Shown here piece by piece: positions 1 through 64,000 of a DNA stretch of 64,000 nucleotides. The DNA is from Stella humosa (lineage in GTDB: Bacteria > Pseudomonadota > Alphaproteobacteria > ATCC43930 > Allostellaceae), in assembly GCF_006738645.1 (NCBI RefSeq), contig NZ_AP019700.1, positions 1,190,001-1,254,000 on the forward strand. The letters run 5' to 3'. The translations under genes were made by a program, and so were the position numbers. The notes below the pieces were generated by a model. It made no database searches, was not told the DNA's origin, and saw only the letters and a list, made by a program, of their open reading frames with translations. How positions within the stretch are numbered: position 1 is the stretch's first letter; each line of letters starts with the position of its first letter.

Positions 1-616
1 CCATGAACTCAAGCACCTGGCGGCCGCCAACCTCGTTGCAGGCGACGTTGGCCATCAGGTCGCCCACCACCTGCTCGGGCACGCGCACGTTGGTGCGGAT
101 GATCTCGATCAGGCGCTCGTCGACCCGGCCTTCCTCGGCCAGCTTGCAGATCGGGAAGCGCAGGCCCTCGTGATAGATCTCGGTCGCCGACGAGCCGAAG
201 CCGATGCCGCCGATGTCGGGCAGGTGAGTGATGCTCATGGTGTAGGCGACGATGCGGCCGTTGCGGAACACGGGCCGCATCAGCGTCACGTCGAACAGAT
301 GGCCGGTGCCGAGCCAGGGGTCGTTGGTGAAGATGACGTCGCCGGGCTTCAGCGTCTCGGCCGGGAAGCGGTCCAGCATGTGGCGCGCGGTGACGGGCGC
401 GCTGGCGATGAAGATGGGCACGCTCATGGTGCCCTGGGCGATCGAGTTGGCGTCGGCATCCAGCACGACGCAGGACAGGTCGTAGCTTTCCGACACGATG
501 GTCGAGAAGGAGCTGCGGACCAGCGTCGAGACGATCTCGTCGGTGATCGAGATCAGCCGGTCCCAGAGGATGCCGAGGCTGACGGCGTCGAAGGATTCCC
601 GGGCGCGCTTGGCCAT
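1..616 (-). CDS. Hydantoinase B/oxoprolinase family protein (HyuB), partial
   Basis: Only about the first 205 residues are present; the C-terminal part lies beyond the left edge. Reading from ATG at 616 the protein starts MAKRARESFDAVSLGILWDR and carries the family signatures FTNDPWLGTGHL and THLPDIGGIGFGS, followed by EIYHEGLRFPI. HyuB is the partner subunit of ATP-dependent hydantoinase/5-oxoprolinase-type enzymes that open lactam or imide rings. A GGGAGAG ribosome site precedes the start and the gene follows the HyuA gene by 11 bases, so the pair is cotranscribed. The substrate cannot be read from the sequence. Family assignment is secure. Confidence 0.9.
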   Translation of the reverse strand, partial: MAKRARESFDAVSLGILWDRLISITDEIVSTLVRSSFSTIVSESYDLSCVVLDADANSIAQGTMSVPIFIASAPVTARHMLDRFPAETLKPGDVIFTNDPWLGTGHLFDVTLMRPVFRNGRIVAYTMSITHLPDIGGIGFGSSATEIYHEGLRFPICKLAEEGRVDERLIEIIRTNVRVPEQVVGDLMANVACNEVGGRQVLEFM

Positions 617-627
617 CGCTGCTCTCC

Positions 628-2718
628 CTACCGCGCCAGGCGGGCGACGAGGTTGTAGTGCCGGTCGACCTCGGCCTGGTCGCCCGGGCCGATGACGCAG
701 GTGGATTCGCGCTCCTCGACGATGGCCGGGCCGGCGATCCGGGTACCGGGCGCCAGCTTGTAGCGGTCGTAGACGGGCACGTCGGCATAGCCGCCGGCCT
801 CGCCGAAATAGACCCGGCGCGTGCCCTTGAAGGCGGCCTTGGCGTCGCCCGATGGCGGGTCGCCCAGGCTGTAGCCGCTGGTGAAGTCCGGCGCCGGGCC
901 GGCGGCCTCGACCTTCCAATTGATGATCTCGACCGGCTCGTCGAGGAAACTCACGAGGTAGGTCTCGGCATAGGCCGCCGCGAACAGCTTCGGCAGCTCG
1001 GCGAACAGTGCCTCCAGCCCGGTCGCGCGCGGCAGCGTCAGCTCGATGTCGTGGCCCTGGCCCTGGTAGCGCATGTCGAGCCGCAGCGTGACGGCGATGT
1101 CGGCATCGGCGACGCCGGCCCGCGTGAGGAAGCCCGACGCCTCGGCGACGAGTTGCCCGAACTGCGCGGCGAAGGCGGCGGGATCGAGGTCGCTGACATG
1201 CAGCCGGCGCGAGCGCGCGACCTCGAAGGACAGCGGGCTCGCCAGCAGGCCCAGCGCCGACATGACGCCGGCGCCGACCGGGAAGACGACGCTGGGGATC
1301 TTCAGCTTGCGCGCGATCGCCATGGCGTGGACCGGGCCGGAGCCGCCGAAGGCCACCATGCTGGCGCCGCGATAGTCGAAGCCGCGCTCCGAGGCATGGA
1401 TGCGGAAGGCGCGGGCCACGTCCTCGTTGATCACCTCGTGGATGCCCCAGGCGGCCCGCGCCAGCGACAGCGACAGGGGCTTGGCGACGGCCGCCCGGAT
1501 CGCCTGCTCGGCCGCCTTGCGGTCAAGCCGCATGGCCCCGCCCAGGAAGAACCCGGCATCGAGATAGCCCAGCACCAGGTTGGCGTCGGTCAGCGTGGCG
1601 CCGCTGCCGCCGCGGCCGTAGCAGGCGGGGCCGGGATCGGCGCTGGCGCTCTTCGGGCCGACGCGCAGCAGGCCGCGGTCGTCGACGCCGGCGAGGCTGC
1701 CGCCACCGGCGCCAATCTCGATCATGTCGATGACCGGGATGCGCACGGGCAGGCCGCTGCCACGCTTGAAGTCGTGAACGCGCGCCACTTCCATCATGTA
1801 TTTCTTCAAGGGCGCGCCGTCGCGGATCAGCGCACCCTTCGCGGTCGTGCCGCCCATGTCGAAGGCCAGCACGTTGTCGAGCGCCAGGTTGCGGCCGTGA
1901 TGGGCCGACATGAGCGCGCCCGCCGCCGGCCCGGATTCCAGCGCCCGCACTGGATAGCGCCGGGCGGTGTCGGTCGTCACCGTGCCGCCGCTCGACGTCA
2001 TGATGTAGACCCGGCCCGCGAAGCCCTGGCCGGTCAGCCCGTCCTCCAGTCGCTTCAGGTAGCGGTCGAACATCGGCTGGGTGAAGGCGTTCACCGTCGT
2101 CGTCGTCCAGCGCTCGAACTCGCGCATGTTGGGGAAGACGTCGGCCGAGGTGGAGACGTAGAGGTCGGGAAATTCCTTGGCGACGAGCTTGGCGATCGCC
2201 TGCTCGTGCGCGGGGTTGGCATAGGAATGCAGCAGGCAGACGGCCAGCGCCTCGATCCCCTCGTCGGCCTTCAGTCGGGCGACGGCATCCCGTACGGATT
2301 GGCGGTCCAGCTTGGTCGCGACCTTGCCGTCGGCGCGGATGCGCTCGGTCACCTCGGCGCGCAGGCGGCGGGGCACGATCGGCGGCGGGAACTTCAGCCG
2401 CAGGTCGTAGAGGTCGTAGCGGCTCTCGTAGCCCATATCGAGGATGTCGCGGAACCCGGCCGTCACCAGCATACCCGTCACGGCACCCCGCCGCTCGATC
2501 ACGGCGTTGGTCACCAGCGTCGTGCCGTGGACGATGTCGGCCACCTGGCCGATGGCGACGCCATTGTCGGCCAGCAGGCGGGCCACGCCTTCCAGCACGG
2601 CGGCCGACGGGTCGCGCGGGGTGGTGAGCTGCTTGTGGATCGCCATCCGCCCGCCCGCGGCGTCGAACAGGGCGAAGTCGGTGAAGGTGCCGCCGATATC
2701 GACGCCGATGCGATGCAT
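628..2718 (-). CDS. Hydantoinase/oxoprolinase subunit A (HyuA)
   Basis: A 696-residue protein of normal HyuA length. The N-terminus has the actin-like ATPase phosphate motif DIGGTFTDFALFD (residues 6-18) and GTTLVTNAVIERRG; the middle has AFDMGGTTAKGALI, IGAGGGSLAGVD and PGPACYGRGG, all typical of the HyuA/oxoprolinase N and A domains. It would use ATP to phosphorylate a cyclic amide before ring opening with HyuB, encoded immediately downstream. It lies 78 bases after chrA on the same strand, so it may be read through from the chromate genes, although the functions are unrelated. The exact substrate (hydantoin, 5-oxoproline, N-methylhydantoin or acetophenone-like) is unresolved. Confidence 0.93.
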   Translation of the reverse strand: MHRIGVDIGGTFTDFALFDAAGGRMAIHKQLTTPRDPSAAVLEGVARLLADNGVAIGQVADIVHGTTLVTNAVIERRGAVTGMLVTAGFRDILDMGYESRYDLYDLRLKFPPPIVPRRLRAEVTERIRADGKVATKLDRQSVRDAVARLKADEGIEALAVCLLHSYANPAHEQAIAKLVAKEFPDLYVSTSADVFPNMREFERWTTTTVNAFTQPMFDRYLKRLEDGLTGQGFAGRVYIMTSSGGTVTTDTARRYPVRALESGPAAGALMSAHHGRNLALDNVLAFDMGGTTAKGALIRDGAPLKKYMMEVARVHDFKRGSGLPVRIPVIDMIEIGAGGGSLAGVDDRGLLRVGPKSASADPGPACYGRGGSGATLTDANLVLGYLDAGFFLGGAMRLDRKAAEQAIRAAVAKPLSLSLARAAWGIHEVINEDVARAFRIHASERGFDYRGASMVAFGGSGPVHAMAIARKLKIPSVVFPVGAGVMSALGLLASPLSFEVARSRRLHVSDLDPAAFAAQFGQLVAEASGFLTRAGVADADIAVTLRLDMRYQGQGHDIELTLPRATGLEALFAELPKLFAAAYAETYLVSFLDEPVEIINWKVEAAGPAPDFTSGYSLGDPPSGDAKAAFKGTRRVYFGEAGGYADVPVYDRYKLAPGTRIAGPAIVEERESTCVIGPGDQAEVDRHYNLVARLAR

Positions 2719-2796
2719 GAGAAGCCGTCCCCGAAACGCCGATCCCGGCCGCCAGCGTAACGCGCATCCGGCGCCGGCGGCAATGCGGGCCAGACG

Positions 2797-4125
2797 TCAG
2801 AACGCCAGGCGGATGGCGAGCCCCGCCGCTGTCGCCACGGCCAGCGTGCGCACGACCCCCAGCCGCAGCCGGAAGAGGCAGATGGCGGCCAGGACGGCGA
2901 TGGCCAGTGCCGCCGGGTCGAGCGTGGCCGGGACCGGCAGGTCGAGGCGCGCGGGGCCGAGTTCGAGCGGTCGTACCTCGGCGAAGAGGACCCGCAGCCC
3001 GAACCAGAGTGCCAGGTTGGCGATGACCCCGACGACGGCGGCGGTGACGGCCGCCAGTGCCCCCGTCAGGGCACGGTTGCCGTGCGCCCGCTCGACGGCC
3101 GGCGCGCCCAGGAAGATGAAGGCAAAGCAGGGCGCGAAGGTGACCCACAGGGTCAGGATGGCGGCAAGGACGCCACCGGCGATGCCCGCCGCCTGGTGGC
3201 CGGCGAGGAAGCCCACGAACTGCAGCACCAGGATCAGCGGCCCGGGCGTGGTCTCGGCCAGGCCCAGCCCGACCAGCATCTCGGGCGCGGTCAGCCAGCG
3301 GTAGTGCTCGACCGCCTCCTGGGCGACATAGGCCAGCACGGCATAGGCCCCGCCCACCGTCACGACGGCCATCTTGGAGAAGAACCACGCGACGTCGGCG
3401 AACACCCCGCCGCCCGCGGCGACCAGGAAGGCGGTCGGTGCCAGCCACAGGCCGATCGCGATCCAGCCCGCCCGCCGCGCATCGGTCGCCATCCGCGCCG
3501 GCCGCCCGGGGTCGGCCGCCAGCACGGCATCGAGCGCAGATGGCGACGCGTCGCTGCCGGCGGTGCCGTGGCCGGTGCGCACGAACGCGTCGGGCACGAG
3601 GAACCCCAGGATGGCGGCGGCCAGGACGACCGCCGGGAAGGGGATGTCGAGTGCGTAGAGGGCGACGAAGGCCGCCGCCGCCACGGCCCAGGCCGTGCGG
3701 CCCTTCAACGCCCGCCGGCCGATGCGCAGCAGCGCCTCCACCACCAGGACCAGGACCGCTGCCTTCAGGCCGAAGAAGAGGGCAGCCACCGCCGGCACCT
3801 CGCCCAGCGTCGCATGCAGGATCGACAGCCCCAGCATGACGGCTGCACCCGGCAGCACGAACAGCAGGCCGGCCGCCAGACCGCCGCGCACCCCGTGCAT
3901 CAGCCAGCCGAGATAGGTCGCCAGTTGCTGCGCCTCCGGCCCCGGCAACAGGGTGCAGAAGTTGAGCGCGTGCAGGAAGCGCCGCTCCGATACCCAGCGA
4001 TGCTCGTCGACGACGGCCCGGTGCAGCATGGCGATCTGGGCGGCCGGCCCGCCGAAGGACAGCAGGCCGATCCGCCACCAGACGGCGAGTGCCTGGCGGA
4101 AGCTGGGCAGGGGTGGTGCGCTCAT
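2797..4125 (-). CDS. chrA: Chromate transporter ChrA
   Basis: A 442-residue polytopic membrane protein with the two-domain (long-chain) CHR architecture. The first CHR repeat contains GLLSFGGPAAQIAML near residue 18 and CTLLPGPEAQQLATYLGW; the second begins near residue 227 with FSKMAVVTVGGAYAVLAYV and has GLAETTPGPLILVLQFVG. ChrA proteins export chromate from the cytoplasm and give chromate resistance. The start codon overlaps the stop of the preceding rhodanese-ChrB gene by four bases, indicating translational coupling. No dedicated regulator is seen next to it. Confidence 0.93.
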   Translation of the reverse strand: MSAPPLPSFRQALAVWWRIGLLSFGGPAAQIAMLHRAVVDEHRWVSERRFLHALNFCTLLPGPEAQQLATYLGWLMHGVRGGLAAGLLFVLPGAAVMLGLSILHATLGEVPAVAALFFGLKAAVLVLVVEALLRIGRRALKGRTAWAVAAAAFVALYALDIPFPAVVLAAAILGFLVPDAFVRTGHGTAGSDASPSALDAVLAADPGRPARMATDARRAGWIAIGLWLAPTAFLVAAGGGVFADVAWFFSKMAVVTVGGAYAVLAYVAQEAVEHYRWLTAPEMLVGLGLAETTPGPLILVLQFVGFLAGHQAAGIAGGVLAAILTLWVTFAPCFAFIFLGAPAVERAHGNRALTGALAAVTAAVVGVIANLALWFGLRVLFAEVRPLELGPARLDLPVPATLDPAALAIAVLAAICLFRLRLGVVRTLAVATAAGLAIRLAF

Positions 4126-4952
4126 CGTGGCTGTCCCGTCGTCGCGGCCGGTGCCGGCCAGTCATGGGTTTCGCCGGTGGCGTCGCGCGCCCAGCGATAG
4201 AAGGCGTCGTAGAGGCCCATCGATGCGTCGAGCTGGGCCAGGTCGTCGCGATACATGCGCGACAGGCCGAGCGAGGCGGCCAGCAGGCCGGCCGCCTGGG
4301 GTGCCTGGTCGAGCCGGTCGGTGTCGGCCGCGCAGATGATGGCCGCCAGCCGTGCCAGGGCGTCGGAGTGGAGGGTGAACTCCGCCAGCATCGTCTGGAA
4401 GGTGCAGTCGGGGCCACGATGGCTCCAGAACGCGCCCTCGATGTCGAAGGGAGTCGCCGCGAAGCGCTCGGCCACGGCCGCCACCTCGGACGCGGCGACG
4501 AAGAGGAACACCGCCTGGGGGTCGACGAAGCGGCGGATCAGCCAGGGGCAGGCGATGCGGTCGATCTTGGGCCGGGCCCGGGTGACCCATACCGTGCGGC
4601 CTTGGCGATCGGCGGCCGGCAGGCGGTCCGGCCGCACCAGCAGGCCGCCGGCCGCGACCCAGCCCTCGAAGCCGCCTTCCAGCGTCTCGGCGCGGGCGCC
4701 GGCATGGCGCAGCCAGGCGGCAGCACCCTGGCTCAGCTTCAGCCCGCGCTGGCAGACCACGGCCACCACCCGCCCGGCCAGGGCGCCGGACCATTCGTCG
4801 ACCGTGCGGAAATCGCGACGGATGGCGGCCGGCAGCATGCGCGGGTCGCGGGCATGGTCCTCGTCGGTGCGCACGTCGACGATGACCGGCGCGTCGGGCG
4901 TGCCGACGAGGCGAGCGAGTTGGGTTGCGGAAATGAAGTCGGGACCGGCCAT
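4122..4952 (-). CDS. Rhodanese-ChrB fusion, chromate resistance protein
   Basis: 276 residues in two parts. Residues about 5-105 form a rhodanese domain with VIVDVRTDEDHARDP and the active-site cysteine loop VVCQRGLKLSQG. Residues about 115-265 form a ChrB C-terminal domain with the hallmark IDRIACPWLIRRFVDP and DIEGAFWSHRGPDCTF. Proteins of this build occur beside ChrA and are linked to chromate resistance; whether this one senses chromate, reduces it or handles sulfur is not shown by sequence. It overlaps chrA by four bases. The predicted start at 4952 gives MAGPDFISATQLARLV; ORF extension upstream is not convincing. Confidence 0.88.
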   Translation of the reverse strand: MAGPDFISATQLARLVGTPDAPVIVDVRTDEDHARDPRMLPAAIRRDFRTVDEWSGALAGRVVAVVCQRGLKLSQGAAAWLRHAGARAETLEGGFEGWVAAGGLLVRPDRLPAADRQGRTVWVTRARPKIDRIACPWLIRRFVDPQAVFLFVAASEVAAVAERFAATPFDIEGAFWSHRGPDCTFQTMLAEFTLHSDALARLAAIICAADTDRLDQAPQAAGLLAASLGLSRMYRDDLAQLDASMGLYDAFYRWARDATGETHDWPAPAATTGQPR

Positions 4953-5071
4953 GATGCGTCCACCCCTGTATTCGGGAGTATCGGACGCGATGCTTCGGCC
5001 GAAGCCTCACGGGGCGATCGCGGATGGTCCCCTTGCCGGCAAGGTTGCTATGCCAGCCGGCGCCCTGTCAA

Positions 5072-5995
5072 TCAGGGTCCTTGCAGGGGCAGCATCCCCG
5101 GATGGTTGCCGGCGATCTCGGCCGCGACGGTCGCCAGCGTGCGCGCGAAGCGCAGGGCGACGGGGGTCAGCGGCCGCAGGCGCGATGCCAGCGCGTTCAG
5201 GATGAAGCGGATCTCCGGCTCCAGCGGCACCACCACCAGCTCCGGCAGGTACTCGGCGAAGGGAAAGGGGGAATCGATCAGCGCGACGCCGACCCCGTTG
5301 CGCACCAGCGAGGCCGCGAAGAATGCCTGGTTGGTGTCGACCACCGTCTCCAGCACCTGGCCCGCATTGCGGAAGGCCTCGCGGATGCGGTCGCCGGTGG
5401 GGGCGCCCGGATAGAAGGTGATGAGCCGCTCCCCCGCCAGGTCGGCCGGTGTGACGGTGGCATGGCCGCACAGCCGGTGGCCCGGCGGCAGCACGCAGAC
5501 GACGCGGCCGACGCAGAGCCGGGCGATGATCGTCAGCGTGTCGTCGGGCACGGCCTGTGCCAGCGCCAGGTCGACCCGGTTGGCGCGCACCTGCTCGATG
5601 ATCTCGGGCGTCGGCAGCACCTGGGCATCGAAGCGCACGCCGGGATTCTCGGCGCCGAAACGCTGGATCGCCTGGGGCAGCAGCAGGGTGCCGAGGACCG
5701 GGGCGGACGCGATCCGCACCTCGCCCGCGCGCCCCTCGCGCAGCTCGGCCGCGCGCTGCCGGAAGGTCGCCATGTCGCCGAAGATTCGCTCGATCTCCGG
5801 GAAGAGGTCCTGCGCCTCGCGCGTCGTGTGCAGCCGGCCGTTGGCGCGGCTGAACAGCGTCATCCCCAGGTCCAGCTCGATCGCGCCCAGGATCTTGCTG
5901 GCGGCCGGCTGCGAAATGCCTAGGCGCCGGGCGGTCTCGCTGACCGACCCGGTGCGGATCATCGTTCGCAGGACTTCGAGCTGCCGCACGTTCAT
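5072..5995 (-). CDS. LysR family transcriptional regulator
   Basis: 307 residues from ATG at 5995 (MNVRQLEVLRTMIRTGSVSE); an in-frame ATG at 6031 would add twelve unconserved residues. The winged helix-turn-helix reads GSVSETARRLGISQPAASK, followed by the linker helix and a periplasmic-binding-like effector domain (EVRIASAPVLGTLLLP near residue 92). It is the last gene of the ABC-importer operon, 43 bases after the second permease, so it probably controls uptake or use of that operon's substrate. It is also unlinked enough from the chromate genes that a role there is unlikely. Confidence 0.9.
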   Translation of the reverse strand: MNVRQLEVLRTMIRTGSVSETARRLGISQPAASKILGAIELDLGMTLFSRANGRLHTTREAQDLFPEIERIFGDMATFRQRAAELREGRAGEVRIASAPVLGTLLLPQAIQRFGAENPGVRFDAQVLPTPEIIEQVRANRVDLALAQAVPDDTLTIIARLCVGRVVCVLPPGHRLCGHATVTPADLAGERLITFYPGAPTGDRIREAFRNAGQVLETVVDTNQAFFAASLVRNGVGVALIDSPFPFAEYLPELVVVPLEPEIRFILNALASRLRPLTPVALRFARTLATVAAEIAGNHPGMLPLQGP

Positions 5996-6038
5996 GGCCG
6001 CGACAGCACCATGAATCGCGCGCCCGCGCAAACCCGCT

Positions 6039-6839
6039 TCAGCGCGGGACCGCCTTGGCGCCGAACCGGGCCACCAGCGCCAGCGCCACCACCACCAGGG
6101 CGATCTGCAGGACCGAGATGGCGGCGATGGTCGGGTCGATCTCGTTCATGATGTTGTCGAACATCTGCTTGGGCAGCGTCTTGGTCGTGCCGCTGAGGAA
6201 GATGGCCACCACCACCTCGTCGAAGGACGACAGGAAGGCCAGGATGCCGGCCGACACGATGCCGGGGCGGATGAGCGGCAGGGTCACGCGCACGATGGCG
6301 CCGATGCGGCTGACGCCCAGGCTCATCGCCGCCTGCTCCAGCACCGGGTCGACGGTGCGCAGCGAGGCCGACATGACCGCCAGCACGAAGGGGATGGCCA
6401 GCACCGTGTGGGCCAGGATCAGCCCGGTCTCGGTCCCCGTCAGGTGCATGCGCGCGAACAGGCTGTAGATGGCGATGGCGATGACGATGTGCGGCACGAT
6501 CAGCGGCCCGCTGCCCAGCCGCTCGACGACGACCCGGCCGCGATAGCGCCCGCGCACCACGCTGTAGGCCAGTGCGGTCCCCAGGATCAGCGCCAGCAGG
6601 GTGGACCCGCATGCGACCCGCAGGCTGACCATCGTCGCCTCGATCCAGGCGGGGTCGTAGAGGTAGCGCTTGTACCATTGCAGCGACCAGCCGGGCGGCG
6701 GGAACTGCAGGTAGCGCGCCGAGCTGAACGAGATCGGCACCACGATCAGCAGCGGCAGCAGCAGCAGCGCGAACACCACGAGCGAATAGCCGCGCAGCAG
6801 GCGGCGCAGCCAGGGGCGCATGGGGGTTGCCTCAGCCAC
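6039..6839 (-). CDS. ABC transporter permease, PotC-like
   Basis: 266 residues with about six membrane helices; the first is VFALLLLPLLIVVPISFS. The cytoplasmic EAA loop, EQAAMSLGVSRIGAIVRVTLPLIRPG (residues about 175-200), is the contact site for the ATPase, and the typical PotC stretch FLSSFDEVVVAIFLSG follows. This is the second inner-membrane subunit of the spermidine/putrescine/polyamine-type importer encoded by the four adjacent genes. Its start overlaps the stop of the preceding permease by eight bases. Confidence 0.92.
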   Translation of the reverse strand: MAEATPMRPWLRRLLRGYSLVVFALLLLPLLIVVPISFSSARYLQFPPPGWSLQWYKRYLYDPAWIEATMVSLRVACGSTLLALILGTALAYSVVRGRYRGRVVVERLGSGPLIVPHIVIAIAIYSLFARMHLTGTETGLILAHTVLAIPFVLAVMSASLRTVDPVLEQAAMSLGVSRIGAIVRVTLPLIRPGIVSAGILAFLSSFDEVVVAIFLSGTTKTLPKQMFDNIMNEIDPTIAAISVLQIALVVVALALVARFGAKAVPR

Positions 6840-7698
6840 GGCGGGCCTGCACGCGGTTGGATATGGCCTGGACGGCCAGCGTGGCGACCAGCAGTACCAT
6901 CGACAGGGCGCCGGCGAAGCGCCAGTCGAGCAGGCTCTGCACCTGATGCTCGATGACGTTGGCGATCATCATGATCCGTCCGCCGCCCAGGAGGGCCGGC
7001 GTGATGTAGAAGCCGAGCGAGATGATGAAGACCAGTGTCGCCCCGGCGAGCACCCCCGGCCAGGTGAGCGGCAGGTAGACGCGGGTGAAGACCTGCCAGC
7101 CGCTGGCGCCCAGCCCGTCGGCGGCGCGCAGCAGTTCGCGGTCGACCCGCACCATCACCGAATAGACCGGCAGGATGAACATGGGCAGCAGCACGTGGGT
7201 CATGCCGATGATGACGCTGGGCAGGTTGTGCAGCAGGGCCAGCGGCCGGTCCGTCATCCCCCAGTCCATCAGCGTGCGGTTGACGATGCCGTTGCGGCCG
7301 AGGATGACCATCCAGGCATAGGTCCGCACCAGCACGCTGGTCAGCAGCGGGATCAGGATGCAGGCAAAGCCGAGCGCCGAGCCGGTGCGCGACAGCGTGG
7401 TGAGGTAGAAGGCGACCGGATAGCCCAGCAGCGCGCAGAAGACGGTGACGATGGCCGCGATCTCGAACGTGTCGCGGAAGACCTGGAGGTAGAGCCCGTC
7501 GGTCAGCGCCTTCTCGTAGGCGCCCAGGCTGCCGCCCTCGATGCTGAGCAGCAGCAGGCGCAGGACCGGGCCCACGAAGATGACGAGCAGGAACAGCAGC
7601 GCCGGCAGGCCCAGCACGAAGGGGCCGCTCGGCACGCGCGCCGCCAGGGCGGCCAGCGCGCCGCCGGCCATGGCCGGCGCCTCAGCCCGCGATGACAT
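6832..7698 (-). CDS. ABC transporter permease, PotB-like
   Basis: 288 residues with six predicted membrane helices, beginning with FVLGLPALLFLLVIFVGPVL. The EAA loop reads AADGLGASGWQVFTRVYLPL (about residues 180-199), as in PotB/ModB-type permeases. It forms the membrane channel with the downstream PotC-like subunit. The start at 7698 overlaps the end of the ATPase gene by 17 bases; an internal ATG at 7671 is an alternative start. Substrate is inferred to be a polyamine, amino acid derivative or similar small cation only from the transporter subfamily. Confidence 0.92.
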   Translation of the reverse strand: MSSRAEAPAMAGGALAALAARVPSGPFVLGLPALLFLLVIFVGPVLRLLLLSIEGGSLGAYEKALTDGLYLQVFRDTFEIAAIVTVFCALLGYPVAFYLTTLSRTGSALGFACILIPLLTSVLVRTYAWMVILGRNGIVNRTLMDWGMTDRPLALLHNLPSVIIGMTHVLLPMFILPVYSVMVRVDRELLRAADGLGASGWQVFTRVYLPLTWPGVLAGATLVFIISLGFYITPALLGGGRIMMIANVIEHQVQSLLDWRFAGALSMVLLVATLAVQAISNRVQARRG

Positions 7699-8764
7699 GG
7701 ACGTCCGCCGCCTGCCAGCCGACCGCGACCGTGTCGCCGGCCTTGACCCGGCCGACCGCGACCGCAGCCAGGGTCCACACCGCCGTCAGCACGCGATCGC
7801 CGCTGCGCAGCAGGTATTTCTGGGTCTGGCCCAGGTAGCTGACCTCCTCGACCGTGACGGAGAGGCGGTTGTCGGCGGCCTCGCCATCCTCCAGCAGGCG
7901 CACTCGCTCGGGCCGCACCAGGGCCGTTGCCGGGCCTGGGGTGGCGGTGCTTTCGGCCAGGATGCGCGTTCCGTCGTCCAGCGCGATCGTCACCCGGTCG
8001 TGCCCGGCGTTCGCGACCGTGCCCCGCCACAGGTTGGATTCACCGATGAAGCCGGCCGCGAAGACGGTGCTGGGCCGGGCATAGATTTCGTGCGGCGGCC
8101 CTAGCTGCTCGATGGCACCGCCATTCATCACCGCGATCCGGTCGGACAGCAGGAGTGCCTCCTCCTGGTCGTGGGTGACGAAGATGGCGGTCAGGCCCAG
8201 CCGCCGCTGGAGCCGGCGGACCTCCTCCTGCAACTGCTGGCGCAGGCGGCGGTCGAGGGCGCCGAACGGCTCGTCCAGCAGCAGCAGGCCGGGGTTGAAG
8301 ACGATGGCGCGGGCCAGCGCCACGCGCTGCTGCTGGCCGCCCGAAAGCTGGCTCGGCATCCGCGCCTGGTAGCCGTCGAGTTCCACCAGGGCCAGTGCCT
8401 CCTGCACCCGCCGCCCGATCTCCGCCCGCGGCACATGGCGGACGGCGAGCGGGAAGGCGACGTTGCGCTCGACCGTCAGGTGGGGGAACAGGGCATAGTT
8501 CTGGAAGACCATGCCGATGTTCCGCCGGCCCGGCGGCGCGCGGGTGATGTCGGCCTGCCCGATGCGGACGGTGCCGCGATCGGGCATCTCGAAGCCGGCG
8601 ATGACCTTGAGCAAGGTCGTCTTGCCGGAGCCGCTGGGGCCGAGGAGGGTGAGGAATTCCCCCGCCTCGACCGCCAGGTCGACGCCGCCGATGGCGGTGA
8701 CGGCGCCGAACCGCTTCTCGATGCCTGCCAGGCTGAGTGGCAGGGACTGGCTGGTGGTCGCCAT
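7682..8764 (-). CDS. ABC transporter ATP-binding protein, PotA-like
   Basis: 360 residues from ATG at 8764, six bases beyond the binding-protein stop. Walker A is LLGPSGSGKTTLLK, the signature is LSGGQQQRVALARAI, Walker B is LLLLDEPFGALD and the H-loop is IFVTHDQEEALLLSD. A C-terminal TOBE domain (about residues 280-358, containing ALVRPERVRLLED) is typical of PotA/FbpC-type ATPases. It energises the importer with the two following permeases. A longer reading from 8833 would run into the upstream gene and is not supported. Confidence 0.93.
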   Translation of the reverse strand: MATTSQSLPLSLAGIEKRFGAVTAIGGVDLAVEAGEFLTLLGPSGSGKTTLLKVIAGFEMPDRGTVRIGQADITRAPPGRRNIGMVFQNYALFPHLTVERNVAFPLAVRHVPRAEIGRRVQEALALVELDGYQARMPSQLSGGQQQRVALARAIVFNPGLLLLDEPFGALDRRLRQQLQEEVRRLQRRLGLTAIFVTHDQEEALLLSDRIAVMNGGAIEQLGPPHEIYARPSTVFAAGFIGESNLWRGTVANAGHDRVTIALDDGTRILAESTATPGPATALVRPERVRLLEDGEAADNRLSVTVEEVSYLGQTQKYLLRSGDRVLTAVWTLAAVAVGRVKAGDTVAVGWQAADVHVIAG

Positions 8765-8769
8765 CAGGG

Positions 8770-9852
8770 TCAGCGCGCGAGCAGCCAGCGGGAGAAGCGT
8801 TCCTCCACGGCCGCACCGTTCTCGGCCCACCACTCGTCGCTGGTCCAGGCGACCTTCGGCAGGTTCTCGGGCGACGTCGGGAAGTACTTCAGCGCCGCCT
8901 TGTCCACATAGTCCCAGGACTTGGGATGGGTGCCGGGATAGCCCACCCGCTCGGCATAGGCCGCCTGGAGCTTGGGATCATTCATGAGCGCCAGCATCTT
9001 CTGGCCCCAATAGGCGTTCGGCGTGCCCTTGACGACGCCGAAGGTGCCGATCTTCGTCATGGCGCCGCCCCAGGCGACGTCGATGCCGGATTCATCGCGC
9101 TGGAGCTTGTAGAAGCGGCCGTTCCAGCCGCTGGTCATGATCACCTCGCGGTCGATCAGGAGCTGGGCCGGCTGCTGGCCGGTCGACCACCAGACCGAGA
9201 TGTGCGGCTTGATCTCGTCGAGCTTCTTGAAGGCGCGGTCGACATCGAGCGGGTAGAGCTTGTCGGTGGCCACGCCATCGGCCATCAGGGCGAATTCCAG
9301 GTTGTCGATGGCGCGCGCGCGCAGCGAGCGCGGGCCCGGGAACTTCTTCACGTCCCAGAAGTCGGCCCAGTTGGTCGGGTACTGGCCGTTCTTGAAGGCG
9401 TCCTTGCGATATCCGAGCGCGGTCGAATAGACGCCGCGCGCCAGCGTCACCTTGCGCTCCTTCATGGGGCTCGGCAGCGCGTCCATGTCGACGATCTTGC
9501 GGTCGATCGGCTCGAACAGGCCCAGCTTCTCGGCGCGGATCGCCTCTTCGCCGCCGACCTCGGAGATGGTCCATTCGATATTGCCGCTCTCGACCATCGC
9601 CCGCAGCTTGGCGAGGTTGACCGGCCCGCTCTCCACCACCTTGATGCCGTAGAGCTTCTCGAACTCGGCATAGTAGATCGCCCGGGTGGCGACCATGGTG
9701 TCGCCGATCGAGGCGTTGACGACGATCTGCCGCGGCTTGGGCGGCTCCTGCGCCGTGGCCGCCAGCGGCAGGCCGGAGGTGGCCAGGCCCGCGGCCAGCC
9801 ACAGGCCCAGTCGTCCGGCCGATCGCCGGGTGATGTGCTTCATGTCAGGCAT
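8770..9852 (-). CDS. ABC transporter substrate-binding protein, spermidine/putrescine type
   Basis: About 360 residues with a twin-arginine-like export signal, MKHITRRSAGRLGLWLAAGL, and cleavage near ATAQ-EPP. The mature part begins with PRQIVVNASIGDTMVATRAI and resembles PotD/FbpA-like (SBP_bac_8) receptors that bind ligand in the periplasm. An ATG at 9843 (MKHITRR) is an alternative start. It is the first ABC gene after the acyl-CoA synthetase gene (37 bases apart) and heads the SBP-ATPase-permease-permease order. Ligand unknown. Confidence 0.9.
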   Translation of the reverse strand: MPDMKHITRRSAGRLGLWLAAGLATSGLPLAATAQEPPKPRQIVVNASIGDTMVATRAIYYAEFEKLYGIKVVESGPVNLAKLRAMVESGNIEWTISEVGGEEAIRAEKLGLFEPIDRKIVDMDALPSPMKERKVTLARGVYSTALGYRKDAFKNGQYPTNWADFWDVKKFPGPRSLRARAIDNLEFALMADGVATDKLYPLDVDRAFKKLDEIKPHISVWWSTGQQPAQLLIDREVIMTSGWNGRFYKLQRDESGIDVAWGGAMTKIGTFGVVKGTPNAYWGQKMLALMNDPKLQAAYAERVGYPGTHPKSWDYVDKAALKYFPTSPENLPKVAWTSDEWWAENGAAVEERFSRWLLAR

Positions 9853-9889
9853 GGCGTTCCCTCCTTGGGCTTCTCTGGGGACAGGCTTC

Positions 9890-12001
9890 TCAGGGGACCG
9901 AAGATCCGGCGACGACCACGACGTCGACCGCGACCGCGGCCTCGGTGGTGACGATGACGGGGTTGAGGTCGACTTCCTTCAGGCGGCCGCCGCCCGCGGC
10001 GGCCAGGCGGCCGACGGCGACCAGCAGGTCGATCAGTCGGTCGCGCGCCAGCACCCGGCCGCGATATCCGGCCAGGATGCCCTTGGGGTCGAGGCGGGCG
10101 ACCATGGCGTCGGCCTGGGCTGGCGTGATCGGCGCCATTTCGATGACCGGCGGGCCCATGGCCTCGGCATAGATGCCGCCGAAGCCCAGGATGACGGCCG
10201 GCCCGACATCGGGGTCGACCTTGACGCCGACGATCAGTTCCAGCCCGTCCGCCACCATCTCCTGGGCGCGCAGCCCGGACAGGCCCGGCGTGCGGGCGGC
10301 CATGGCCTCCGCCGCGGCGGCCAGCACCGGCCGGTCGGCCAGACCCAGCACGACCAGGCCGGCCTCGGACTTGTGCAGGCAGCCGGGCAGGTCGCCCTTG
10401 AGCGCCACCGGGAAGCGCAGCGCGCCGCTGGCCGCGACCAGCGCTTCCGGCGTGTCGCCCGCGGCCTCGCGCACGAACGGCACGCCGAAGCGGTCCAGCA
10501 GGTCGCGCGCGGCACCATCGTCCAGGGCGCCGGCCGGCAGGGACGGGAGGGCGGCGGCGGTGCCATCCGTCGCCGTGGGCGCCGGCGCCAGGGCGGCATG
10601 GTCGTAGAAGGCGCGCAGCGCGCTCAAGGCGGTGTGCGGGTCGGTGCAGGTCAGCACGTCCTGCTGGCGCAGCGCCGCCAGCACCGGCTCCACCATCGGC
10701 CCAGCCTGCCAGCAGACGAGGTGCGGGCCGGCAGCCTGGCGGGCGAACTGCGGCAGGCCGTCGACGATGTCCTCCATGTAGCTGAACAGCGTCTCGGCAT
10801 AGATGGTGGCGCCGACATCGGGCTCGGCGTCCATGATCTCCAGCGTGCGCAGCACGTCGAGATAGCCCGCGCGCGGCCGGCCGCGGCCGCCGGCGTCGAT
10901 CGGGTTGGCCGGGTTCTGCTGGTTGGTCTCGGCCTTGATGCGGGCGACGGTGGGGGGCGAGAAGCTGGCCGCGCGCAGCCCATGGTCATGGATGCGGTCG
11001 CCGAAGGCCGCGGCATAGCCGCCGGACAGCGACACCACGCCAACGCCGGTGCCAGGCCGCGCGCGATGGCGCGACAGGATCATGCCGCCGACCAGCAGGT
11101 CGTCCAGGTCGTCGACCACGACGATGCCGTGGCGGCGATAGGCGGCGTCCTTCACCTGCCGGTCGCCCACGATGCGCCCGCTGTGCGACTGGGCGGCGGC
11201 CGCGCCGGCGGCCGAGCGGCCGGGCTGAAGCAGCAAAACCGGCTTGCCGCGTGCCTGGGCTAGGCGCCCCATCGCCAGCAGGGCGGCGTAGTCGGCGACG
11301 GATTCCGCATAGATGCCGATGACCTTGGTCGCCGGGTCCTCGATCATGAAGCGCATGTAGTCGGGCGTCGTCAGGTCGAACTCGCCGCCGCTGGAGACGA
11401 GGTGGCTGAAGCCGCCGCCCAGCTTGCGCGCGCGCTCGATCAGCGACGAGACGATGCCGCCGCTCTGCGAGATGATGCCGACGGGGCCGCGCGGCAGGCC
11501 GGTCTCGTCGACCGCGGTCGAGATGGTGGCGGCCGCCCCCGTCTCGGGCGAGACGATGCCGACGCATTGCTGGCCGACGATGCGCGGCCAGCCGCTGTGG
11601 GCCAGCGCCAGGATCTCCTGCGCCAGCCGGTCGGCATCGGGCGAACCCTTGGGCACGATGTCGCCCACCGCGATGAAGAAGCCGGCCCCGCGGCACGAGC
11701 GATAGACGTCGAGCAGGCGGTCCGGGCCGACGAAGGCCATGACGACGTCGATCGGCTCGGCCACGTCGTCGATCGAGGCGACGCAGGGATGGCCGAAGAC
11801 GGTCTGGTACTTGGGGTTGATGGGCAGGATGCGGCCCTGGAATCCGGCCCACATGGTCGCCTGCAGCGAGCGCGCGACGTTGCGGCCGGGGTCCTCGCTG
11901 GCGCCGACGAAGGCGATCGTGCGCGGGTCGAAAAGGCGCCGCAGGTCGGCCGGGCTGTCGCCCGTGGCCGAAGCGCGTGCTGTCTGGGGGTAAGCCGCCA
12001 T
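9890..12001 (-). CDS. ADP-forming acyl-CoA synthetase / acetate-CoA ligase family protein
   Basis: 703 residues, a fused alpha-beta form. Residues about 20-150 are a CoA-binding Rossmann domain (FDPRTIAFVGASEDPGRNVA). Residues about 170-330 are the succinyl-CoA-ligase-like part with GIISQSGGIVSSLI and AQSHSGRIVGD. The C-terminal third, from about residue 490, is an ATP-grasp domain ending in LAAAGGGRLKEVDLNPVIV. Such enzymes interconvert acyl-CoA plus ADP with acid plus ATP, or activate organic acids. As first gene of the importer operon it may process an imported acid or a breakdown product; that link is inference. Confidence 0.87.
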   Translation of the reverse strand: MAAYPQTARASATGDSPADLRRLFDPRTIAFVGASEDPGRNVARSLQATMWAGFQGRILPINPKYQTVFGHPCVASIDDVAEPIDVVMAFVGPDRLLDVYRSCRGAGFFIAVGDIVPKGSPDADRLAQEILALAHSGWPRIVGQQCVGIVSPETGAAATISTAVDETGLPRGPVGIISQSGGIVSSLIERARKLGGGFSHLVSSGGEFDLTTPDYMRFMIEDPATKVIGIYAESVADYAALLAMGRLAQARGKPVLLLQPGRSAAGAAAAQSHSGRIVGDRQVKDAAYRRHGIVVVDDLDDLLVGGMILSRHRARPGTGVGVVSLSGGYAAAFGDRIHDHGLRAASFSPPTVARIKAETNQQNPANPIDAGGRGRPRAGYLDVLRTLEIMDAEPDVGATIYAETLFSYMEDIVDGLPQFARQAAGPHLVCWQAGPMVEPVLAALRQQDVLTCTDPHTALSALRAFYDHAALAPAPTATDGTAAALPSLPAGALDDGAARDLLDRFGVPFVREAAGDTPEALVAASGALRFPVALKGDLPGCLHKSEAGLVVLGLADRPVLAAAAEAMAARTPGLSGLRAQEMVADGLELIVGVKVDPDVGPAVILGFGGIYAEAMGPPVIEMAPITPAQADAMVARLDPKGILAGYRGRVLARDRLIDLLVAVGRLAAAGGGRLKEVDLNPVIVTTEAAVAVDVVVVAGSSVP

Positions 12002-12094
12002 CGTCCGTCCTGGTCCCGCCCTCGGCTCTGCCCATGCCTGGGTCTGTGGCCCAAGGGTGGGTCTGCCGGCGCTTCCCGGTCAAGTGGCCGACTG

Positions 12095-12118
12095 GTTATG
12101 TCGCATTTCCAAAATAAC
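12095..12118. promoter_or_regulatory. Dyad upstream of the acyl-CoA synthetase operon
   Basis: In an otherwise GC-rich gap there is a locally AT-rich stretch with inverted arms GTTAT and ATAAC separated by 14 bases, about 94 bases before the synthetase start at 12001. The position suits an operator or promoter for the minus-strand importer operon, possibly bound by its LysR regulator. The arms are only five bases, so chance is a real alternative. Confidence 0.3.
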
Positions 12119-12215
12119 ATGGGCGGCTGCACCGCAATGGTGCGCCGCCCAATTACTTCGCGCCTGCGAGACAAGGCGAAAGGATATCTCTGGTCACGCC
12201 CGGTGTCGACAGCGG

Positions 12216-12239
12216 GCCGGGAAGGGTATCCTTCCCGGC
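12216..12239 (-). terminator. Hairpin after the family-5 binding-protein gene
   Basis: A perfect 10-base-pair stem (GCCGGGAAGG against CCTTCCCGGC) with a four-base loop, 15 bases past the stop of the binding-protein gene that ends at 12254. No U-tract follows on the minus strand, so it may protect the 3' end or pause transcription rather than terminate fully. Confidence 0.45.
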
Positions 12240-12253
12240 TGCCCGTCGGGCGT

Positions 12254-13951
12254 TCAGCTTGCCCAGTACCAGGTGTTGATGTTCCAGCAGTTGGAACGAT
12301 AGTTGACGTTGGGTTCGTAGCCGATGAGGTTGACCTTGGTGCCCTCGGTCTGGCTCGGCTGGAATATCGGCAGCAGCGGCAGGTCGGCGCGGAAGATTTC
12401 CTGCACCTTCAGGTAGTTCTTCTTTCGCTGCTCGCGATCGACCAGGCCGACGCTTTCCTTCAGGATCGCGTCCACCTCGGCATTGGCATACTGCATGGTA
12501 TTGGCGCCGGTGCCCGTCTTCACCGGAATGGCCCAACTGCCGAGCCGGTCGCTGACGTCGGGGTCGGAGCCGACGCCGAAGGCCGAGCCGACGATGACCG
12601 TGTCCCACTCGCTCTTGCGCCAGTAGTCGCCCCACATGACGGCAGGCGGCAGGTTCTTGATCGACAGGTTGACGCCGATGGCCTTCCAGCCCTGCTGCAC
12701 GAACTGCTGCGTCTGCTCGCGCAGATGGTTGCCGGCCGTGGTGGAGTTGCTGAATTCCAGCTTCACGCCGTTCTTCTCGCGCACGCCGCCGGCACCCGGC
12801 TTCCAGCCGGCATCGTCCAGCAGTTTCCTGGCTCCGGCCGCGTCGAACTTGTGGGCGGGCAGGCTGGCGTTGTAGGCCCAGGATTGCTGCGGCAGGTAGG
12901 TCTCGGTCGGCCGATGGGCGCCGTAGTAGATCTCCTTGATGATCGTTTCCTTGTCGATCGCCATGTAGAGCGCCTGGCGGACGGCCAGTTCCTGGAACTG
13001 CGGCCGGCCGTTGTTGAGCGACAGGCTTTCCAGGAACGGCATCGGCGCCCGGAAGAGCTTGACCGTCTTGACCTTGCTCACTTCCTCGAAATTGTCCGGC
13101 GTGATGCCCTGGATGCCGACGGCGTCGACGGCGCCGGTCATGAACTGCGTCTTCAGGACGATCAGGTCGGGGATGTACTTGAAGATCAGCTTCTCGACAT
13201 ACGGACCCTCGCCGTAGAACTTGTCGTTGGCCTCCAGCAGCAGGTAGTCGCCGGGCCGGCGCTCGCCCCACTTGAAGGGGCCGGTGCCGACCGGCTTGTT
13301 GTTGAACGGCGAATCCTTGGGGTCGCCGCCCGCACCCAGGATGTGCTTGGGCACGATCATGGTCCAGGCGACGATCGAGAAGTAGGGCGCGAAGAAGCGC
13401 TCCATCTTCCAGGTGATCTCGGTCGGGCTGACGACCTGGATGTCGCGGACCAGATTGTGGCCGTTGCGGCTGAAGGCGGGGAAGTCCGGCTTCTGGATCA
13501 GCTCGATGGTGTACTTCACGTCCTCGGCGGTGAAGGGCGCGCCGTCGTGCCAGGTCACGCCGGAACGCAGCTTCACCTTCCAGGTCAGGCCGTCGGCCGA
13601 CAGTCCGCCATTCGCGACGGTCGGAATCTCGGCCGCCAGCTCCGGCACCAGGGTGCCTTTGGAATCCAGCGACCAGAGCGGGCTGAAGAGGTTGAGGTGG
13701 ACGCCGTCATCGACCTCGATGCGGGCGCGCAGCGGGTTGAAGACGGTCGGCTCCTGTGACAGGCCGACGACGATCTGGCCCTTGCGGGTGCCCTTGGGCG
13801 GCTTGGCCGCGGCGGCTTGGGCCCAGGCGCCCTGGCCGGTCGGCATGGCCGCGGCCAGGGATCCCGCCGCCGCCATGCCCAGGAAGGTCCGTCGCGGCAG
13901 CATCAGATTGGCAAGGCCGCGGCGGGCCGGGTCGTCGTCGCGCTCGTTCAT
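12254..13951 (-). CDS. Family-5 extracellular solute-binding protein (peptide/opine/nickel type)
   Basis: 565 residues with a twin-arginine signal, PRRTFLGMAAAGSLAAA, near residue 19. The mature part has typical SBP_bac_5 features: DGLTWKVKLRSGVTWHDGAP, FTAEDVKYTIELI and AVRQALYMAIDKETII. It binds oligopeptides or other bulky ligands in the periplasm for an ABC importer, but no family-5 permease or ATPase gene is nearby. It lies 75 bases downstream of the TauD-like dioxygenase gene on the same strand and probably shares its transcript, so the ligand may be the dioxygenase substrate or a relative. Confidence 0.9.
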   Translation of the reverse strand: MNERDDDPARRGLANLMLPRRTFLGMAAAGSLAAAMPTGQGAWAQAAAAKPPKGTRKGQIVVGLSQEPTVFNPLRARIEVDDGVHLNLFSPLWSLDSKGTLVPELAAEIPTVANGGLSADGLTWKVKLRSGVTWHDGAPFTAEDVKYTIELIQKPDFPAFSRNGHNLVRDIQVVSPTEITWKMERFFAPYFSIVAWTMIVPKHILGAGGDPKDSPFNNKPVGTGPFKWGERRPGDYLLLEANDKFYGEGPYVEKLIFKYIPDLIVLKTQFMTGAVDAVGIQGITPDNFEEVSKVKTVKLFRAPMPFLESLSLNNGRPQFQELAVRQALYMAIDKETIIKEIYYGAHRPTETYLPQQSWAYNASLPAHKFDAAGARKLLDDAGWKPGAGGVREKNGVKLEFSNSTTAGNHLREQTQQFVQQGWKAIGVNLSIKNLPPAVMWGDYWRKSEWDTVIVGSAFGVGSDPDVSDRLGSWAIPVKTGTGANTMQYANAEVDAILKESVGLVDREQRKKNYLKVQEIFRADLPLLPIFQPSQTEGTKVNLIGYEPNVNYRSNCWNINTWYWAS

Positions 13952-14026
13952 CGGTTGCCTCGTCTGTTCGGGTTTTCTCTTTTTATTGTGGTCCTGTCGG
14001 GGGCTCCTGTCAGCCCACCGAGATTG

Positions 14027-15187
14027 TCAGCCCACCGCAACCTGGGGCTCGGGCTGCCAGTCGGCGGCACTGCGATAGCGCTGCGACGGGGCCTGACGCG
14101 GCATCACCGTCTGGGCGCGGCGGCGCTCTTCCTGCTCGGCCTGGAGGGTCGCCAGGTACTTGGTCGGCATGTCCATGTAGGGGGTGCGCCGCTTCACCCA
14201 GTGATGGCAGTCCTCCAGCGTCATGAAGATCTGGTCGGCCGGGCGGGCCGGCCATTCCGGCACGTGCAGCCACAGCCGCAGCATGTGGCGGCGGCGCGAC
14301 ACGTCGTCATGGTCCTCGTAGTTGGTCCGCCCGTGCATGATCGAGCGGTTGTTGAGGAACTGGATGTCGCCTTCCTCGAAATTCATGTCGAGGAAGAACT
14401 CCTCGGTCTGGGCGACGCGCTGCATCAGGTCGAAGGCCTCGACCTCGGCCTCGGACAGCTTCACCCCGCCATGATGGACGGCATAGCGCAGGCAGCCCGT
14501 GTCGATGACGCAGCTAATGCGGCCGTCGCGCTGGCCGAACACGGGGATGCGCTCCACGCTCTGGGCCGGCGACAGGGAATGCTGGGCGTCCAACTCGTGG
14601 TTGCGGTGGTAGTAGCCGCGCACCAGCACGTCGAGCAGGTCCGGCCGGGTGTCGGCCAGGTGGTTGTAGAGGGCGGCCACGCTGACGATGCGGCTGGCCC
14701 CGCCCGACTTGGCGGCGCGCAGGCACATCAGCGAGACGATGTCGCAGGCCGACCCGTCGATGTGGAAGTGCTGGCCGCCGCCGGCATTGTAGCCGCGCAC
14801 CTTCTCGACCACGTCCGAGATGTCGATGACGCTGCCCAGCAACTGGCCCTGCCACGACTGCGCCAGCGGCCGGCCGAGATGGGCGCCAAGCCCGATATAG
14901 ACCCGCGCCATGTCGTCGGCCGAATAGCGATCGCGCGGGAAGCCGCGCAGCAGCACGACGCCGCGGCCGTCCAGCAACTCGTCGCGCAGGCGGTTCAGGG
15001 TCGGGCCCATGGTCGGCAGCACGAAGCTGTCGCGGGTGATCGCGGGGATGTCGCTGTCGCCGACCGACTTCAGGGCGGCATCGATCTCCGCCACCTCAGT
15101 GTCGGTGAAGCGGTGCATCATCTCGGTCCGATAGTCGATCTCCGAGCCCTTCCAGGCCGCCCGCGTCTCAATCTTCTCATGCGCCAT
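14027..15187 (-). CDS. TauD/TfdA family Fe(II)/2-oxoglutarate dioxygenase
   Basis: 386 residues from ATG at 15187 (MAHEKIETRAAWKGSEIDYR). The iron site is visible as HFHIDGS (His-x-Asp) and the distal histidine in NNRSIMHGRTNYED, with a downstream Arg for 2-oxoglutarate in RRRHMLRLWLH. These enzymes hydroxylate organic substrates such as taurine, gamma-butyrobetaine or 2,4-D while decarboxylating 2-oxoglutarate. Divergent from an amidohydrolase-fold and CoA-ligase pair across a 215-base shared promoter region and followed by a binding-protein gene, it looks like part of a catabolic unit of unknown substrate. The N-terminal ATG at 15241 is less likely. Confidence 0.88.
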   Translation of the reverse strand: MAHEKIETRAAWKGSEIDYRTEMMHRFTDTEVAEIDAALKSVGDSDIPAITRDSFVLPTMGPTLNRLRDELLDGRGVVLLRGFPRDRYSADDMARVYIGLGAHLGRPLAQSWQGQLLGSVIDISDVVEKVRGYNAGGGQHFHIDGSACDIVSLMCLRAAKSGGASRIVSVAALYNHLADTRPDLLDVLVRGYYHRNHELDAQHSLSPAQSVERIPVFGQRDGRISCVIDTGCLRYAVHHGGVKLSEAEVEAFDLMQRVAQTEEFFLDMNFEEGDIQFLNNRSIMHGRTNYEDHDDVSRRRHMLRLWLHVPEWPARPADQIFMTLEDCHHWVKRRTPYMDMPTKYLATLQAEQEERRRAQTVMPRQAPSQRYRSAADWQPEPQVAVG

Positions 15188-15402
15188 GCTGTCGCTCCTT
15201 CGGGGTCCGCGCCGGTCCGGCAGGGCCGTTGCGAACATCATGCCAGGACAAAATCATCCCCGATCACCCGATCAAAGGCAATGACGGTCGCCGACGCACC
15301 CTCATGCCCTGCGGGAAAGACGACATGCCCATTCAGTATTTTCGCCTGGCGGGGGTGGCGCCTATCGTCGATTTCCCCGCCAGCCCAATCCGGAGGCCCT
15401 TG

Positions 15403-16263
15403 ATGGTCATCGACTTCTCCAGCCGCCCGCCCCTGCCGGATTTCGGCGTCCGGGCCAGCCACCTGTCGAACTATCGCCGGGTCTACCGCTCGAGCGAGGC
15501 GGCCGCCGCCGAGTCCGAGGCTGCCGGCGAGGACAAGATGGCGGACTATCTGGCGGCCTATGACGCGGTCGACGCCAAGCACGTCGTCGTGCGCGCCAAG
15601 GACACCGAGACGACCTTCGGCCACAAGACGACCAACGAGTTCGTCGCGGGCTTCTGCAAGGATCATGGCCCGCGCTTCCTCGGCTTTGCCGGCGTCGACC
15701 CGCACAAGGGCATGGCCGCCATCCGCGAGCTGGAGCATGCGGTGAAGGAGCTGGGCCTGCGCGGGCTCAACCTGCAGTGCTTCGAGCACAAGATCGCCAT
15801 CAACGACAAGAAGCTCTACCCACTCTATGCCAAGTGCATCGAGCTGGACATCCCGGTCACGGTGCATTCGAGCATCAACTTCTCGACCGAATGCCTGATG
15901 GAGCATGGCCGGCCGATCCTCCTAGACGAGGTGATGGTGCATTTCCCCGAGCTGCGGGTGGTCGCCGCCCCGCCGGGCTGGCCCTGGGTGCAGGAGCTGA
16001 TCGGCGTCGCCTGGCGCCACAAGAACGTCTTCATCGGCGTCTCGGCGGTCCGGCCGAAGTACCTGGAGGCCGAGGATTCCGGCTACGAGCCGCTCGTGAA
16101 GTACGGCAACTCGATCCTCCAGGACCAGATCATCTTCGGCACCTCGCACCCGCTGCAGCCGATCGGCCGGGCCTTCGACGAGATCCGCGCCCTGCCGCTG
16201 AAGCCCGAGGTCACCCAGAAGTGGGTCTACGGCAACGCCGCCCGCCTCTTGGGGATCGACTGA
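15403..16263 (+). CDS. Amidohydrolase-2 fold protein with missing metal ligands
   Basis: 286 residues from ATG at 15403, chosen because GGAGG sits seven bases upstream; the open frame runs further upstream without conserved sequence. The fold is recognisable as the amidohydrolase_2 (COG2159) TIM barrel: FLGFAGVDPHKGMAAIRELE, GLRGLNLQCFEHKIAINDKK, DIPVTVHSS, FPELRVVAA and PEVTQKWVYGNAARLLGID at the C-terminus. The usual N-terminal metal motif (D-x-H-x-H) is replaced by IDFSSRPPLPDFG and the usual G-S-D-x-P near the end by GTSHPLQP. It may be metal-free, use other ligands, or be non-catalytic. It overlaps the CoA-ligase gene by one base. Confidence 0.82.
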   Translation: MVIDFSSRPPLPDFGVRASHLSNYRRVYRSSEAAAAESEAAGEDKMADYLAAYDAVDAKHVVVRAKDTETTFGHKTTNEFVAGFCKDHGPRFLGFAGVDPHKGMAAIRELEHAVKELGLRGLNLQCFEHKIAINDKKLYPLYAKCIELDIPVTVHSSINFSTECLMEHGRPILLDEVMVHFPELRVVAAPPGWPWVQELIGVAWRHKNVFIGVSAVRPKYLEAEDSGYEPLVKYGNSILQDQIIFGTSHPLQPIGRAFDEIRALPLKPEVTQKWVYGNAARLLGID

Positions 16264-17903
16264 TGCATCCCGTCGTCGCCATCGTCCAGGAGCGCCTGCG
16301 CCGGATCGAGCGTGAGCCCTTCTACGCCACCATGGGCGAGCTTCTGGCCGATGCCGCGCGGCGGGATCCCGACCGCCTGGCCATCGTCTTCTTCGAGCGC
16401 GGCCAGCAACTGACCTATGCCGGGCTCGACCGGGCGGTGAACCGGGCGGCCAACGCGCTGGTCGCCATCGGCGTCCGCCGTGGCGACCGGGTGGCGGTGA
16501 TGCTGCCCAACCGGCTGGAGTATCCCGTGACCTGGCTGGCGCTGGCCCGCATCGGCGCGGCGATGATCCCGGTCAACAACGGCTACACCCCGCGCGAGAT
16601 CGCCTATGCGACGACCGACGGCGGCGCCAGCTTCGCCGTCGTCGACGAGACCTGCATGGCGACCTTCCTGGCCGCGCCCGAGCGGCCGGCGGCGCTGACC
16701 GACGACCGCATCGTCGTCGTCGGCACCTCGCCGGTCGGCGGCACGCGCTCGTGGGAACAACTGATCGCCAGCGCGCGCGACAGCTTCACCCCGGCCGAGC
16801 CGGTGACCGGCGACGACCCCATCGGCATCCAGTACACGTCGGGCACCACCGGCCTGCCGAAGGGCTGCCTGCTGCCGCAGAGCTACTGGCTGGTGCTGTG
16901 CCGGTCGGCCAGCGCGCGCACCACCTCGCAGGTGCGCCGGCTGCTGGTGCAGAACCTCTTCTTCTACATGAATGCCCAGTTCCTGCTGCTGACGGCACTC
17001 AACATCGGCGCCACGCTCTACATGGCCGAACGGCCGAGCGCGACGCGCTTCATCGGCTGGATCAAGGAGATCGGCGCCAACTGGTGCATCTTCCCCGAGG
17101 TCGTGCTGAAGCAGCCGGCCGCCTTCGACGACAACCGCACGGCCCTGTCGGAGGTGGCGATGGCTGCCGTCAGCCGCGACGGCCACCGCGAGATCGAGCG
17201 CCGCTTCAACGTCCGCGCGCGCGAGATCTTCGGCATGACCGAGGTCGGCCCCGGCACCTTCATGCCGTTCGAGGTCGAGGACATGGTGGGTTCGGGCTCG
17301 ATCGGGGCGCCGTCGCTGTTCCGCCGCGCCCGCATCCGCGGGCCGGAAGGGCAGGAAGTGGCGCTGGGGGACCCGGGCGAGCTCCAGATCACCGGCCCGT
17401 CGATGCTGAAGCTCTACGTGAACAAGCCCGAGGCGACGGCGCGGTCCTTCGACGGCGAATGGTTCCGCACCGGTGACGTTGCCCGCCAGGACGAACAGGG
17501 CTTCTTCTATATCGTCGGCCGCATCAAGGACATGATCCGGCGTGGCGGCGAGAACATCGCGGCGGTCGAGATCGAGAGCGTCGTGCGCCACCTGCCGGGC
17601 GTCATCGACGCCGCCGTCACCGCCGTCCCCGACGAGACCCGCGGCGAGGAAGTGCGCATCACCATCGAACGGGAAGCCGGCGAGGGCGTAGCGCGCGAGG
17701 CGGGCGACGCCGCCCTGCTGCGCGCGATCATCGCCCATTGCGAAGCCAACCTCGCCCGCTTCAAGATCCCGCGCTACTACGCCTTTGCCGACACGCTGCC
17801 GCGCACGGCCTCCAACAAGCTGGCCAAGCACCAGATCGTGGCGGCCGGCAGCGACCCGCGCGCCGGCACGTTCGACCGCATCGACGGGATCTGGCGGCCC
17901 TAG
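16263..17903 (+). CDS. AMP-dependent acyl-CoA synthetase, CaiC-like
   Basis: 546 residues of the ANL superfamily. The phosphate loop is IQYTSGTTGLPKGCLL; the adenylate motif is FGMTEVGPGTF; the hinge region is GEWFRTGDVARQDEQGFFYI followed by VGRIKDMIRRGGENIAAVEI; the C-terminal catalytic lysine is in ASNKLAKHQ. It activates a carboxylic acid to its AMP ester and then its CoA thioester. The sequence style is closest to crotonobetaine/carnitine-CoA ligases, and a TauD-like enzyme is divergent nearby, so carnitine-like or other quaternary acids are possible but unproven. Start ATG overlaps the preceding stop (ATGA). Confidence 0.9.
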   Translation: MHPVVAIVQERLRRIEREPFYATMGELLADAARRDPDRLAIVFFERGQQLTYAGLDRAVNRAANALVAIGVRRGDRVAVMLPNRLEYPVTWLALARIGAAMIPVNNGYTPREIAYATTDGGASFAVVDETCMATFLAAPERPAALTDDRIVVVGTSPVGGTRSWEQLIASARDSFTPAEPVTGDDPIGIQYTSGTTGLPKGCLLPQSYWLVLCRSASARTTSQVRRLLVQNLFFYMNAQFLLLTALNIGATLYMAERPSATRFIGWIKEIGANWCIFPEVVLKQPAAFDDNRTALSEVAMAAVSRDGHREIERRFNVRAREIFGMTEVGPGTFMPFEVEDMVGSGSIGAPSLFRRARIRGPEGQEVALGDPGELQITGPSMLKLYVNKPEATARSFDGEWFRTGDVARQDEQGFFYIVGRIKDMIRRGGENIAAVEIESVVRHLPGVIDAAVTAVPDETRGEEVRITIEREAGEGVAREAGDAALLRAIIAHCEANLARFKIPRYYAFADTLPRTASNKLAKHQIVAAGSDPRAGTFDRIDGIWRP

Positions 17904-17973
17904 AGCCGGACCCGGCCGTCCCTGCCGACAGGCGAGCCCGCCGTCGCGGGCATTCCGTCGAGGGACGCCAAGG

Positions 17974-17997
17974 CGGCCGGGCAGTCCTGCCCGGCCG
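17974..17997. terminator. Hairpin between convergent genes
   Basis: A 10-base-pair stem (17974-17983 with 17988-17997, core GGCCGGGCA/TGCCCGGCC) with loop GTCC in the 118-base gap between the convergent CoA-ligase and Sel1/SPOR genes. It could serve both directions. There is no T-run on either side. Confidence 0.4.
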
Positions 17998-18021
17998 GTG
18001 CCATCGGGCGTCGTCGATCGC

Positions 18022-20364
18022 TCAGTTCGGCTCGCGATAGGGCATGCAGCCGGCCAGGCGGTCGTCGAGGCGGAGTTCGGCGCAGAAGGCGCTGGCCGCC
18101 GCCATCGTCTCGAACCGGCCGGCATAGATGCGCCAGCCGCGTTCGGCCGGCGACAGCGCCGCGTCGGCCGCGGCCGAGGTCAGCGCGCGCGGGTGGCGTT
18201 CCAGCAGCCGCTCCCACTCCCAGCGGGCCTGGGCCTCCGTCGATACCGTGCCGAGCCAGACGCGATAGTTGCGCGGGCCGCGGGCTGCCCGCCCGGGCTC
18301 GACGATCTCGGTCTGCAGGTTGGCATAGCCGCCCTGGCCGCGGCCGGGCGGCGGGCTTGCCATGGCCAGGTTCTGCGGCGGGGGCACGTAGCGGTCGGCG
18401 GCCAGCGACTGGCGCTCGGGCGGCAGCGGCGGCAGACGCATCCAGGCCGGCGGGGTCTGCGCCGGCGGCGGGCGCTGGGTGGTGCCGGACGGCGGATAGT
18501 TGGAGGGTGCCGGCTGATAGCCCGGCTGCGGCGCATAGGCCGGCGCCGGCGCGGACGTGCGCGGGGCGTAGGCCGGCGCCTGGTAGCTGGGGGGCTGGTA
18601 GCTGGGCGCCTGGTAGCTGGGCTGTTGGTAGGATGGCTGCTGATAGGCGGGCGGCTGGTAGTCGGGCTGTTGGTACGAGGGACGCGGGTAGTTCCGCTGC
18701 TCGTAGGCCGGCGGCTGGTAGCCCGCATCGGGATAGCGGCCGGCCGGCGGCGGCGGCTGGTAGGACTGCCGCGCATAGGCGGGCTGCTGCTGGTAGGCCT
18801 GGGACGGATAGGCCGGCGGCTGGTACGGCGCCGGCGGCGGTGCATAGGCCGGCGGCTGGTAACTCGGCTGCGATGAGGAGGGGCCGGGTAGTCGGCCGGG
18901 CGCCGGCACGGGCGCGGCGGGGGGCAGATCGGCCGGCACCGGCGCCGGGGAACGGCGGCGGCAACAGGCGCCGGGCGCGCGGGCGGCGGGGCGACGGCGG
19001 GACGTGCGGGTGCCGCGGTCGGTGGCGGTGCGGTCGGGGCGGCGGTCGATGGAGAGGCTGTCGATGGAACGGGGGGCGCCTGCGGCCGCGGCTCGCCGAC
19101 CTCTGCCCCGACCGACCGGAAGCCCGGGTCGCGGGTGCTGAAGATCGAGCGCCAGCCGGTATCGGAGCGGGACGGTGCCGGCGCGTTTGCCGGGCGCGGC
19201 GGTGGCGGTGCGGCCGGCAGGGCGGCCACCGCCTGTGGCGCCGGTCTGGCCGGCGGGGCGGCTCTGACACCGGCGGGGCGGCTGCCGGTGCCGGGGCACG
19301 ATCGCCACAGGCGCCAGGGGTGGCGGCTGTGGCGCGGCCAAAGGCGGCGGCGGGGCCGGCGTCGATTGAGGCGGGGCGAGCGTCAGCGGCAGGGCGGGCT
19401 CGATCGCCTCGGCGGGTGCCGTCGGCGCCTGGCCGCGGCCGGGCAGGATCGGCGGGGTGGCGGCGCGTGTTTCCGCCATCTCGCCCGAGGGCGGCGGGGC
19501 CGGCACCGGGCGCGGCGGCGGCGGCGCGGGACGCGGCGGCGGCACCACGGCGGCGACGGCCGGGGCCGGGCGGGGGCCGGCGGCGGTGGCGATGCGGTCG
19601 GCGCAGCGATCGGTGCCGGATCGGCTGCCGCCACGGATGGGGCGGGGCTGGCCGGTGGTGGCGACACGGCTGGTGGCAACACGGGCGTTGGCGGCGGTGG
19701 TGGAGCGGCGGCCGCCGGTGGGGTTGGCGGCGGTGCCGGCGGTGGCGGCGCGACAGGGGCCGGGCGGCGGCCACGGTCGGGGCGGTCGTCCCGGGTGGCG
19801 TCGGCGCCGCCTCCTTTTGCTTCTCGGCCAGGTGCTGGCGGGCGGCGGGCAGGCCGGCGGCGGCGGCCTGGCGCATCCATTTGTCCGACAGGTTGGGGTT
19901 GATGCCGCGATAGTCGCGATCGACCAGCAGCAGGGCCAGCAGGTACTGCGCCTGGGGGATGCCCTTCTCGGCCGCCAGCTCCAGCCACTTGGCCGCGGAA
20001 TCGAGGTCGCGGTTGGGGCCGAGCGCGCCGCGCGAATGGAGGATGCCGAGATTGTAGGCGGACTTGGCGTGGCCGGATTCCGCCGCACTCAGGTACCACT
20101 GGGCCGCACGCTGGGCACTTACCGGCACGCCGCGGCCCTTCTCGTAGATCAGGCCCAGGTTGAACTGGGCGGCGACGTCGCCCTGGCGGGCGATCGGCGT
20201 CCAGATCCGCACCGCCTCGGCGAAGTCGCCGCGGTCATAGGCGACGACGCCCTTCTCGAAGGCGGCGGATTCGGCATGGGCCGGCGGGGCGGGGCGGCCA
20301 GCAGCAAGGCCAGGGCGAGGGCCAGAGCCGGGGCGGCTGCGGGGCCGTGCGCATCATGCACCAT
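18022..20364 (-). pseudogene. Sel1-repeat plus SPOR-domain envelope protein, frame broken several times
   Basis: Pieces of one protein lie in different frames. At the 5' end an Ala/Leu signal-like segment (APALALALALLLAA) begins near 20364. The Sel1 frame, from about 20280, reads FAEAVRIWTPIARQGD then AAQFNLGLIYEKGRGVPVSA, giving three to four Sel1 repeats. A long Pro/Ala-rich linker follows, readable only by switching frames at least five times, then a YQPP-repeat tract and a clean C-terminal SPOR domain (NYRVWLGTVSTEAQARWEWE to GCMPYREPN). Sel1-SPOR proteins sit in the periplasm and bind denuded peptidoglycan at division sites. Both end domains are intact, so sequencing indels in C-rich tracts are a good alternative to true decay. 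The start overlaps ubiX. Confidence 0.75.
18490..18872 (-). repeat. Tyr-Gln-Pro-Pro coding repeat tract
   Basis: About 380 bases of degenerate 12-24 base repeats encode runs such as PSYQQPSYQAPSYQPPSYQA on the minus strand, inside the linker of the Sel1/SPOR gene. On the plus strand the unit appears as repeated CTGGTAG-containing blocks. Low-complexity linkers of this kind are flexible spacers between periplasmic domains. Confidence 0.8.
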
Positions 20365-20989
20365 CCTGGGTGGCGGCGCGGCGGAAGCGCCGCACCGGGG
20401 TGGAGCCGTCGTCCGGCGCCTCGCCCCAGCGGCGGACGAGGTCATGGTCGAGGTCGAGCAAGTCGAGCGCGCGGCCGACCGTGTGGTCGACCAGCTCGTC
20501 GATGCTGGCGGGACGGGCATAGAAGGCCGGCACCGGCGGCATGATCACCGCCCCCATCTCGGCCAGTTGGGTCATGGTGCGCAGGTGGCCGACATGCAGC
20601 GGCGTCTCGCGTACCAGCAGGATCAGGCGGCGGCGCTCCTTCAGCACCACGTCGGCCGCCCGCGACAGCAGGCCGGCGGTCACGCCCGAGGCGATCTCGC
20701 TCATGCTGCGCACCGAGCAGGGGGCGACGACCATGCCCAGCGTGCGGAACGAGCCGGACGAGATGGCCGCCCCCATGTCATCGGCCTTGTGGACCACGTC
20801 GGCCAGGGCATGCACGTCGGCCACCTTGCGCGCCATCTCGTAGGCCAGCGTCACCTCGGCCGACCGGGTCATCACCAAGTGGGTCTCGATCGGCGTATCG
20901 CGCAGCACTTCCAGCAGCCGCACCCCGTAGATGATTCCGGAGGCGCCGCTGATGCCGACGACGAGGCGGCGGTTCGTCAATGTCCTCAC
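20354..20989 (-). CDS. ubiX: UbiX family flavin prenyltransferase
   Basis: 211 residues. The N-terminus has the FMN-binding flavoprotein motif LVVGISGASGIIYGVRLLE, followed by ETHLVMTRSAEVTL, APCSVRSMSEIASGV and RLILLVRETPLHVGHLR, which are diagnostic for UbiX/Pad1. The enzyme attaches a dimethylallyl group to FMN to make the prenylated flavin used by UbiD-type decarboxylases, needed in ubiquinone synthesis or aromatic acid decarboxylation. No ubiD gene is in the window. It is transcribed away from the M81 hydrolase cluster across a 171-base gap. Confidence 0.93.
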   Translation of the reverse strand: MRTLTNRRLVVGISGASGIIYGVRLLEVLRDTPIETHLVMTRSAEVTLAYEMARKVADVHALADVVHKADDMGAAISSGSFRTLGMVVAPCSVRSMSEIASGVTAGLLSRAADVVLKERRRLILLVRETPLHVGHLRTMTQLAEMGAVIMPPVPAFYARPASIDELVDHTVGRALDLLDLDHDLVRRWGEAPDDGSTPVRRFRRAATQDGA

Positions 20990-21160
20990 GCTTCCGATGG
21001 TTGGCGGCTGCGACGAATGTTGCGCGTGAGCCCGCCAGCGTCAAGCGAGCCGCCTTCGCTCTTGCCCGTCGCATCCCGTCGCCGGACCATGATAGCGTTC
21101 TCATTCCGCCTTTCGCGGCGCCGTCCGCGGCTGCCCCCTCCGATCGAGAGACCCCTGCCG

Positions 21161-22615
21161 ATGAAGTGCTTCACCGCCTCCCTGGGTACGGAGACGAACA
21201 CCTTCTCGCCCATGCCGACCAGCCTGCGCAGCTTCACCGAGAACTTCTATGCCCGGCCGGGCGAGCACCCCGACCGGCCGACCAACTGCACCTCGCCGCT
21301 CTGGGCCGCGCGCAAGCGGGCCCAGACCAAGGGCTGGACGGTGGTCGAGGGCTCCTGCTCCTTCGCCCAGCCGGCCGGGACCACGGTGCGCCGGGCCTAC
21401 GAGGAGCTGCGCGACGAGATCCTGGAGCAGTTGAAGGCGGCGATGCCGGTCGACATCGTGCTGATGGGCCTGCACGGCGCCATGGTGGCGGACGGCTATG
21501 ACGACTGCGAGGGCGACCTGTTGGCGCGCATCCGCGCCATCGTCGGCCCGGGCGTGCCGATCGGCTGCGAGCTCGACCCGCACTGCCACCTGACGCAGCA
21601 GCGCCTGGAGGCTACCGACGTCATCATCACCTACAAGGAATTCCCCCACACCGACTTCGTCGAGCGTGGCGAGGAACTGGCCGACATCATTGAGGCGATG
21701 GCGCTGGGGAAGGTGAAGCCGGTCAGCTCGGTCTTCGACTGCCGCATGATCAACAGCTTCCCGACCTCGCGCCAGCCGATGCGCGGCTTCGTCGACCGGA
21801 TCATGGCCATGGAGGGGAAGGACGGCATCCTGTCGATCTCCGTCGCGCACTGCTTCCCCTATGCCGACGTGCCCGAGATGGGGACGAAGGTCCTGGTGGT
21901 GACCGATGACCGCAAGGAATTCGGCGACGCGCTGGCAGAGAAGCTGGGCCGTGAGCTGTGGGACCTGCGCGACGAGGTGCGGCCGCCGTTCCTCACCATC
22001 GACGAGGCGCTGGACCGCGGCGTCGCCCGCAACCAGGGGCTGGTCGTCATCGCCGACCCGTCCGACAACCCGGGCGGCGGCGCCCCCAGCGATTCCACCT
22101 TCGTGCTGAAGCGCATGATGGAGCGCGGCATCACGGATGCTGCCATCGGCGGCTTCTGGGACCCGGTCGCCGTCCGCCTCTGCTTCGATGCTGGGGAGGG
22201 GGCGCGCTTCAACCTGCGCTTCGGCGGCAAGATCGGCCCCACCTCGGGCGACCCGATCGACGCGATGGTGACGGTGACCAAGCTCGTTCCCGACGCGCGC
22301 ATGGACTATTGCGGCACCGTGGTCTTCCTGGGCGACGCGGCGGCCATCGACGTCGACGGCATCTCGGTCGTCCTCATCACAAACCGGCAGCAGTGCAAGA
22401 GCCGGGGCATGTTCACCAACCTCGGCATCGACCTGGCGACCAAGCGGATCGCGGTGGTCAAGTCGACCAACCACTTCTTCGCCGAGTTCGGCCCGATCGC
22501 CGAGGAGGTGCTGTACACCGACGCGCCGGGCGCCATCCCGCGCGACTTCACCAAGATCCCCTATACCCGCATCCCGCGGCCGATCTGGCCGCTGGACGAG
22601 AATCCCTGGTCCTGA
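21161..22615 (+). CDS. M81 (MlrC-type) hydrolase, copy 1 of 4
   Basis: 484 residues of the MlrC family (DUF1485 N-terminal, MlrC C-terminal domain). It begins MKCFTASLGTETNTFSPMPT and carries VLMGLHGAMVADGYDDCEGD, the candidate zinc motif ELDPHCHLT, YKEFPHTDFVERGEEL and STNHFFAEFGPIAEEVLYTD. The founding member, MlrC of Sphingomonas, is a zinc peptidase that cleaves linear microcystin products; most relatives have unknown substrates. ATG at 21161 starts the conserved region. It heads a run of four paralogs and is divergent from ubiX. The spacing to copy 2 is 22 bases, including a GGGGAGG ribosome site. Confidence 0.88.
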   Translation: MKCFTASLGTETNTFSPMPTSLRSFTENFYARPGEHPDRPTNCTSPLWAARKRAQTKGWTVVEGSCSFAQPAGTTVRRAYEELRDEILEQLKAAMPVDIVLMGLHGAMVADGYDDCEGDLLARIRAIVGPGVPIGCELDPHCHLTQQRLEATDVIITYKEFPHTDFVERGEELADIIEAMALGKVKPVSSVFDCRMINSFPTSRQPMRGFVDRIMAMEGKDGILSISVAHCFPYADVPEMGTKVLVVTDDRKEFGDALAEKLGRELWDLRDEVRPPFLTIDEALDRGVARNQGLVVIADPSDNPGGGAPSDSTFVLKRMMERGITDAAIGGFWDPVAVRLCFDAGEGARFNLRFGGKIGPTSGDPIDAMVTVTKLVPDARMDYCGTVVFLGDAAAIDVDGISVVLITNRQQCKSRGMFTNLGIDLATKRIAVVKSTNHFFAEFGPIAEEVLYTDAPGAIPRDFTKIPYTRIPRPIWPLDENPWS

Positions 22616-22637
22616 CGGCAAGGGGAGGCCGACGACG

Positions 22638-24107
22638 ATGCGCTGCTTCACCGCCTCGCTGGGCACCGAGACAAACACCTTCTCGCCGATGCTGACCAGC
22701 AAGCAGGATTTCCTCGACGAGTTCTATGCGCCCGCCGGCCAGCACCCGGACCGGCCGACGCTGTTCGCCGGGCCGCTGTGGGCGGCGCGCAAGCGCATCG
22801 CCACCAAGGGCTGGACGGTGATCGAGGGCACCTGCGCCTTCGCGCAGCCGGCCGGCATCACGACGCGGGCGGCCTATGAGGATCTGCGCGACGAGATCCT
22901 GGGCCAGCTCAAGGCCGCCCTGCCGGTCGACATGGTGCTGATGGGCCTGCACGGCGCCATGGTGGCCGACGGCTATGACGACTGCGAGGGCGACCTGCTG
23001 GCCCGCATCCGCGACATCGTCGGGCCGAAGGTGGCGATCGGGGCGGAACTCGACCCGCACTGCCACCTGACGAAGCAGCGGCTGGCCGCGACCGACGTCA
23101 TCATCTGCTTCAAGGAGTTCCCGCATATCGACTTCGTCGAGCGCGGCGAGGAGCTGGCGGACGTGATCGAGGCGGTGGCGGCGGGCCGGGTGAAGCCGGT
23201 GGCGTCCGTGTTCGACTGCCGCATGATCAACCTCTACCCCACCACGCGTCAGCCGATGCGCGGGCTGGTCGACCGCATCAAGGCGATGGAGGGGAAGGAC
23301 GGCATCCTCACCATCTCGATCGCGCACGGCTTCCCCTATGCCGACGTGCCCGAGATCGGCACCCGCGTCGTCGTCTATACCGACGACGGCAAGCCCTTCG
23401 GCGACGCACTGGCCGAGAAGATTGGCCGCGAGCTGTGGGACCTGCGCGACGAGGCCTATCCGCCCGTGTTGTCGATCGACGATGCACTCGACCGCGCGGT
23501 CGCCCGCAACCAGGGCCTGGTCGTCATCACCGACCCGTCCGACAATGCCGGCGGCGGGGCGCCCGGCGATTCCACCTTCGTCCTGCGGCGGATGCTGGAG
23601 CGGCGGATCGAGGGCGGCGCCTTCGGCCCGATCTGGGACCCGGTGGCGGTGCGCATGTGCTTCAACGCGGGCGAGGGCACCCGCTTCCAGCTCCGCTTCG
23701 GCGGCAAGATGGGCCTGGGCTCCGGCGACCCGATTGACGCGATGGTGACGGTGACGAAGCTGGTGCGCGACGCCACCCAAACCTTCGGCGACGCGCTGGC
23801 GCCCTTGGGCGATGCCGCCGCGATCGAGGTCGAGGGCATCGCCGTGGTCCTGACCACCAACCGGCAGCAGGCCTTCGGCACCGACCTTTTCACCAACCTC
23901 GGCATCGACCTGGCCCGCCGCCGCGTCTGCGCGGTCAAGTCGACCAACCATTTCTACGCCTCCTACAGCCGCATGGCCGAGGAGGTGCTGTACACCGGCG
24001 CGCCCGGCAGCCTGACGCTGGACTTCGCGTCGATCCCCTATACCCGCATCCAGCGGCCGATCTGGCCGCTCGACCAGAACCCCTGGAACCAGGACCGCCC
24101 GTCATGA
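22638..24107 (+). CDS. M81 (MlrC-type) hydrolase, copy 2 of 4
   Basis: 489 residues, collinear with copy 1: MRCFTASLGTETNTFSPMLT at the start, VLMGLHGAMVADGYDDCEGD, ELDPHCHLTKQRL, FKEFPHIDFVERGEEL, and STNHFYASYSRMAEEVLYTG near the end. Differences concentrate in the C-terminal third, for instance TQTFGDALAPLGDAAAIEVE where copy 1 differs, suggesting changed substrate specificity. Its stop overlaps the ATG of copy 3 by four bases, so the two are translationally coupled. Substrate unknown; probably a cytoplasmic metal-dependent amidase or peptidase because no signal peptide is present. Confidence 0.88.
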   Translation: MRCFTASLGTETNTFSPMLTSKQDFLDEFYAPAGQHPDRPTLFAGPLWAARKRIATKGWTVIEGTCAFAQPAGITTRAAYEDLRDEILGQLKAALPVDMVLMGLHGAMVADGYDDCEGDLLARIRDIVGPKVAIGAELDPHCHLTKQRLAATDVIICFKEFPHIDFVERGEELADVIEAVAAGRVKPVASVFDCRMINLYPTTRQPMRGLVDRIKAMEGKDGILTISIAHGFPYADVPEIGTRVVVYTDDGKPFGDALAEKIGRELWDLRDEAYPPVLSIDDALDRAVARNQGLVVITDPSDNAGGGAPGDSTFVLRRMLERRIEGGAFGPIWDPVAVRMCFNAGEGTRFQLRFGGKMGLGSGDPIDAMVTVTKLVRDATQTFGDALAPLGDAAAIEVEGIAVVLTTNRQQAFGTDLFTNLGIDLARRRVCAVKSTNHFYASYSRMAEEVLYTGAPGSLTLDFASIPYTRIQRPIWPLDQNPWNQDRPS

Positions 24108-25561
24108 AGTGCTTCACCGCCTCGTTCGGCACCGAGACCAACACCTTCTCGCCGATGCTGACCAGCCGGCAGAGCTTCGAGGAGGATTTCTACGCGCCCC
24201 CCGGCCAGCACCCGGACCGGCCGACGCTCTGCACCGGCCCGCTCTGGGCCGCCCGCCAGCGCATCGCGTCCAAGGGCTGGACGGTGGTCGAGGGCTCCTG
24301 CTCCTTCGCCCAGCCGGCCGGCATCCTGGTGCGCAAGGATTACGAGGCGATGCGCGACGAGATCCTGGAGCAGTTGAAGGCGGCACTGCCGGTCGACATC
24401 GTGCTGATGGGCCTGCATGGCGCCATGGTGGCCGATGGCTATGACGACTGCGAGGGCGACATCCTGGCCCGCATCCGCGAGATCGTCGGGCCGAAGGTGC
24501 CGGTCGGCTGCGAGCTCGACCCGCACTGCCACCTGACGGAAAAGCGGGTGGCCGCCGCCGACGTCATCATCTGCTTCAAGGAGTTCCCCCACACCGACTT
24601 CGTCGAGCGTGGCGAGGAACTGGCCGACCTCATCGAGGCGATGGCGCTGGGCCGGGTCAAGCCCGTGCAGTCCGTCTTCGACTGCCGCATGGTGAACAGC
24701 TTTCCCACCTCGCGCGAGCCGATGCGCAGCTTCGTCGACCGCATCATGGCGATGGAAGGCAAGGACGGCATCCTCTCCATCTCCATCGCCCACTGCTTCC
24801 CCTATGCCGACGTGCCCGAGATGGGCACCCGCGTGCTGGTCGTCACCGACGACCAGAAGGCCAAGGGCGACGCCCTGGCGGAAAAGCTCGGCCGCGAGCT
24901 GTGGGACCTGCGCAACGAGGTGCGCCCGCCCTTCCTCTCCATCGACGAGGCGCTCGACAAGGCCAGCGCCCGCAATGACGGCCTGGTCGTCATCGCCGAC
25001 CCGTCCGACAATGCCGGCGGCGGGGCGGCGGGCGATTCCACCTATGTCCTGAAGCGGATGATGGAGCGCGGCATCACGGACGCCGCCTTCGGCCCGATCT
25101 GGGACCCGGTGGCCGTGCGCATGTGCTTCAACGCGGGCGAGGGCACGCGCTTCCAGCTCCGCTTCGGCGGCAAGATGGCGGCCACGTCCGGCGATCCGAT
25201 CGACGCCATGGTGACGGTGACGAAGCTGGTGCGCAACGCCACCCAGACCTTCGGCAAGGCGCTGTCGAACATCGGCGACGCGGCCGCGATCGAGGTCGAC
25301 GGCATCGCCATCGTCCTGATCGACAACCGCACCCAGGCGCTGGGCAGCGACCTGTTTTCGAACCTCGGCATCGACCTCGCGACCAAGCGGCTCTGCGTCG
25401 TCAAGTCGACCAACCACTTCTACGCCTCTTTCAGCAAGGTGGCGCAGGAGGTGCTGTACATGGACGCCCCCGGCCCCCTACCGCGCGACTTCCTGCGCCT
25501 GCCCTATACCCGCGTGCAGCGGCCGAAATGGCCGATGGATGCCGACCCGTGGGCGGCGTGA
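24104..25561 (+). CDS. M81 (MlrC-type) hydrolase, copy 3 of 4
   Basis: 485 residues, again collinear with its neighbours: MKCFTASFGTETNTFSPMLT, VLMGLHGAMVADGYDDCEGD, ELDPHCHLTEKRV, FKEFPHTDFVERGEEL and STNHFYASFSKVAQEVLYMD. It shares features with both copy 1 (SVFDCRM-NSFPTSR region) and copy 2 (TQTFGKAL-IGDAAAIEVDG region), as expected of serial duplication, possibly with gene conversion. It is coupled to copy 2 by a four-base overlap. A 201-base gap with a long palindromic element separates it from copy 4. Confidence 0.88.
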   Translation: MKCFTASFGTETNTFSPMLTSRQSFEEDFYAPPGQHPDRPTLCTGPLWAARQRIASKGWTVVEGSCSFAQPAGILVRKDYEAMRDEILEQLKAALPVDIVLMGLHGAMVADGYDDCEGDILARIREIVGPKVPVGCELDPHCHLTEKRVAAADVIICFKEFPHTDFVERGEELADLIEAMALGRVKPVQSVFDCRMVNSFPTSREPMRSFVDRIMAMEGKDGILSISIAHCFPYADVPEMGTRVLVVTDDQKAKGDALAEKLGRELWDLRNEVRPPFLSIDEALDKASARNDGLVVIADPSDNAGGGAAGDSTYVLKRMMERGITDAAFGPIWDPVAVRMCFNAGEGTRFQLRFGGKMAATSGDPIDAMVTVTKLVRNATQTFGKALSNIGDAAAIEVDGIAIVLIDNRTQALGSDLFSNLGIDLATKRLCVVKSTNHFYASFSKVAQEVLYMDAPGPLPRDFLRLPYTRVQRPKWPMDADPWAA

Positions 25562-25581
25562 CGGCATGACCGCCGCTGCGT

Positions 25582-25713
25582 CCCTCGACTGCTCACGCCG
25601 CTCCGCGGCGCTGCGCGCTCGGGATGAGGGGGGCGGAAACCGGCGCCGACGATGGTGGAGCGAACGGACCATCCTCACCCCGAGCGCGGGAGCGCAGCGA
25701 GCAGTCGAGGGCG
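25582..25713. repeat. Long imperfect palindrome (REP/MITE-like) between M81 copies 3 and 4
   Basis: The left arm, about 25582-25630, starts CCCTCGACTGCTC and ends GCGCTCGGGATGAGGG; the right arm, about 25672-25713, starts CCTCACCCCGAGCGCG and ends GAGCAGTCGAGGG, its reverse complement with small gaps. A smaller dyad (GATGGT...ACCATC) sits in the middle. The layout is that of the repeated extragenic palindromes common in alphaproteobacteria. In RNA it would fold into a cruciform-like stem and could lower readthrough into copy 4. Confidence 0.65.
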
Positions 25714-25762
25714 CACCGGCCCCGCCCAACCCTCCCGTCTCTACATCCTGAAAGCTGACCCG

Positions 25763-27217
25763 ATGCGCTGCTTCACGGCCTCCCTGGGGGCGGAGACCAA
25801 TACCTTCTCGCCGATGCTGACCAGCCGCGACGGCTATCGCGAGCGCCTGCATGTCGGCCCGGGCGAGCATCCCGAGCGGCCGACGCTCTATGCGGCACCG
25901 CTATGGGTCGCGCGCCAGCGGGCGAAGACCAAGGGCTGGGACGTGGTCGAGGGCTCGTGCTTCGCCGCCAACCCGGCCGGCAACACGGTCCGCCGAGACT
26001 ATGAGGCGATGCGCGACGAGATCCTGGCCGAGCTGCGGGCCGCCATGCCGGTCGACATCGTCCTGATGGGCCTGCACGGCGCCATGGTGGCCGACGGCTA
26101 TGACGATTGCGAGGGCGACCTGCTGTCGCGCATCCGCGAGATCGTCGGGCCGAAGGTGCCGGTCGGCGTCGAGCTCGACCCGCATTGCCACCTGACGAGG
26201 CAACGCGTCGCCGCGTCCGACGTCATCATCTGCTACAAGGAATTCCCCCACACCGACACGGTCGCCCGGGCCGAGGAGCTGGCCGACATCATCGAGGCCC
26301 AGGCGCTGGGCCAGGTGAAGCCGGTCATGTCGGTCTTCGACATGCGCATGCTGAACGGCTTCCCGACCTCGCGCCAGCCGATGCGCGGCTTCGTCGACAA
26401 GATCATGTCCATGGAGGGCAAGGACGGCATCCTCTCCATCTCCGTCGCGCACGGCTTCGGCTATGGCGACGTGCCCGAGGTGGGGGCGAAGATGCTGGTC
26501 GTCACCGACGACCGGAAAGAGTTTGGCGATGCCCTGGCCGAGAAGCTGGGCCGCGAGCTGTGGGACCTGCGCGACGAGTTGCGCCCGCCGGCGCTCTCGA
26601 TCGACGAGGCGCTGGACCGCGGCACAGCACGCAACCAGGGCACCGTCGTCGTCGCCGATGGCGCGGACAATGCCGGCGGCGGGGCGGGCGGCGACAGCAC
26701 CTTCATCCTGCGCCGCATGATGGAGCGCGGCATCACCGAGGCGGCCCTGGGCCCCATCTGGGATCCGGTCGCCGTGCGCATGTGCTTCAACGCGGGCGAG
26801 GGGACCAGCTTCCAGCTCCGCTTCGGCGGCAAGGTGGCCGTCACCTCCGGCCAGCCGATCGACGCACGGGTGACGGTGCTGAAGCTGGTGCGCGGCATGA
26901 CCCAGACCTTCGCGGGCGAGCTGCGCTCGGTCGGCGATGCGGCCGCCATCGACGTCGACGGCATCGCCGTGGTGCTGATCAGCACGCGGTTGCAGGCGCT
27001 GGGCACCGACCTCTTCACCAACCTCGGCATCGACCTGGCCCAGCGGCGCATCGTCGTGGTGAAGTCGACCAACCACTTCTTCGCCGCCTTCGGCCCGATC
27101 GCCGAGGAGGTGCTCTACACCAGCGCGCCCGGCCCGCTGCCGCGCGACCTGCGCACGCTGCCCTACAAGAAACTGCCGCGGCCGATCTGGCCGTTCGACG
27201 AGAACCCGTGGAAGTGA
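25763..27217 (+). CDS. M81 (MlrC-type) hydrolase, copy 4 of 4
   Basis: 484 residues from ATG at 25763; the frame extends upstream through the palindromic element but conservation begins here. It starts MRCFTASLGAETNTFSPMLT and has VLMGLHGAMVADGYDDCEGD, ELDPHCHLTRQRV, YKEFPHTDTVARAEEL and STNHFFAAFGPIAEEVLYTS. It is the most divergent copy: AETN replaces TETN, SVFDMRMLNGF replaces SVFDCRM and VADGADNAGGG replaces the ADPSDN loop. The PLP-dependent enzyme gene follows after six bases, so this copy and that enzyme are probably one functional pair. Confidence 0.88.
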   Translation: MRCFTASLGAETNTFSPMLTSRDGYRERLHVGPGEHPERPTLYAAPLWVARQRAKTKGWDVVEGSCFAANPAGNTVRRDYEAMRDEILAELRAAMPVDIVLMGLHGAMVADGYDDCEGDLLSRIREIVGPKVPVGVELDPHCHLTRQRVAASDVIICYKEFPHTDTVARAEELADIIEAQALGQVKPVMSVFDMRMLNGFPTSRQPMRGFVDKIMSMEGKDGILSISVAHGFGYGDVPEVGAKMLVVTDDRKEFGDALAEKLGRELWDLRDELRPPALSIDEALDRGTARNQGTVVVADGADNAGGGAGGDSTFILRRMMERGITEAALGPIWDPVAVRMCFNAGEGTSFQLRFGGKVAVTSGQPIDARVTVLKLVRGMTQTFAGELRSVGDAAAIDVDGIAVVLISTRLQALGTDLFTNLGIDLAQRRIVVVKSTNHFFAAFGPIAEEVLYTSAPGPLPRDLRTLPYKKLPRPIWPFDENPWK

Positions 27218-27222
27218 CGCCC

Positions 27223-28458
27223 ATGACCAGCAGCCCCAGCTCCAGCCCCAGCCGCCCGAACTCCACCGTCTATGACCGGCTGGGCGTGCCCACCGTCATC
27301 AACGCCCACACGACGGCCACCCGCCTTTCCGGCGGCATCATGAAGCCCGAGGTGGCCGACGCCATGCGCGAGGCGACGCAGTGGACCGTCGACATGGCGA
27401 CACTCGAGGGCCGCGCGTCCGAGCTGATCGCGGGCTATACGGGGGCGGAGGCCGGCTACGTCACGGCCGGTGCCGCCGCCGCCTTGCTGCTGGGCACGGC
27501 CGCCTGCGTCACGGGCCTGGACCCCGCCAAGATGAACCGCCTGCCCGACACGCGCGGCATGAAGAACGAGGTGGTGGTCGCCCGCAGCCACCGCAACTTC
27601 TACGACCACGCGGTGCGCGCGGCCGGCGTGACGCTGGTTGAAGTAGGAATTTCGGACCGATACTCCGGCGCTGGCGTGCGCGACACCGAGGCGTGGGAGA
27701 TCGCGGCCGCCATCAACGAGTACACCGCCGCCGTCCTCTACGTCGCCGGCCGCGACGCCCGCCCGACCTTGCCCGAAGTGGTGGCCGCCGCCCATTCCAA
27801 GGGCGTGCCCGTCCTCGTCGATGCCGCGGCCCAGCTTCCGCCCGCCGCCAACCTGAAGCGCTTCATCGCCGAGGGGGCGGACCTCGTCTGCTATTCCGGC
27901 GGCAAGGCGATCGGCGGCCCGCAGGCCTCCGGCATCCTCTGCGGCAAGCGCGACCTGGTGATGGCGGCGGCCCTCCAGCACCTCGACCAGGACATCTTCT
28001 GGGAACAGTGGAACCCGCCCGCCAGCCTGTTCGACAAGGACCGCATCCCGGGCCTGCCCCAGCACGGCATCGGCCGCCCCGCCAAGGTGGGGAAGGAGGC
28101 GATCGTCGGCCTGCTGACCGCGCTGGAGCTGTTCTTGGCCGAGGGCGACGACGCCCGCATCGCCCGCTGGACCGTGCTGATGGAGAACCTGGTGGCGGGC
28201 CTGGCCGGCATCCCCCACGCCACCGTCACGCTCGTCCGCGACCGCCGCCGCCCGTCCGTCCCCACCGTCCACCTGGCGCTGGACGAGGAAGCCGCCGGCA
28301 TGACGGCACTGGACCTCGTGCGGCGATTGCAGGACGGTACGCCGTCGGTCCACGCGAACCCGTCGCGGGTGCATGACGGGCTGGTGCTGTTCAGCCCGGT
28401 GGCGTTGAAGCCGGGGGATGAGTGGGTGATTGCGGAGCGGGTGAGGGAAGAGGTCTGA
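27223..28458 (+). CDS. SelA/DgaE-like PLP-dependent enzyme
   Basis: 411 residues of the fold-type I family that includes selenocysteine synthase SelA and D-glucosaminate-6-phosphate ammonia-lyase DgaE. The N-terminus has YDRLGVPTVINAHTTATRLS with GGIMKPEVADAM; the PLP lysine is in VCYSGGKAIGGPQASGILCG, and VPVLVDAAAQLPP contains the aspartate that contacts the cofactor ring. There is no selenoprotein machinery nearby and the GPQ-containing lysine motif is DgaE-like, so an ammonia-lyase, racemase or aldolase acting on an amino sugar acid or amino acid is more likely than SelA. It is the last gene of the M81 cluster and may process a product of those hydrolases (inference). Confidence 0.85.
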   Translation: MTSSPSSSPSRPNSTVYDRLGVPTVINAHTTATRLSGGIMKPEVADAMREATQWTVDMATLEGRASELIAGYTGAEAGYVTAGAAAALLLGTAACVTGLDPAKMNRLPDTRGMKNEVVVARSHRNFYDHAVRAAGVTLVEVGISDRYSGAGVRDTEAWEIAAAINEYTAAVLYVAGRDARPTLPEVVAAAHSKGVPVLVDAAAQLPPAANLKRFIAEGADLVCYSGGKAIGGPQASGILCGKRDLVMAAALQHLDQDIFWEQWNPPASLFDKDRIPGLPQHGIGRPAKVGKEAIVGLLTALELFLAEGDDARIARWTVLMENLVAGLAGIPHATVTLVRDRRRPSVPTVHLALDEEAAGMTALDLVRRLQDGTPSVHANPSRVHDGLVLFSPVALKPGDEWVIAERVREEV

Positions 28459-28568
28459 TAGACCTACTTTAGACTGCGACTGGGTCGGAGGGGCTTTGTC
28501 CACATAAATTGCAACCAGATGGTAGACTGACCTTGCGAAATATGGTTTTCTAAATCTTTATTTCAACT

Positions 28569-30437
28569 ATGAGTGGGGACGCTATGGCTCTCACCTTTGA
28601 TGCCCCCAATGAGAATTTGCTCAGGGAGCTCCAGCAAGTCCAAAAAGATGCATTCCAAGTATCAGACAATATCGGGCGTCTAAATGCTGTTCCGCTAGGA
28701 TTCCCAAAATTAGCTATTGTGGATCTTTGTGCTTCATTGGCTGGATTAGTCAACGGAACCGCTGAGCAGTGTCGAGTCCAACTTGAGTCGGCTAGGAATA
28801 TTCTCCCAAGAGTTCGTAGAGAATTTTTTTATTTTGATGAAACGGAGTCTGAGCATGAGGGTGCTGATGATGAAATTCGTTTTTATCGCGGTATGCACAT
28901 CGATAATCTCTTAAATTTACTTCTAGCTTCCGTTACCACGGCGTTGGAAGAATATAGGCTCCAGTCACAAGTAAAATTTGATGATAAAACGCAGCCAGAT
29001 GATGTCGGAACGATAAATAATACAGATATTATCTCTAGTGTGTTTAATATTTCTGACTCGATTGGCGACAAGGTTCTGTTTGCAGCGAGCGAACTTGATA
29101 GACAAAAGGTGTCAGAAACAAAGAATGGTGACATTCTGCGAAGAAGGCTTGTCGATAGTGCCAATCTTTCTCTTGCGGCTCGGTCTCAAGTTGGCATGCA
29201 GCCTCTGGTGCGTCGCTGGCTGAGTGCCATTTCCGTCGCTCTACGCATGTCACCAGCACTCATTGGGGCCGCTGGGCGAGCAATACACATTGGTACCGAG
29301 ATCGCGCAGCCTCTTGCTGATTGGTGGGTCGCATTCGTTCGAGATCACCTAGAGTCTACTATTAAGACGGTTCGAGGGTTGGGGGATGCCCTTCAACGTA
29401 TTGAGGTACGACTAAGTAAAATTGGCAACAAAGAAGAAGCGCCAGACATTGAGTCTGGCAACATAGATTCTATTAAAGCAGAAACGGAAGTTAGAGCGCT
29501 GCTGCTCGCGGGAGAAAAGCCACCAAAGAAGTTAGCTGATCTGGTGGGTAAAATTGATTTGCAAGGTACCGCAGAGAAGAACAATGTAATTCCGCATTGG
29601 GAATATTTATCCGAACTCTCGAATGTTCGTGATGTAAGACTAACAAGAGCGAATTTTTCAATTCGAAATGACTCTGGTATCTTAGAGAATATGGCGAGTA
29701 TAAGAGCTCTGCGCATCTCTGCGGCGGGCGATATATCTGGACTTAGTCGTCTGTCCAAATTGGAGCATCTATCTATAGTAGGAGGATCAATATTAACTCT
29801 CCAGCCCGTTCAGAATATGACTAACCTAAAGACTCTGTTTATCAGATCTGACAACAGCGTTAATCTAGATCCGATACTGGACCTAAAAAGTTTGTCGTAT
29901 TTTTCTTTACATACAAAGTCTGACATTGTTGTGCCAAATTTGTCTCCAATACCAGGGTTGCGTAAATTGATAATCAGCGCGAGGCGATTGGTGGATATAT
30001 TTGCTGTCAAAGGTCTTGCGGAGATAGAATCTTTTACCGTTCACTATTCTGGTATCGGAGGGTTAGATCCGTTAGCGGATTCGAAGGCATTGACACTTTT
30101 GTCTATTGGTGCACCGGCGCTGAAAAGTATAAAGCCAATAGAAAATCTACATAATATAGAGAGATTAACTATTTATGCAAATTATCCAAACAATTTGGAC
30201 GTAGTAGGGAATCTTGTAAACTTAAAAGAACTTAGTATTCAGTGTGCGAATCTTTCTGATATATATTTTATGCAGAATCTAAAAAAACTTGAGCGTTTAT
30301 ACATTTCTAGTGCGCCGCATATGATTAATGTAGAACCGCTGAAAGATTTGGAAAATCTCAAGCAAGTAAGGCTCCATAATACGAAAATCACAGGGCTGGA
30401 TAGATTATTCGGAGTTGAAGTTATTCAGACGGGTTAG
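28569..30437 (+). CDS. AT-rich orphan gene: helical N-terminus plus leucine-rich repeats
   Basis: 622 residues from ATG at 28569; ATG at 28584, preceded by AGTGGGGA, is the better-supported start. Residues 1 to about 310 are mostly helical, with a conserved-looking segment VRRWLSAISVALRMSPALIG near residue 215 and a semi-hydrophobic helix. A short cap, EVRALLLAGEKPPKKLADLV (near 310), leads into about ten internin-like leucine-rich repeats of 20-23 residues (for example NLKELSIQCANLSDIYFM and NLKQVRLHNTKITGLDRLF). No catalytic motif or signal peptide is visible. Base composition and codons (many TTA, ATA, AGA) differ sharply from all neighbours, which shows recent transfer. Function unknown; a sensor or effector in a conflict system is possible. 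Confidence 0.85.
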   Translation: MSGDAMALTFDAPNENLLRELQQVQKDAFQVSDNIGRLNAVPLGFPKLAIVDLCASLAGLVNGTAEQCRVQLESARNILPRVRREFFYFDETESEHEGADDEIRFYRGMHIDNLLNLLLASVTTALEEYRLQSQVKFDDKTQPDDVGTINNTDIISSVFNISDSIGDKVLFAASELDRQKVSETKNGDILRRRLVDSANLSLAARSQVGMQPLVRRWLSAISVALRMSPALIGAAGRAIHIGTEIAQPLADWWVAFVRDHLESTIKTVRGLGDALQRIEVRLSKIGNKEEAPDIESGNIDSIKAETEVRALLLAGEKPPKKLADLVGKIDLQGTAEKNNVIPHWEYLSELSNVRDVRLTRANFSIRNDSGILENMASIRALRISAAGDISGLSRLSKLEHLSIVGGSILTLQPVQNMTNLKTLFIRSDNSVNLDPILDLKSLSYFSLHTKSDIVVPNLSPIPGLRKLIISARRLVDIFAVKGLAEIESFTVHYSGIGGLDPLADSKALTLLSIGAPALKSIKPIENLHNIERLTIYANYPNNLDVVGNLVNLKELSIQCANLSDIYFMQNLKKLERLYISSAPHMINVEPLKDLENLKQVRLHNTKITGLDRLFGVEVIQTG

Positions 30438-30504
30438 TTTCCTGGGTTTCAGGTGGTAACTGTCGCCGCGGGGGAGACAGCGCCGGCCGATCCAAATGTG
30501 CCCT

Positions 30505-30891
30505 TTACACCTCCACCTTGAAGCCTAACTCCACCTCGCTCCCTGGCAACCCGCGAAACCCCCAATCCTCCCGCGGCGCTTCTACCAACACCGTCTTCAC
30601 GTCCGTCGCTGGCACGCCGAACGGCGCAAGCTCGTCGACCAGCGCCCGGTACAGCCGGCGCTTGGCCTCCAGCGACCGGCCGGAGAACAGGGTGACGGCG
30701 ATGACCATGTAGCTCGGCCCCCGGCCGGGCGGGGCGATGAGGGCATCGGCATCGTATTCGGTGAGGAACACGCAGCGGTCAGTCTCGGGGATGAGGAGGC
30801 CGGTGCATAGCGCGCGCTGGACGGCCTCGATCACGTCCTGCCGGCGCTCGCCGATCCAGCCGCGCCGCGTTTCGATCCTGGTGTAGGGCAT
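30505..30891 (-). CDS. Tautomerase family protein (cis-CaaD-like)
   Basis: 128 residues from ATG at 30891; the mature protein would start with the catalytic proline (MPYTRIETRRGWIGERRQDV). Length and the phrases VFLTEYDADALIAPPGRG and VTLFSGRSLEAKRRLYRALV fit the larger tautomerase-superfamily subunits related to cis-3-chloroacrylic acid dehalogenase and malonate semialdehyde decarboxylase. The N-terminal proline acts as acid or base in isomerisation or hydration. It is divergent from a LysR gene with a 125-base shared promoter region, which is probably its regulator. Confidence 0.85.
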   Translation of the reverse strand: MPYTRIETRRGWIGERRQDVIEAVQRALCTGLLIPETDRCVFLTEYDADALIAPPGRGPSYMVIAVTLFSGRSLEAKRRLYRALVDELAPFGVPATDVKTVLVEAPREDWGFRGLPGSEVELGFKVEV

Positions 30892-31016
30892 GTCGTCTCC
30901 TGCCGGTCTGTCGTGTCGCTCGGGCGCGACTGTGCGGCAGGAGTGGCGGCGGGAATAACGGGAAGATATGATCGCATCCATCGGGTTTCCCGATGGCTTG
31001 TTTCCCTGATGGTGCG

Positions 31017-31934
31017 ATGGCGCGCTTCGATCTCGAACTGCTGCATGCGCTGGTGGTGATCGCCGAGGCGGGCAGCCTGACGGCGGCGGCACCGCGCCTC
31101 TGCCGGTCGCAATCGGCCGTCAGCGAGCAGGTGCGCAAGCTGGAGGCGTTCTGCGGCGTGCCCCTGCTGGTGCGCGGCAAGACCGGTGCGCGGCTGACCC
31201 CGGCGGGGGAGCGCCTGGTCGCCCATGCCCGGCCGCTGCTGGCGGCCAGCGACGCGGCCTTGCAGGAGATGCGCGGCACGCGGCTGGCGGGCGACCTGCG
31301 CCTGGCGATCACCGACTATTTCCGGCCCGCCGCGGTGGCGGCCTTCCTGAAGCATCTGGGCGCGGAATACCCGCGCCTGCGCCTGCATGTGTCGATCCGC
31401 AAGAGTGCGGTGATCGAGCAGGAGGTGGGCAACGGCGATTTCGATATCGGCCTCACCATGCGCTACCTCGACGGCTCGCCGCCGCCGAACGATGGCCGCA
31501 TCCTGCTGGGGCGGGAGCCGCTGGTGTGGATCGCCCACCCTGCCTTCGCCGCCGGCCCCTCCGACTGCCTGCCGCTGATCGTGCTGCCCGACCATTGCTC
31601 GCTGCAGCAGCAGGTGGTCCGCGTGCTGGACCGCCACGGCATCCGCTACGACGTGGTCCACTCTGCCACCGGCGTCGGCGGGCTGCAGATGGCGCTGTCT
31701 GCCGGCCTCGGCGTCGCCTGCCTCAACCCATCGGCGACGCCGGCCGACGTTGCCCCGTTCGACTGGAACGGCCGCCTGCCGCCGATGCCGGACGTGGAGT
31801 TCGGCCTGTTGCCGGCACGGGCCGCCGAGCCACCGCTGGTGGCCGAGGTCCGCCAGATGCTGGCGCGGCACCTGGCCGACCCCTCCCTGGCCAGCCCGGC
31901 CGCTACGCCGTCGGCCGCTGCCCGAGCCGCTTGA
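31017..31934 (+). CDS. LysR family transcriptional regulator
   Basis: 305 residues from ATG at 31017 (MARFDLELLHALVVIAEAGS); an ATG at 30993 is possible. The helix-turn-helix is SLTAAAPRLCRSQSAVSEQV and the effector domain starts near residue 90 (LAGDLRLAITDYFRP). Of the type that controls a divergent enzyme gene, here the tautomerase. Its 3' end overlaps the convergent GntR gene by 32 bases. A dyad around 30970-31000 (CATCGGG...CCCGATGG) lies in the intergenic region and could be its binding site. Confidence 0.9.
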   Translation: MARFDLELLHALVVIAEAGSLTAAAPRLCRSQSAVSEQVRKLEAFCGVPLLVRGKTGARLTPAGERLVAHARPLLAASDAALQEMRGTRLAGDLRLAITDYFRPAAVAAFLKHLGAEYPRLRLHVSIRKSAVIEQEVGNGDFDIGLTMRYLDGSPPPNDGRILLGREPLVWIAHPAFAAGPSDCLPLIVLPDHCSLQQQVVRVLDRHGIRYDVVHSATGVGGLQMALSAGLGVACLNPSATPADVAPFDWNGRLPPMPDVEFGLLPARAAEPPLVAEVRQMLARHLADPSLASPAATPSAAARAA

Positions 31935-32661
31935 GAAGGCGCACGCGGCCGTTCAGCACGTGCCGCTCGCCGGCCTTGCGCGCGCGATCGGCCTCGCCGG
32001 CTTCGATCGCCTCGACGATGGCGACATGCTCGGCGTCGGACTCCTGCATCATGGCGCTTTTCGACAGCACCTCGCGGCGCGACAGGTGGGCCTGCTTCAA
32101 TAGCGTGTCGTAGATCTCGGCTGCCTTGCGGTGGCCGGCGAAGTCCATCAGCGCGTCGTGGAAGTCGAGGTTGCCCTGGTAATAGGCGGGGCCGTCGCCG
32201 GCCTTCAGGGCGGCCGCCATCTGGTCGACCATGCGGCGCAGGGCTGCCTTCTGCTCGGCCGTGGCGCTGCGGGCGAGGCGCTGGCAGGCGAAGCCGGTCA
32301 GCAATGCCCGCATGTCATAGAGTTCCAGCAGCTCCTCGGGCGAGACCTCGCGCACGAAGACGCCGCGGTTGGCGATGCTGGTGAGCAGGCCGCTGCGCTC
32401 GAGCGCGCTGGCGGCCTCGCGCACCGGCCCGCGGCTGACGCCCAGCCGCTGGGCCAGGTTCTGCTCGCTGATGCGGGCACCCGCCTTCAACTCGCCGCTC
32501 AGGATCATCCGCTCCATCTCGCGCAGCACGATCGAGGCCAGCGATTCCGACCGGCGCAGCGCGATGGCGGCCGTGGCGGACGGGGAGGGGGCCGTCAGGG
32601 CCGCGTCGTCGTCGCCGCGCATCAAACTGTTGACAGTTTTCACCTTGCCGCCCACGATCAT
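31903..32661 (-). CDS. GntR family regulator, FCD (FadR) subfamily
   Basis: 252 residues from ATG at 32661, which has GGGGAAG just upstream; ATG at 32622 is an alternative and starts 13 residues later. The winged helix reads RMILSGELKAGARISEQNLA then QRLGVSRGPVREAASALERS; the FCD effector domain (about residues 115-240) has YYQGNLDFHDALMDFAGH with the metal-binding Asp/His pattern and ESDAEHVAIVEAIEAGEADR. It is divergent from a peptide-type binding protein gene and an obvious inverted repeat covers its own 5' end, so it probably represses itself and that transporter gene until an organic acid or similar ligand binds. Confidence 0.88.
   Translation of the reverse strand: MIVGGKVKTVNSLMRGDDDAALTAPSPSATAAIALRRSESLASIVLREMERMILSGELKAGARISEQNLAQRLGVSRGPVREAASALERSGLLTSIANRGVFVREVSPEELLELYDMRALLTGFACQRLARSATAEQKAALRRMVDQMAAALKAGDGPAYYQGNLDFHDALMDFAGHRKAAEIYDTLLKQAHLSRREVLSKSAMMQESDAEHVAIVEAIEAGEADRARKAGERHVLNGRVRLLKRLGQRPTA
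32624..32639. promoter_or_regulatory. GntR-type operator, perfect 7-bp inverted repeat
   Basis: AAACTGT and ACAGTTT flank a TG centre, giving TGT-TG-ACA, which fits the FCD-GntR consensus with GT and AC half-site cores. It lies in the intergenic/5'-coding overlap of the GntR gene, two bases upstream of the alternative GntR start, about 95 bases before the divergent binding-protein start. Autoregulation plus control of the divergent gene is the likely role. Confidence 0.7.
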
Positions 32662-32733
32662 CGCTTCCCCGCCCGATTGCCGTCGCCCGCCCCATCGCCG
32701 CGCGGGTTGCGGTCCCGCGCCCAGGAGCCCCCG

Positions 32734-34353
32734 ATGCTTAAACCTCGAATCGCCCGCATGCCACTGCTCGCAGGCGTTGCGGCTGTCCTGGCCGCGTCCG
32801 CCGCCGCCGGCCTCGCCCCCATGCCCGCCGCAGCCCAGGAAGGCAAGACCCTGCGCGCCACGCTGCATGCCGACGTCCGCGCCCTCGACCCGATCTGGAG
32901 CACCCAGGTCATCACCTCGATGCACGGAAACATGATCTTCGACCGGCTGTTCGCGACCGACGAGAAGCTGGAGCCACAGCCGCAGATGGTCGAGAAATGG
33001 ACCGTCAGCGAGGATAAGAAAACCTACGTCTTCACGCTGCGCGAGGGGCTGAAGTTCCATGACGGCACCCCCGTCACGTCGCGCGACGTGATCCAGTCGA
33101 TGAAGCGCTGGGGCGTGCGCGACGCCGGGGCCAAGATCCTGTTCGGCTATACGGACGCGCTGACGCCGCGGGACGACCGCACGTTCGAGTGGAAGCTGAA
33201 GGAGCCCTTCGGGCTGGTCATCGAGACGCTGGCCAAGAACAGCAGCGCCCTGCCGGCGGTGATGCGCGAGAAGGACGCGATGACCGACCCGTTCCAGCCG
33301 GTGCAGGAGATGGTGGGCTCCGGCCCGTTCGTCTTCCAGCGCGCGGAATGGGTGCCGGGGTCGAAGACCGTCTATACGAAGTTCAAGGACTATGTGCCGC
33401 GCGCCGAGCCGGCGTCCGGCCAGGCGGGCGGCAAGGTGGCGAAGGTCGACCGGGTGGAGTTCATCACCCTCTCCGACCCGCAGACGCAGCAGGCAGCCCT
33501 GGTGGCGGGCGAGATCGACTTCCTGGAGGCCCCCCAGGTCGATTTCCTGCCGATCCTGGAGGCCACGCCCGGCATCACCATCACCGCCCACCCGGCCGCG
33601 GGCGCCATCGGCGTCATCCAGCTCAACCACCTGCACCCGCCCTTCGACAAGGTGGAGGCGCGCCAGGCCATGCTGCACATCCTGCACATGCCGGACTATC
33701 TCAACACCTTCGTCCCGGACAGGAAGCTGCAGAAGCTCTGCTACTCCTATTTCGGCTGCGGCACGCCGATGGAAACCGACGCCGGGTCGGACGTCTACAA
33801 GTCGGCCAAGAAGGACCCGAAGGCGGCCGAGGCCCTGTTCAAGGCGGCCGGCTACAATGGCGAGCCGATCACCATCCTGCATTCGACCGACCACTGGATG
33901 ATCAACCCGGCGACCCTGGTGCTGATCCAGCAGATGCGCCGCGCCGGCCTGAAGCTCGACGTGCAGGCGATGGACTGGGGCGCGGCCAGCGCGCGCCGGG
34001 CCAAGAAGGAGCCGCCGGCCCAGGGCGGCTGGAACATCTTCATCACCGGCACCACCGTGCTGGGCTCGTCCAACCCGATCGCCAACAACTGGATCGGCAT
34101 GGGCTGCGAGAAGGCCAATTTCGGCTGGCCCTGCAACGCCGCCTTCGAGGACGTCCGCCGCTCCTGGGGCATGGCCCAGACCCTGGCCGAGAGGAAGGCG
34201 ATCGCGGTCGACCTGTCGAAGCGTGCCTACGAGCAGGTGCCGTTCATCCCCTTCGGCCAGTGGGTGTCGCCGATGGCCTATCGCTCCGACCGGCTGTCGG
34301 GCGTGCTGTCGAACCCGTCGATGCCGCCGATGTGGAACATCGAGAAGAAGTAG
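32734..34353 (+). CDS. Family-5 extracellular solute-binding protein
   Basis: 539 residues from ATG at 32734 with AGGAG nine bases upstream. A Sec signal peptide (ARMPLLAGVAAVLAASAAAG, cleavage after PAAAQ-EG) precedes a typical SBP_bac_5 fold: TLHADVRALDPIWSTQ, YVFTLREGLKFHDGTPVTSR, EARQAMLHILHMPDY. It binds a peptide-like or other bulky ligand in the periplasm. No permease or ATPase gene follows, so it relies on subunits encoded elsewhere. Control by the divergent GntR regulator is likely. Confidence 0.9.
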   Translation: MLKPRIARMPLLAGVAAVLAASAAAGLAPMPAAAQEGKTLRATLHADVRALDPIWSTQVITSMHGNMIFDRLFATDEKLEPQPQMVEKWTVSEDKKTYVFTLREGLKFHDGTPVTSRDVIQSMKRWGVRDAGAKILFGYTDALTPRDDRTFEWKLKEPFGLVIETLAKNSSALPAVMREKDAMTDPFQPVQEMVGSGPFVFQRAEWVPGSKTVYTKFKDYVPRAEPASGQAGGKVAKVDRVEFITLSDPQTQQAALVAGEIDFLEAPQVDFLPILEATPGITITAHPAAGAIGVIQLNHLHPPFDKVEARQAMLHILHMPDYLNTFVPDRKLQKLCYSYFGCGTPMETDAGSDVYKSAKKDPKAAEALFKAAGYNGEPITILHSTDHWMINPATLVLIQQMRRAGLKLDVQAMDWGAASARRAKKEPPAQGGWNIFITGTTVLGSSNPIANNWIGMGCEKANFGWPCNAAFEDVRRSWGMAQTLAERKAIAVDLSKRAYEQVPFIPFGQWVSPMAYRSDRLSGVLSNPSMPPMWNIEKK

Positions 34354-34384
34354 GGGAAGAAGTGGGGAGAGCGGCAGGCGGGGC

Positions 34385-34594
34385 CTAAGCGAACCGTCCG
34401 CCGTTCTCCGCCGTGAATCGGGACAGGATGCGGGCGAATGCCCGTTCGCCATCCCGTGAAGGGCCGCTGGCGATGCCGATGTCCCATTCGCGGCCCAGTT
34501 CGGCGATCGCGGCATCGGTGAACGATATGCTCGCGCCGGCATCCTCGAGCCGAGGCTCCAATACCGATCGTCCCGTCCCCGGCGGATTTCTCAT
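34385..34594 (-). CDS. Small hypothetical protein, possibly a remnant
   Basis: A 69-residue frame starting MRNPPGTGRSVLEPRLEDAG and ending AFARILSRFTAENGGRFA. The C-terminal half looks like a natural helical sequence, and it fills an otherwise empty convergent gap. I do not recognise a family. It could be a small gene, the tail of a lost gene, or chance coding in GC-rich DNA; no strong ribosome site was seen. Confidence 0.3.
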   Translation of the reverse strand: MRNPPGTGRSVLEPRLEDAGASISFTDAAIAELGREWDIGIASGPSRDGERAFARILSRFTAENGGRFA

Positions 34595-34708
34595 ACGGAC
34601 ACCATATCACCGCTTCGGGCGGGCGCAGTCCACAACGGACGCTTGCGATCCCATACCCATGCGCTAGCTTGAAGCCCGCGACGCAGCCGTGGCAGCGGGG
34701 GACAAGCG

Positions 34709-35173
34709 ATGTTCAGGCGAGCCCATCTCTTGGCGGGGTTGCTCGTGCCGCTGGCATCGCTGCCGGCTGCGGCGCAGATGTTCGAGGTCAAGCTGACCTG
34801 GACCAGCGAGGCCGGCACCAAGGCGATCGCCGGCTGGGCGGTGCGCGAGACGGGGCAGAACCATGGCCCGGTGGACGTGCCCGCCGGCCAGAAGGTCGAG
34901 CGCATCGTGCATTGGCAGCCCGCACGCGATGTTCCCGTCCAGAACCACGATCTGGCCGTCACGCTGCCCGGCAATCGCGGCTGCCGGGCGACCCTTGAGC
35001 TGAAGATGACCTATGGCGCGGCGGGGGCGACCGTTGGCAATCCCTTCAGTTGCGCGATCGTCAGCCAGAGTTACGACCGGGTGACCTGCGGCTTCAGCGC
35101 CGTGGGTAGCTGGACGAATTCCTATCCCATCTCCGGCGCCTGCGACGTAACCATCGGCTTCGCCGCGTACTGA
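34709..35173 (+). CDS. Secreted hypothetical protein
   Basis: 154 residues with a clear Sec signal peptide (MFRRAHLLAGLLVPLASLPA, cleavage after AAAQ). The mature part of about 130 residues is beta-rich, with TSEAGTKAIAGWAVRETGQN and four cysteines (GCRATLEL, PFSCAIV, VTCGFSA, GACDVTIGF) that could form two disulfides. No family recognised; probably periplasmic or extracellular. It stands alone on the plus strand, convergent with the lipoprotein gene after 32 bases. Confidence 0.7.
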   Translation: MFRRAHLLAGLLVPLASLPAAAQMFEVKLTWTSEAGTKAIAGWAVRETGQNHGPVDVPAGQKVERIVHWQPARDVPVQNHDLAVTLPGNRGCRATLELKMTYGAAGATVGNPFSCAIVSQSYDRVTCGFSAVGSWTNSYPISGACDVTIGFAAY

Positions 35174-35205
35174 CGGGGAAGGGTGCGTCCCTCATCCCGC
35201 CCGCC

Positions 35206-35379
35206 CTACTCGAACGAGTCGTAGTCGCCCTGGCAGCGGAAGAAGGGCAGGCGGTTGCCGGGGGTGGCGTTGCGGCACTCGCCGTCGCTTTCCAGCCGTG
35301 CCTGTTCGTCGGGCGGGGTGGCGACAGCCATGCAGCCGCCAAGGCCGAACAGCAGCAGCAGGGCCGCCAGGCGCTTCAC
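35206..35379 (-). CDS. Small lipoprotein, GTG start
   Basis: A 57-residue protein starting at GTG 35379: VKRLAALLLLFGLGGCMAVA contains a short signal peptide and a lipobox (GLGG-C), so the mature lipoprotein is about 41 residues, with two further cysteines (GECRNATP, FFRCQGDYDSF). The GTG overlaps the stop of the capA-like gene (GTGA), so translation is probably coupled. Its short length and GTG start make it easy to miss. Function unknown; inner or outer membrane anchoring is expected. Confidence 0.68.
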   Translation of the reverse strand: MKRLAALLLLFGLGGCMAVATPPDEQARLESDGECRNATPGNRLPFFRCQGDYDSFE

Positions 35380-36398
35380 CGGTCCGTCACCGTCACGCAG
35401 CCGTCCGCGACCGTCAGCGCGGCGCCCAGGGGTGCCGACGATGCCACCAGCAGGCGCAGCTCTTCGGCCACTCCCTCGGGCGGGACGATGACGGTCTGGT
35501 TGGCGTCGTTGCGCTGCACGAAGGAGAAGCTGGTGCGCTGGATGCGATCGTCAACCAGGTCGAGGCGCACCATCAGGCCGGTCCAGTGGGTCAGCGCCAC
35601 GCCGCCATGCTCGGCCTGGAAGCTGAAGCCGCCGGCGCCGTAGACGATCGTCCGGCCGCGATAGCGCTCGATCGCCAGCGGCGCGTGCGGGCCGTGGCCG
35701 AAGACGATGTCGGCACCGGCGTCGATCGCGGCATGGGCGTATTCGCGCATATAGGCCAGCACGTCGTGCTTCAGGCCCCAGTGGCACGACGCGACGACGA
35801 AGCCGGCCTCGCGCCGCAGCGCCGCGATGTCGGCGGCAAAGGCCGCCAGCCCGTCGCGGTCGGCCCAGGTCACGACCTCCGGCGGCACGCCGGGCCGGGT
35901 CAGGGTGTGGCCATGCTCGATCATCGGGCGATAGGCGGTGTGGCCGAGGATGGTGGCGACGCCGGGGCCGCGCGCCGTCGCTGGCTGGCCGCGCCAGAAG
36001 ACGGCGGTGCGCTGCAGGATGCCGATGCTGAGGCCATTGCCGTCGACGATGGCGGGTGCGCGGGCCGCCGCCAGGTCGGCGCCGCTGCCGGCATGGGCGA
36101 TGCCCGCGCCGTCGAGTGCCGCCAGCGAGCCGAGGATGGCGGCCGCCCCCACATTCACGTTGTTGGCGGTGCCGACGGCATCGACGCCAAGGTCGGCCAG
36201 GGCTGCCGCCAGGCGGGCGGGTGCGTAGAAGCCGCGCGTCTCGGCATAGCCGGCCGGCGGGTCGAACAGGCAGCATTCGAGGTTGGCGAAGACGAGGTCG
36301 GCGCCGGCCAGCGCCGGCTTCACCCGGTCGAACAGGCCGGCCGCGTCCGCCACGCCCAGGAAGTTGATATCGCCCAGCAGGAACAGCGTGCGCTTCAT
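35376..36398 (-). CDS. CapA family metallophosphatase-fold protein
   Basis: 340 residues from ATG at 36398 (MKRTLFLLGDINFLGVADAA). The PGA_cap/CapA metal motifs are present: LLGDINFLG, FANLECCLFD, GTANNVNVG, VASCHWGLKHD and VFGHGPHAPLAIERYRGR. Relatives include poly-gamma-glutamate synthesis protein CapA and stand-alone calcineurin-like hydrolases. With no capB/C neighbours and no membrane anchor, a cytoplasmic phosphoesterase-like or cell-wall-related role is more likely than capsule synthesis. It is divergent from the M20 hydrolase gene and coupled to the small lipoprotein gene. Confidence 0.83.
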   Translation of the reverse strand: MKRTLFLLGDINFLGVADAAGLFDRVKPALAGADLVFANLECCLFDPPAGYAETRGFYAPARLAAALADLGVDAVGTANNVNVGAAAILGSLAALDGAGIAHAGSGADLAAARAPAIVDGNGLSIGILQRTAVFWRGQPATARGPGVATILGHTAYRPMIEHGHTLTRPGVPPEVVTWADRDGLAAFAADIAALRREAGFVVASCHWGLKHDVLAYMREYAHAAIDAGADIVFGHGPHAPLAIERYRGRTIVYGAGGFSFQAEHGGVALTHWTGLMVRLDLVDDRIQRTSFSFVQRNDANQTVIVPPEGVAEELRLLVASSAPLGAALTVADGCVTVTDR

Positions 36399-36523
36399 CG
36401 GTCGGTCCCGGCCCTTCGCCTGTGGAGGGGCGGTTTTCGCCCGGATGGGCTGGCGGAGCAATCTCGACAGGCCGGGCACTTGGCCGCATTCTGTCTGGTG
36501 ACTGGGTCGAGGGAGTGCGGGCG

Positions 36524-37792
36524 ATGGCGGACGGCGGCAACGGATTCGGCAGTGCGGCGGCCAAGGTGGACGAGGCGCGGCTGTGGCAGCGGCACGTCGA
36601 CATGGCGAAGCTGGGCGGCACCCCCAAGGGCGGCGTGCGCCGGCTGGCGCTCGATGCCAACGACATCGCCGCGCGCCGCCTGCTGGCCGACTGGGCCAAG
36701 CCCTACGGCTGGCAGGTCAGCATGGATGCGATCGGCAACCTCTATATCCGCCGCCCCGGCACCGACAACGATGCCGACCCGGTGCTGTCCGGCTCCCACA
36801 CCGACACCCAGCCGTCGGGCGGGCGCTTCGACGGCATCTATGGCGTGCTGGCCGCCTTCGAGGCGATGGAGGCGATCGAGGCCGCCGGCATCCGCACCCG
36901 CCGCCCGATCGAGACGGTGGTGTGGACCTGCGAGGAGGGCGGCGCGCGCTTTCCCATGGGCACGATGGGATCGGGCGTCTTCGTCGGCCGCACGCCGCTG
37001 GCCGATGCCCGCGCCGTGGCCGACTATGACGGGGTGACGGTGGGCGAGGCCGTCGACGCCGCCCGGGCGGCCCTGCCCGACCTGCCCGAGCGCACCTTCG
37101 GCTTTCCCATCGCCGCCTTCGTCGAGGCCCATATCGAGCAGGGGCCGATCCTGGAGGAGAAGGGGCTGCAGATCGGCGTCGTCACCGGCATCCAGGGCGC
37201 CCGCCGCTTCCGGGTCGAGATCGAGGGCGCGGACGCCCATGCCGGCACCACCCCGCGCGCGCGCCGCAAGGATGCGCTGTCGGCCGCCGTCGCCATGGTG
37301 GCGGCCCTGGAGAAGGTCTTCCACGACGACCCGTCGGACACGGTGCGCTTCACCGTCGGCCGCTTCGTCGTCACCCCCAACGCGCCGGCCGTGGTGCCGG
37401 GGCACGTCGCCTTCACCATCGACTTCCGCCACCCCGACGACGCCGTGCTGACCAGCCTCGGCGACCAGGTGGAGCCGATCTGCCAGGCCAACCGCAAGGG
37501 CTGCGCCGTCACCGTCCACCAGACTGCGCGCGGCAAGCCCTTGACCTTCCTCGACCTCGTGCCGGGCGCCGTGGACCAAGCGGCAAAGGGCCTGGGCCTG
37601 GGCCACATGCGCATCAACTCCGGCGCCGGCCACGATGCCGGCCCGATGCAGGTGGCGGCCCCCAGCGGCATGATCTTCGTGCCCTGCGAACACGGCATCA
37701 GCCACGCCGAAGCCGAGAACGCCACCCCCGCCGACCTCGCCGCCGGCGCGCGGGTGCTGGCGGAAACGCTGGTGACGCTGGCGGGGCGGTAG
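36524..37792 (+). CDS. M20-family hydantoinase/carbamoylase (HyuC/AmaB-like)
   Basis: 422 residues from ATG at 36524 (GAGGGAG upstream). Dinuclear metal ligands of N-carbamoyl-L-amino-acid hydrolases are visible: GSHTDTQPSGGRFDG, CEEGGARFPMGTMG, AHIEQGPILE and EHGISHAEAE, with the dimerisation-domain phrase GADAHAGTTPRARRKDAL. It would hydrolyse N-carbamoyl amino acids or ureido acids (the step after hydantoinase), or allantoate-like compounds. Hydantoinase-type genes occur elsewhere in the window, but this gene stands alone, divergent from the CapA-like gene. Confidence 0.9.
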   Translation: MADGGNGFGSAAAKVDEARLWQRHVDMAKLGGTPKGGVRRLALDANDIAARRLLADWAKPYGWQVSMDAIGNLYIRRPGTDNDADPVLSGSHTDTQPSGGRFDGIYGVLAAFEAMEAIEAAGIRTRRPIETVVWTCEEGGARFPMGTMGSGVFVGRTPLADARAVADYDGVTVGEAVDAARAALPDLPERTFGFPIAAFVEAHIEQGPILEEKGLQIGVVTGIQGARRFRVEIEGADAHAGTTPRARRKDALSAAVAMVAALEKVFHDDPSDTVRFTVGRFVVTPNAPAVVPGHVAFTIDFRHPDDAVLTSLGDQVEPICQANRKGCAVTVHQTARGKPLTFLDLVPGAVDQAAKGLGLGHMRINSGAGHDAGPMQVAAPSGMIFVPCEHGISHAEAENATPADLAAGARVLAETLVTLAGR

Positions 37793-37802
37793 CGCCCCGA
37801 CG

Positions 37803-38108
37803 CTACCGATCCCGTCGCAGCCGGCTTTCGACGTTCATCCGCTGATGAAGGATGCGGACGATTTCGAGCGCATCGTCCCCTGCGAAGCGGTAGCAGAGAA
37901 GGTGGGCGCCGACGGCGAGCTTCCAATAGCCGGGCCGGACGCCCGCGATCCTGCCCCCCTGCCGCCGGCCATCCGCTATCGCCTGTCCGGCGGCGATCAG
38001 GGCTCGCAGGTACTCGTCCGCCTGGTTGCTACCCCAGCGGTCTGCAGAATAGTCCCAGATCTCGTCAGCATCCCTGCGGGCGGCCGGCAGGAGACGCAGC
38101 CTCCTCAC
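37803..38108 (-). CDS. parE: ParE family toxin
   Basis: 101 residues of the RelE/ParE fold: LRLLPAARRDADEIWDYSAD at the start, then GGRIAGVRPGYWKLAVGAHL and YRFAGDDALEIVRILHQRM at the end. ParE toxins poison DNA gyrase, in contrast to the mRNA-cutting RelE branch; the RILHQRMNVE ending favours ParE. The gene overlaps the antitoxin gene by four bases. Confidence 0.88.
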   Translation of the reverse strand: MRRLRLLPAARRDADEIWDYSADRWGSNQADEYLRALIAAGQAIADGRRQGGRIAGVRPGYWKLAVGAHLLCYRFAGDDALEIVRILHQRMNVESRLRRDR

Positions 38109-38350
38109 TGACCCTGGCCGGCCCGCTTTTCCTGGAGAAACCGCTCGATGTCGAAGTCTTCGGCCGAGCCGCTTTCTTCGCCCTCGATCAGTGCGGCCCT
38201 GAACGCCTCGATCTTGCGCTCGTGATCCTCAAGCAGATGCAGGCCGGCCTGGATGACATCGCTGGCCGAGCGATATCTGCCAGCGGTCAATTGCCGGTCC
38301 ACGAAGGCCAGGAAATGGTCATCGAGCACGACCGAGGTGTTCTGCGCCAT
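38105..38350 (-). CDS. parD: ParD family antitoxin
   Basis: 81 residues from ATG at 38350. The N-terminal ribbon-helix-helix (NTSVVLDDHFLAFVDRQLTA, GRYRSASDVIQAGLHLLEDH) binds the operon promoter; the acidic C-terminus (EGEESGSAEDFDIERFLQEK) wraps the toxin. The antitoxin gene precedes and overlaps the toxin gene, the standard ParDE layout, and the pair should repress its own promoter in the 62 bases upstream. Confidence 0.9.
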   Translation of the reverse strand: MAQNTSVVLDDHFLAFVDRQLTAGRYRSASDVIQAGLHLLEDHERKIEAFRAALIEGEESGSAEDFDIERFLQEKRAGQGQ

Positions 38351-38412
38351 GGCTGTCCTCCGATCCTGAACGCTCCGATAGTTGTTCGCGCGGGTGGCGA
38401 TTGGCAAGACGC

Positions 38413-39351
38413 CTACCCGATCCCGTCCGTGCCTACCCCGCAGACGATGGCGACGACGCGCTCGTCGGCGCGGGGCTTGTAGGCGCCGGCCATCAGGGCG
38501 GCGACGGCGGCCGCACCCGACAGTTCGGCCGCGACGTTGTGCTCCTGCCACAGCCAGCGGGCGGCCGTCCGCATCTGCTCGTCGTCGACCAGGATGAAGT
38601 CGTCCACATGGCGCTCGATGACGGCGAAGGTGCGGGGGTCGGTCGCCTTGGGGGCCAGCGTGCCGGCGGCCGTCGTCACCCGGTCCAGCGTGACGACGCG
38701 GCCGGCGCGGTGGCTCTCGTAGAGGGTGGGGGCGCCCGTGGGCTCGATGCCGACGATGCGGATGCCGGGCCGGCGCGCCTTGGCCGCCGTGGCGACGCCG
38801 GCCGCCAGCCCGCCGCCGCCGATCGCCACCAGCAGGGTGTCGGCGTCTGGGATCTGCTCCAGGATCTCCAGCCCCAGCGTGCCCTGGCCCGCCATCACCG
38901 CCGGGTCGCCGAACGGGTGAAGGTAGGCCTGGCCGCTCGATTGCGCGTGGGCCAGCGCGGCGCGGTTGCTGTCGTCCCACACTGCGCCCTCGATGCGCAC
39001 ATCGGCCCCCCAGGACTTCAGCGCGGCCACCTTGGCCGCCGGCACGGTCTCCGGCAGGAAGATCGTCGCGGGCAGGCCGGCCCCATGGCCGGCGAAGGCG
39101 ACTGCCAGCCCGTGGTTGCCGCCCGATGCCGTCACCAGCCCGCGCGCGGCCGCCGCCGGGTCGAGCGAGCGCAAGGCGTTGATGGCACCCCGCGGCTTGA
39201 ACGAGCCCGTGACCTGCAGGCATTCGAGCTTGAGCGCGACGCGGCCGGCCAAGGCCGCGCGGGCGGGGGCGGCCTCGACCCAGGGCGTGCGGCGCACGGC
39301 GCCGGCGATGCGGGCCTGGGCCCGCTCGATATCGGCGATGGTAACGGACAT
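38413..39351 (-). CDS. Threonine/serine dehydratase-like PLP enzyme
   Basis: 312 residues from ATG at 39351 (MSVTIADIERAQARIAGAVR). The PLP lysine is in TGSFKPRGAINAL; ASGGNHGLAVAFAGHG and the phosphate-binding glycine loop IGGGGLAAGV are standard for fold-type II. There is no C-terminal ACT domain, so it is a catabolic TdcB/serine-racemase-like enzyme rather than feedback-controlled IlvA. It would deaminate threonine, serine or a hydroxy amino acid to a keto acid and ammonia. It is the last gene of a seven-gene operon with the oxoprolinase-type genes. Confidence 0.88.
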   Translation of the reverse strand: MSVTIADIERAQARIAGAVRRTPWVEAAPARAALAGRVALKLECLQVTGSFKPRGAINALRSLDPAAAARGLVTASGGNHGLAVAFAGHGAGLPATIFLPETVPAAKVAALKSWGADVRIEGAVWDDSNRAALAHAQSSGQAYLHPFGDPAVMAGQGTLGLEILEQIPDADTLLVAIGGGGLAAGVATAAKARRPGIRIVGIEPTGAPTLYESHRAGRVVTLDRVTTAAGTLAPKATDPRTFAVIERHVDDFILVDDEQMRTAARWLWQEHNVAAELSGAAAVAALMAGAYKPRADERVVAIVCGVGTDGIG

Positions 39352-39391
39352 GGACGGGACTCCGGTCGGATGGGCCGCCCTTATACCCGTC

Positions 39392-40462
39392 CTACGGGCG
39401 ATCGAGATACTCCCGCGCCAGATTGACGGAATCCCGTTCGCCGACCGCATCCCAGTGGGCCGCCAGCCACTCGTCGGCGGCCCGGCGCCCGCGGTCGCGC
39501 AGGTCGCTGAGGAAGCCCCAGTCGGCGTTGAACTTGCTGGCGGCGCTGAGGTCGAGCAGCTCCTGGTCGGCGCGGATGGCATGCATGCGGATATCGCGCA
39601 CGCGGTCCCGGTGCTCGTCCTTCAGCCAGTCCTCGCGCACCAGCCGCTGGACGAAGCGGATCGCGCGCAGTTCGGCGATCAGCGAGGCGTTGAAGGTGAT
39701 CTCGTTCAGGCGGTTGTTGATCTCGGGCGCGGTGCGCGGGATCGTGTCGCGCTCGATCGGGTTCACATGCAGCACCAGCAGGTCGGGCGTGCGCGTGTGG
39801 TAGAAGAAGGGCCACAGCGACGGGTTGCCGACATAGCCGCCGTCCCAGAAGGACTCGCCCGCGATCTCCACCGCCTTGTAGAGGAAGGGCAGGCAGGCCG
39901 ACGCCATCACCACGTCCAGCGTCACCTCATGGGCGTGGAAGACGCGCACCCGGCCGGTGCGGACGTTGGTGGCGCTGATGAACAGCCGGGTGTCGTCGCA
40001 GCCCTGCAACGCCGTGAAGTCCACCAACTCGCCCACGATGTCGCGCAGCGGGTTGAGGTCGAGCGGGTTGAACTCGTAGGGCGACAGCATCCCGGTCATG
40101 GCCGAGAAGGCGCGGTAGCTCGGCATGTCGTCGAAGTTCCACGAGCCCGTCCACCAATGGCCCCAGGCGCTGGCGCCGATCGGGCTGAAGACGCTGCCGG
40201 CCTGGCTGATGCGCCGCCAGAAGCGGTCGAGTAGCGCGCGTGCCCCCGCCGGACCGCCGGTCAGCTTGCCGTAGGTATAGACGACGGCGTTCATCGACCC
40301 GGCACTGGTGCCCGACAGGCCCTCGATCTCCACCCGGCCATCCTCCAGCAGGCGGTCGAGGATGCCCCAGGTGAAGGCGCCATGGGCGCCGCCGCCCTGG
40401 AGGGCGACGTTGATGGGCTTGGGCTTGGCCGGTTGGGCGGGGGTGGTGATGTCGGTGCTCAT
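39392..40462 (-). CDS. Patatin-like phospholipase
   Basis: 356 residues. The oxyanion motif NVALQGGGAHGAFTWG, nucleophile elbow GLSGTSAGSMNA and catalytic aspartate SFWDGGYVGNPSL define a patatin Ser-Asp lipase. There is no signal peptide, so it acts in the cytoplasm or at the inner membrane. The C-terminal part has DWGFLSDLRDRGRRAADEWL, common in alphaproteobacterial patatins linked to polyhydroxybutyrate granules or phospholipids. The gene sits 36 bases after HyuB in the operon; a functional link to the amide-degrading genes is not evident. Confidence 0.88.
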   Translation of the reverse strand: MSTDITTPAQPAKPKPINVALQGGGAHGAFTWGILDRLLEDGRVEIEGLSGTSAGSMNAVVYTYGKLTGGPAGARALLDRFWRRISQAGSVFSPIGASAWGHWWTGSWNFDDMPSYRAFSAMTGMLSPYEFNPLDLNPLRDIVGELVDFTALQGCDDTRLFISATNVRTGRVRVFHAHEVTLDVVMASACLPFLYKAVEIAGESFWDGGYVGNPSLWPFFYHTRTPDLLVLHVNPIERDTIPRTAPEINNRLNEITFNASLIAELRAIRFVQRLVREDWLKDEHRDRVRDIRMHAIRADQELLDLSAASKFNADWGFLSDLRDRGRRAADEWLAAHWDAVGERDSVNLAREYLDRP

Positions 40463-40498
40463 ACCCCGACATAGGGTCTTTGCTGCAATGCAGCAAGG

Positions 40499-42214
40499 TC
40501 AGTCGGCGGCGGCCGCCCGCGGCCCGTATTGCCGCCCGGCCGCACCCGCCGAGACATAACCGTCGGCCACGTCGTCGGCCACGCGCGCCGCCTCGCGCCC
40601 GGCCGGGTCGCCCCAGCCACCGCCGCCGGAGGTCACCAGGCGGATCGCATCGCCCACGGCGAGCGGCAGGCCAGCCACCTTGGACGGCAAGGACTGCCAA
40701 TCGTCGCTGCCACTGCGGCGCACCTCCAGCCGGCCGGTGCTGCCGGGCTCGCCACCCTCCAGCCCGTAGGGGGCGAACTTGAAGCGGTCGAGGTTGGCGG
40801 CGAACCGACCCTCGGGCGCGGTCAGCAGGAACGAGCGCTCCAGCCCCGTGCCGCCGCGGCGAAAGCCCGCCCCGCCGGTGTCGGGCGCCAGGCCATAGCG
40901 CAGGAAGCGCACGGGGTAAGTCGCTTCGATCATCTCGACGGGCGAGGAGGAGATGTTGTGGAAGCCGCAGGAGAAGGCGGCCGCCCCATCGGCATCCGGA
41001 TGTCCGCCCCAGCCGCCGCATTCCAGGTCGAAATAGACCTGGCGCTGCCCGTCCGTCCGGCGCGACCCCAGGGCATAGGCATAGCTGACGCCGTAGTAGG
41101 CGGCCGGGATCTGTCCCGGCAGGGCGCCGGCGAAGGCCCCCAGCACGGCATTCACCACCCGGTGGCCGATCGCCATGCGGTTGGCGACGGGCGCCGGCGA
41201 CAGGGCGTTGACGACGCTGCCGGGCGGGGCGGCGATCGTGATCGGGCGATAGCAGCCGGCATTGGCCGGGATGTCGGCGCCGATCGCCATCATCACGCCG
41301 CAGATGACGGCCGAGCTGGTCATGTTCAGGGTGCAGTTGACCGGACCCGCGGCCTGCGGGCTCGATCCCGCCAGGTCGACCGCGATGGTGTCGCCGGCCA
41401 CCGTCAGGGTGACGGCCACGGCCAGCGGCCGGTCCTCGATCCCGTCATCGTCGACATGGTCGGTGAACTTCCAGGTGCCGTCCGGAATGGCGGCGATGGC
41501 GCGGCGCATCGCCGCCTCGGACTGGTCCTGGATGGCGTCGGCCGCGGCCTGCAGCGTGTCCGGCCCGTAGCGCCGGGCCAGCCGCTGCAGGTTGGCGACG
41601 CCGACGTCGAGCGCGGCCAGTTGCGAGGCGAAGTCGCCGCCGACATTCTCGGGCTCGCGGCTGTTGCGCAGCAGGAGCTGGATCACCTGCTCGTTGCGCC
41701 GCCCGCGCTCCACCAGCTTCAAGGGTGGGATGCGGAAGCCCTCGTGGAAGATCTCGGTCGCCTGGGCGTAGTAGCTGCCCGGCGCGCCGCCGCCCACGTC
41801 CAGGTGGTGGACCAGAATGCCGGCGATCGCCACCAGCCGGCCGTCGACGAAGACCGGCTTGAAGGTCTGGATGTCGGGCAGGTGCTGGCCGCCGGCATAG
41901 GGGTCGTTGGTGACGATGACGTCGCCCTCGTCCCAGCCTTCGATCGGGAAGGGGCCGGCCAGGATGTCGGCCAGGCAGCTCGGCATGGAATTCAGGTGCA
42001 CCGGCATGCGCGCCGCCTGGGCGATGCTGCGGCCGTTCGCGTCAAAGACGCAGGTCGAATAGTCCAGGATCTCGCGCACCACCGACGACCGGCTGGTGCG
42101 CCAGACGGTGATGCTCATTTCCTCGGCCGCGGCCACCAGGGCGTGGCGGATGATCTCCAGTCGGATGGGATCGGGGCGGATCGGGTCGGGCCGGATGGGG
42201 TCGGGTGCCGTCAT
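40499..42214 (-). CDS. Hydantoinase B/oxoprolinase family protein (HyuB), second set
   Basis: 571 residues, full length for HyuB. ATG at 42214 gives the odd start MTAPDPIRPDPIRPDPIRLE, in which the unit DPIRP repeats three times. The core has VTNDPYAGGQHLPDIQTFKP, HHLDVGGGAPGSYYAQATEI and FHEGFRIPPLKLVERGR, and near the end RFGTGLERS-type and LVTSGGGGWGDP signatures. It works with the HyuA encoded first in the operon to open a cyclic amide using ATP. Its start overlaps the permease stop by four bases. A downstream ATG in the LEIIRHALVAAAEEMS region is too late to be the start. Confidence 0.92.
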   Translation of the reverse strand: MTAPDPIRPDPIRPDPIRLEIIRHALVAAAEEMSITVWRTSRSSVVREILDYSTCVFDANGRSIAQAARMPVHLNSMPSCLADILAGPFPIEGWDEGDVIVTNDPYAGGQHLPDIQTFKPVFVDGRLVAIAGILVHHLDVGGGAPGSYYAQATEIFHEGFRIPPLKLVERGRRNEQVIQLLLRNSREPENVGGDFASQLAALDVGVANLQRLARRYGPDTLQAAADAIQDQSEAAMRRAIAAIPDGTWKFTDHVDDDGIEDRPLAVAVTLTVAGDTIAVDLAGSSPQAAGPVNCTLNMTSSAVICGVMMAIGADIPANAGCYRPITIAAPPGSVVNALSPAPVANRMAIGHRVVNAVLGAFAGALPGQIPAAYYGVSYAYALGSRRTDGQRQVYFDLECGGWGGHPDADGAAAFSCGFHNISSSPVEMIEATYPVRFLRYGLAPDTGGAGFRRGGTGLERSFLLTAPEGRFAANLDRFKFAPYGLEGGEPGSTGRLEVRRSGSDDWQSLPSKVAGLPLAVGDAIRLVTSGGGGWGDPAGREAARVADDVADGYVSAGAAGRQYGPRAAAAD

Positions 42215-43035
42215 GTCCGGTCGGTTTCGGCCATGCGCGGCTGCCAGGTCATCAGCCGGCGCTCGACGATGCCGACGATGCCGTCCAGCACCAGGGCGAA
42301 CGCCGTCAGCACGGCGATGCCGGCGAAGACGGTGTTGATGTCGAACGTCGCCTCGGCCTGGAGGATCAGGTAGCCGACGCCGCGGGCCGACCCCAGATAC
42401 TCGCCCACCACCGCGCCCACGAAGGCCAGGCCCACGGCATTGTGCAGGCTGGCGAAGACCCAACTGGTGGCACTCGGCAGGTAGATCGCGGTCAGCAGTT
42501 GGCGCCGGTTGGCGCCCAGCATGCGGGCGTTGGCGAGGATGGTCGGGCTCACCTCGCGCACGCCCTGGTAGACGTTGAAGAAGACGATGAAGAAGACCAG
42601 CGTCACGCCCAGCGCCACCTTGGACCACATGCCGAGCCCGAACCACACCGCGAAGATCGGCGCCAGCACGACGCGCGGCATGGAGTTCGCCGCCTTGATG
42701 TAGGGGTCGAGGATGGCCGACGCCATTTCCGACAGGCCGAGCCACAGGCCGATCAGCAGGCCCGCGACCGAGCCGATGGCAAAGGCCAGCATGGTCTCCA
42801 CCAGCGTGATCCACAGGTGGCCGTAGATCTCGCCCGACACGAACCAGTCGACGATGCGGTCGGCAACCTTCAGCGGCTCGCCGAAGAAGAAGGCGGCGCG
42901 GTTGGGCCGGTCGAAATAGAAGTTGGGCAGCAGGCCCGGCACCGTCAGCAGGTGCCAGGCGACGAGGACGGCGACCAGGAGCGCCACCTGGTAGATGCGC
43001 AGCCGCACGCGGCTGATGCGCAGACGGGTTGCCAT
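42211..43035 (-). CDS. ABC transporter permease, SsuC/TauC-like
   Basis: 274 residues with about six membrane helices. The EAA loop, ILANARMLGANRRQLLTAIY (about residues 172-191), and AVVGEYLGSARGVGYLILQA are typical of nitrate/sulfonate/taurine-type permeases. It pairs with the ATPase gene six bases upstream. These transporters import small anionic or N-/S-containing organic molecules, here probably the substrate of the flanking oxoprolinase-type enzyme. Confidence 0.92.
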   Translation of the reverse strand: MATRLRISRVRLRIYQVALLVAVLVAWHLLTVPGLLPNFYFDRPNRAAFFFGEPLKVADRIVDWFVSGEIYGHLWITLVETMLAFAIGSVAGLLIGLWLGLSEMASAILDPYIKAANSMPRVVLAPIFAVWFGLGMWSKVALGVTLVFFIVFFNVYQGVREVSPTILANARMLGANRRQLLTAIYLPSATSWVFASLHNAVGLAFVGAVVGEYLGSARGVGYLILQAEATFDINTVFAGIAVLTAFALVLDGIVGIVERRLMTWQPRMAETDRT

Positions 43036-43041
43036 CGCCGT

Positions 43042-43887
43042 TCAGGCCGCCCGCTGCCGGGCATAGGCCTTCAGTACTTCTTCGCGCATCACGTTCCAGA
43101 TGTCCTTGTGGAAGGCGAGGAAGCCGGGGTCCATGCGGATCTCCGACACGTCGCGCGGCCGCGGCAGGTCGATGACGAAGTCGCCGATCGGGTGCGTGCC
43201 GGGGCCGGCTGACAGGGCGACAACCCGGTCGGACAGCGCGATCGCCTCCTCCAGGTCGTGGGTGATGAAGAGGACGGACTTGCGGTTGGCCGCCCACAGC
43301 GCCAGCAACTCGTTCTCCATGAGCTGGCGGGTCTGCACGTCGAGCGCGGAGAAGGGTTCGTCCATCAGCAGGATGTCGGGGTCGAGGATCAGCGTCTGGG
43401 CCAGCGCCAGGCGCTTGCGCATGCCGCCCGAAAGCTGGTGCGGGTAGCGGTCGCCGAAGCCCGACAGCCCCACCCGCCGCAGCCATTCCTGGCCGCGCTC
43501 GACCGCCTCGGCCCGCGCCACGCCGCGGAACTCCAGCCCGGCCACGACATTGCCGATGGCGTTGCGCCATGGCATCAGCGCGTCGGTCTGGAACATGTAG
43601 CCCGCCCGCCGGTTCACGCTGCCGTCGAACGCCATCGGCTGGCCGAACACCTCGACCGTGCCCGACGACGGCGCCAGCAGCCCGGCGGCGACGTTGAGCA
43701 GGGTCGACTTGCCGCAGCCGGTCGGCCCCACCACCGACACGAACTCGCCCGCCTCGACCACCAGCGTGGTGTCGGCGACCGCCGTGTAGGTGCCCTGGCC
43801 GTCCGGCGACGGGAAGCGGCAGGTGATGTCGCGCAGCGCCAAGGCCGGGGTATGGCTGGCCGGCGTATGGCTGACCGGGATCGTCAT
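43042..43887 (-). CDS. ABC transporter ATP-binding protein, SsuB/TauB-like
   Basis: 281 residues from ATG at 43887. Walker A is VGPTGCGKSTLLN, the signature LSGGMRKRLALAQTLI, Walker B ILLMDEPFSALD and the H-loop LFITHDLEEAIALSD. The N-terminus carries a short SHTPASHTPA repeat. It drives the importer with the following permease. A longer start at 43950 would overlap the binding-protein gene and lacks conserved sequence. Confidence 0.93.
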   Translation of the reverse strand: MTIPVSHTPASHTPALALRDITCRFPSPDGQGTYTAVADTTLVVEAGEFVSVVGPTGCGKSTLLNVAAGLLAPSSGTVEVFGQPMAFDGSVNRRAGYMFQTDALMPWRNAIGNVVAGLEFRGVARAEAVERGQEWLRRVGLSGFGDRYPHQLSGGMRKRLALAQTLILDPDILLMDEPFSALDVQTRQLMENELLALWAANRKSVLFITHDLEEAIALSDRVVALSAGPGTHPIGDFVIDLPRPRDVSEIRMDPGFLAFHKDIWNVMREEVLKAYARQRAA

Positions 43888-43909
43888 CTGGCCGCTTCCG
43901 TCCTGCCGC

Positions 43910-44971
43910 TCAGGCCTTGTGCTTCTCGTTGGCCTTCTTCGCGAAGTCATTGGTCCAGGTCAGGCCCAGCTTGATCGTGTCGCCCTTGATCGCGGGGTCC
44001 GACGTGGTCAGGAACTTCAGGCAGGTCTCGGGCGCGTTGTCGGGCATCAAGCCGTCCGGCGACATCACGTCCTTCACGTTGACGAATGCCTTCTTGTACA
44101 ACTCGCGGTCGCCCAGCAGATAGCCGGCGGGGACGGTGTCGGCGACCTGGTCGGGCGTCGCCTTCTGCAGCCACTGGTTGGCGCGGACGATGGCGTTGGC
44201 CAGCGCCTGCACGGTGTTCGGGTTGGCCTTAACGAAGTCGGACGTCGAATAGAGCGAGGCCGCCGGCAGGGCGCCGCCGAACACATCCATGTTGCCCTTC
44301 ATCGTGCGGGTGTCGACCACGACCTTGATGGCGCCCTGCTGCTCCAGCATGGTCACGACCGGATCGGTCTGCGACACGCCGTCGATCTCGCCCTTGTCGA
44401 CGGCCGCCACCACGGACGCCCCGGCGCCGGTGCCGATCGCGGCCACGTCGGTCGCCTTCAGCCCGGCCTTGGCGATCCAGTAGATCAGCAGCATGTGTGT
44501 GCTGGACCCGGGCGCGGTGACGCCGAACTTCATGCCCTTCACGTCGGCCGCCGACTTCACCTTGTCGGCACGGTCGGCCTTGATGCCGATGGCGATCTGC
44601 ATGCCCCGCCCGATCAGCGCGAAGGACTGCACTTCCTGCCCGCGCGCCTGCATGCGGATGGTGTGTTCGTAGGCGCCCGCCACCACGTCCGCGCTGCCGC
44701 CGACCAGCGCCTGGAGCGAGCGGCTGCCGCCGGCGAAGTCGTTGATCTCGAGGTCCAGCCCTTCGTCCTTGAAGAAGCCCTTCTGCTCGGCGATCGTCAG
44801 CGCCAGGTAGTAGAGGGCGGACTTGCCGCCGACGGCCAGCGTTACCTTCGGCTTCTCGAGCTTGCCCTGGGCGAACAGCGGACCGGTCCAGGCGCTGCCG
44901 AGGGCGCCGGCGCCCACCAGGGCCGCCGTCGATTGCAGGACCTGCCGGCGTCCCAATCGCTTGTCGAGCAT
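43910..44971 (-). CDS. ABC transporter substrate-binding protein, SsuA/NMT1-like
   Basis: 353 residues with a twin-arginine-like signal (LGRRQVLQSTAALVGAGALG). The mature part begins VTLAVGGKSALYYLALTIAE, then GLDLEINDFAGGSRSLQALV and KFGVTAPGSSTHMLLIYWIA, as in NMT1/SsuA-type receptors. It supplies the SsuB/C-type transporter encoded just downstream. Ligand unknown; the operon suggests a cyclic amide or amino acid derivative. Confidence 0.9.
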   Translation of the reverse strand: MLDKRLGRRQVLQSTAALVGAGALGSAWTGPLFAQGKLEKPKVTLAVGGKSALYYLALTIAEQKGFFKDEGLDLEINDFAGGSRSLQALVGGSADVVAGAYEHTIRMQARGQEVQSFALIGRGMQIAIGIKADRADKVKSAADVKGMKFGVTAPGSSTHMLLIYWIAKAGLKATDVAAIGTGAGASVVAAVDKGEIDGVSQTDPVVTMLEQQGAIKVVVDTRTMKGNMDVFGGALPAASLYSTSDFVKANPNTVQALANAIVRANQWLQKATPDQVADTVPAGYLLGDRELYKKAFVNVKDVMSPDGLMPDNAPETCLKFLTTSDPAIKGDTIKLGLTWTNDFAKKANEKHKA

Positions 44972-45111
44972 GTGCGTCTCCTCCGATCCGATTGTTCCGA
45001 TTTGCGCCCGTTTCCGGCGCCGGCCTCATGGGCCAGGATCGGCGGCCAGGATGCCGAACGCCCGTCGCGCCGTCCATCCTCGAATATCGCGCATAGGGTG
45101 GGGCCGGGTAC

Positions 45112-47178
45112 CTAGCCTGCGGGCGGCCGCTCCCAGGTCGCCACGAGGTCGCCGGTCGCCGCCGGCGCCATGGTCCAGCCCGGCGGCAGGTAGAGCGTGG
45201 AATGCGGCTCCTCGATGATGGCCGGCCCGGCCAGCGGCTCGATGCCGAGCGCGTCGCGGTCGTGCACCGGCACATCCACCCATGCGCGCTCGATCCAGAT
45301 CCGGCGCGCTCCCTTGGCGGCCGAGCGTTCGGCCGGCGTGAAGGGGCGGGGGCGGGGTTTGGCGAGGCGGCCGACCGCGGCCAGGCGCACGGTGACGACG
45401 TCGGGCACGGCCGCCGCGTCGCTGTGCGCGTACTGCATGGCGTGCCGGCGATGGAAGTCGGCCGCGGCCTCGGCCAGGGCGTCGGCGTCGAACGCCCGGT
45501 CGGGCAGCGGCACGGTGATCTCGTAGGCCTGGCCCTTGTAGCGCAGGTCGAGCGCGAAGCGGAACTCGCGCTCGCCCGCCGGCACCCCGTCGCGGGCGAG
45601 CAACGCGTCGCCCTCCTGCCGCAGGGTCGCCACCAGCGGGGCCAGTTCGGCCACCGCACCGGCCAGGGCCGGCACCAGGCGGGAGCGGGCGAGGTCGTGG
45701 ACGATATCGGCGAAGAGCATGCCCCAGGCGCTGAGCGTGCCGGGGTCGCGCGGGAAGATGACGGTGTCCGCGCCCAGGGCCTCGGCCACCTCGACGGCAT
45801 GCAGGCCGGCAGCGCCGCCGAACGAGACGACGGCGAAATCCTTGGGGTCCAGCCCTTTTTCGAACAGCGACAGGCGGGTTGCGTTTGCCATCGTGGCCAC
45901 GCCCACCGCCAGCAGCCCGGCCGCAGCCGCTTCCAGCCCCAGGCCGAGCGGACCGGCGACGCCGTCGGCCACCGCCTGGCGGGCGGCCGCGCCGTCGAGC
46001 CGCATCGTCCCACCCAGGAAGAAGCCGGGATCGAGGCGTCCCAGCACGACATTGGCATCGGTCACCGTCGCCAGCCTGCCGCCGCGGCCATAGCAGGCGG
46101 GGCCGGGTACGGCGCCGGCACTGGCCGGGCCAACCGACAGGCGGCCGGTCGCGTCGACCGCGGCGATCGAGCCGCCGCCGGCCCCGATCGTGCGGATCTC
46201 GATCATCGGCAGGCGCACCGGGCAGCCGTCGATCTCGCCCTGCGTCACCAGCCGGGTATGGCCGTCATGGACGATCGAGATGTCGAAGCTGGTGCCGCCC
46301 ATGTCGACGGCCACCAGGTTCGGCCGACCCAGGGCGGCGGCCAGCGTCTCGGCCGCGAGCGCGCCGCCGGACGGGCCGGACAGGATCAGGCGGGCGGGCT
46401 CCTCGGCCGCGACGGCGGGCGTGGTGACGCCGCCGTTGGACTGCACGAGGTAGATCGGCGCGGCGAAGCCGGCGGCCGCCGCCCGGGCGCCCAGCTTTTC
46501 GATGTAGGACGCGACGACCGGCATCAGCAGGGCGTTGAGGACGGCGGTCGAGGTGCGCTCGAACTCGCGGATCTCCGGGCTGATGGCGCTGGAGCGCGAG
46601 ACGTGGCAGCCGGGGATCTCGGCCCGCAGGATGGCGGCCAGGCGTTCCTCGTGTGCCGGGTTGGCATAGGCGTGGAGCAGGGACACCACGACCACGTCGA
46701 TGCCGGCCGACCGGATCTCGGCGGCGACGCGACGGGCGTCTGCCTCGTCCAGCGGCTCGACCACCTCGCCCGCGGCGTCCAGCCGCTCGCGCACGCCCCA
46801 GCGATGGCGGCGCGGGATCAGCAGCGTGCGCGGCTCGGCGATGCGCGAATAGATCTCGCGCCGGACATGGCGGCCGATCTCCAGCACGTCCTCGAACCCG
46901 GCCGTGGCGATCAGGGCGCCGCGGGCCAGCCGGCGCTGGAGCACGGCGTTGGTCGCGATCGTCGTGCCGTGCATCAGGCCAGAAACCCGCGCGATCTCGA
47001 ATCCCAGCCTCTCGGCTGCCTCGGCGATGCCGCGCATCAACCCCTCGGACGGGTCGGCCGGCGTCGTCGGCACCTTGTGGGCGGCGGTCTGCCCCGTCGC
47101 CTCGTCCAGGATCTGCAGGTCGGTGAAGGTGCCGCCGATGTCGACGGCGATACGGACGGAACCGGCGAAGGCGGGCAT
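45112..47178 (-). CDS. Hydantoinase/oxoprolinase subunit A (HyuA), second set
   Basis: 688 residues from ATG at 47178 (MPAFAGSVRIAVDIGGTFTD). Actin-like ATPase motifs are DIGGTFTDLQILDE, GTTIATNAVLQRR, VDMGGTSFDISIV, IGAGGGSIAAVD and PGPACYGRGG. It is clearly diverged from the HyuA at the left end, so it is a separate family branch rather than a recent copy. It heads the operon HyuA-SBP-ATPase-permease-HyuB-patatin-dehydratase and is divergent from gamma-glutamyltransferase over a 118-base gap, which suggests a 5-oxoproline or gamma-glutamyl-related substrate. Confidence 0.92.
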   Translation of the reverse strand: MPAFAGSVRIAVDIGGTFTDLQILDEATGQTAAHKVPTTPADPSEGLMRGIAEAAERLGFEIARVSGLMHGTTIATNAVLQRRLARGALIATAGFEDVLEIGRHVRREIYSRIAEPRTLLIPRRHRWGVRERLDAAGEVVEPLDEADARRVAAEIRSAGIDVVVVSLLHAYANPAHEERLAAILRAEIPGCHVSRSSAISPEIREFERTSTAVLNALLMPVVASYIEKLGARAAAAGFAAPIYLVQSNGGVTTPAVAAEEPARLILSGPSGGALAAETLAAALGRPNLVAVDMGGTSFDISIVHDGHTRLVTQGEIDGCPVRLPMIEIRTIGAGGGSIAAVDATGRLSVGPASAGAVPGPACYGRGGRLATVTDANVVLGRLDPGFFLGGTMRLDGAAARQAVADGVAGPLGLGLEAAAAGLLAVGVATMANATRLSLFEKGLDPKDFAVVSFGGAAGLHAVEVAEALGADTVIFPRDPGTLSAWGMLFADIVHDLARSRLVPALAGAVAELAPLVATLRQEGDALLARDGVPAGEREFRFALDLRYKGQAYEITVPLPDRAFDADALAEAAADFHRRHAMQYAHSDAAAVPDVVTVRLAAVGRLAKPRPRPFTPAERSAAKGARRIWIERAWVDVPVHDRDALGIEPLAGPAIIEEPHSTLYLPPGWTMAPAATGDLVATWERPPAG

Positions 47179-47296
47179 GGAACCTGTCGGATTGGTATCG
47201 GTCGGCGGGAAGCCGAGGCTAGCACGCGGGCCGCGCGGGCGGCTATGATCGGCCATCCATTCCGCGCCGTACCCCCGGATACAAGGAACCTGAACC

Positions 47297-48892
47297 ATGC
47301 GCGCATCGCCGATCCGCGACTTCAACGTCGGCCGCTCCGCCAACTATGCCGAGGACGGAATGGTCGCGACCGCGCACCCGCGCGCGACGCTGGCCGGGCT
47401 CGACGTGCTGCGCCGCGGCGGCAATGCCATGGATGCGGCGATCACGGCGATCGCCATGCTGTCGGTGATCGAGCCGCAGTCGACCGGTATCGGCGGCGAC
47501 TGCTTCGTCATCTATTGCCCCAAGGGCGGCGCGCCGATCGGCCTCAACGGTTCGGGCCGGGCGCCGGCGGCGGCCAATGTCGGCTGGTACAAGGATCGCG
47601 GGATCTCCAAGATCGAGCTGCGCACGCCGCATGCCGTCACCATCCCGGGCGCCATCGACGCCTGGTGCAAGCTGGCGGCCGACCATGGGACGATGCCGCT
47701 GTCCGAGCTGCTGGCGCCCGCGATCAAGGCGGCCGAGGAAGGCTTCATCCTGACCCCGCGCGTGGCCCATGACTGGGCCGGCAGCGTCGACAAGCTGCAG
47801 TCCGACCCCGACACCGCGCGCTCCTACCTGCCGGGCGGCAAGGCCCCCGGCGTCGGCGACAAGCATCGCTCGCCCGAGCTGGGCGCCACTCTCCGCCTGA
47901 TCGGCGAGAAGGGCCGCGCCGGCTTCTACGAGGGCCGCGTCGCCGAGGACATCGTCGCCAAGCTGAAGTCGCTGGGCGGCCTGCACGAGCTGTCGGACTT
48001 CGCCGCGCAGGAGTGCGAGTACGTCACCCCGGTGCAGACGAACTATCGCGGCTACGACGTGTGCGAGATCCCGCCCAACGGGCAGGGGCTGACCGCGCTC
48101 ATCATCCTCAACGTGCTGGCCGGCTACGACCTGTCGGAAGGGGCGATGTCGGAGGCCGACCGCATCCACCTGCTGGCCGAGGCCGGCAAGGCCGCCTACT
48201 GGCGGCGCGACACCTACTTCGCCGACCAGCGCTTCGCCGAGGTGCCGATCGAGCGCCTGCTGTCGAGCCAGGAGGCGGATTCCATCCGCAAGCGCATCCG
48301 CATGGACGAGGCCCATGCCGGCGTCCACTACAACGGCGTCGAGCACAAGGACACGACCTACCTCTGCGTCGTCGACAAGGACCGCAACGCCGTCTCCTTC
48401 ATCAACTCGCTGTTCGCGGGCTTCGGCAGCGGCATCACGGCGCCGAAGTCGGGCGTCATCCTGCAGAACCGCGGCATGGGCTTCCGCATCGACGACGACC
48501 ATCCGAGCCGGATCGAGGGCGGCAAGCGGCCGTTCCACACCATCATCCCCGGCATGCTGCTGAAGGACGGGAAGGCGGTCATGCCGTTCGGCGTCATGGG
48601 CGGCCACTACCAGTCGGTCGGCCATGCGAACCTCATCTCCAACATCATCGATCGCGGCGACGACCCGCAGGAGGCGATCGAGCGCCCGCGCACCTTCGCC
48701 TATGAGGGCGAGCTGAAGCTGGAGGACCCGATCGGCGAGGACATCGCAGGCGACCTGGCGGCCCGCGGCCATGTCATCGGCCGCTTCGATGCGCCGACCG
48801 GCGGTGCCCAGGCCATCTGGATCGACCATGAGCGCGGCGTGCTGATCGGCGGGTCCGAGAAGCGCAAGGACGGCTGCGCGCTCGGCTATTGA
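47297..48892 (+). CDS. Gamma-glutamyltransferase family protein
   Basis: 531 residues of the Ntn-hydrolase GGT family. The large-subunit part has HPRATLAGLDVLRRGGNAMD and IEPQSTGIGGDCFVIYC; the small subunit would start at the threonine in EHKDTTYLCVVDKDRNAVS, then INSLFAGFGSGITAPKSGVI and FHTIIPGMLLKDGKAVMPFG. GGTs self-cleave and then hydrolyse or transfer gamma-glutamyl groups from glutathione and similar compounds. There is no signal peptide, so unlike classical periplasmic GGT it is probably cytoplasmic. It is divergent from the HyuA-ABC operon and starts a second operon. Confidence 0.9.
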   Translation: MRASPIRDFNVGRSANYAEDGMVATAHPRATLAGLDVLRRGGNAMDAAITAIAMLSVIEPQSTGIGGDCFVIYCPKGGAPIGLNGSGRAPAAANVGWYKDRGISKIELRTPHAVTIPGAIDAWCKLAADHGTMPLSELLAPAIKAAEEGFILTPRVAHDWAGSVDKLQSDPDTARSYLPGGKAPGVGDKHRSPELGATLRLIGEKGRAGFYEGRVAEDIVAKLKSLGGLHELSDFAAQECEYVTPVQTNYRGYDVCEIPPNGQGLTALIILNVLAGYDLSEGAMSEADRIHLLAEAGKAAYWRRDTYFADQRFAEVPIERLLSSQEADSIRKRIRMDEAHAGVHYNGVEHKDTTYLCVVDKDRNAVSFINSLFAGFGSGITAPKSGVILQNRGMGFRIDDDHPSRIEGGKRPFHTIIPGMLLKDGKAVMPFGVMGGHYQSVGHANLISNIIDRGDDPQEAIERPRTFAYEGELKLEDPIGEDIAGDLAARGHVIGRFDAPTGGAQAIWIDHERGVLIGGSEKRKDGCALGY

Positions 48893-48902
48893 TGCCACGC
48901 GC

Positions 48903-49832
48903 TTGAGCCAGGGGGCGGCGGCGCCGGCCAAGGGCGCCGTCGGCACCACCGAGGCCGTTGCCCTGCTGGTCCTGGCGGTGGTGCTGTTCGGCACCGCCTG
49001 GCCGGCAATGAAGAACGGCCTGGCGGATGCCACCCCGGTCTGGTACGCGGCCGCCCGGGCGGCCGTCAGCGCCATCGCCGCCCTGGCGATGGTCGTGGTG
49101 CTGGGCCGGGCCGCCCTGCCGGCACGGGCGGACTGGCCGATCATCCTGTCGGTCGGCACCGGACAGCTTGCCGGCTTCTTCACGCTGGCCAATCTTGGCC
49201 TGGGCTACGTTCCGGCCAGCCGGGCCGTCGTGCTGGCCTACACCACCACCATCTGGCTGGTGCCGATCGGCACCCTCTTTCTGGGCGAGCGGCTGGGCGC
49301 CTGGCGGCTGGCCGGGCTCGTCAGCGGTATCGCTGGGGTGGCGGTGCTGTTCAATCCGGCCGCGCTCGACTGGTCGGACGGGCGGGTGCTGCTGGGCAAC
49401 CTGTTCCTGCTGGCGGCAGCCCTCTCCTGGTCGCTCGCCATCGTCCATGCCCGCGTCCATCGCTGGCATCTGTCGCCCTTGCAGGTGTTGCCCTGGCAGA
49501 TGGCCTGGGCGGCATTGCTGCTGACGGTGGTGGCGATGGTGGCAGAGCCGGATGGCCATGTCGGCTGGTCCGCCACCGCGCTCGTGCCGCTCGCCTATGT
49601 CGCGATCATCGTCGGCCCGACCGGCACCTGGGCCACCACCACCGTGTCGCGGGCGCTGCCCACCATCGTCACCTCGCTGGGATTTCTTGCCGCGCCGGCG
49701 GTCGGCGTCGTCGCCTCGACCGTAGCGCTGGGCGAGCCGGTCACGCTGTCGCTGGCGCTCGGCGCCGGCCTGGTGATCGGCGGCGCCGTCCTCGTCAGTC
49801 TCTCCACCCTCAGACCCGGAGCTGCCCGATGA
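48903..49832 (+). CDS. EamA (DMT superfamily) transporter
   Basis: 309 residues with about ten membrane helices in two EamA repeats; the first begins TTEAVALLVLAVVLFGTAWP, and the end of repeat one reads VLAYTTTIWLVPIGTLFLGE. No ATG fits, so the start is the TTG at 48903, ten bases after the GGT stop, or an undetected GTG. EamA carriers export amino acids and metabolites. Its place between GGT and formamidase suggests export of an amino acid or relief of product build-up. The stop overlaps the formamidase start by four bases. Confidence 0.87.
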   Translation: MSQGAAAPAKGAVGTTEAVALLVLAVVLFGTAWPAMKNGLADATPVWYAAARAAVSAIAALAMVVVLGRAALPARADWPIILSVGTGQLAGFFTLANLGLGYVPASRAVVLAYTTTIWLVPIGTLFLGERLGAWRLAGLVSGIAGVAVLFNPAALDWSDGRVLLGNLFLLAAALSWSLAIVHARVHRWHLSPLQVLPWQMAWAALLLTVVAMVAEPDGHVGWSATALVPLAYVAIIVGPTGTWATTTVSRALPTIVTSLGFLAAPAVGVVASTVALGEPVTLSLALGAGLVIGGAVLVSLSTLRPGAAR

Positions 49833-50764
49833 CCCATCACCACCTGAAGTCCAGCCCCGAGACCTGCCACTGGGGCATCTTCGACGCCACCCTGCCGCCG
49901 GTGCTGACCGTGCAGTCCGGCGACACGGTCACGATCGAGACCATCTCGGGCGGGCCGGACGTGATGCCGCCCGCCCCCTACGAGGTGCTGCCGGAGCTGC
50001 GCGCGGTGCATGCCAAGGTGCCGCGCGGCCCGGGCCACATCCTGACCGGGCCGGTGCGCATCGAGGGCGCCACCCCGGGCGACGTGCTGGAAATCCAGAT
50101 CCTCTCGGTCGAGCCGCGCCAGGACTGGGGCTGGATGGCGATCCGCCCGCTGCGCGGCACCCTGCCCGAGGATTTCCACGAGCAGACGCTGGCCCACTAT
50201 CCGATCGACCAAGCGGCCGGCGTCACCCGGATGCCGTGGGGCATGGACATCCCGCTGGCGCCCTTCTTCGGCGTCATGGGTGTCGCCCCGCCCAAGGCCT
50301 GGGGCCGCATCGACACCATCGTGCCGCGCGACCATGGCGGCAACATCGACCTGAAGGAGATGCGGGCGGGGGCCACGCTCTACCTGCCGGTCTGGGTCGA
50401 GGGTGCCAACTTCTCGACCGGCGACGGCCACGGCGTGCAGGGCGATGGCGAAGTCTGCCTGACGGCGCTGGAGACGGCGATGACCGGCACCTTCCGCTTC
50501 GTCGTGCGCAAGGACCTGACCTTCCGCTTCCCGCGGGCCGAGACGCCGACCCACCTGATCACGCTCGGCCTCAACGAGGACCTGGACGACGCCGCCAAGC
50601 AGGCGCTGCGCGAGATGATCCAGCTCATCGTCGAGCGCACCAACATCACGCGCGAGCAGGCCTACATGCTGTGCAGCCTCGCCGTCGACCTGCGGGTGAC
50701 GCAGACGGTGGACGGCAACAAGGGTATCCACGCCATGCTGGCGAAAAGCCTGCTCGGCGCCTGA
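49829..50764 (+). CDS. Acetamidase/formamidase family protein
   Basis: 311 residues of the FmdA/AmdA family (metal-dependent, beta-rich). It has the signatures WGWMAIRPLRGTLPEDF, MPWGMDIPLAPFFGVMGVAP and RAGATLYLPVWVEGANFSTG with GDGHGVQGDGEVCLTALET. These enzymes hydrolyse formamide or acetamide to acid and ammonia, and some relatives act on other small amides. It is coupled to the EamA gene by ATGA overlap and followed after 32 bases by the enolase-superfamily gene. Confidence 0.9.
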   Translation: MTHHHLKSSPETCHWGIFDATLPPVLTVQSGDTVTIETISGGPDVMPPAPYEVLPELRAVHAKVPRGPGHILTGPVRIEGATPGDVLEIQILSVEPRQDWGWMAIRPLRGTLPEDFHEQTLAHYPIDQAAGVTRMPWGMDIPLAPFFGVMGVAPPKAWGRIDTIVPRDHGGNIDLKEMRAGATLYLPVWVEGANFSTGDGHGVQGDGEVCLTALETAMTGTFRFVVRKDLTFRFPRAETPTHLITLGLNEDLDDAAKQALREMIQLIVERTNITREQAYMLCSLAVDLRVTQTVDGNKGIHAMLAKSLLGA

Positions 50765-50796
50765 GACAAGAAAAGAAGATCACGAGGGAAACGCCC

Positions 50797-51972
50797 ATGC
50801 GCATCGCCGCGATCGAGGACCTGCACGCCGACGCCGGTTGGCGAACCTATTCCTTCCTGAAGGTCACGACCGACGACGGCATCGTCGGCTGGTCGGAATA
50901 TTCCGAGAACTATGGCAGCGCCGGCCTGACCGGCGTCATCCGGGCGATCGCGGCCCAGCTCGTCGGCGTCGACCCGCGTCCGGTCGAGAAGATCACGGCC
51001 ATGCTCTACGCCCAGACCCGGCAGGCGCCGGGCGGGGTTAACGCCCAGGCCATCGCCGCCATCGAGAACGCGCTGCTCGACGTGAAGGCGAAGGGACTGG
51101 GCGTGCGGGTGTGCGAGCTGTTCGGCGGGCCGGTGCGCGAGCGCCTGCCGCTCTACTGGTCGCATTGCGGCACCTATCGCGTCACCTATCCCGAGCTGTG
51201 CGGCGTGCCGCCGGTCACCAGCCTGGACGACGTGAAGGCGCTGGGGCGCGAGGTCCGGGCAAAGGGCTACGGCTCGCTGAAGACCAACATCCTGCGCTTC
51301 GACGGTGGCGCGGCCGCCCTCCACATGCCGGGCTTCGCGCGCGGCGGCGAGGGGCCGGAGATCAATGTCGACCGCGGGCTGACGCGCGCGGTCGACCGGC
51401 TGCTGGGCGCCTTCCGGGAAGGGGCGGGCGAGGATGCCGGGCTGCATCTCGACCTCAACTTCAACTTCCGCACCGAGGGCTATATCCGCATGGCCCGGGC
51501 GATCGAGGACCACGACCCGACCTGGGTCGAGATCGACCTGTTTGAGCCGGACGCCCTGGCCCACATCCGCCGCCAGGTGCGCACGCCCATCGCTTCGGGT
51601 GAATCCCTGTTCGGCCGCCGCGGCTTCCTGCCCTACCTGGCGGCCGGCGCCATGGACGTCGCCATCGTCGACGTGGTGTGGAACGGCCTAGCCGAATCCC
51701 TGAAGATCGCCGCCATGGCCGACGCCTACGAGATCAACGTGGCGCCGCACAACTTCTACGGCCACCTGTCGACGGCGATCAGCGCCCACTTCTCCGCCGC
51801 CGTGCCGAACTTCCGCATCATGGAGATCGACGTCGACGACTGCCGCTGGCGCGACGAGTTCTACCTGAACCCGCCCGTCATCCGCGATGGCCACCTGCAC
51901 CTGCCGACCGGCCCTGGTTGGGGCGTCGAGGTCAACGAGGCGGCGGTGCGGGCGCGGTCGGGGAGACGGTAG
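50797..51972 (+). CDS. Mandelate racemase/muconate lactonizing (enolase superfamily) enzyme
   Basis: 391 residues from ATG at 50797 with GAGGGAA upstream. The N-terminal capping domain has GIVGWSEYSENYG; in the barrel, KTNILRF carries the acid/base lysine, LHLDLNFNFRTEGYI a metal aspartate, WVEIDLFEPD a metal glutamate and SGESLFGRRGF the third ligand; the C-terminal NVAPHNFYGHLST has the catalytic histidine. Such enzymes dehydrate sugar acids or epimerise amino acid derivatives. The specific substrate is unknown. It ends the GGT operon. Confidence 0.9.
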   Translation: MRIAAIEDLHADAGWRTYSFLKVTTDDGIVGWSEYSENYGSAGLTGVIRAIAAQLVGVDPRPVEKITAMLYAQTRQAPGGVNAQAIAAIENALLDVKAKGLGVRVCELFGGPVRERLPLYWSHCGTYRVTYPELCGVPPVTSLDDVKALGREVRAKGYGSLKTNILRFDGGAAALHMPGFARGGEGPEINVDRGLTRAVDRLLGAFREGAGEDAGLHLDLNFNFRTEGYIRMARAIEDHDPTWVEIDLFEPDALAHIRRQVRTPIASGESLFGRRGFLPYLAAGAMDVAIVDVVWNGLAESLKIAAMADAYEINVAPHNFYGHLSTAISAHFSAAVPNFRIMEIDVDDCRWRDEFYLNPPVIRDGHLHLPTGPGWGVEVNEAAVRARSGRR

Positions 51973-52082
51973 GCGAGGGTCGCCCTTGTCAGCCGCTATG
52001 CACGTTATGGGGGTATAAGGTAGAAAATACCCGCGGACCTTCGTTCGCAAATGGCGAGCGCGCGGATCCGCGGGAGGTTCTC

Positions 52083-53438
52083 ATGAGGCAAGTTCGAAAG
52101 GGACGCGCCCAGGTGTCGGCCCAGCCCGCCGCAGCCAACGAGGTGCGCGCGCAACCCGTGGATCCCTTCGGTACGGGATCTGGCGTTACAGGCCGCTACA
52201 TCGTGACATTTGCGGAGACCGACTCGGATGCGGCCGTACGCACGGTGCTGAAGTTTGGCGGCGCCAAGATGGCGGTCTCGACCGCGCGCGACGATCTGGC
52301 CGCAGCCAACGTCCCCGACAGTGGGGTTTACTTCGACAGGCTCGGAATAGCGGTTGTCAACGTCGATCCCGGTGCCGCGGGCTCACTCATGGCGTCGAGT
52401 GCCGCCGACGCCGGCATCCTGTCGGTGGAGCCGGAGCCGATCGTGTATGCCATCGGTGCAGGCGGCTCGGTATCCGAAGAACTAGCGGCCTACCTGCGCG
52501 GCTACCGCGACGGCGTTCGCGACGCCATTGCCAAGGTCCTGGGAGACGACGAAGGCATTGCCAGCACGCAGGCTGCCGCGTGGGACGAAGCCCGCGAGAC
52601 CTGGGGCCTTCAGGCGACCCGGGTGCTGCAATCGCGCTTCACCGGTCGCGGCATTCGCGTGGCGGTCCTTGACACCGGAATCGACTTCACGCACCCGGAC
52701 TTTCTATCGCGCGCGATCATCCATCGCTCCTTCATAGAGGGCGAAGAGGTCCAGGACGGAAATGGGCACGGCACCCACTGCGCCGGCACGGCATGCGGAC
52801 CGCGGGCGGCTGCGGTGCCGCCCCGCTTCGGCATCGCCTGCGACGCCGAACTCTATGTCGGTAAGGTCCTGGCAAACAGCGGGTTCGGTGCCGCCGGCAG
52901 TGTGCTGGACGGCATCAACTGGGCCGTAGGCGAGGGGTGCCATATCGTGTCTCTGTCACTGGCGAGCCAGATCCGGCCGGGCAACGGCCCGCTTGCCTTC
53001 TACGAGGCGGCCGGTCAACGGGCATTGGCGGCAGGAACGTTGCTCATCGCAGCCGCTGGCAACGACTCGCGCCGGCCGGGGCTGGTGCAACCGGTGTCCG
53101 CGCCCGCCAACAGCGTATCCATCATGTCGGTGGCGGCGCTCGCGCAAGATATGGCCGTGGCGCACTTCTCCAATGGCGGGGTGAATGCGGGCGGAGGCGG
53201 CATCGACATCGCGGCGCCGGGCGTCGATGTGCATTCGAGTTGGCCCCTGCCGACGCGCTATCGTTCCATTTCCGGAACCAGCATGGCCACCCCGCATGTG
53301 GCCGGGATAGCCGCCCTGCATGCGGAAGCAGACCCCAGCCTTCGCGGCATGGCATTGTGGTCGAAGCTGACGGCCAGCGCCCGGCGATTGTCGGGCAGCG
53401 CTCAGGACATCGGCTCGGGACTCGCCATCGCTCCCTAG
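52083..53438 (+). CDS. S8 family serine peptidase (subtilisin-like) with I9-like N-domain
   Basis: 451 residues from ATG at 52083 (GGGAGG six bases upstream). Residues about 36-125 resemble an I9 propeptide (GRYIVTFAETDSDAAVR to ILSVEPEPIVYAIG). The subtilase triad is complete: VAVLDTGIDFTHPDF (Asp), GNGHGTHCAGTACG (His), AAAGNDS (oxyanion Asn) and SGTSMATPHVAGIA (Ser). No signal peptide is visible, so it may stay in the cytoplasm or be exported by another route. A hairpin and a small gene for an I9-like protein follow, which points to a protease with a dedicated partner. It is 110 bases after the enolase-family gene and has its own AT-richer leader. Confidence 0.92.
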   Translation: MRQVRKGRAQVSAQPAAANEVRAQPVDPFGTGSGVTGRYIVTFAETDSDAAVRTVLKFGGAKMAVSTARDDLAAANVPDSGVYFDRLGIAVVNVDPGAAGSLMASSAADAGILSVEPEPIVYAIGAGGSVSEELAAYLRGYRDGVRDAIAKVLGDDEGIASTQAAAWDEARETWGLQATRVLQSRFTGRGIRVAVLDTGIDFTHPDFLSRAIIHRSFIEGEEVQDGNGHGTHCAGTACGPRAAAVPPRFGIACDAELYVGKVLANSGFGAAGSVLDGINWAVGEGCHIVSLSLASQIRPGNGPLAFYEAAGQRALAAGTLLIAAAGNDSRRPGLVQPVSAPANSVSIMSVAALAQDMAVAHFSNGGVNAGGGGIDIAAPGVDVHSSWPLPTRYRSISGTSMATPHVAGIAALHAEADPSLRGMALWSKLTASARRLSGSAQDIGSGLAIAP

Positions 53439-53450
53439 AAGGCGCAAAAT

Positions 53451-53481
53451 CGCTGCGGCCTTGACGGGGCAGGCCGCAGCG
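53451..53481 (+). terminator. Intercistronic hairpin between protease and partner gene
   Basis: A perfect 11-base-pair stem (CGCTGCGGCCT with AGGCCGCAGCG) and 9-base loop begins 12 bases after the protease stop. No T-run follows, so rather than a full terminator it may attenuate readthrough or stabilise one part of the mRNA and set the ratio of protease to partner. Confidence 0.5.
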
Positions 53482-53501
53482 ATGCAGCGAAAGATTATGC
53501 C

Positions 53502-53753
53502 ATGTCCCAGAGCGAGATCGTCGTCGTCGTCACCGAAGATGCGCGGGCCGACGACAGGCAGGTGAAAGCGATCATGCAGGCGGCAGCCGATGCCGGCCTC
53601 GAGCGATCCAAGTGGTTGCCGGCACTTGGGATGATTACCGGCAACGGGCCGAGTGCCGTGGTTCGCAATCTCCGGCGCATCGACGGGGTGGCATCCGTGG
53701 AGGGCGGCGATTTGACGGTCGCCATTCCGGAACCGGGCCTGCGACGGGGTTAG
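53502..53753 (+). CDS. Small I9-propeptide-like partner of the S8 peptidase
   Basis: 83 residues: MSQSEIVVVVTEDARADDRQ, then LERSKWLPALGMITGNGPSA and IDGVASVEGGDLTVAIPEPG. The beta-alpha-beta layout and the VVVV...GVASVEGG...VAIPE pattern match subtilisin propeptide (I9) and inhibitor folds. Similar short proteins next to S8 genes are often mislabelled ketohydroxyglutarate aldolase. It probably folds or inhibits the upstream protease. Position 64 bases after it, with the hairpin between, supports a bicistronic unit. Its stop overlaps the convergent amidase stop by four bases. Confidence 0.7.
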   Translation: MSQSEIVVVVTEDARADDRQVKAIMQAAADAGLERSKWLPALGMITGNGPSAVVRNLRRIDGVASVEGGDLTVAIPEPGLRRG

Positions 53754-55201
53754 GGCCGGCTGGGCCACTTCGCCGGATCCGGGATCGGCCGGCCGGTGGC
53801 CGGGTCGGCGGCGAACAGCTTCTCGAGGGCGAGGGCCGCACCCAGCGTGAAGGCGTCGCCGCCGCGCGGGCCGACGATCTGCAGGCCGAAGGGCAGCCCT
53901 TTCTCGTCGACGCCGCAGGGGATCGAGATGGCGGGGTGGCCGGTCATCGAGATGGCGTAGGTGATGCCGGACGTCGCGAAGTAGTGCGACAGGCTCATCC
54001 CCTCCATGTCGGTCGGATAGAGCTGATCCTTGGGGAAGGGGGACATCGCCTGGGTCGGCGCGATCAGCAGGTCGTGGCGGCCGAAGAAGTCCTGGAAGGC
54101 GCGGTAGACCCGGGTCTGGGCGGCATGGGCGGCCGCGAAGTCCGCCAGGGAGTATTTCAGCCCTTCCTCGTAGTTCGTGCGCGTGTTGCGGCCGAGGTCG
54201 GCCGGGTTGCGCTCGTAGATCGCCTTGTAGGCGGCCAGGAAATTGACCGAGCGGACGACGCGGTAGGACTGCTCGATGCCCTCGAAGTCGGGGTCCTCCG
54301 GCGTGAAGCGGGCGAAGGCGTCGGTCAGGCGGCGCATCCGGTCCTCGAACACGCGGCGGATCGAGGGCGCGATCGGCGTGAAGCCGAGGTCGACGGACCA
54401 GGCGACCTTCAGACGGGCCAGGTCGACGGCCGGCGGCCGGGCGAGGGCTGCTGCGGCCGCGGCATCCAGCAGCGGGTTGGCCATCGGGTCGCGCGGATCG
54501 TCGGAGGCCAGAACCGAGAGGAAGAGCGCGGTGTCGGCGACGTCGCGCGCCATCGGCCCCTGCACGCCCAGCGTCGACAGGCCGAGCCGGCGGCGCTCGG
54601 AGGCGACCAGGCCCGGCGTCGGCCGGAAGCCCACCACGCCGCACCAGGCGGCCGGCTTGCGCAGAGAGCCGCCGGTGTCCGAGCCGTGGCAGAGCGGCAG
54701 CATCGAGAGCGCCAGCGCCACGCCCGAGCCGCCCGAGGAGCCGCCGCAGGACAGCGCCGGGTCGAACGGGTTGCCCGTGGCACCATAGACGTCGTTGGTG
54801 GTGTTGCCGCCGGTCCCGAACTCCGGCGTGTTGGTCTTGGCGACGACGATGCCGCCCGCCCGCCTGATCGCCGCCACCAGCCGCTCGTCCCGCTCGGGCA
54901 CATGGTCGCGGAAGAGCGGCGAGCCATAGGTGGTGCGCAGGCCGGCCGTGTCGGTCAGGTCCTTCACGCCGATCGGCAGGCCGTGCAGCGGCCCGAGCGC
55001 GCCGCCCTGCATCACGGCCTGCTCGGCCGCGCGTGCCTCGGCCAGACCACACTCGAAATCGGTCGCGACGAGCGCGTTGACCGCGGGATTGGTCGCCTCG
55101 GTGCGGGCGATGCAGGAGCCCATCAACTCCACCGGCGACAATTGCTTGGCGCCGATCAGGCGGCGCAGTTCGACGGCGGAAAGATCGCAGGGCTCGGTCA
55201 T
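53750..55201 (-). CDS. Amidase signature family enzyme
   Basis: 483 residues from ATG at 55201; a GTG at 55213 is an alternative. The Ser-cisSer-Lys triad is in GLPIGVKDLTDTAG (Lys), ALSCGGSSGGSGVALAL (cis-Ser) and GSDTGGSLRKPAAWCG (nucleophile Ser). These enzymes hydrolyse a range of linear amides such as aryl- or alkyl-amides and carbamoyl compounds. No cofactor domain is added. It is convergent with the protease-partner unit and fits the window's theme of amide breakdown, but no operon partner identifies the substrate. Confidence 0.92.
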   Translation of the reverse strand: MTEPCDLSAVELRRLIGAKQLSPVELMGSCIARTEATNPAVNALVATDFECGLAEARAAEQAVMQGGALGPLHGLPIGVKDLTDTAGLRTTYGSPLFRDHVPERDERLVAAIRRAGGIVVAKTNTPEFGTGGNTTNDVYGATGNPFDPALSCGGSSGGSGVALALSMLPLCHGSDTGGSLRKPAAWCGVVGFRPTPGLVASERRRLGLSTLGVQGPMARDVADTALFLSVLASDDPRDPMANPLLDAAAAAALARPPAVDLARLKVAWSVDLGFTPIAPSIRRVFEDRMRRLTDAFARFTPEDPDFEGIEQSYRVVRSVNFLAAYKAIYERNPADLGRNTRTNYEEGLKYSLADFAAAHAAQTRVYRAFQDFFGRHDLLIAPTQAMSPFPKDQLYPTDMEGMSLSHYFATSGITYAISMTGHPAISIPCGVDEKGLPFGLQIVGPRGGDAFTLGAALALEKLFAADPATGRPIPDPAKWPSRP

Positions 55202-55277
55202 GGGGATGGACACTCCGGAGGGAGCGCCATCGTAGCGGGGGTGTCGAGGCGGTGTCGAGGCGCCGCCGGGCCTGCCG

Positions 55278-55697
55278 TCAGATGCTGGTGGCCACCCACA
55301 CCATGGCCAGCGCCGTCAGCGGCAGCGAAGCCAGGGTCATCGCCCCGCACTGCCGGCGCCGTGCGAAGGCGGTGCCGATCAGGATGGCCGCCAGGAGTTG
55401 CAGCGGCAGCATCACCAGACCCACCAGCGGGCCGGCCACGAGTGCCGCCAGCACGGCCGGCGCCAGCACGAGCAGCCAGAACAGGTGATTGACGATGCGG
55501 TGCCGGCCGGGGCGGCCCAGCGTGTGGTCGCGCGCACCCGATGCGACCGACAGGACCGGGCTCGCGTTGCGGTGGGCGACCAGATGGGCGGTATGGGACC
55601 GCTCCGCGGTCGCGCGATCGATGGAGGGGCTCTTCACCCCACTCAAACGTGGCGCGGCGGCGATCGTTCCGGCGGCAGGTCGGCGACTCGACGTCAT
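55278..55697 (-). CDS. Small membrane protein, unknown function
   Basis: About 139 residues if started at ATG 55697; GTG at 55637 or ATG at 55712 are alternatives, and GC-rich third positions are clear from 55637 onward. The C-terminal half has three hydrophobic helices: HLFWLLVLAPAVLAALVAGP, VGLVMLPLQLLAAILIGTAF and MTLASLPLTALAMVWVATSI. The N-terminal half is polar and Ser/Ala/His-rich. I recognise no family. An AT-rich patch with a TACAAT hexamer at 55727-55732 on this strand could be its -10 element. Confidence 0.5.
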   Translation of the reverse strand: MTSSRRPAAGTIAAAPRLSGVKSPSIDRATAERSHTAHLVAHRNASPVLSVASGARDHTLGRPGRHRIVNHLFWLLVLAPAVLAALVAGPLVGLVMLPLQLLAAILIGTAFARRRQCGAMTLASLPLTALAMVWVATSI

Positions 55698-55788
55698 TGG
55701 CCCGAGTGTCATTGGAAATGAGTCTAATTGTAACGCCTTTAATTGAGGCAATTTCTAGGCGACAGTCAATAAGTTACTGCACACAAGT

Positions 55789-55821
55789 GGCGGTATCCAG
55801 GCCGGTGGCCTGGATACCGCC
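55789..55821 (-). terminator. 15-bp perfect hairpin after the SDR gene
   Basis: GGCGGTATCCAGGCC pairs with GGCCTGGATACCGCC around a three-base loop, starting 10 bases past the SDR stop. This is the longest perfect stem seen in the window. The following minus-strand sequence is AT-rich but has no uninterrupted U-run, so termination is likely but not certain. Confidence 0.6.
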
Positions 55822-55831
55822 GGTGGTCGGG

Positions 55832-56611
55832 TCAGGTGATGGGCGTCCGGCCGCCATCGACGTTGATGGCTGTTCCGGTGACGTAGCCGCCGGCATCCGA
55901 CACCAGAAGGCAGGCGACGGACGCGAATTCCTCGGCTCGGCCGACTCGGCCCATCGGAATGGCCTTGCCTTTCTCGGCGAGGAATTCGGCATAGGTGAGG
56001 TTCGTGCCGGATGCCGCGTGCTGGCGGGTCCACTGGTCGCTGTCGATCTGGCCCACGAGCAGGGCATTGACCAGGACGTTGTGCGGCGCGCCTTCGTTGG
56101 CCAGCACCTTGGTCAGGGCGAGCCCGGCCGCGCGCGTGACGGACGTGGGGGCGCTGCGCGGGCCCGGCGCCTTGGCATGGGTGTTGAGGACGTTGATGAC
56201 CCGTCCCCAGCCGCGCTCGCACATGGCGGGAAAAGCCAGACGGGTCAGCCGGATCGCCGCGAAGAGCTTCAGGTCGATGTCGTCCTGCCACGTCGCGTCG
56301 TCGATAGACGCAAACGGCGCCGTGTTCGACTTGCCGGCATTATTGACCAGGATGTCGACACGGCCGAAGCGATCCACGGCCGCCTGGTAGGCGGCCTTGC
56401 AGCCATCGGCGGTGGCGACGTCGGCTGCCACCACATGCACCTCGCCACCCTTGGCGGCGATGGCGGCCCGCGCCGTCTCCAGCGATTCGGCGCCGCGCGC
56501 CGCGAGTACGACGGACGCACCCGACGTGGCGAACATCTCGCCCATGGCGCGGCCCAGCCCCTTGCTGCCCCCGGTGATCAGGGCGACGCGCCCGTCCAGT
56601 CGGATTTCCAT
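55832..56611 (-). CDS. SDR-fold protein without the usual Ser-Tyr-Lys triad
   Basis: 259 residues of the short-chain dehydrogenase/reductase fold. The cofactor motif is intact (LITGGSKGLGRAMGEMFA) and LVNNAGKS has the conserved NNAG. The catalytic region reads VINVLNTHAKAPGPRSAP then TSVTRAAGLALTKVLANEG: the serine is replaced by Asn, and the Y-x-x-x-K pair by T-S-V-T-R. A C-terminal Rossmann glycine stretch (GYVTGTAINVDGG) is normal. It may bind NAD(P) without classic chemistry or use a different mechanism. A strong hairpin follows; it lies 150 bases from the PRC-barrel gene. Confidence 0.85.
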   Translation of the reverse strand: MEIRLDGRVALITGGSKGLGRAMGEMFATSGASVVLAARGAESLETARAAIAAKGGEVHVVAADVATADGCKAAYQAAVDRFGRVDILVNNAGKSNTAPFASIDDATWQDDIDLKLFAAIRLTRLAFPAMCERGWGRVINVLNTHAKAPGPRSAPTSVTRAAGLALTKVLANEGAPHNVLVNALLVGQIDSDQWTRQHAASGTNLTYAEFLAEKGKAIPMGRVGRAEEFASVACLLVSDAGGYVTGTAINVDGGRTPIT

Positions 56612-56706
56612 AGCTTCACTCCCGATGCGGTTTCTGGCCCATCATCGGCGAGGACGCACCGGCTCGCCAAAGAAAACCGCCCAGGCTGCCCGCAGACAAC
56701 GAAAAA

Positions 56707-56733
56707 GGGGGAAGGCGTTGGGCGCCTTCCCCC
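56707..56733 (-). terminator. Rho-independent terminator of the PRC-barrel gene
   Basis: A perfect 11-base-pair stem (GGGGGAAGGCG/CGCCTTCCCCC) with a five-base loop, followed on the minus strand by TTTTTC. It lies 29 bases past the stop at 56762 and is the clearest intrinsic terminator in the window. Confidence 0.85.
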
Positions 56734-56761
56734 TCGAATGCGGGCCTATGCGGCCGGATTG

Positions 56762-57412
56762 CTACCGATACGACGGCACCGCGCGGATCTGGTCGGCGGT
56801 GGCGCCGTAGGCAAGGCGCCCCGGCGTCGTGTGGCGCATCTGGTCGAGCGGCAGCGCGATCACGCGGTCGACCTGGCCGGCCCACGGGCCGAGGCCGATG
56901 ACCGCGATCGCCCGGCTGTCGGCCATCACCTGCACGTCGGTCACCTGGCCGACCCGGCTGCCATACATGTCCGTCACCTCGGTGCCGATCAGGCCACCGT
57001 AGCCGGCCGGCGTGACGTAGCCAGGCGCGACGTAGGTCGGGGCGGTGGTGGTGGTGACGATCGTGGTCGCCGGCTGCTGGTAGTAGACGGGCTGCTGGTA
57101 ATAGACCGGCTGCGGCGGCACGTAGTAGGTCGGCTGCGTGTAGTACACGGGCGCGCTCGACGGCGGCAGGCCATAGCTGGTGGGCGGCAGGCCAGCCGAA
57201 TGGGGCGGCATGCCCTCGCCCGGATCGTTCGCGCGCTCGCCGGAGGAGGGGGCGCCGGGGCGGCTTTGCAACGGGCTCAGCGGGTTGGAGGTCGTGTTCT
57301 CGTACGAGGCCGAGGTCGACAGCACCGGGTCGGTCGACAGGTCGGCGGCGATGGCCGGCGCGCCGGCGAACAGGGCGATCGCGGCCGTCGCCGCGGCAAG
57401 CTGGATCTTCAT
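56762..57412 (-). CDS. Exported PRC-barrel protein with Pro/Tyr/Gln-rich linker
   Basis: 216 residues from ATG at 57412. A Sec signal peptide (MKIQLAAATAAIALFAGAPA) precedes an unstructured region rich in Pro, Tyr and Gln (PVYYTQPTYYVPPQPVYYQQ, about residues 85-120) and a C-terminal PRC-barrel (GLIGTEVTDMYGSRVGQVTD, ALPLDQMRHTTPGRLAYGA). PRC-barrels bind RNA, pigments or proteins; exported ones in alphaproteobacteria are poorly known envelope or stress proteins. It is monocistronic with its own terminator. Confidence 0.82.
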   Translation of the reverse strand: MKIQLAAATAAIALFAGAPAIAADLSTDPVLSTSASYENTTSNPLSPLQSRPGAPSSGERANDPGEGMPPHSAGLPPTSYGLPPSSAPVYYTQPTYYVPPQPVYYQQPVYYQQPATTIVTTTTAPTYVAPGYVTPAGYGGLIGTEVTDMYGSRVGQVTDVQVMADSRAIAVIGLGPWAGQVDRVIALPLDQMRHTTPGRLAYGATADQIRAVPSYR

Positions 57413-57553
57413 CGGACACCTCGAAAAGGGGAACGCTCCAGGGGGGTGGAGCCCAGGCCGGCATGGCTGCCGCCCGTCTGCCGATCTCAACCCCGCAAGG
57501 GTGAAAACGTTCCCGCTTGTTCGCGGCCCCGCGCGATCCGCGGCGAGCGCGGA

Positions 57554-58351
57554 TCAGTCCGTCAACGGCCGCGCTGCTTGGATGATGGCGTCGGTCATCG
57601 CCGCGGCCACGCAGGCATAGCCGCGATCGTTCAGGTGGAGCTGATCGGGGTCGAGCAGCACCGGAAAGGTGAGCACGCCGCCTTGCACCCAGTGGCGCAT
57701 GATGTCGAAGCGACGGAACAGGCCGATGCCATTCTGGCGTGCCACCTGGTCGGTCGCCAGCAGCACCGATGCTGCCATCGGCTTGGCCAGCACCTTGGGC
57801 GCGTACTGCGCATCCATGAAGATGAGGTCGGCGCCGATCGCCTTGGTCCGCGCCACCCCTTCGCGCAGCCGGTCGGCATAGTCGCCCAGGATCGAGGCGC
57901 GCAGGGCCGAGTTGGCGCCCACCTGCCAGATCACCAGATCCGGCTGCAGGGCGACGACATCGCGATCCCAACGCGCCAGCATGTCCGACACGACCTCGCC
58001 GCCGGCGCCGCGGTTCATCACGCGGATCTTGGTCTGCGGGAACTCCGCCGACAGCATCCGCTTCATGCGGCTGGGATAGGCCATCTTGGGATCGCTGGCG
58101 CCTGCTCCATAGGTCGAGGACGAACCGATGGCGACGATGGTCAGCGTCCCGCCGGGCACCAGCTTGCTGGCAGTCCGCGGCAGCGGGGCGTCGAGGCGCA
58201 GCAGGTCCTCCGGCACCTCGCATTCGTCCGTGCTCCAGGCGGCGGCCGGAACGGCGCCGGTGGAGAGGCTGAGCATGGCGAGGAGGGCGGCCGCGGCGAC
58301 CCGCCGCAGGCCGTCAACGCGGCGCTGCGTCCTGGGCTGTGTGGATGACAC
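57554..58351 (-). CDS. SGNH/GDSL-fold hydrolase, periplasmic
   Basis: 265 residues from GTG at 58351, which overlaps the upstream gene by 38 bases; the signal peptide reads RRVAAAALLAMLSLSTGAVP. The SGNH blocks are IVAIGSSSTYGAGA (nucleophile Ser, with the usual D as S), VMNRGAGGEVVSD (Gly), VIWQVGANSAL (Asn) and LDPDQLHLND (Asp-His). It probably removes or adds O-acyl groups on a sugar polymer in the periplasm, given the OpgC gene in the operon. It is the third and last gene of that cassette. Confidence 0.82.
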   Translation of the reverse strand: MSSTQPRTQRRVDGLRRVAAAALLAMLSLSTGAVPAAAWSTDECEVPEDLLRLDAPLPRTASKLVPGGTLTIVAIGSSSTYGAGASDPKMAYPSRMKRMLSAEFPQTKIRVMNRGAGGEVVSDMLARWDRDVVALQPDLVIWQVGANSALRASILGDYADRLREGVARTKAIGADLIFMDAQYAPKVLAKPMAASVLLATDQVARQNGIGLFRRFDIMRHWVQGGVLTFPVLLDPDQLHLNDRGYACVAAAMTDAIIQAARPLTD

Positions 58352-59114
58352 GGGCAAGCAACTCTGCAATGCAGGCGTGGACGTTGTCGGCAAAGCCTTC
58401 CTGCTCGGCTTTGACTCGGCCAGGCACGCCGAAACGCTCTTCCTCGTACCACGCCCGCATGATCGCGTGGCGGCGGAAGATCGGGCTGCCGGTGCCGGTG
58501 GCAACCCAGTTCATGTACTCGAGATACGGGGAAAAGTCGATCAGGCGGCTGCCGATCGGGCTGAACTGCATGTCCATCAGCAGCAGGTCGACCCCGGCGC
58601 GCTTCAGGGCGTCGGCACCCTTGATGAGCGCGGCGCCGAACGCCTCGGGGGCGACCTCCTTCACCGCATCTACCGTCCCGGTCTGCCAAATGACGACCTG
58701 CGGCTTGTCGGCCGCGACCAGGCCGGCCATCTCGTCGGCCATCGCCTCGCTGGTCCAGCCGCGGCGGCCATGCGCGTCGACCGTCACCTGCACGCCCAGC
58801 GTCCGGGTGAGGGCGGCCGGCAGCTTCGAGGGATAGGCCTTGCCGGGGCCGCTGGTGCCGGCGCCGCCGGTCGAGGCCGAGCCGACGATGGTGACCTTGA
58901 TCGGCTTGCCGGCGCGCTTGAAGGCCGCGACCACCGGCAGTTCCCCGGTCGTCTCCAGGGCGCCTTCGGGCGCGGTGCAGTCGCGCTTCATGGCTGCGGC
59001 CGGGGCCGGGATCGGGGCGGGCGCCGTGGCCGGCGCCTGGGCCGATGCCCCGGTCACTGCCGTGAGCACGAGGATGAGTGCGGCCCCGGCCGCCTGGCGA
59101 AGGCGGGCGGTCAT
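58314..59114 (-). CDS. SGNH-fold protein, apparent pseudoenzyme
   Basis: 266 residues from ATG at 59114, overlapping the OpgC stop by four bases. A Sec signal peptide (AAGAALILVLTAVTGASA) is followed by an Ala/Pro linker. The SGNH blocks are degenerate: IVGSASTGGAGT has Ala at the nucleophile position and VVIWQTGTVDA lacks the block III Asn, while AHGRRGWTSEAM and GFADNVHAC (Asp-His) persist. It may bind glycan without hydrolysing it, or use another residue. It is paralogous in layout to the downstream SGNH gene. Confidence 0.78.
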   Translation of the reverse strand: MTARLRQAAGAALILVLTAVTGASAQAPATAPAPIPAPAAAMKRDCTAPEGALETTGELPVVAAFKRAGKPIKVTIVGSASTGGAGTSGPGKAYPSKLPAALTRTLGVQVTVDAHGRRGWTSEAMADEMAGLVAADKPQVVIWQTGTVDAVKEVAPEAFGAALIKGADALKRAGVDLLLMDMQFSPIGSRLIDFSPYLEYMNWVATGTGSPIFRRHAIMRAWYEEERFGVPGRVKAEQEGFADNVHACIAELLARVIHTAQDAAPR

Positions 59115-60259
59115 TGGGCCGCCGCCAGCCGCGGGCGCTGGGCGCTTGCCTTCTCGGCCGCCTTGAACCAGCCCAGCAGGGCCGCCAGCAGGGTCATCAG
59201 CAGGAAGCCGGCGCAACCGACCGCGACTTGGGTGGCGAGCGAGCCATCCACCTCGAGCAGGACGAACTCGCCCGTGAAGGACAGGAAGGTGCCGACGCAG
59301 AAGATCGCCAGGCTGTGCTGGCCGCACACGACCAGCGGACGGGCCAAGCGCGACGACAGGAAGGCCGCGTTGGGTCCGACCCAGTGGGCGGTCAGGTAGG
59401 CCAGCGCCAGGAAATGCAGGGCGCGCATCGGGTCGAGCGATGTCTTGTCGATCGGATAGAGCAGGCGGGCCAGCCATTGCGGCACCGTGCCGTCGACGCC
59501 GGGCACGTTCCAGGACACGGCGATCCACAGGGCAAAGACCAGATAGGCGACCGCCAGCGGCATCAGCCAGCGGAACTGCCGCCCGAACCAGACCAGCACC
59601 TCGGGCATGCGGGTGGCGACCGCGCCCATGACGAACAGCACCTGCCAGGCGAACGGGTTGAAGAACCAGCCGGCATCGCCCGGATAGTTGGGCAGGTTCC
59701 AGCCAAAGCGCCGTGCCAGCAGGTAGAGGACGAACGAGCCCAGCATGACCGGCACCGGCCGGCGCATCGCCGCCCACAGCACCAGCGGGAATGCCGCCAG
59801 CAGGACGATGTAGAGCGGCAGGATGTCCATGTTGACGGGCCGGAACTTCAGCAGCAGCGCCTGGATCAGCGTGACATGCGGCTCGTCGAGGAAGGTCAGC
59901 ACGTTCATCTCTTCGACGAACATCTGGTTGTCGAAGCGCAGCGCCAGGAAGGCGATCTCGGCCGTGAAGGCCAGGAAGAGCATGAGATGGGCGACATAGA
60001 TCTGCCAGACCCGTCGCAATATCCGCGCCGCGGCCAGCAGGAATCCCTGCCGGTCCATCGCCGACCCGTAGGCGATGGCCGCAGAATAGCCGGAGATGAA
60101 GACGAAGATCTCCGTAGCATCGCTGAAACCGTAGTTCCGATTGGTCGCCCAGGTAAGCACATTATAGTGCATGTGGTTGAGGAAAATGAACCACAGGGCG
60201 AGACCGCGGAAGAAATCCAGCCGAAGATCCCGATTTCGCGTGTCTGCGGCTTTCGCCAT
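59111..60259 (-). CDS. opgC: OpgC family membrane acyltransferase
   Basis: 382 residues from ATG at 60259 (MAKAADTRNRDLRLDFFRGL). About ten membrane helices; the conserved OpgC/acyltransferase-3 N-terminus DFFRGLALWFIFLNHMHYNV leads into YGFSDATEIFVFISGYSAAI. OpgC adds succinyl groups to periplasmic glucans; family relatives acylate other polysaccharides. Its gene begins a three-gene operon with two exported SGNH-fold proteins, a setting seen in polysaccharide O-acylation systems. The upstream 450-base region is shared with the B12 riboswitch on the other strand. Confidence 0.88.
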   Translation of the reverse strand: MAKAADTRNRDLRLDFFRGLALWFIFLNHMHYNVLTWATNRNYGFSDATEIFVFISGYSAAIAYGSAMDRQGFLLAAARILRRVWQIYVAHLMLFLAFTAEIAFLALRFDNQMFVEEMNVLTFLDEPHVTLIQALLLKFRPVNMDILPLYIVLLAAFPLVLWAAMRRPVPVMLGSFVLYLLARRFGWNLPNYPGDAGWFFNPFAWQVLFVMGAVATRMPEVLVWFGRQFRWLMPLAVAYLVFALWIAVSWNVPGVDGTVPQWLARLLYPIDKTSLDPMRALHFLALAYLTAHWVGPNAAFLSSRLARPLVVCGQHSLAIFCVGTFLSFTGEFVLLEVDGSLATQVAVGCAGFLLMTLLAALLGWFKAAEKASAQRPRLAAAQ

Positions 60260-60396
60260 CCGTGCCGCTCCGGCCGTCCACGTCGGGCGGCAATATGGGC
60301 GCCCCTCCGGCCGCCCGCAATCGCAAAGCGCCGGGTCGGCCCCAGGCGGGGGGCGGCTTTGCGGTCGCAGCCGGATGGTGTAGCGTCCCCGGGCCG

Positions 60397-60580
60397 GTAC
60401 CCTTCGGGGTTTCAAAGGGAACGCGGTGCGTCCGGGCCTTCATGGTCCGGGCAATGCCGCGGCTGCCCCCGCAACTGTAAGCGGCGAGTGCCGAGTCCAA
60501 GCATGCCACTGGCGCCCCAAGGGGCGCCGGGAAGGCGGACCCGGATACGACGACCCGCGAGCCAGGAGACCTGCCGGCAC
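60397..60580 (+). promoter_or_regulatory. Cobalamin riboswitch
   Basis: Conserved elements appear in order: a first stem with GGTACCCTTCGGGGT near 60396, GGGAACGCGGTG at 60417-60428, the GCCGCGGCTGCCCCCGCAAC core from 60456 leading to CTGTAAGCGGCGAG, GCCACTG at 60505-60511, and the B12 box GAGCCAGGAGACCTGCC ending near 60575. B12 binding should repress the BtuB gene. The following 129-base leader is GC-rich and holds a 7-bp hairpin (60631-60650) that may form the expression platform. The stretch 60260-60396 shows no gene and probably carries the promoters of both directions. Confidence 0.92.
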
Positions 60581-60709
60581 TGGAGGTCGTTTGCGCGCGC
60601 CGCGGCGGGGTGCCCGGGGTGTCGTGGAGTGGCCGGCCGCCAGGCCGGCCGCCCCCCGTCGCAGCGATCGGTCGATCCCCGCCCGGGCGGCGGGGCGCCG
60701 GGGGGCACC

Positions 60710-62608
60710 ATGATCCATCGTTCCGGGCCGAGCGCGGCCGTATTCCTGTTGCTCTACGCGTCGGCCGCCGGCGCCCAGGAGCCGGCAAGGCTCGATTCCA
60801 TCATCGTCTCGGCCAACCGGGTCGAGGTGCCGGCCGACAGCGTCGGCAGCGCGGTTTCGCAGATCAGCGGCGAGGAACTACGCCGCCGCCAGGTCCGCCG
60901 GCTGGAGGATGCGCTCGACCTGATGCCGGGCATCAATGTCCGCCGCACCGGCAGCATCGGCACGCCGGCCGCCGTGTCGCTGCGGGGCCTGGGCGTGCGC
61001 AACACCCTGGTGCTGCTGGACGGCGTGGAGATCGGCGATCCCAGCCGCTCGCAGGTGACCTATGAGTTCGGCACCATCCCGGTCGATGAGGTGGAACGGA
61101 TCGAGGTGCTGCGCGGCCCGCAATCGACGCTCTATGGCGCCGATGCCTCGGGCGGGGTGATCAACATCGTCACCCGCCGGCCAACCCGGCCCTTCGAGGG
61201 CAATGCCGCGGTCGAGACCGGCACCTGGGGCACGGCCGAGGCCAGTGCGGGGGTGCGCGGCACGGTCGGCCGCTTCACCTATGGCGCGTCGGCCTTCGGC
61301 TTCCGCACCGACGGCTTCTCGTCCTTCCCCAAGGCGCGGGGCGGGCGCGAGCGCGACGGGCACGAGACCTGGTCGGGCCGGGCCAATGTGGGCATGGAGA
61401 TCGCCCCCGGCCTGCGCACCGACCTGTGGCTGTCGCAGAGCGAGGCGCGCGTCGACTATGACCAGAGCAATGCCGACCTGATCGACCAGTACTTCACCAA
61501 GCGCGAGCGCTTCGTGCGCAGCACGACCCGGCTCGACGCATTCGACGGCCGCTGGACGAGCCAGCTCGGCCTGTCCCATTCCAGCCACCAGCGCGACTAC
61601 AAGGGCAGCCAGAACGTCAGCCTGGGCGACCGCTATGACGGCACCAAGACCAAGCTCGACTATCTGGGCAATATCCGCCTGGCGCCCGGCCACGCCATCG
61701 CCTTCGGCGCCGAGGGGGAATGGGACCGGCTCGACCAGGACACGCCGGCAGCACTCGGCAGCGCGGAATTCGCGCGCATCGACGCGCGCGCCCGCACGCT
61801 GGGTGCCTTCGCCGAGTATCGCCTGAACCCGCTGGAGGGTCTGAACCTGACGGCCGGCGTCCGGCAGGACGACCATGACCGTTTCGGCGGCGCCACCACC
61901 TGGCGGGTGACCGGCGCCTATCTGGTGGCGCCGACCGACACCAAGCTGCGGGCCAGCTACGGCACCGGCTTCGTCACGCCGTCGCTGTTCGAACTGTCCG
62001 ATCCCTGCATCGGCAACCGCACCCTGAAGGCCGAGCGCAGCCGCGGCTGGGACGTCGGCTTCGACCAGTACCTGGCCGGCGACCGCGTGACGGTCAGCGG
62101 CACCTGGTTCGATTCGCGCATCGACGACCAGATCCGCTTCGATTTCGCCCGTGCGGCCCCCGCCGGCTGCCCCTTCGCGTTTGGCGGCTATCTCAACGTC
62201 GACAAGGTCCGCTCCCGCGGGCTGGAGGGCGAGGTGCGGGCCCGGCTCGACGACACGCTGACCATGCGGGCCCAGTACACCTACCAGAATGCCGAGGACG
62301 CACGGACCGGCACCCGGCTGAAGGACGTGCCGATCCATCAGGGTGCCATCGCGCTGGACTGGCGCTTCGTCGAGCGGGCCAGCGTCGGCGCCACGGTGCG
62401 CATGCGGGGCACCAGCGACAGCGGCTTCGGTGCCGGGACCCAGGCGGGCGGATTCGTCACCGCCGACCTGCGGCTCGACTACCGGCTGGACGACGGCGTA
62501 GCCGTCTATGGCCGGGTGGTGAACCTGTTCGATGCCAACTTCGAGGAGACCTACGGCTTCGCCACGCCCGGCCGGTCGGGTTATGTGGGCCTGCGTGTCG
62601 CCTTCTAG
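60710..62608 (+). CDS. btuB: TonB-dependent cobalamin receptor BtuB
   Basis: 632 residues from ATG at 60710, right after GGGGG. Signal peptide ends near AGAQ-EPA. The plug domain has DALDLMPGINVRRTGSIGTP, AVSLRGLGVRNTLVLLDGVE and IEVLRGPQSTLYGADASGGV with GVINIVTRRP; the rest is a beta-barrel ending GYVGLRVAF with the terminal aromatic. The TonB box is in the DSIIVSANR stretch at the mature N-terminus. The riboswitch upstream and BtuF/BtuC genes downstream fix its role: outer-membrane uptake of vitamin B12 or a relative. Confidence 0.94.
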   Translation: MIHRSGPSAAVFLLLYASAAGAQEPARLDSIIVSANRVEVPADSVGSAVSQISGEELRRRQVRRLEDALDLMPGINVRRTGSIGTPAAVSLRGLGVRNTLVLLDGVEIGDPSRSQVTYEFGTIPVDEVERIEVLRGPQSTLYGADASGGVINIVTRRPTRPFEGNAAVETGTWGTAEASAGVRGTVGRFTYGASAFGFRTDGFSSFPKARGGRERDGHETWSGRANVGMEIAPGLRTDLWLSQSEARVDYDQSNADLIDQYFTKRERFVRSTTRLDAFDGRWTSQLGLSHSSHQRDYKGSQNVSLGDRYDGTKTKLDYLGNIRLAPGHAIAFGAEGEWDRLDQDTPAALGSAEFARIDARARTLGAFAEYRLNPLEGLNLTAGVRQDDHDRFGGATTWRVTGAYLVAPTDTKLRASYGTGFVTPSLFELSDPCIGNRTLKAERSRGWDVGFDQYLAGDRVTVSGTWFDSRIDDQIRFDFARAAPAGCPFAFGGYLNVDKVRSRGLEGEVRARLDDTLTMRAQYTYQNAEDARTGTRLKDVPIHQGAIALDWRFVERASVGATVRMRGTSDSGFGAGTQAGGFVTADLRLDYRLDDGVAVYGRVVNLFDANFEETYGFATPGRSGYVGLRVAF

Positions 62609-63407
62609 GGCAGCGGCCCTCCTGCTGGCGCTGGGGTGGTCGGTGGCGGCGGCCGCCGCGCCCACCGTCGTCAGCATCAACCTTTGCGCCGACCAGTTGA
62701 CCCTGGCGCTGGCCGACCGCGCGCAGATCCTGGCGCTGGGGCCGCTGGCGGCCGACCCGGCCCTGTCGGTGATGGCGCCGGAGGCCGCCGGCATCCCCAT
62801 CCTGCGCGGCACGGCCGAGGAGGTGATGCGCCTCCGGCCCGATCTCGTCCTGTCGGGCGCCTTCCAGCAGCGGCGCACCAACCTGCTGCTGGAGCGCATG
62901 GGGTTCCGCGTCCTGGCCCTGCCCAGCCCGGACGATGTGGCGGGCGTGGCCGCCATGATCGATTCGGTCGGCCAGGCGCTGGGCCAGGGGCAGCGGGGGC
63001 GGGACCTGGCGGCGACGTTCCGGGCGATCTTCGCCCCGCCCGCCGCTTCGCCGACCATGACGGCGCTGGTCTGGCGCCCGAACGGCTTCGTCTCCGGCCG
63101 TGGCACGCTGGTCGACGCGGCGCTGGCGGCGGCCGGGCTCGACAATGCGGCCGCCCTGGCCGGCATCGGCGCCTGGGGCACCATGCCGCTGGAGCGGCTG
63201 GTCGCCCGCCCGCCCGGCCTGCTGGTGGTGGACGACCACATGGCGGTGAAGTCCTCGCGCGCCCAGGCGGTGCTGGTGCATCCGGCCCTGGCCCGGCTGT
63301 CGCCGCCGATGCGCGTGGGGGCGGTCGCGACCGCCACCTGGCTCTGTCCCGGCCCATGGATGCGGGGCGCCGTCGACCAACTGCGCCGGTTGGCGGCGGC
63401 GCCATGA
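62583..63407 (+). CDS. BtuF-like helical-backbone substrate-binding protein
   Basis: 274 residues from ATG at 62583, overlapping the BtuB end by 26 bases; a GTG at 62595 is an alternative. Signal peptide SRAAALLLALGWSVAAAAAP precedes VVSINLCADQLTLALADRAQ, typical of the cobalamin/iron-complex receptor family (PF01497). It delivers the ligand from BtuB to the inner-membrane transporter encoded next, whose start it overlaps (ATGA). It is shorter in its loops than siderophore receptors, as in BtuF. Confidence 0.87.
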   Translation: MWACVSPSRAAALLLALGWSVAAAAAPTVVSINLCADQLTLALADRAQILALGPLAADPALSVMAPEAAGIPILRGTAEEVMRLRPDLVLSGAFQQRRTNLLLERMGFRVLALPSPDDVAGVAAMIDSVGQALGQGQRGRDLAATFRAIFAPPAASPTMTALVWRPNGFVSGRGTLVDAALAAAGLDNAAALAGIGAWGTMPLERLVARPPGLLVVDDHMAVKSSRAQAVLVHPALARLSPPMRVGAVATATWLCPGPWMRGAVDQLRRLAAAP

Positions 63408-64000
63408 AAGGCACCCCGACCCTCGCCCTGGCGACCCTGCTGGCCGTCGCGGCCAGCGCCAGCCTGGCCATCGGCTATGTGCCCTTGCCGCTGTCCGACC
63501 TGGTGGCGGGCCTGTTCGGCCATGGGCAGGCGGCGCCGCTGGTGCAGGAGATCCGCCTGCCGCGGGCCGTGCTGGGCCTGGCCGTCGGTGCCTCGCTCGG
63601 CCTTGCGGGGGCGGCCCTGCAAGGGCTGCTGCGCAACCCGCTGGCCGAACCGGGGGTGGTCGGCATCTCGGCCAGTGCCGGGCTGGGTGCGGTGATCGCG
63701 CTCTATTTCGGGCTGGCGGCCGCCTGGCCGCCGGCCTGCCGCTGCTCGGCATGGCGGGGGCAGGGGTGGCGGCGATCCTGGTGCTGGCGCTGGCCGGCCG
63801 GGCGGCGGGGTGCTGGCGCTGGTCCTGGCCGGGGTCGCGGTATCGAGCTTCGCCGTGGCGCTGACGGCCCTCGCGCTCAATCTCGCGCCCAACCCCTATG
63901 CCCTGTCGGAGATGCTGTTCTGGCTGCTGGGCTCGGTGCGCGACCGCAGCAATGCCGACGTGCTGCATGCGCTGCCCTTCATGGCGATCGGGGCGGCGAT
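63404..64000 (+). pseudogene. BtuC/FecD-like permease, partial, two frame breaks
   Basis: The first ~105 residues are in one frame: MKGTPTLALATLLAVAASAS, then EIRLPRAVLGLAVGASLGLA and NPLAEPGVVGISASAGLGAV. Near 63725 the frame must change to read AGLPLLGMAGAGVAAILVLA, and near 63805 again to read VLALVLAGVAVSSFAVALTA and EMLFWLLGSVRDRSNADVLH. All pieces are good FecCD permease sequence, so two base-call errors in GC-rich runs are a likely cause, but real mutations cannot be excluded. The gene runs off the right edge. It would form the inner-membrane channel for cobalamin import. Confidence 0.8.

What the first reader, a model, noticed from the sequence alone, without database searches (positions are those of the whole stretch)
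52083..53753. S8 protease with a separate I9-like partner gene and an intercistronic hairpin
A full-triad subtilase without signal peptide, itself with an I9-like N-domain, is followed by a perfect 11-bp hairpin and then a gene for an 83-residue propeptide-like protein. A trans-acting chaperone/inhibitor in addition to a cis propeptide, with the hairpin tuning their ratio, would make this a self-contained control module, possibly cytoplasmic.
Basis: partly seen in the sequence, partly recalled or inferred. Interest (0 to 1): 0.6.

Follow-up and report, generated by a model that had tools for sequence, protein, structure and literature searches.

The report
Protease paired with propeptide-like partner
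A bacterial subtilisin-type protease with no evident export signal has its own folding/inhibitor domain and, right behind it, a separate small gene for a second, similar domain; the same two-gene unit turns up in many distantly related bacteria and looks like a mobile, self-restraining protease cassette.

Summary
The S8 protease (52083-53438) has a predicted I9-like N-domain and no evident signal peptide. The 83-aa protein (53502-53753) is predicted as a ferredoxin-like fold resembling subtilisin propeptides. The pair recurs: 63 of 92 S8 loci examined carry the small gene downstream, in eight phyla. With 26 outlying S8 proteins set aside, 63 of 66 have it; the exceptions are three Saccharopolyspora. 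A search with the small-protein family alone over 385 + 398 genomes gave eight strong genomes, all with the S8 gene adjacent. Here the pair is a 1.79-kb insertion: one same-genus genome has the empty site, another a Fic gene. The hairpin is real but not conserved. Most likely the small protein is a trans-acting propeptide-like inhibitor of a cytosolic protease; its tail often carries proline where the cis domain looks cleavable. Binding, inhibition and location are inferred, not shown. Closest precedents: malarial SUB1-ProM and Aeromonas ASP/ORF2. My literature searches showed no such bacterial family. New variant of a known kind.

The parts
52072..52077 (+). Shine-Dalgarno-like GGGAGG ahead of the protease gene
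   Evidence: read in sequence
52083..53438 (+). S8 (subtilisin-type) serine protease, 451 aa, no signal peptide evident
   Evidence: Pfam PF00082 E=2.7e-44; own-genome scan; catalytic motifs
52185..52448 (+). I9-like cis N-domain (residues 35-122)
   Evidence: AlphaFold2; block pLDDT 82-94 except 58-60 for residues 61-80; superposes at the propeptide position of pro-subtilisin E; family-level profile match to the small proteins
52476..52538 (+). predicted helical linker (residues 132-152) with a Y-x-x-G-Y-R-D motif
   Evidence: GYRD-like motif in 19 of 61 pair proteases
52644..53384 (+). catalytic domain (Pfam S8 match, residues 188-434)
   Evidence: VIA Z 39.7-41.6 to mature subtilisins in the listed rows
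53449..53483 (+). perfect 13-bp hairpin, 9-nt loop, no T-tract; local, not conserved
53502..53753 (+). small propeptide-like (I9-like) partner protein, 83 aa
   Evidence: family found in 61 of 92 loci by HMM; AlphaFold2 model pLDDT 87.9; VIA top row pro-subtilisin E, Z 9.4
53712..53750 (+). C-terminal tail of the small protein (residues 71-83), proposed active-site plug
   Evidence: low confidence in both models; tail statistics of the family; function is inference
51973..53762 (+). inserted two-gene cassette between enolase-family and amidase genes
   Evidence: 23 nt in its place in same-genus genome G001

Best explanation
The locus is a horizontally acquired two-gene cassette: a cytosolic subtilisin-type protease with its own cleavable propeptide domain, followed by a second, free-standing propeptide-like protein that acts in trans as the protease's dedicated inhibitor. 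Proposed course: (1) the protease folds with its cis N-domain in the classical propeptide site (predicted); (2) it may cut itself after that domain, whose tail mostly lacks proline at the presumed cut (inferred); (3) the separate small protein then takes the same site on the freed catalytic domain and blocks it with a tail that is either proline-guarded or ends at the P1 position, so that the enzyme is restrained in the cytosol until the small protein is lost or destroyed (inferred). Linkage is shown; folds are predicted; binding, inhibition, location and trigger are inferred.
For: Linkage: the small gene lies downstream on the same strand in 61 of 92 loci by HMM, 58 of the 61 within 150 nt, plus 2 by eye (L065, L067). 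The tree needs 3 changes of the label against a shuffled mean of 24.8. Searching with the small-protein family alone gave 8 strong genomes (6 genera), all 8 with the S8 gene adjacent. Cis and trans domains related: the small-family HMM hits the N-domain of the L064 protease (E=1.4e-7), and hhalign of the two families gives probability 84.7, E=6.6e-6 for a single comparison; the HMM also picks up the propeptide region of another S8 protease with a signal-like start, G711/L205, weakly. Fold: AlphaFold2 pLDDT 87.9; 21 of the 50 VIA rows are subtilase propeptides or the stand-alone inhibitor POIA1, the top row being pro-subtilisin E; profile match to the Tk-subtilisin propeptide E=0.0097. Cis N-domain at the propeptide position. 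Tail: in the Tk register, Pro just after P1 in 39 of 53 small tails that reach it, against 8 of 60 at the matching cis position. Acquisition: empty site in G001, Fic gene in G003, GC3 0.78-0.79 against 0.92-0.94.
Against: No binding or inhibition data. In the single-chain model the cis N-domain, not the small protein, fills the propeptide site, and the small protein's tail stays uncertain (pLDDT 61 and 53). Ferredoxin-like folds are common: no Foldseek match reached E<=0.001, and unrelated families score about as high as propeptides in VIA. Pfam I9 does not hit the window's small protein and hits 3 of 50 members weakly (best E=0.0086), fewer than a DAHP-synthase ferredoxin-like model (5 of 50, best 0.00077). 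By sequence three designed proteins outrank the Tk propeptides. The P1 register rests on one weak alignment, extended by one residue; the cis register was set by eye. Three Saccharopolyspora proteases do without the small gene. The check for signal peptides is crude.
Confidence: 0.68

Rival explanations
1. The small protein is mainly an external chaperone that helps the catalytic domain fold, as ORF2 does for Aeromonas ASP, with inhibition only transient.
For: Same gene order and a propeptide-like fold; ASP needs ORF2, encoded just downstream, to become active, and ORF2 also inhibits (passages of PMC5638518).
Against: ASP is called propeptide-deficient (title in that paper's reference list), whereas this protease has its own I9-like N-domain predicted at the propeptide site; three Saccharopolyspora proteases lack the small gene.
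Confidence: 0.2
2. The pair works as a protease toxin with its antidote (toxin-antitoxin or abortive defence): loss or destruction of the small protein frees the protease to damage the cell. This overlaps with the best explanation; it adds a biological role.
For: Patchy distribution (2 of 385 class genomes, the window's own included, by the protease at E<=1e-40), plasmid carriage, an insertion site that holds a Fic gene in a sister genome, no recurrent third gene, the pair on one viral contig.
Against: Of 98 neighbour proteins scanned against PADLOC at E<=1e-10, no model was matched by more than one (single matches include DndB, methyltransferases and others, and no control set was scanned). 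The three Saccharopolyspora proteases lack the would-be antidote.
Confidence: 0.2
3. The small protein is a substrate or peptide precursor whose conserved C-terminal peptide is released by the protease.
For: The last residues are conserved: 31 of 61 end in Gln, 30 of those 31 at 21-22 residues from the conserved Gly position.
Against: Relationship to the cis propeptide domain explains the protein better; Pro next to the presumed cut is unfavourable to cleavage (general knowledge).
Confidence: 0.04
4. Ordinary secreted subtilisin next to an unrelated small gene.
For: S8 proteases are common (three other S8 places in this genome, one of them in two pieces).
Against: Conserved linkage, tree and reciprocal search; no signal-like segment.
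Confidence: 0.02

Closest known systems
Plasmodium SUB1-ProM with SUB1 (PMC6993865; abstract, introduction and discussion read)
   Same: S8 protease that has its own propeptide, plus a stand-alone propeptide-like protein encoded nearby in the same orientation; shown there to be a potent, selective inhibitor
   Different: Eukaryotic, acting in a vacuole; not a bacterial two-gene cassette
Aeromonas sobria ASP/ORF2 (PMC5638518; passages read)
   Same: Serine protease with a helper/inhibitor encoded just downstream; the helper's C-terminus reaches the active site
   Different: ASP is extracellular and called propeptide-deficient; homologous operons reported there in four further genera (Vibrio, Shewanella, Chromobacterium, Pseudoalteromonas). 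Here a cis I9-like domain is present and no export signal is evident
Stand-alone I9 inhibitors: Pleurotus POIA1, yeast peptidase B inhibitor, Arabidopsis SPI-1; also TgMIC5 (as named in the introduction of PMC6993865)
   Same: Small proteins with the propeptide fold that act in trans
   Different: All eukaryotic; linkage to the target gene is not described in the passages read
Bacillus-type intracellular subtilisins (PMC6220982, first of 8 parts read) and their inhibitor IPI (PMC3901451, abstract start in the listing)
   Same: Cytosolic S8 protease needing restraint; a Pro at P1' keeps the ISP propeptide from being cut; a separate protein inhibitor has been reported
   Different: ISP propeptide is 16-20 residues, not an I9 domain; IPI has an Ig-like fold
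SpeB/Spi of Streptococcus pyogenes (passages of PMC4162386; the 2005 paper only as a reference title)
   Same: Protease gene with a co-transcribed neighbouring gene for a putative inhibitor; that Spi resembles the SpeB propeptide is recalled, from no call
   Different: Cysteine protease (recalled), secreted (recalled)

Membership tests
Peptidase family S8 (Pfam PF00082) | Profile match over the curated cut-off and intact Asp/His/Ser motifs | tested here: met
   E=2.7e-44, 152 bits against cut-off 21.8; motif patterns met in 65 of 66 proteases checked, window included; L020 fails only the Asn pattern and reads AATGN in the alignment
Inhibitor family I9 (Pfam PF05922), for the small protein | Profile match over the curated cut-off | tested here: not met
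   No I9 hit for the window protein; 3 of 50 members match weakly, best E=0.0086
Inhibitor family I9 (Pfam PF05922), for the small protein | Propeptide-like fold | tested here: inconclusive
   Model pLDDT 87.9; top VIA row pro-subtilisin E Z 9.4, rmsd 5.0, 74 aligned, but other ferredoxin-like proteins score nearly as high
Inhibitor family I9 (Pfam PF05922), for the small protein | Inhibits a subtilase | not testable with these tools
   needs an enzyme assay
Bacillus-type intracellular subtilisin (ISP) | Short N-terminal propeptide of 16-20 residues in place of a propeptide domain | tested here: not met
   About 170 residues precede the catalytic domain, with a predicted I9-like domain; definition from PMC6220982
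ASP/ORF2-type propeptide-deficient subtilase with external chaperone | Protease lacks a propeptide | tested here: not met
   cis N-domain predicted at the propeptide site
ASP/ORF2-type propeptide-deficient subtilase with external chaperone | Helper gene directly downstream | tested here: met
IetAS defence system (PADLOC IetS) | Subtilase paired with an AAA ATPase gene (recalled) | tested here: not met
   PADLOC IetS match E=2.9e-7 within the catalytic domain only; the genes on either side are enolase-family and amidase; only these two neighbours were tested

The most novel reading that the evidence does not exclude
A previously undescribed, widespread bacterial system in which a cytosolic subtilisin is held in check by two successive propeptide domains, one cleavable in cis and one proline-guarded in trans, which moves between phyla as a bare two-gene unit and serves as a triggered protease (toxin-antidote or defence effector).
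Probability: 0.2. Interest if true: 0.82.

Novelty: new variant of a known kind. Interest (0 to 1): 0.62.

Why it matters
The stand-alone propeptide-like inhibitors named in the introduction of PMC6993865 are a handful of eukaryotic proteins, and the bacterial precedent ASP/ORF2 concerns an exported enzyme without its own propeptide. A bacterial family with both domains, found in eight phyla as a linked pair, gives many natural variants for asking how a propeptide becomes a trans inhibitor and how cells tolerate a subtilisin in the cytosol.

Tried and rejected
Hairpin as a conserved regulator: rejected. Best perfect stem of 10 bp or more in 9 of 36 gaps of 25 nt or more, 8 of 36 when gaps are cut at 150 nt, 7 of 61 in the 80 nt after the small gene, and a mean fraction of 0.003 in 80-nt coding pieces. 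More frequent than in coding DNA, but neither homologous nor general. It lacks a T-tract, and its 3' arm ends 18 nt before the small gene's ATG, so it does not cover the usual ribosome-binding stretch.

Fusion by read-through: the S8 stop and the small ORF are in frame with no further stop in the 63-nt gap. Only 11 of 61 pairs are in frame, so this is no conserved trait.

Conserved operon: clustering 345 neighbour ORFs of 60 loci gave no third gene shared by more than 3 loci except one cluster in 8 loci that looks like short-chain dehydrogenases (crude ORF calls, naming by eye).

Defence context: 118 neighbour proteins were listed, 98 of them aligned as a list (A5) and scanned against PADLOC; scattered single matches. 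The 67 control neighbours were never scanned. The window's small protein and the small proteins of L022 and L044 have no PADLOC match, and those of the window, L044 and L026 no PHROGs match. The protease matches PADLOC 'subtilase' (E=1.3e-25) and IetS (2.9e-7) by its catalytic domain.

tblastn of the window's small protein against plasmids found nothing at E<=1, although all 11 plasmid loci fetched carry a small gene: single-sequence searches miss this family. In the order, the same query found one weak match (G012, E=0.009, stops inside) besides its own.

Co-evolution: distance-matrix correlation 0.49, permutation maximum 0.23 of 999. Shared ancestry explains this as well as contact does, so it is not used as evidence of binding.

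First fused alignment A3 misplaced the first strand of the small rows and was replaced by A4 with trimmed small rows. No coordinates are returned, so the place of the small protein in the fused model was not seen.

Novelty: the paper searches (no paper) showed no bacterial family of this kind among the listed titles and abstracts; lists were cut at 10-20 rows, and the library lacks most subscription papers.

Full report
WHAT IS THERE. The protease gene runs 52083-53438 behind GGGAGG, and the small gene 53502-53753 starts 63 nt after its stop. Pfam finds only Peptidase_S8 in the first and nothing over a cut-off in the second. The N-terminus of the protease has no signal-like hydrophobic stretch. 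Among the 61 pair proteases, 3 exceed a mean hydropathy of 1.8 over 11 residues in the first 40, against 8 of 21 S8 proteins of over 1000 aa; starts were chosen by script and the test is insensitive, so this is a weak check.

HOW FAR THE PAIR REACHES. tblastn of the protease against plasmids gave 231 records. I fetched 11 of the 20 listed (H1-H10 and H13). In 10 a hypothetical gene of 74-105 codons is annotated next downstream; in the unannotated eleventh (L013) the HMM finds it. An HMM started from 11 small proteins (window and 10 plasmids) and iterated finds the small protein in 61 of 92 loci (window, 11 plasmid loci, 80 genome loci), each time downstream on the protease strand. The median gap is 39 nt; 58 of 61 lie within 150 nt, the other three at 207, 300 and 596; 11 of 61 overlap by 4 nt (starts chosen by script). 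L065 and L067 have a short ORF of similar make-up just downstream that the HMM misses (by eye), giving 63. The 29 without are 3 Saccharopolyspora (L048, L063, L066), L075, L090, L091, L099 and 22 long S8 proteins, 21 of them over 1000 aa and L100 cut off by its locus end.

TREE. On a quick maximum-likelihood tree of the catalytic domains (92 rows; L065 and L067 counted as having the gene) the label needs 3 changes, against 24.8 for shuffled labels; starred branches force 2. L075 and 24 others without the gene form one branch and L090 is a long branch of its own; of the remaining 66 rows only the three Saccharopolyspora lack the small gene. Organism titles place the pairs in Actinomycetota, Pseudomonadota, Cyanobacteriota, Bacteroidota, Acidobacteriota, Chloroflexota (one MAG) and Bacillota (one genome); plasmids add Deinococcota. 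The title reader misfiles at least L051 (titled Rhodococcus) and L057 (titled Kocuria), so per-phylum counts are not given.

RECIPROCAL TEST. To avoid finding the pair only because I looked beside the protease, I searched with the small-protein alignment alone: 385 genomes of the class and 398 of the phylum, two draws that share at least the window's own genome. Eleven different genomes match at E<=0.001, the window's own included. Eight, from 6 genera, match at E<=1e-5, and all eight have the S8 gene adjacent on the same strand (in G112 a fragment at a contig end). Of the three weaker ones, G711 is the region before the catalytic domain of an S8 protease with a signal-like start, G677 looks like a CBS-type protein (by eye) and G351 has no S8 nearby.

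FOLD. AlphaFold2 on the 50-sequence alignment gives pLDDT 87.9 and E-H-H-E-E-H-E, with a loose tail from about residue 70. Foldseek against the PDB has no match at E<=0.001; pro-subtilisin E is third at 0.013 among other ferredoxin-like folds. VIA-align puts pro-subtilisin E first (Z 9.4, rmsd 5.0, 74 aligned); by my count 20 of the 50 rows are subtilase propeptides and one more is POIA1 (Z 7.3, rmsd 2.6, 72 aligned), interleaved with unrelated ferredoxin-like proteins. By sequence profile the first natural proteins in the PDB list are Tk-subtilisin propeptides (3vv2_B E=0.0097), behind three designed proteins. In Pfam, more members match a DAHP-synthase ferredoxin-like model (5 of 50) than I9 (3 of 50), all weakly.

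CIS AND TRANS DOMAINS ARE RELATED. The small-family HMM matches the N-domain of the L064 protease at E=1.4e-7; the next N-domains match only at 7e-4 and weaker. hhalign of the two families gives probability 84.7 and E=6.6e-6 for the single comparison (L016 dropped from the N-domain set). In a single-chain model of the whole window pair, residues 37-453 superpose as one body on unprocessed pro-subtilisin E (Z 44.4, 336 aligned, rmsd 2.6), against Z 39.7-41.6 and 256-270 aligned for the mature subtilisins listed. The cis domain is therefore predicted where a propeptide sits. The small domain is well folded there too (block pLDDT 91-97 over residues 481-540), but its tail stays at 61 and 53, so the model gives no evidence that it is docked.

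TAILS. In the alignment to the Tk propeptide, ungapped after the conserved Gly up to residue 68 of 69, the last residue would fall 13 positions after that Gly; that this residue is P1 is recalled. Counted from the Gly position, small tails are 13-16 residues long in 14 of 61, 21-22 in 40 and other lengths in 7; 31 of 61 end in Gln. Pro stands at the position after P1 in 39 of 53 tails that reach it and at the next in 34 of 51, but at the matching cis position in 8 of 60 (cis register set by eye). [quoted passage not shown] Hence the proposal that the cis domain is cut and the trans domain is not. This is inference; the window protein (tail VAIPEPGLRRG) has one extra residue before its tail.

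ACQUISITION. In same-genus genome G001 the enolase-family and amidase genes match up to window 51972 and from 53763, with 23 nt between; in G003 the same place holds 1.65 kb with a Fic-domain gene (Pfam Fic E=5.3e-16); G002 has no enolase match at E<=1e-80 and is not informative. GC at third positions is 0.78 and 0.79 in the pair against 0.92 and 0.94 in the flanking genes. The protease at E<=1e-40 is in 2 of 385 class genomes and 1 of 43 order genomes, the window's own counted in both. Neighbours of other pairs mostly do not recur. So the pair appears to move, and to suffice, as a unit of two.

VIRAL CONTIGS. Of the 80 viral-contig loci kept, only L102 has a convincing small gene (E=3.5e-18; next best 0.15).

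READING. The strongest statement the evidence carries is that bacteria of eight phyla hold a linked pair of an S8 protease without evident signal peptide and with a cis I9-like domain (modelled for the window's protein), and a separate I9-like protein. That the second restrains the first is the natural inference from the behaviour of propeptides, from SUB1-ProM (PMC6993865) and from ORF2 (PMC5638518), and remains to be tested. The hairpin is a local feature, perhaps of message stability or partial termination.

Noticed in passing
L195 1681-3216 (minus strand), G003: A Fic/DOC-family gene occupies the same enolase-amidase junction in a sister genome, suggesting a spot of variable gene content.
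   Followed up: partly
L048, L063, L066: Three Saccharopolyspora proteases of the pair group lack the small gene; they also read HGTHV where the other pair proteases shown read HGTHC (the G122 pair in L010, also reads HGTHV).
   Followed up: partly
L016 2646-3107 and 3070-3957: In a Streptomyces avidinii plasmid an upstream hypothetical gene overlaps the start of a short S8 gene, as if the N-domain were a separate ORF or the gene were frameshifted.
   Followed up: no
L014 4628-6694 and L042 3946-5946: Similar large genes follow the pair in a Streptomyces plasmid (annotated serine protease) and in a Cyanobium.
   Followed up: no
L032 2099-3547, L054 2175-3518, L035 1368-2699: Related genes (cytochrome P450-like by eye) lie upstream of the protease in three loci.
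   Followed up: no
window 55789-55821 and 56706-56734: Two more long perfect hairpins (15 and 12 bp) nearby; whether they lie between genes was not examined.
   Followed up: no
L102 2572-4084: One contig of the viral collection carries the pair; whether it is truly viral was not examined.
   Followed up: partly
protease residues 132-152 (window 52476-52538): A predicted helical linker with a YLxGYRDGV-like motif follows the cis domain; a GYRD-like motif is in 19 of 61 pair proteases.
   Followed up: partly
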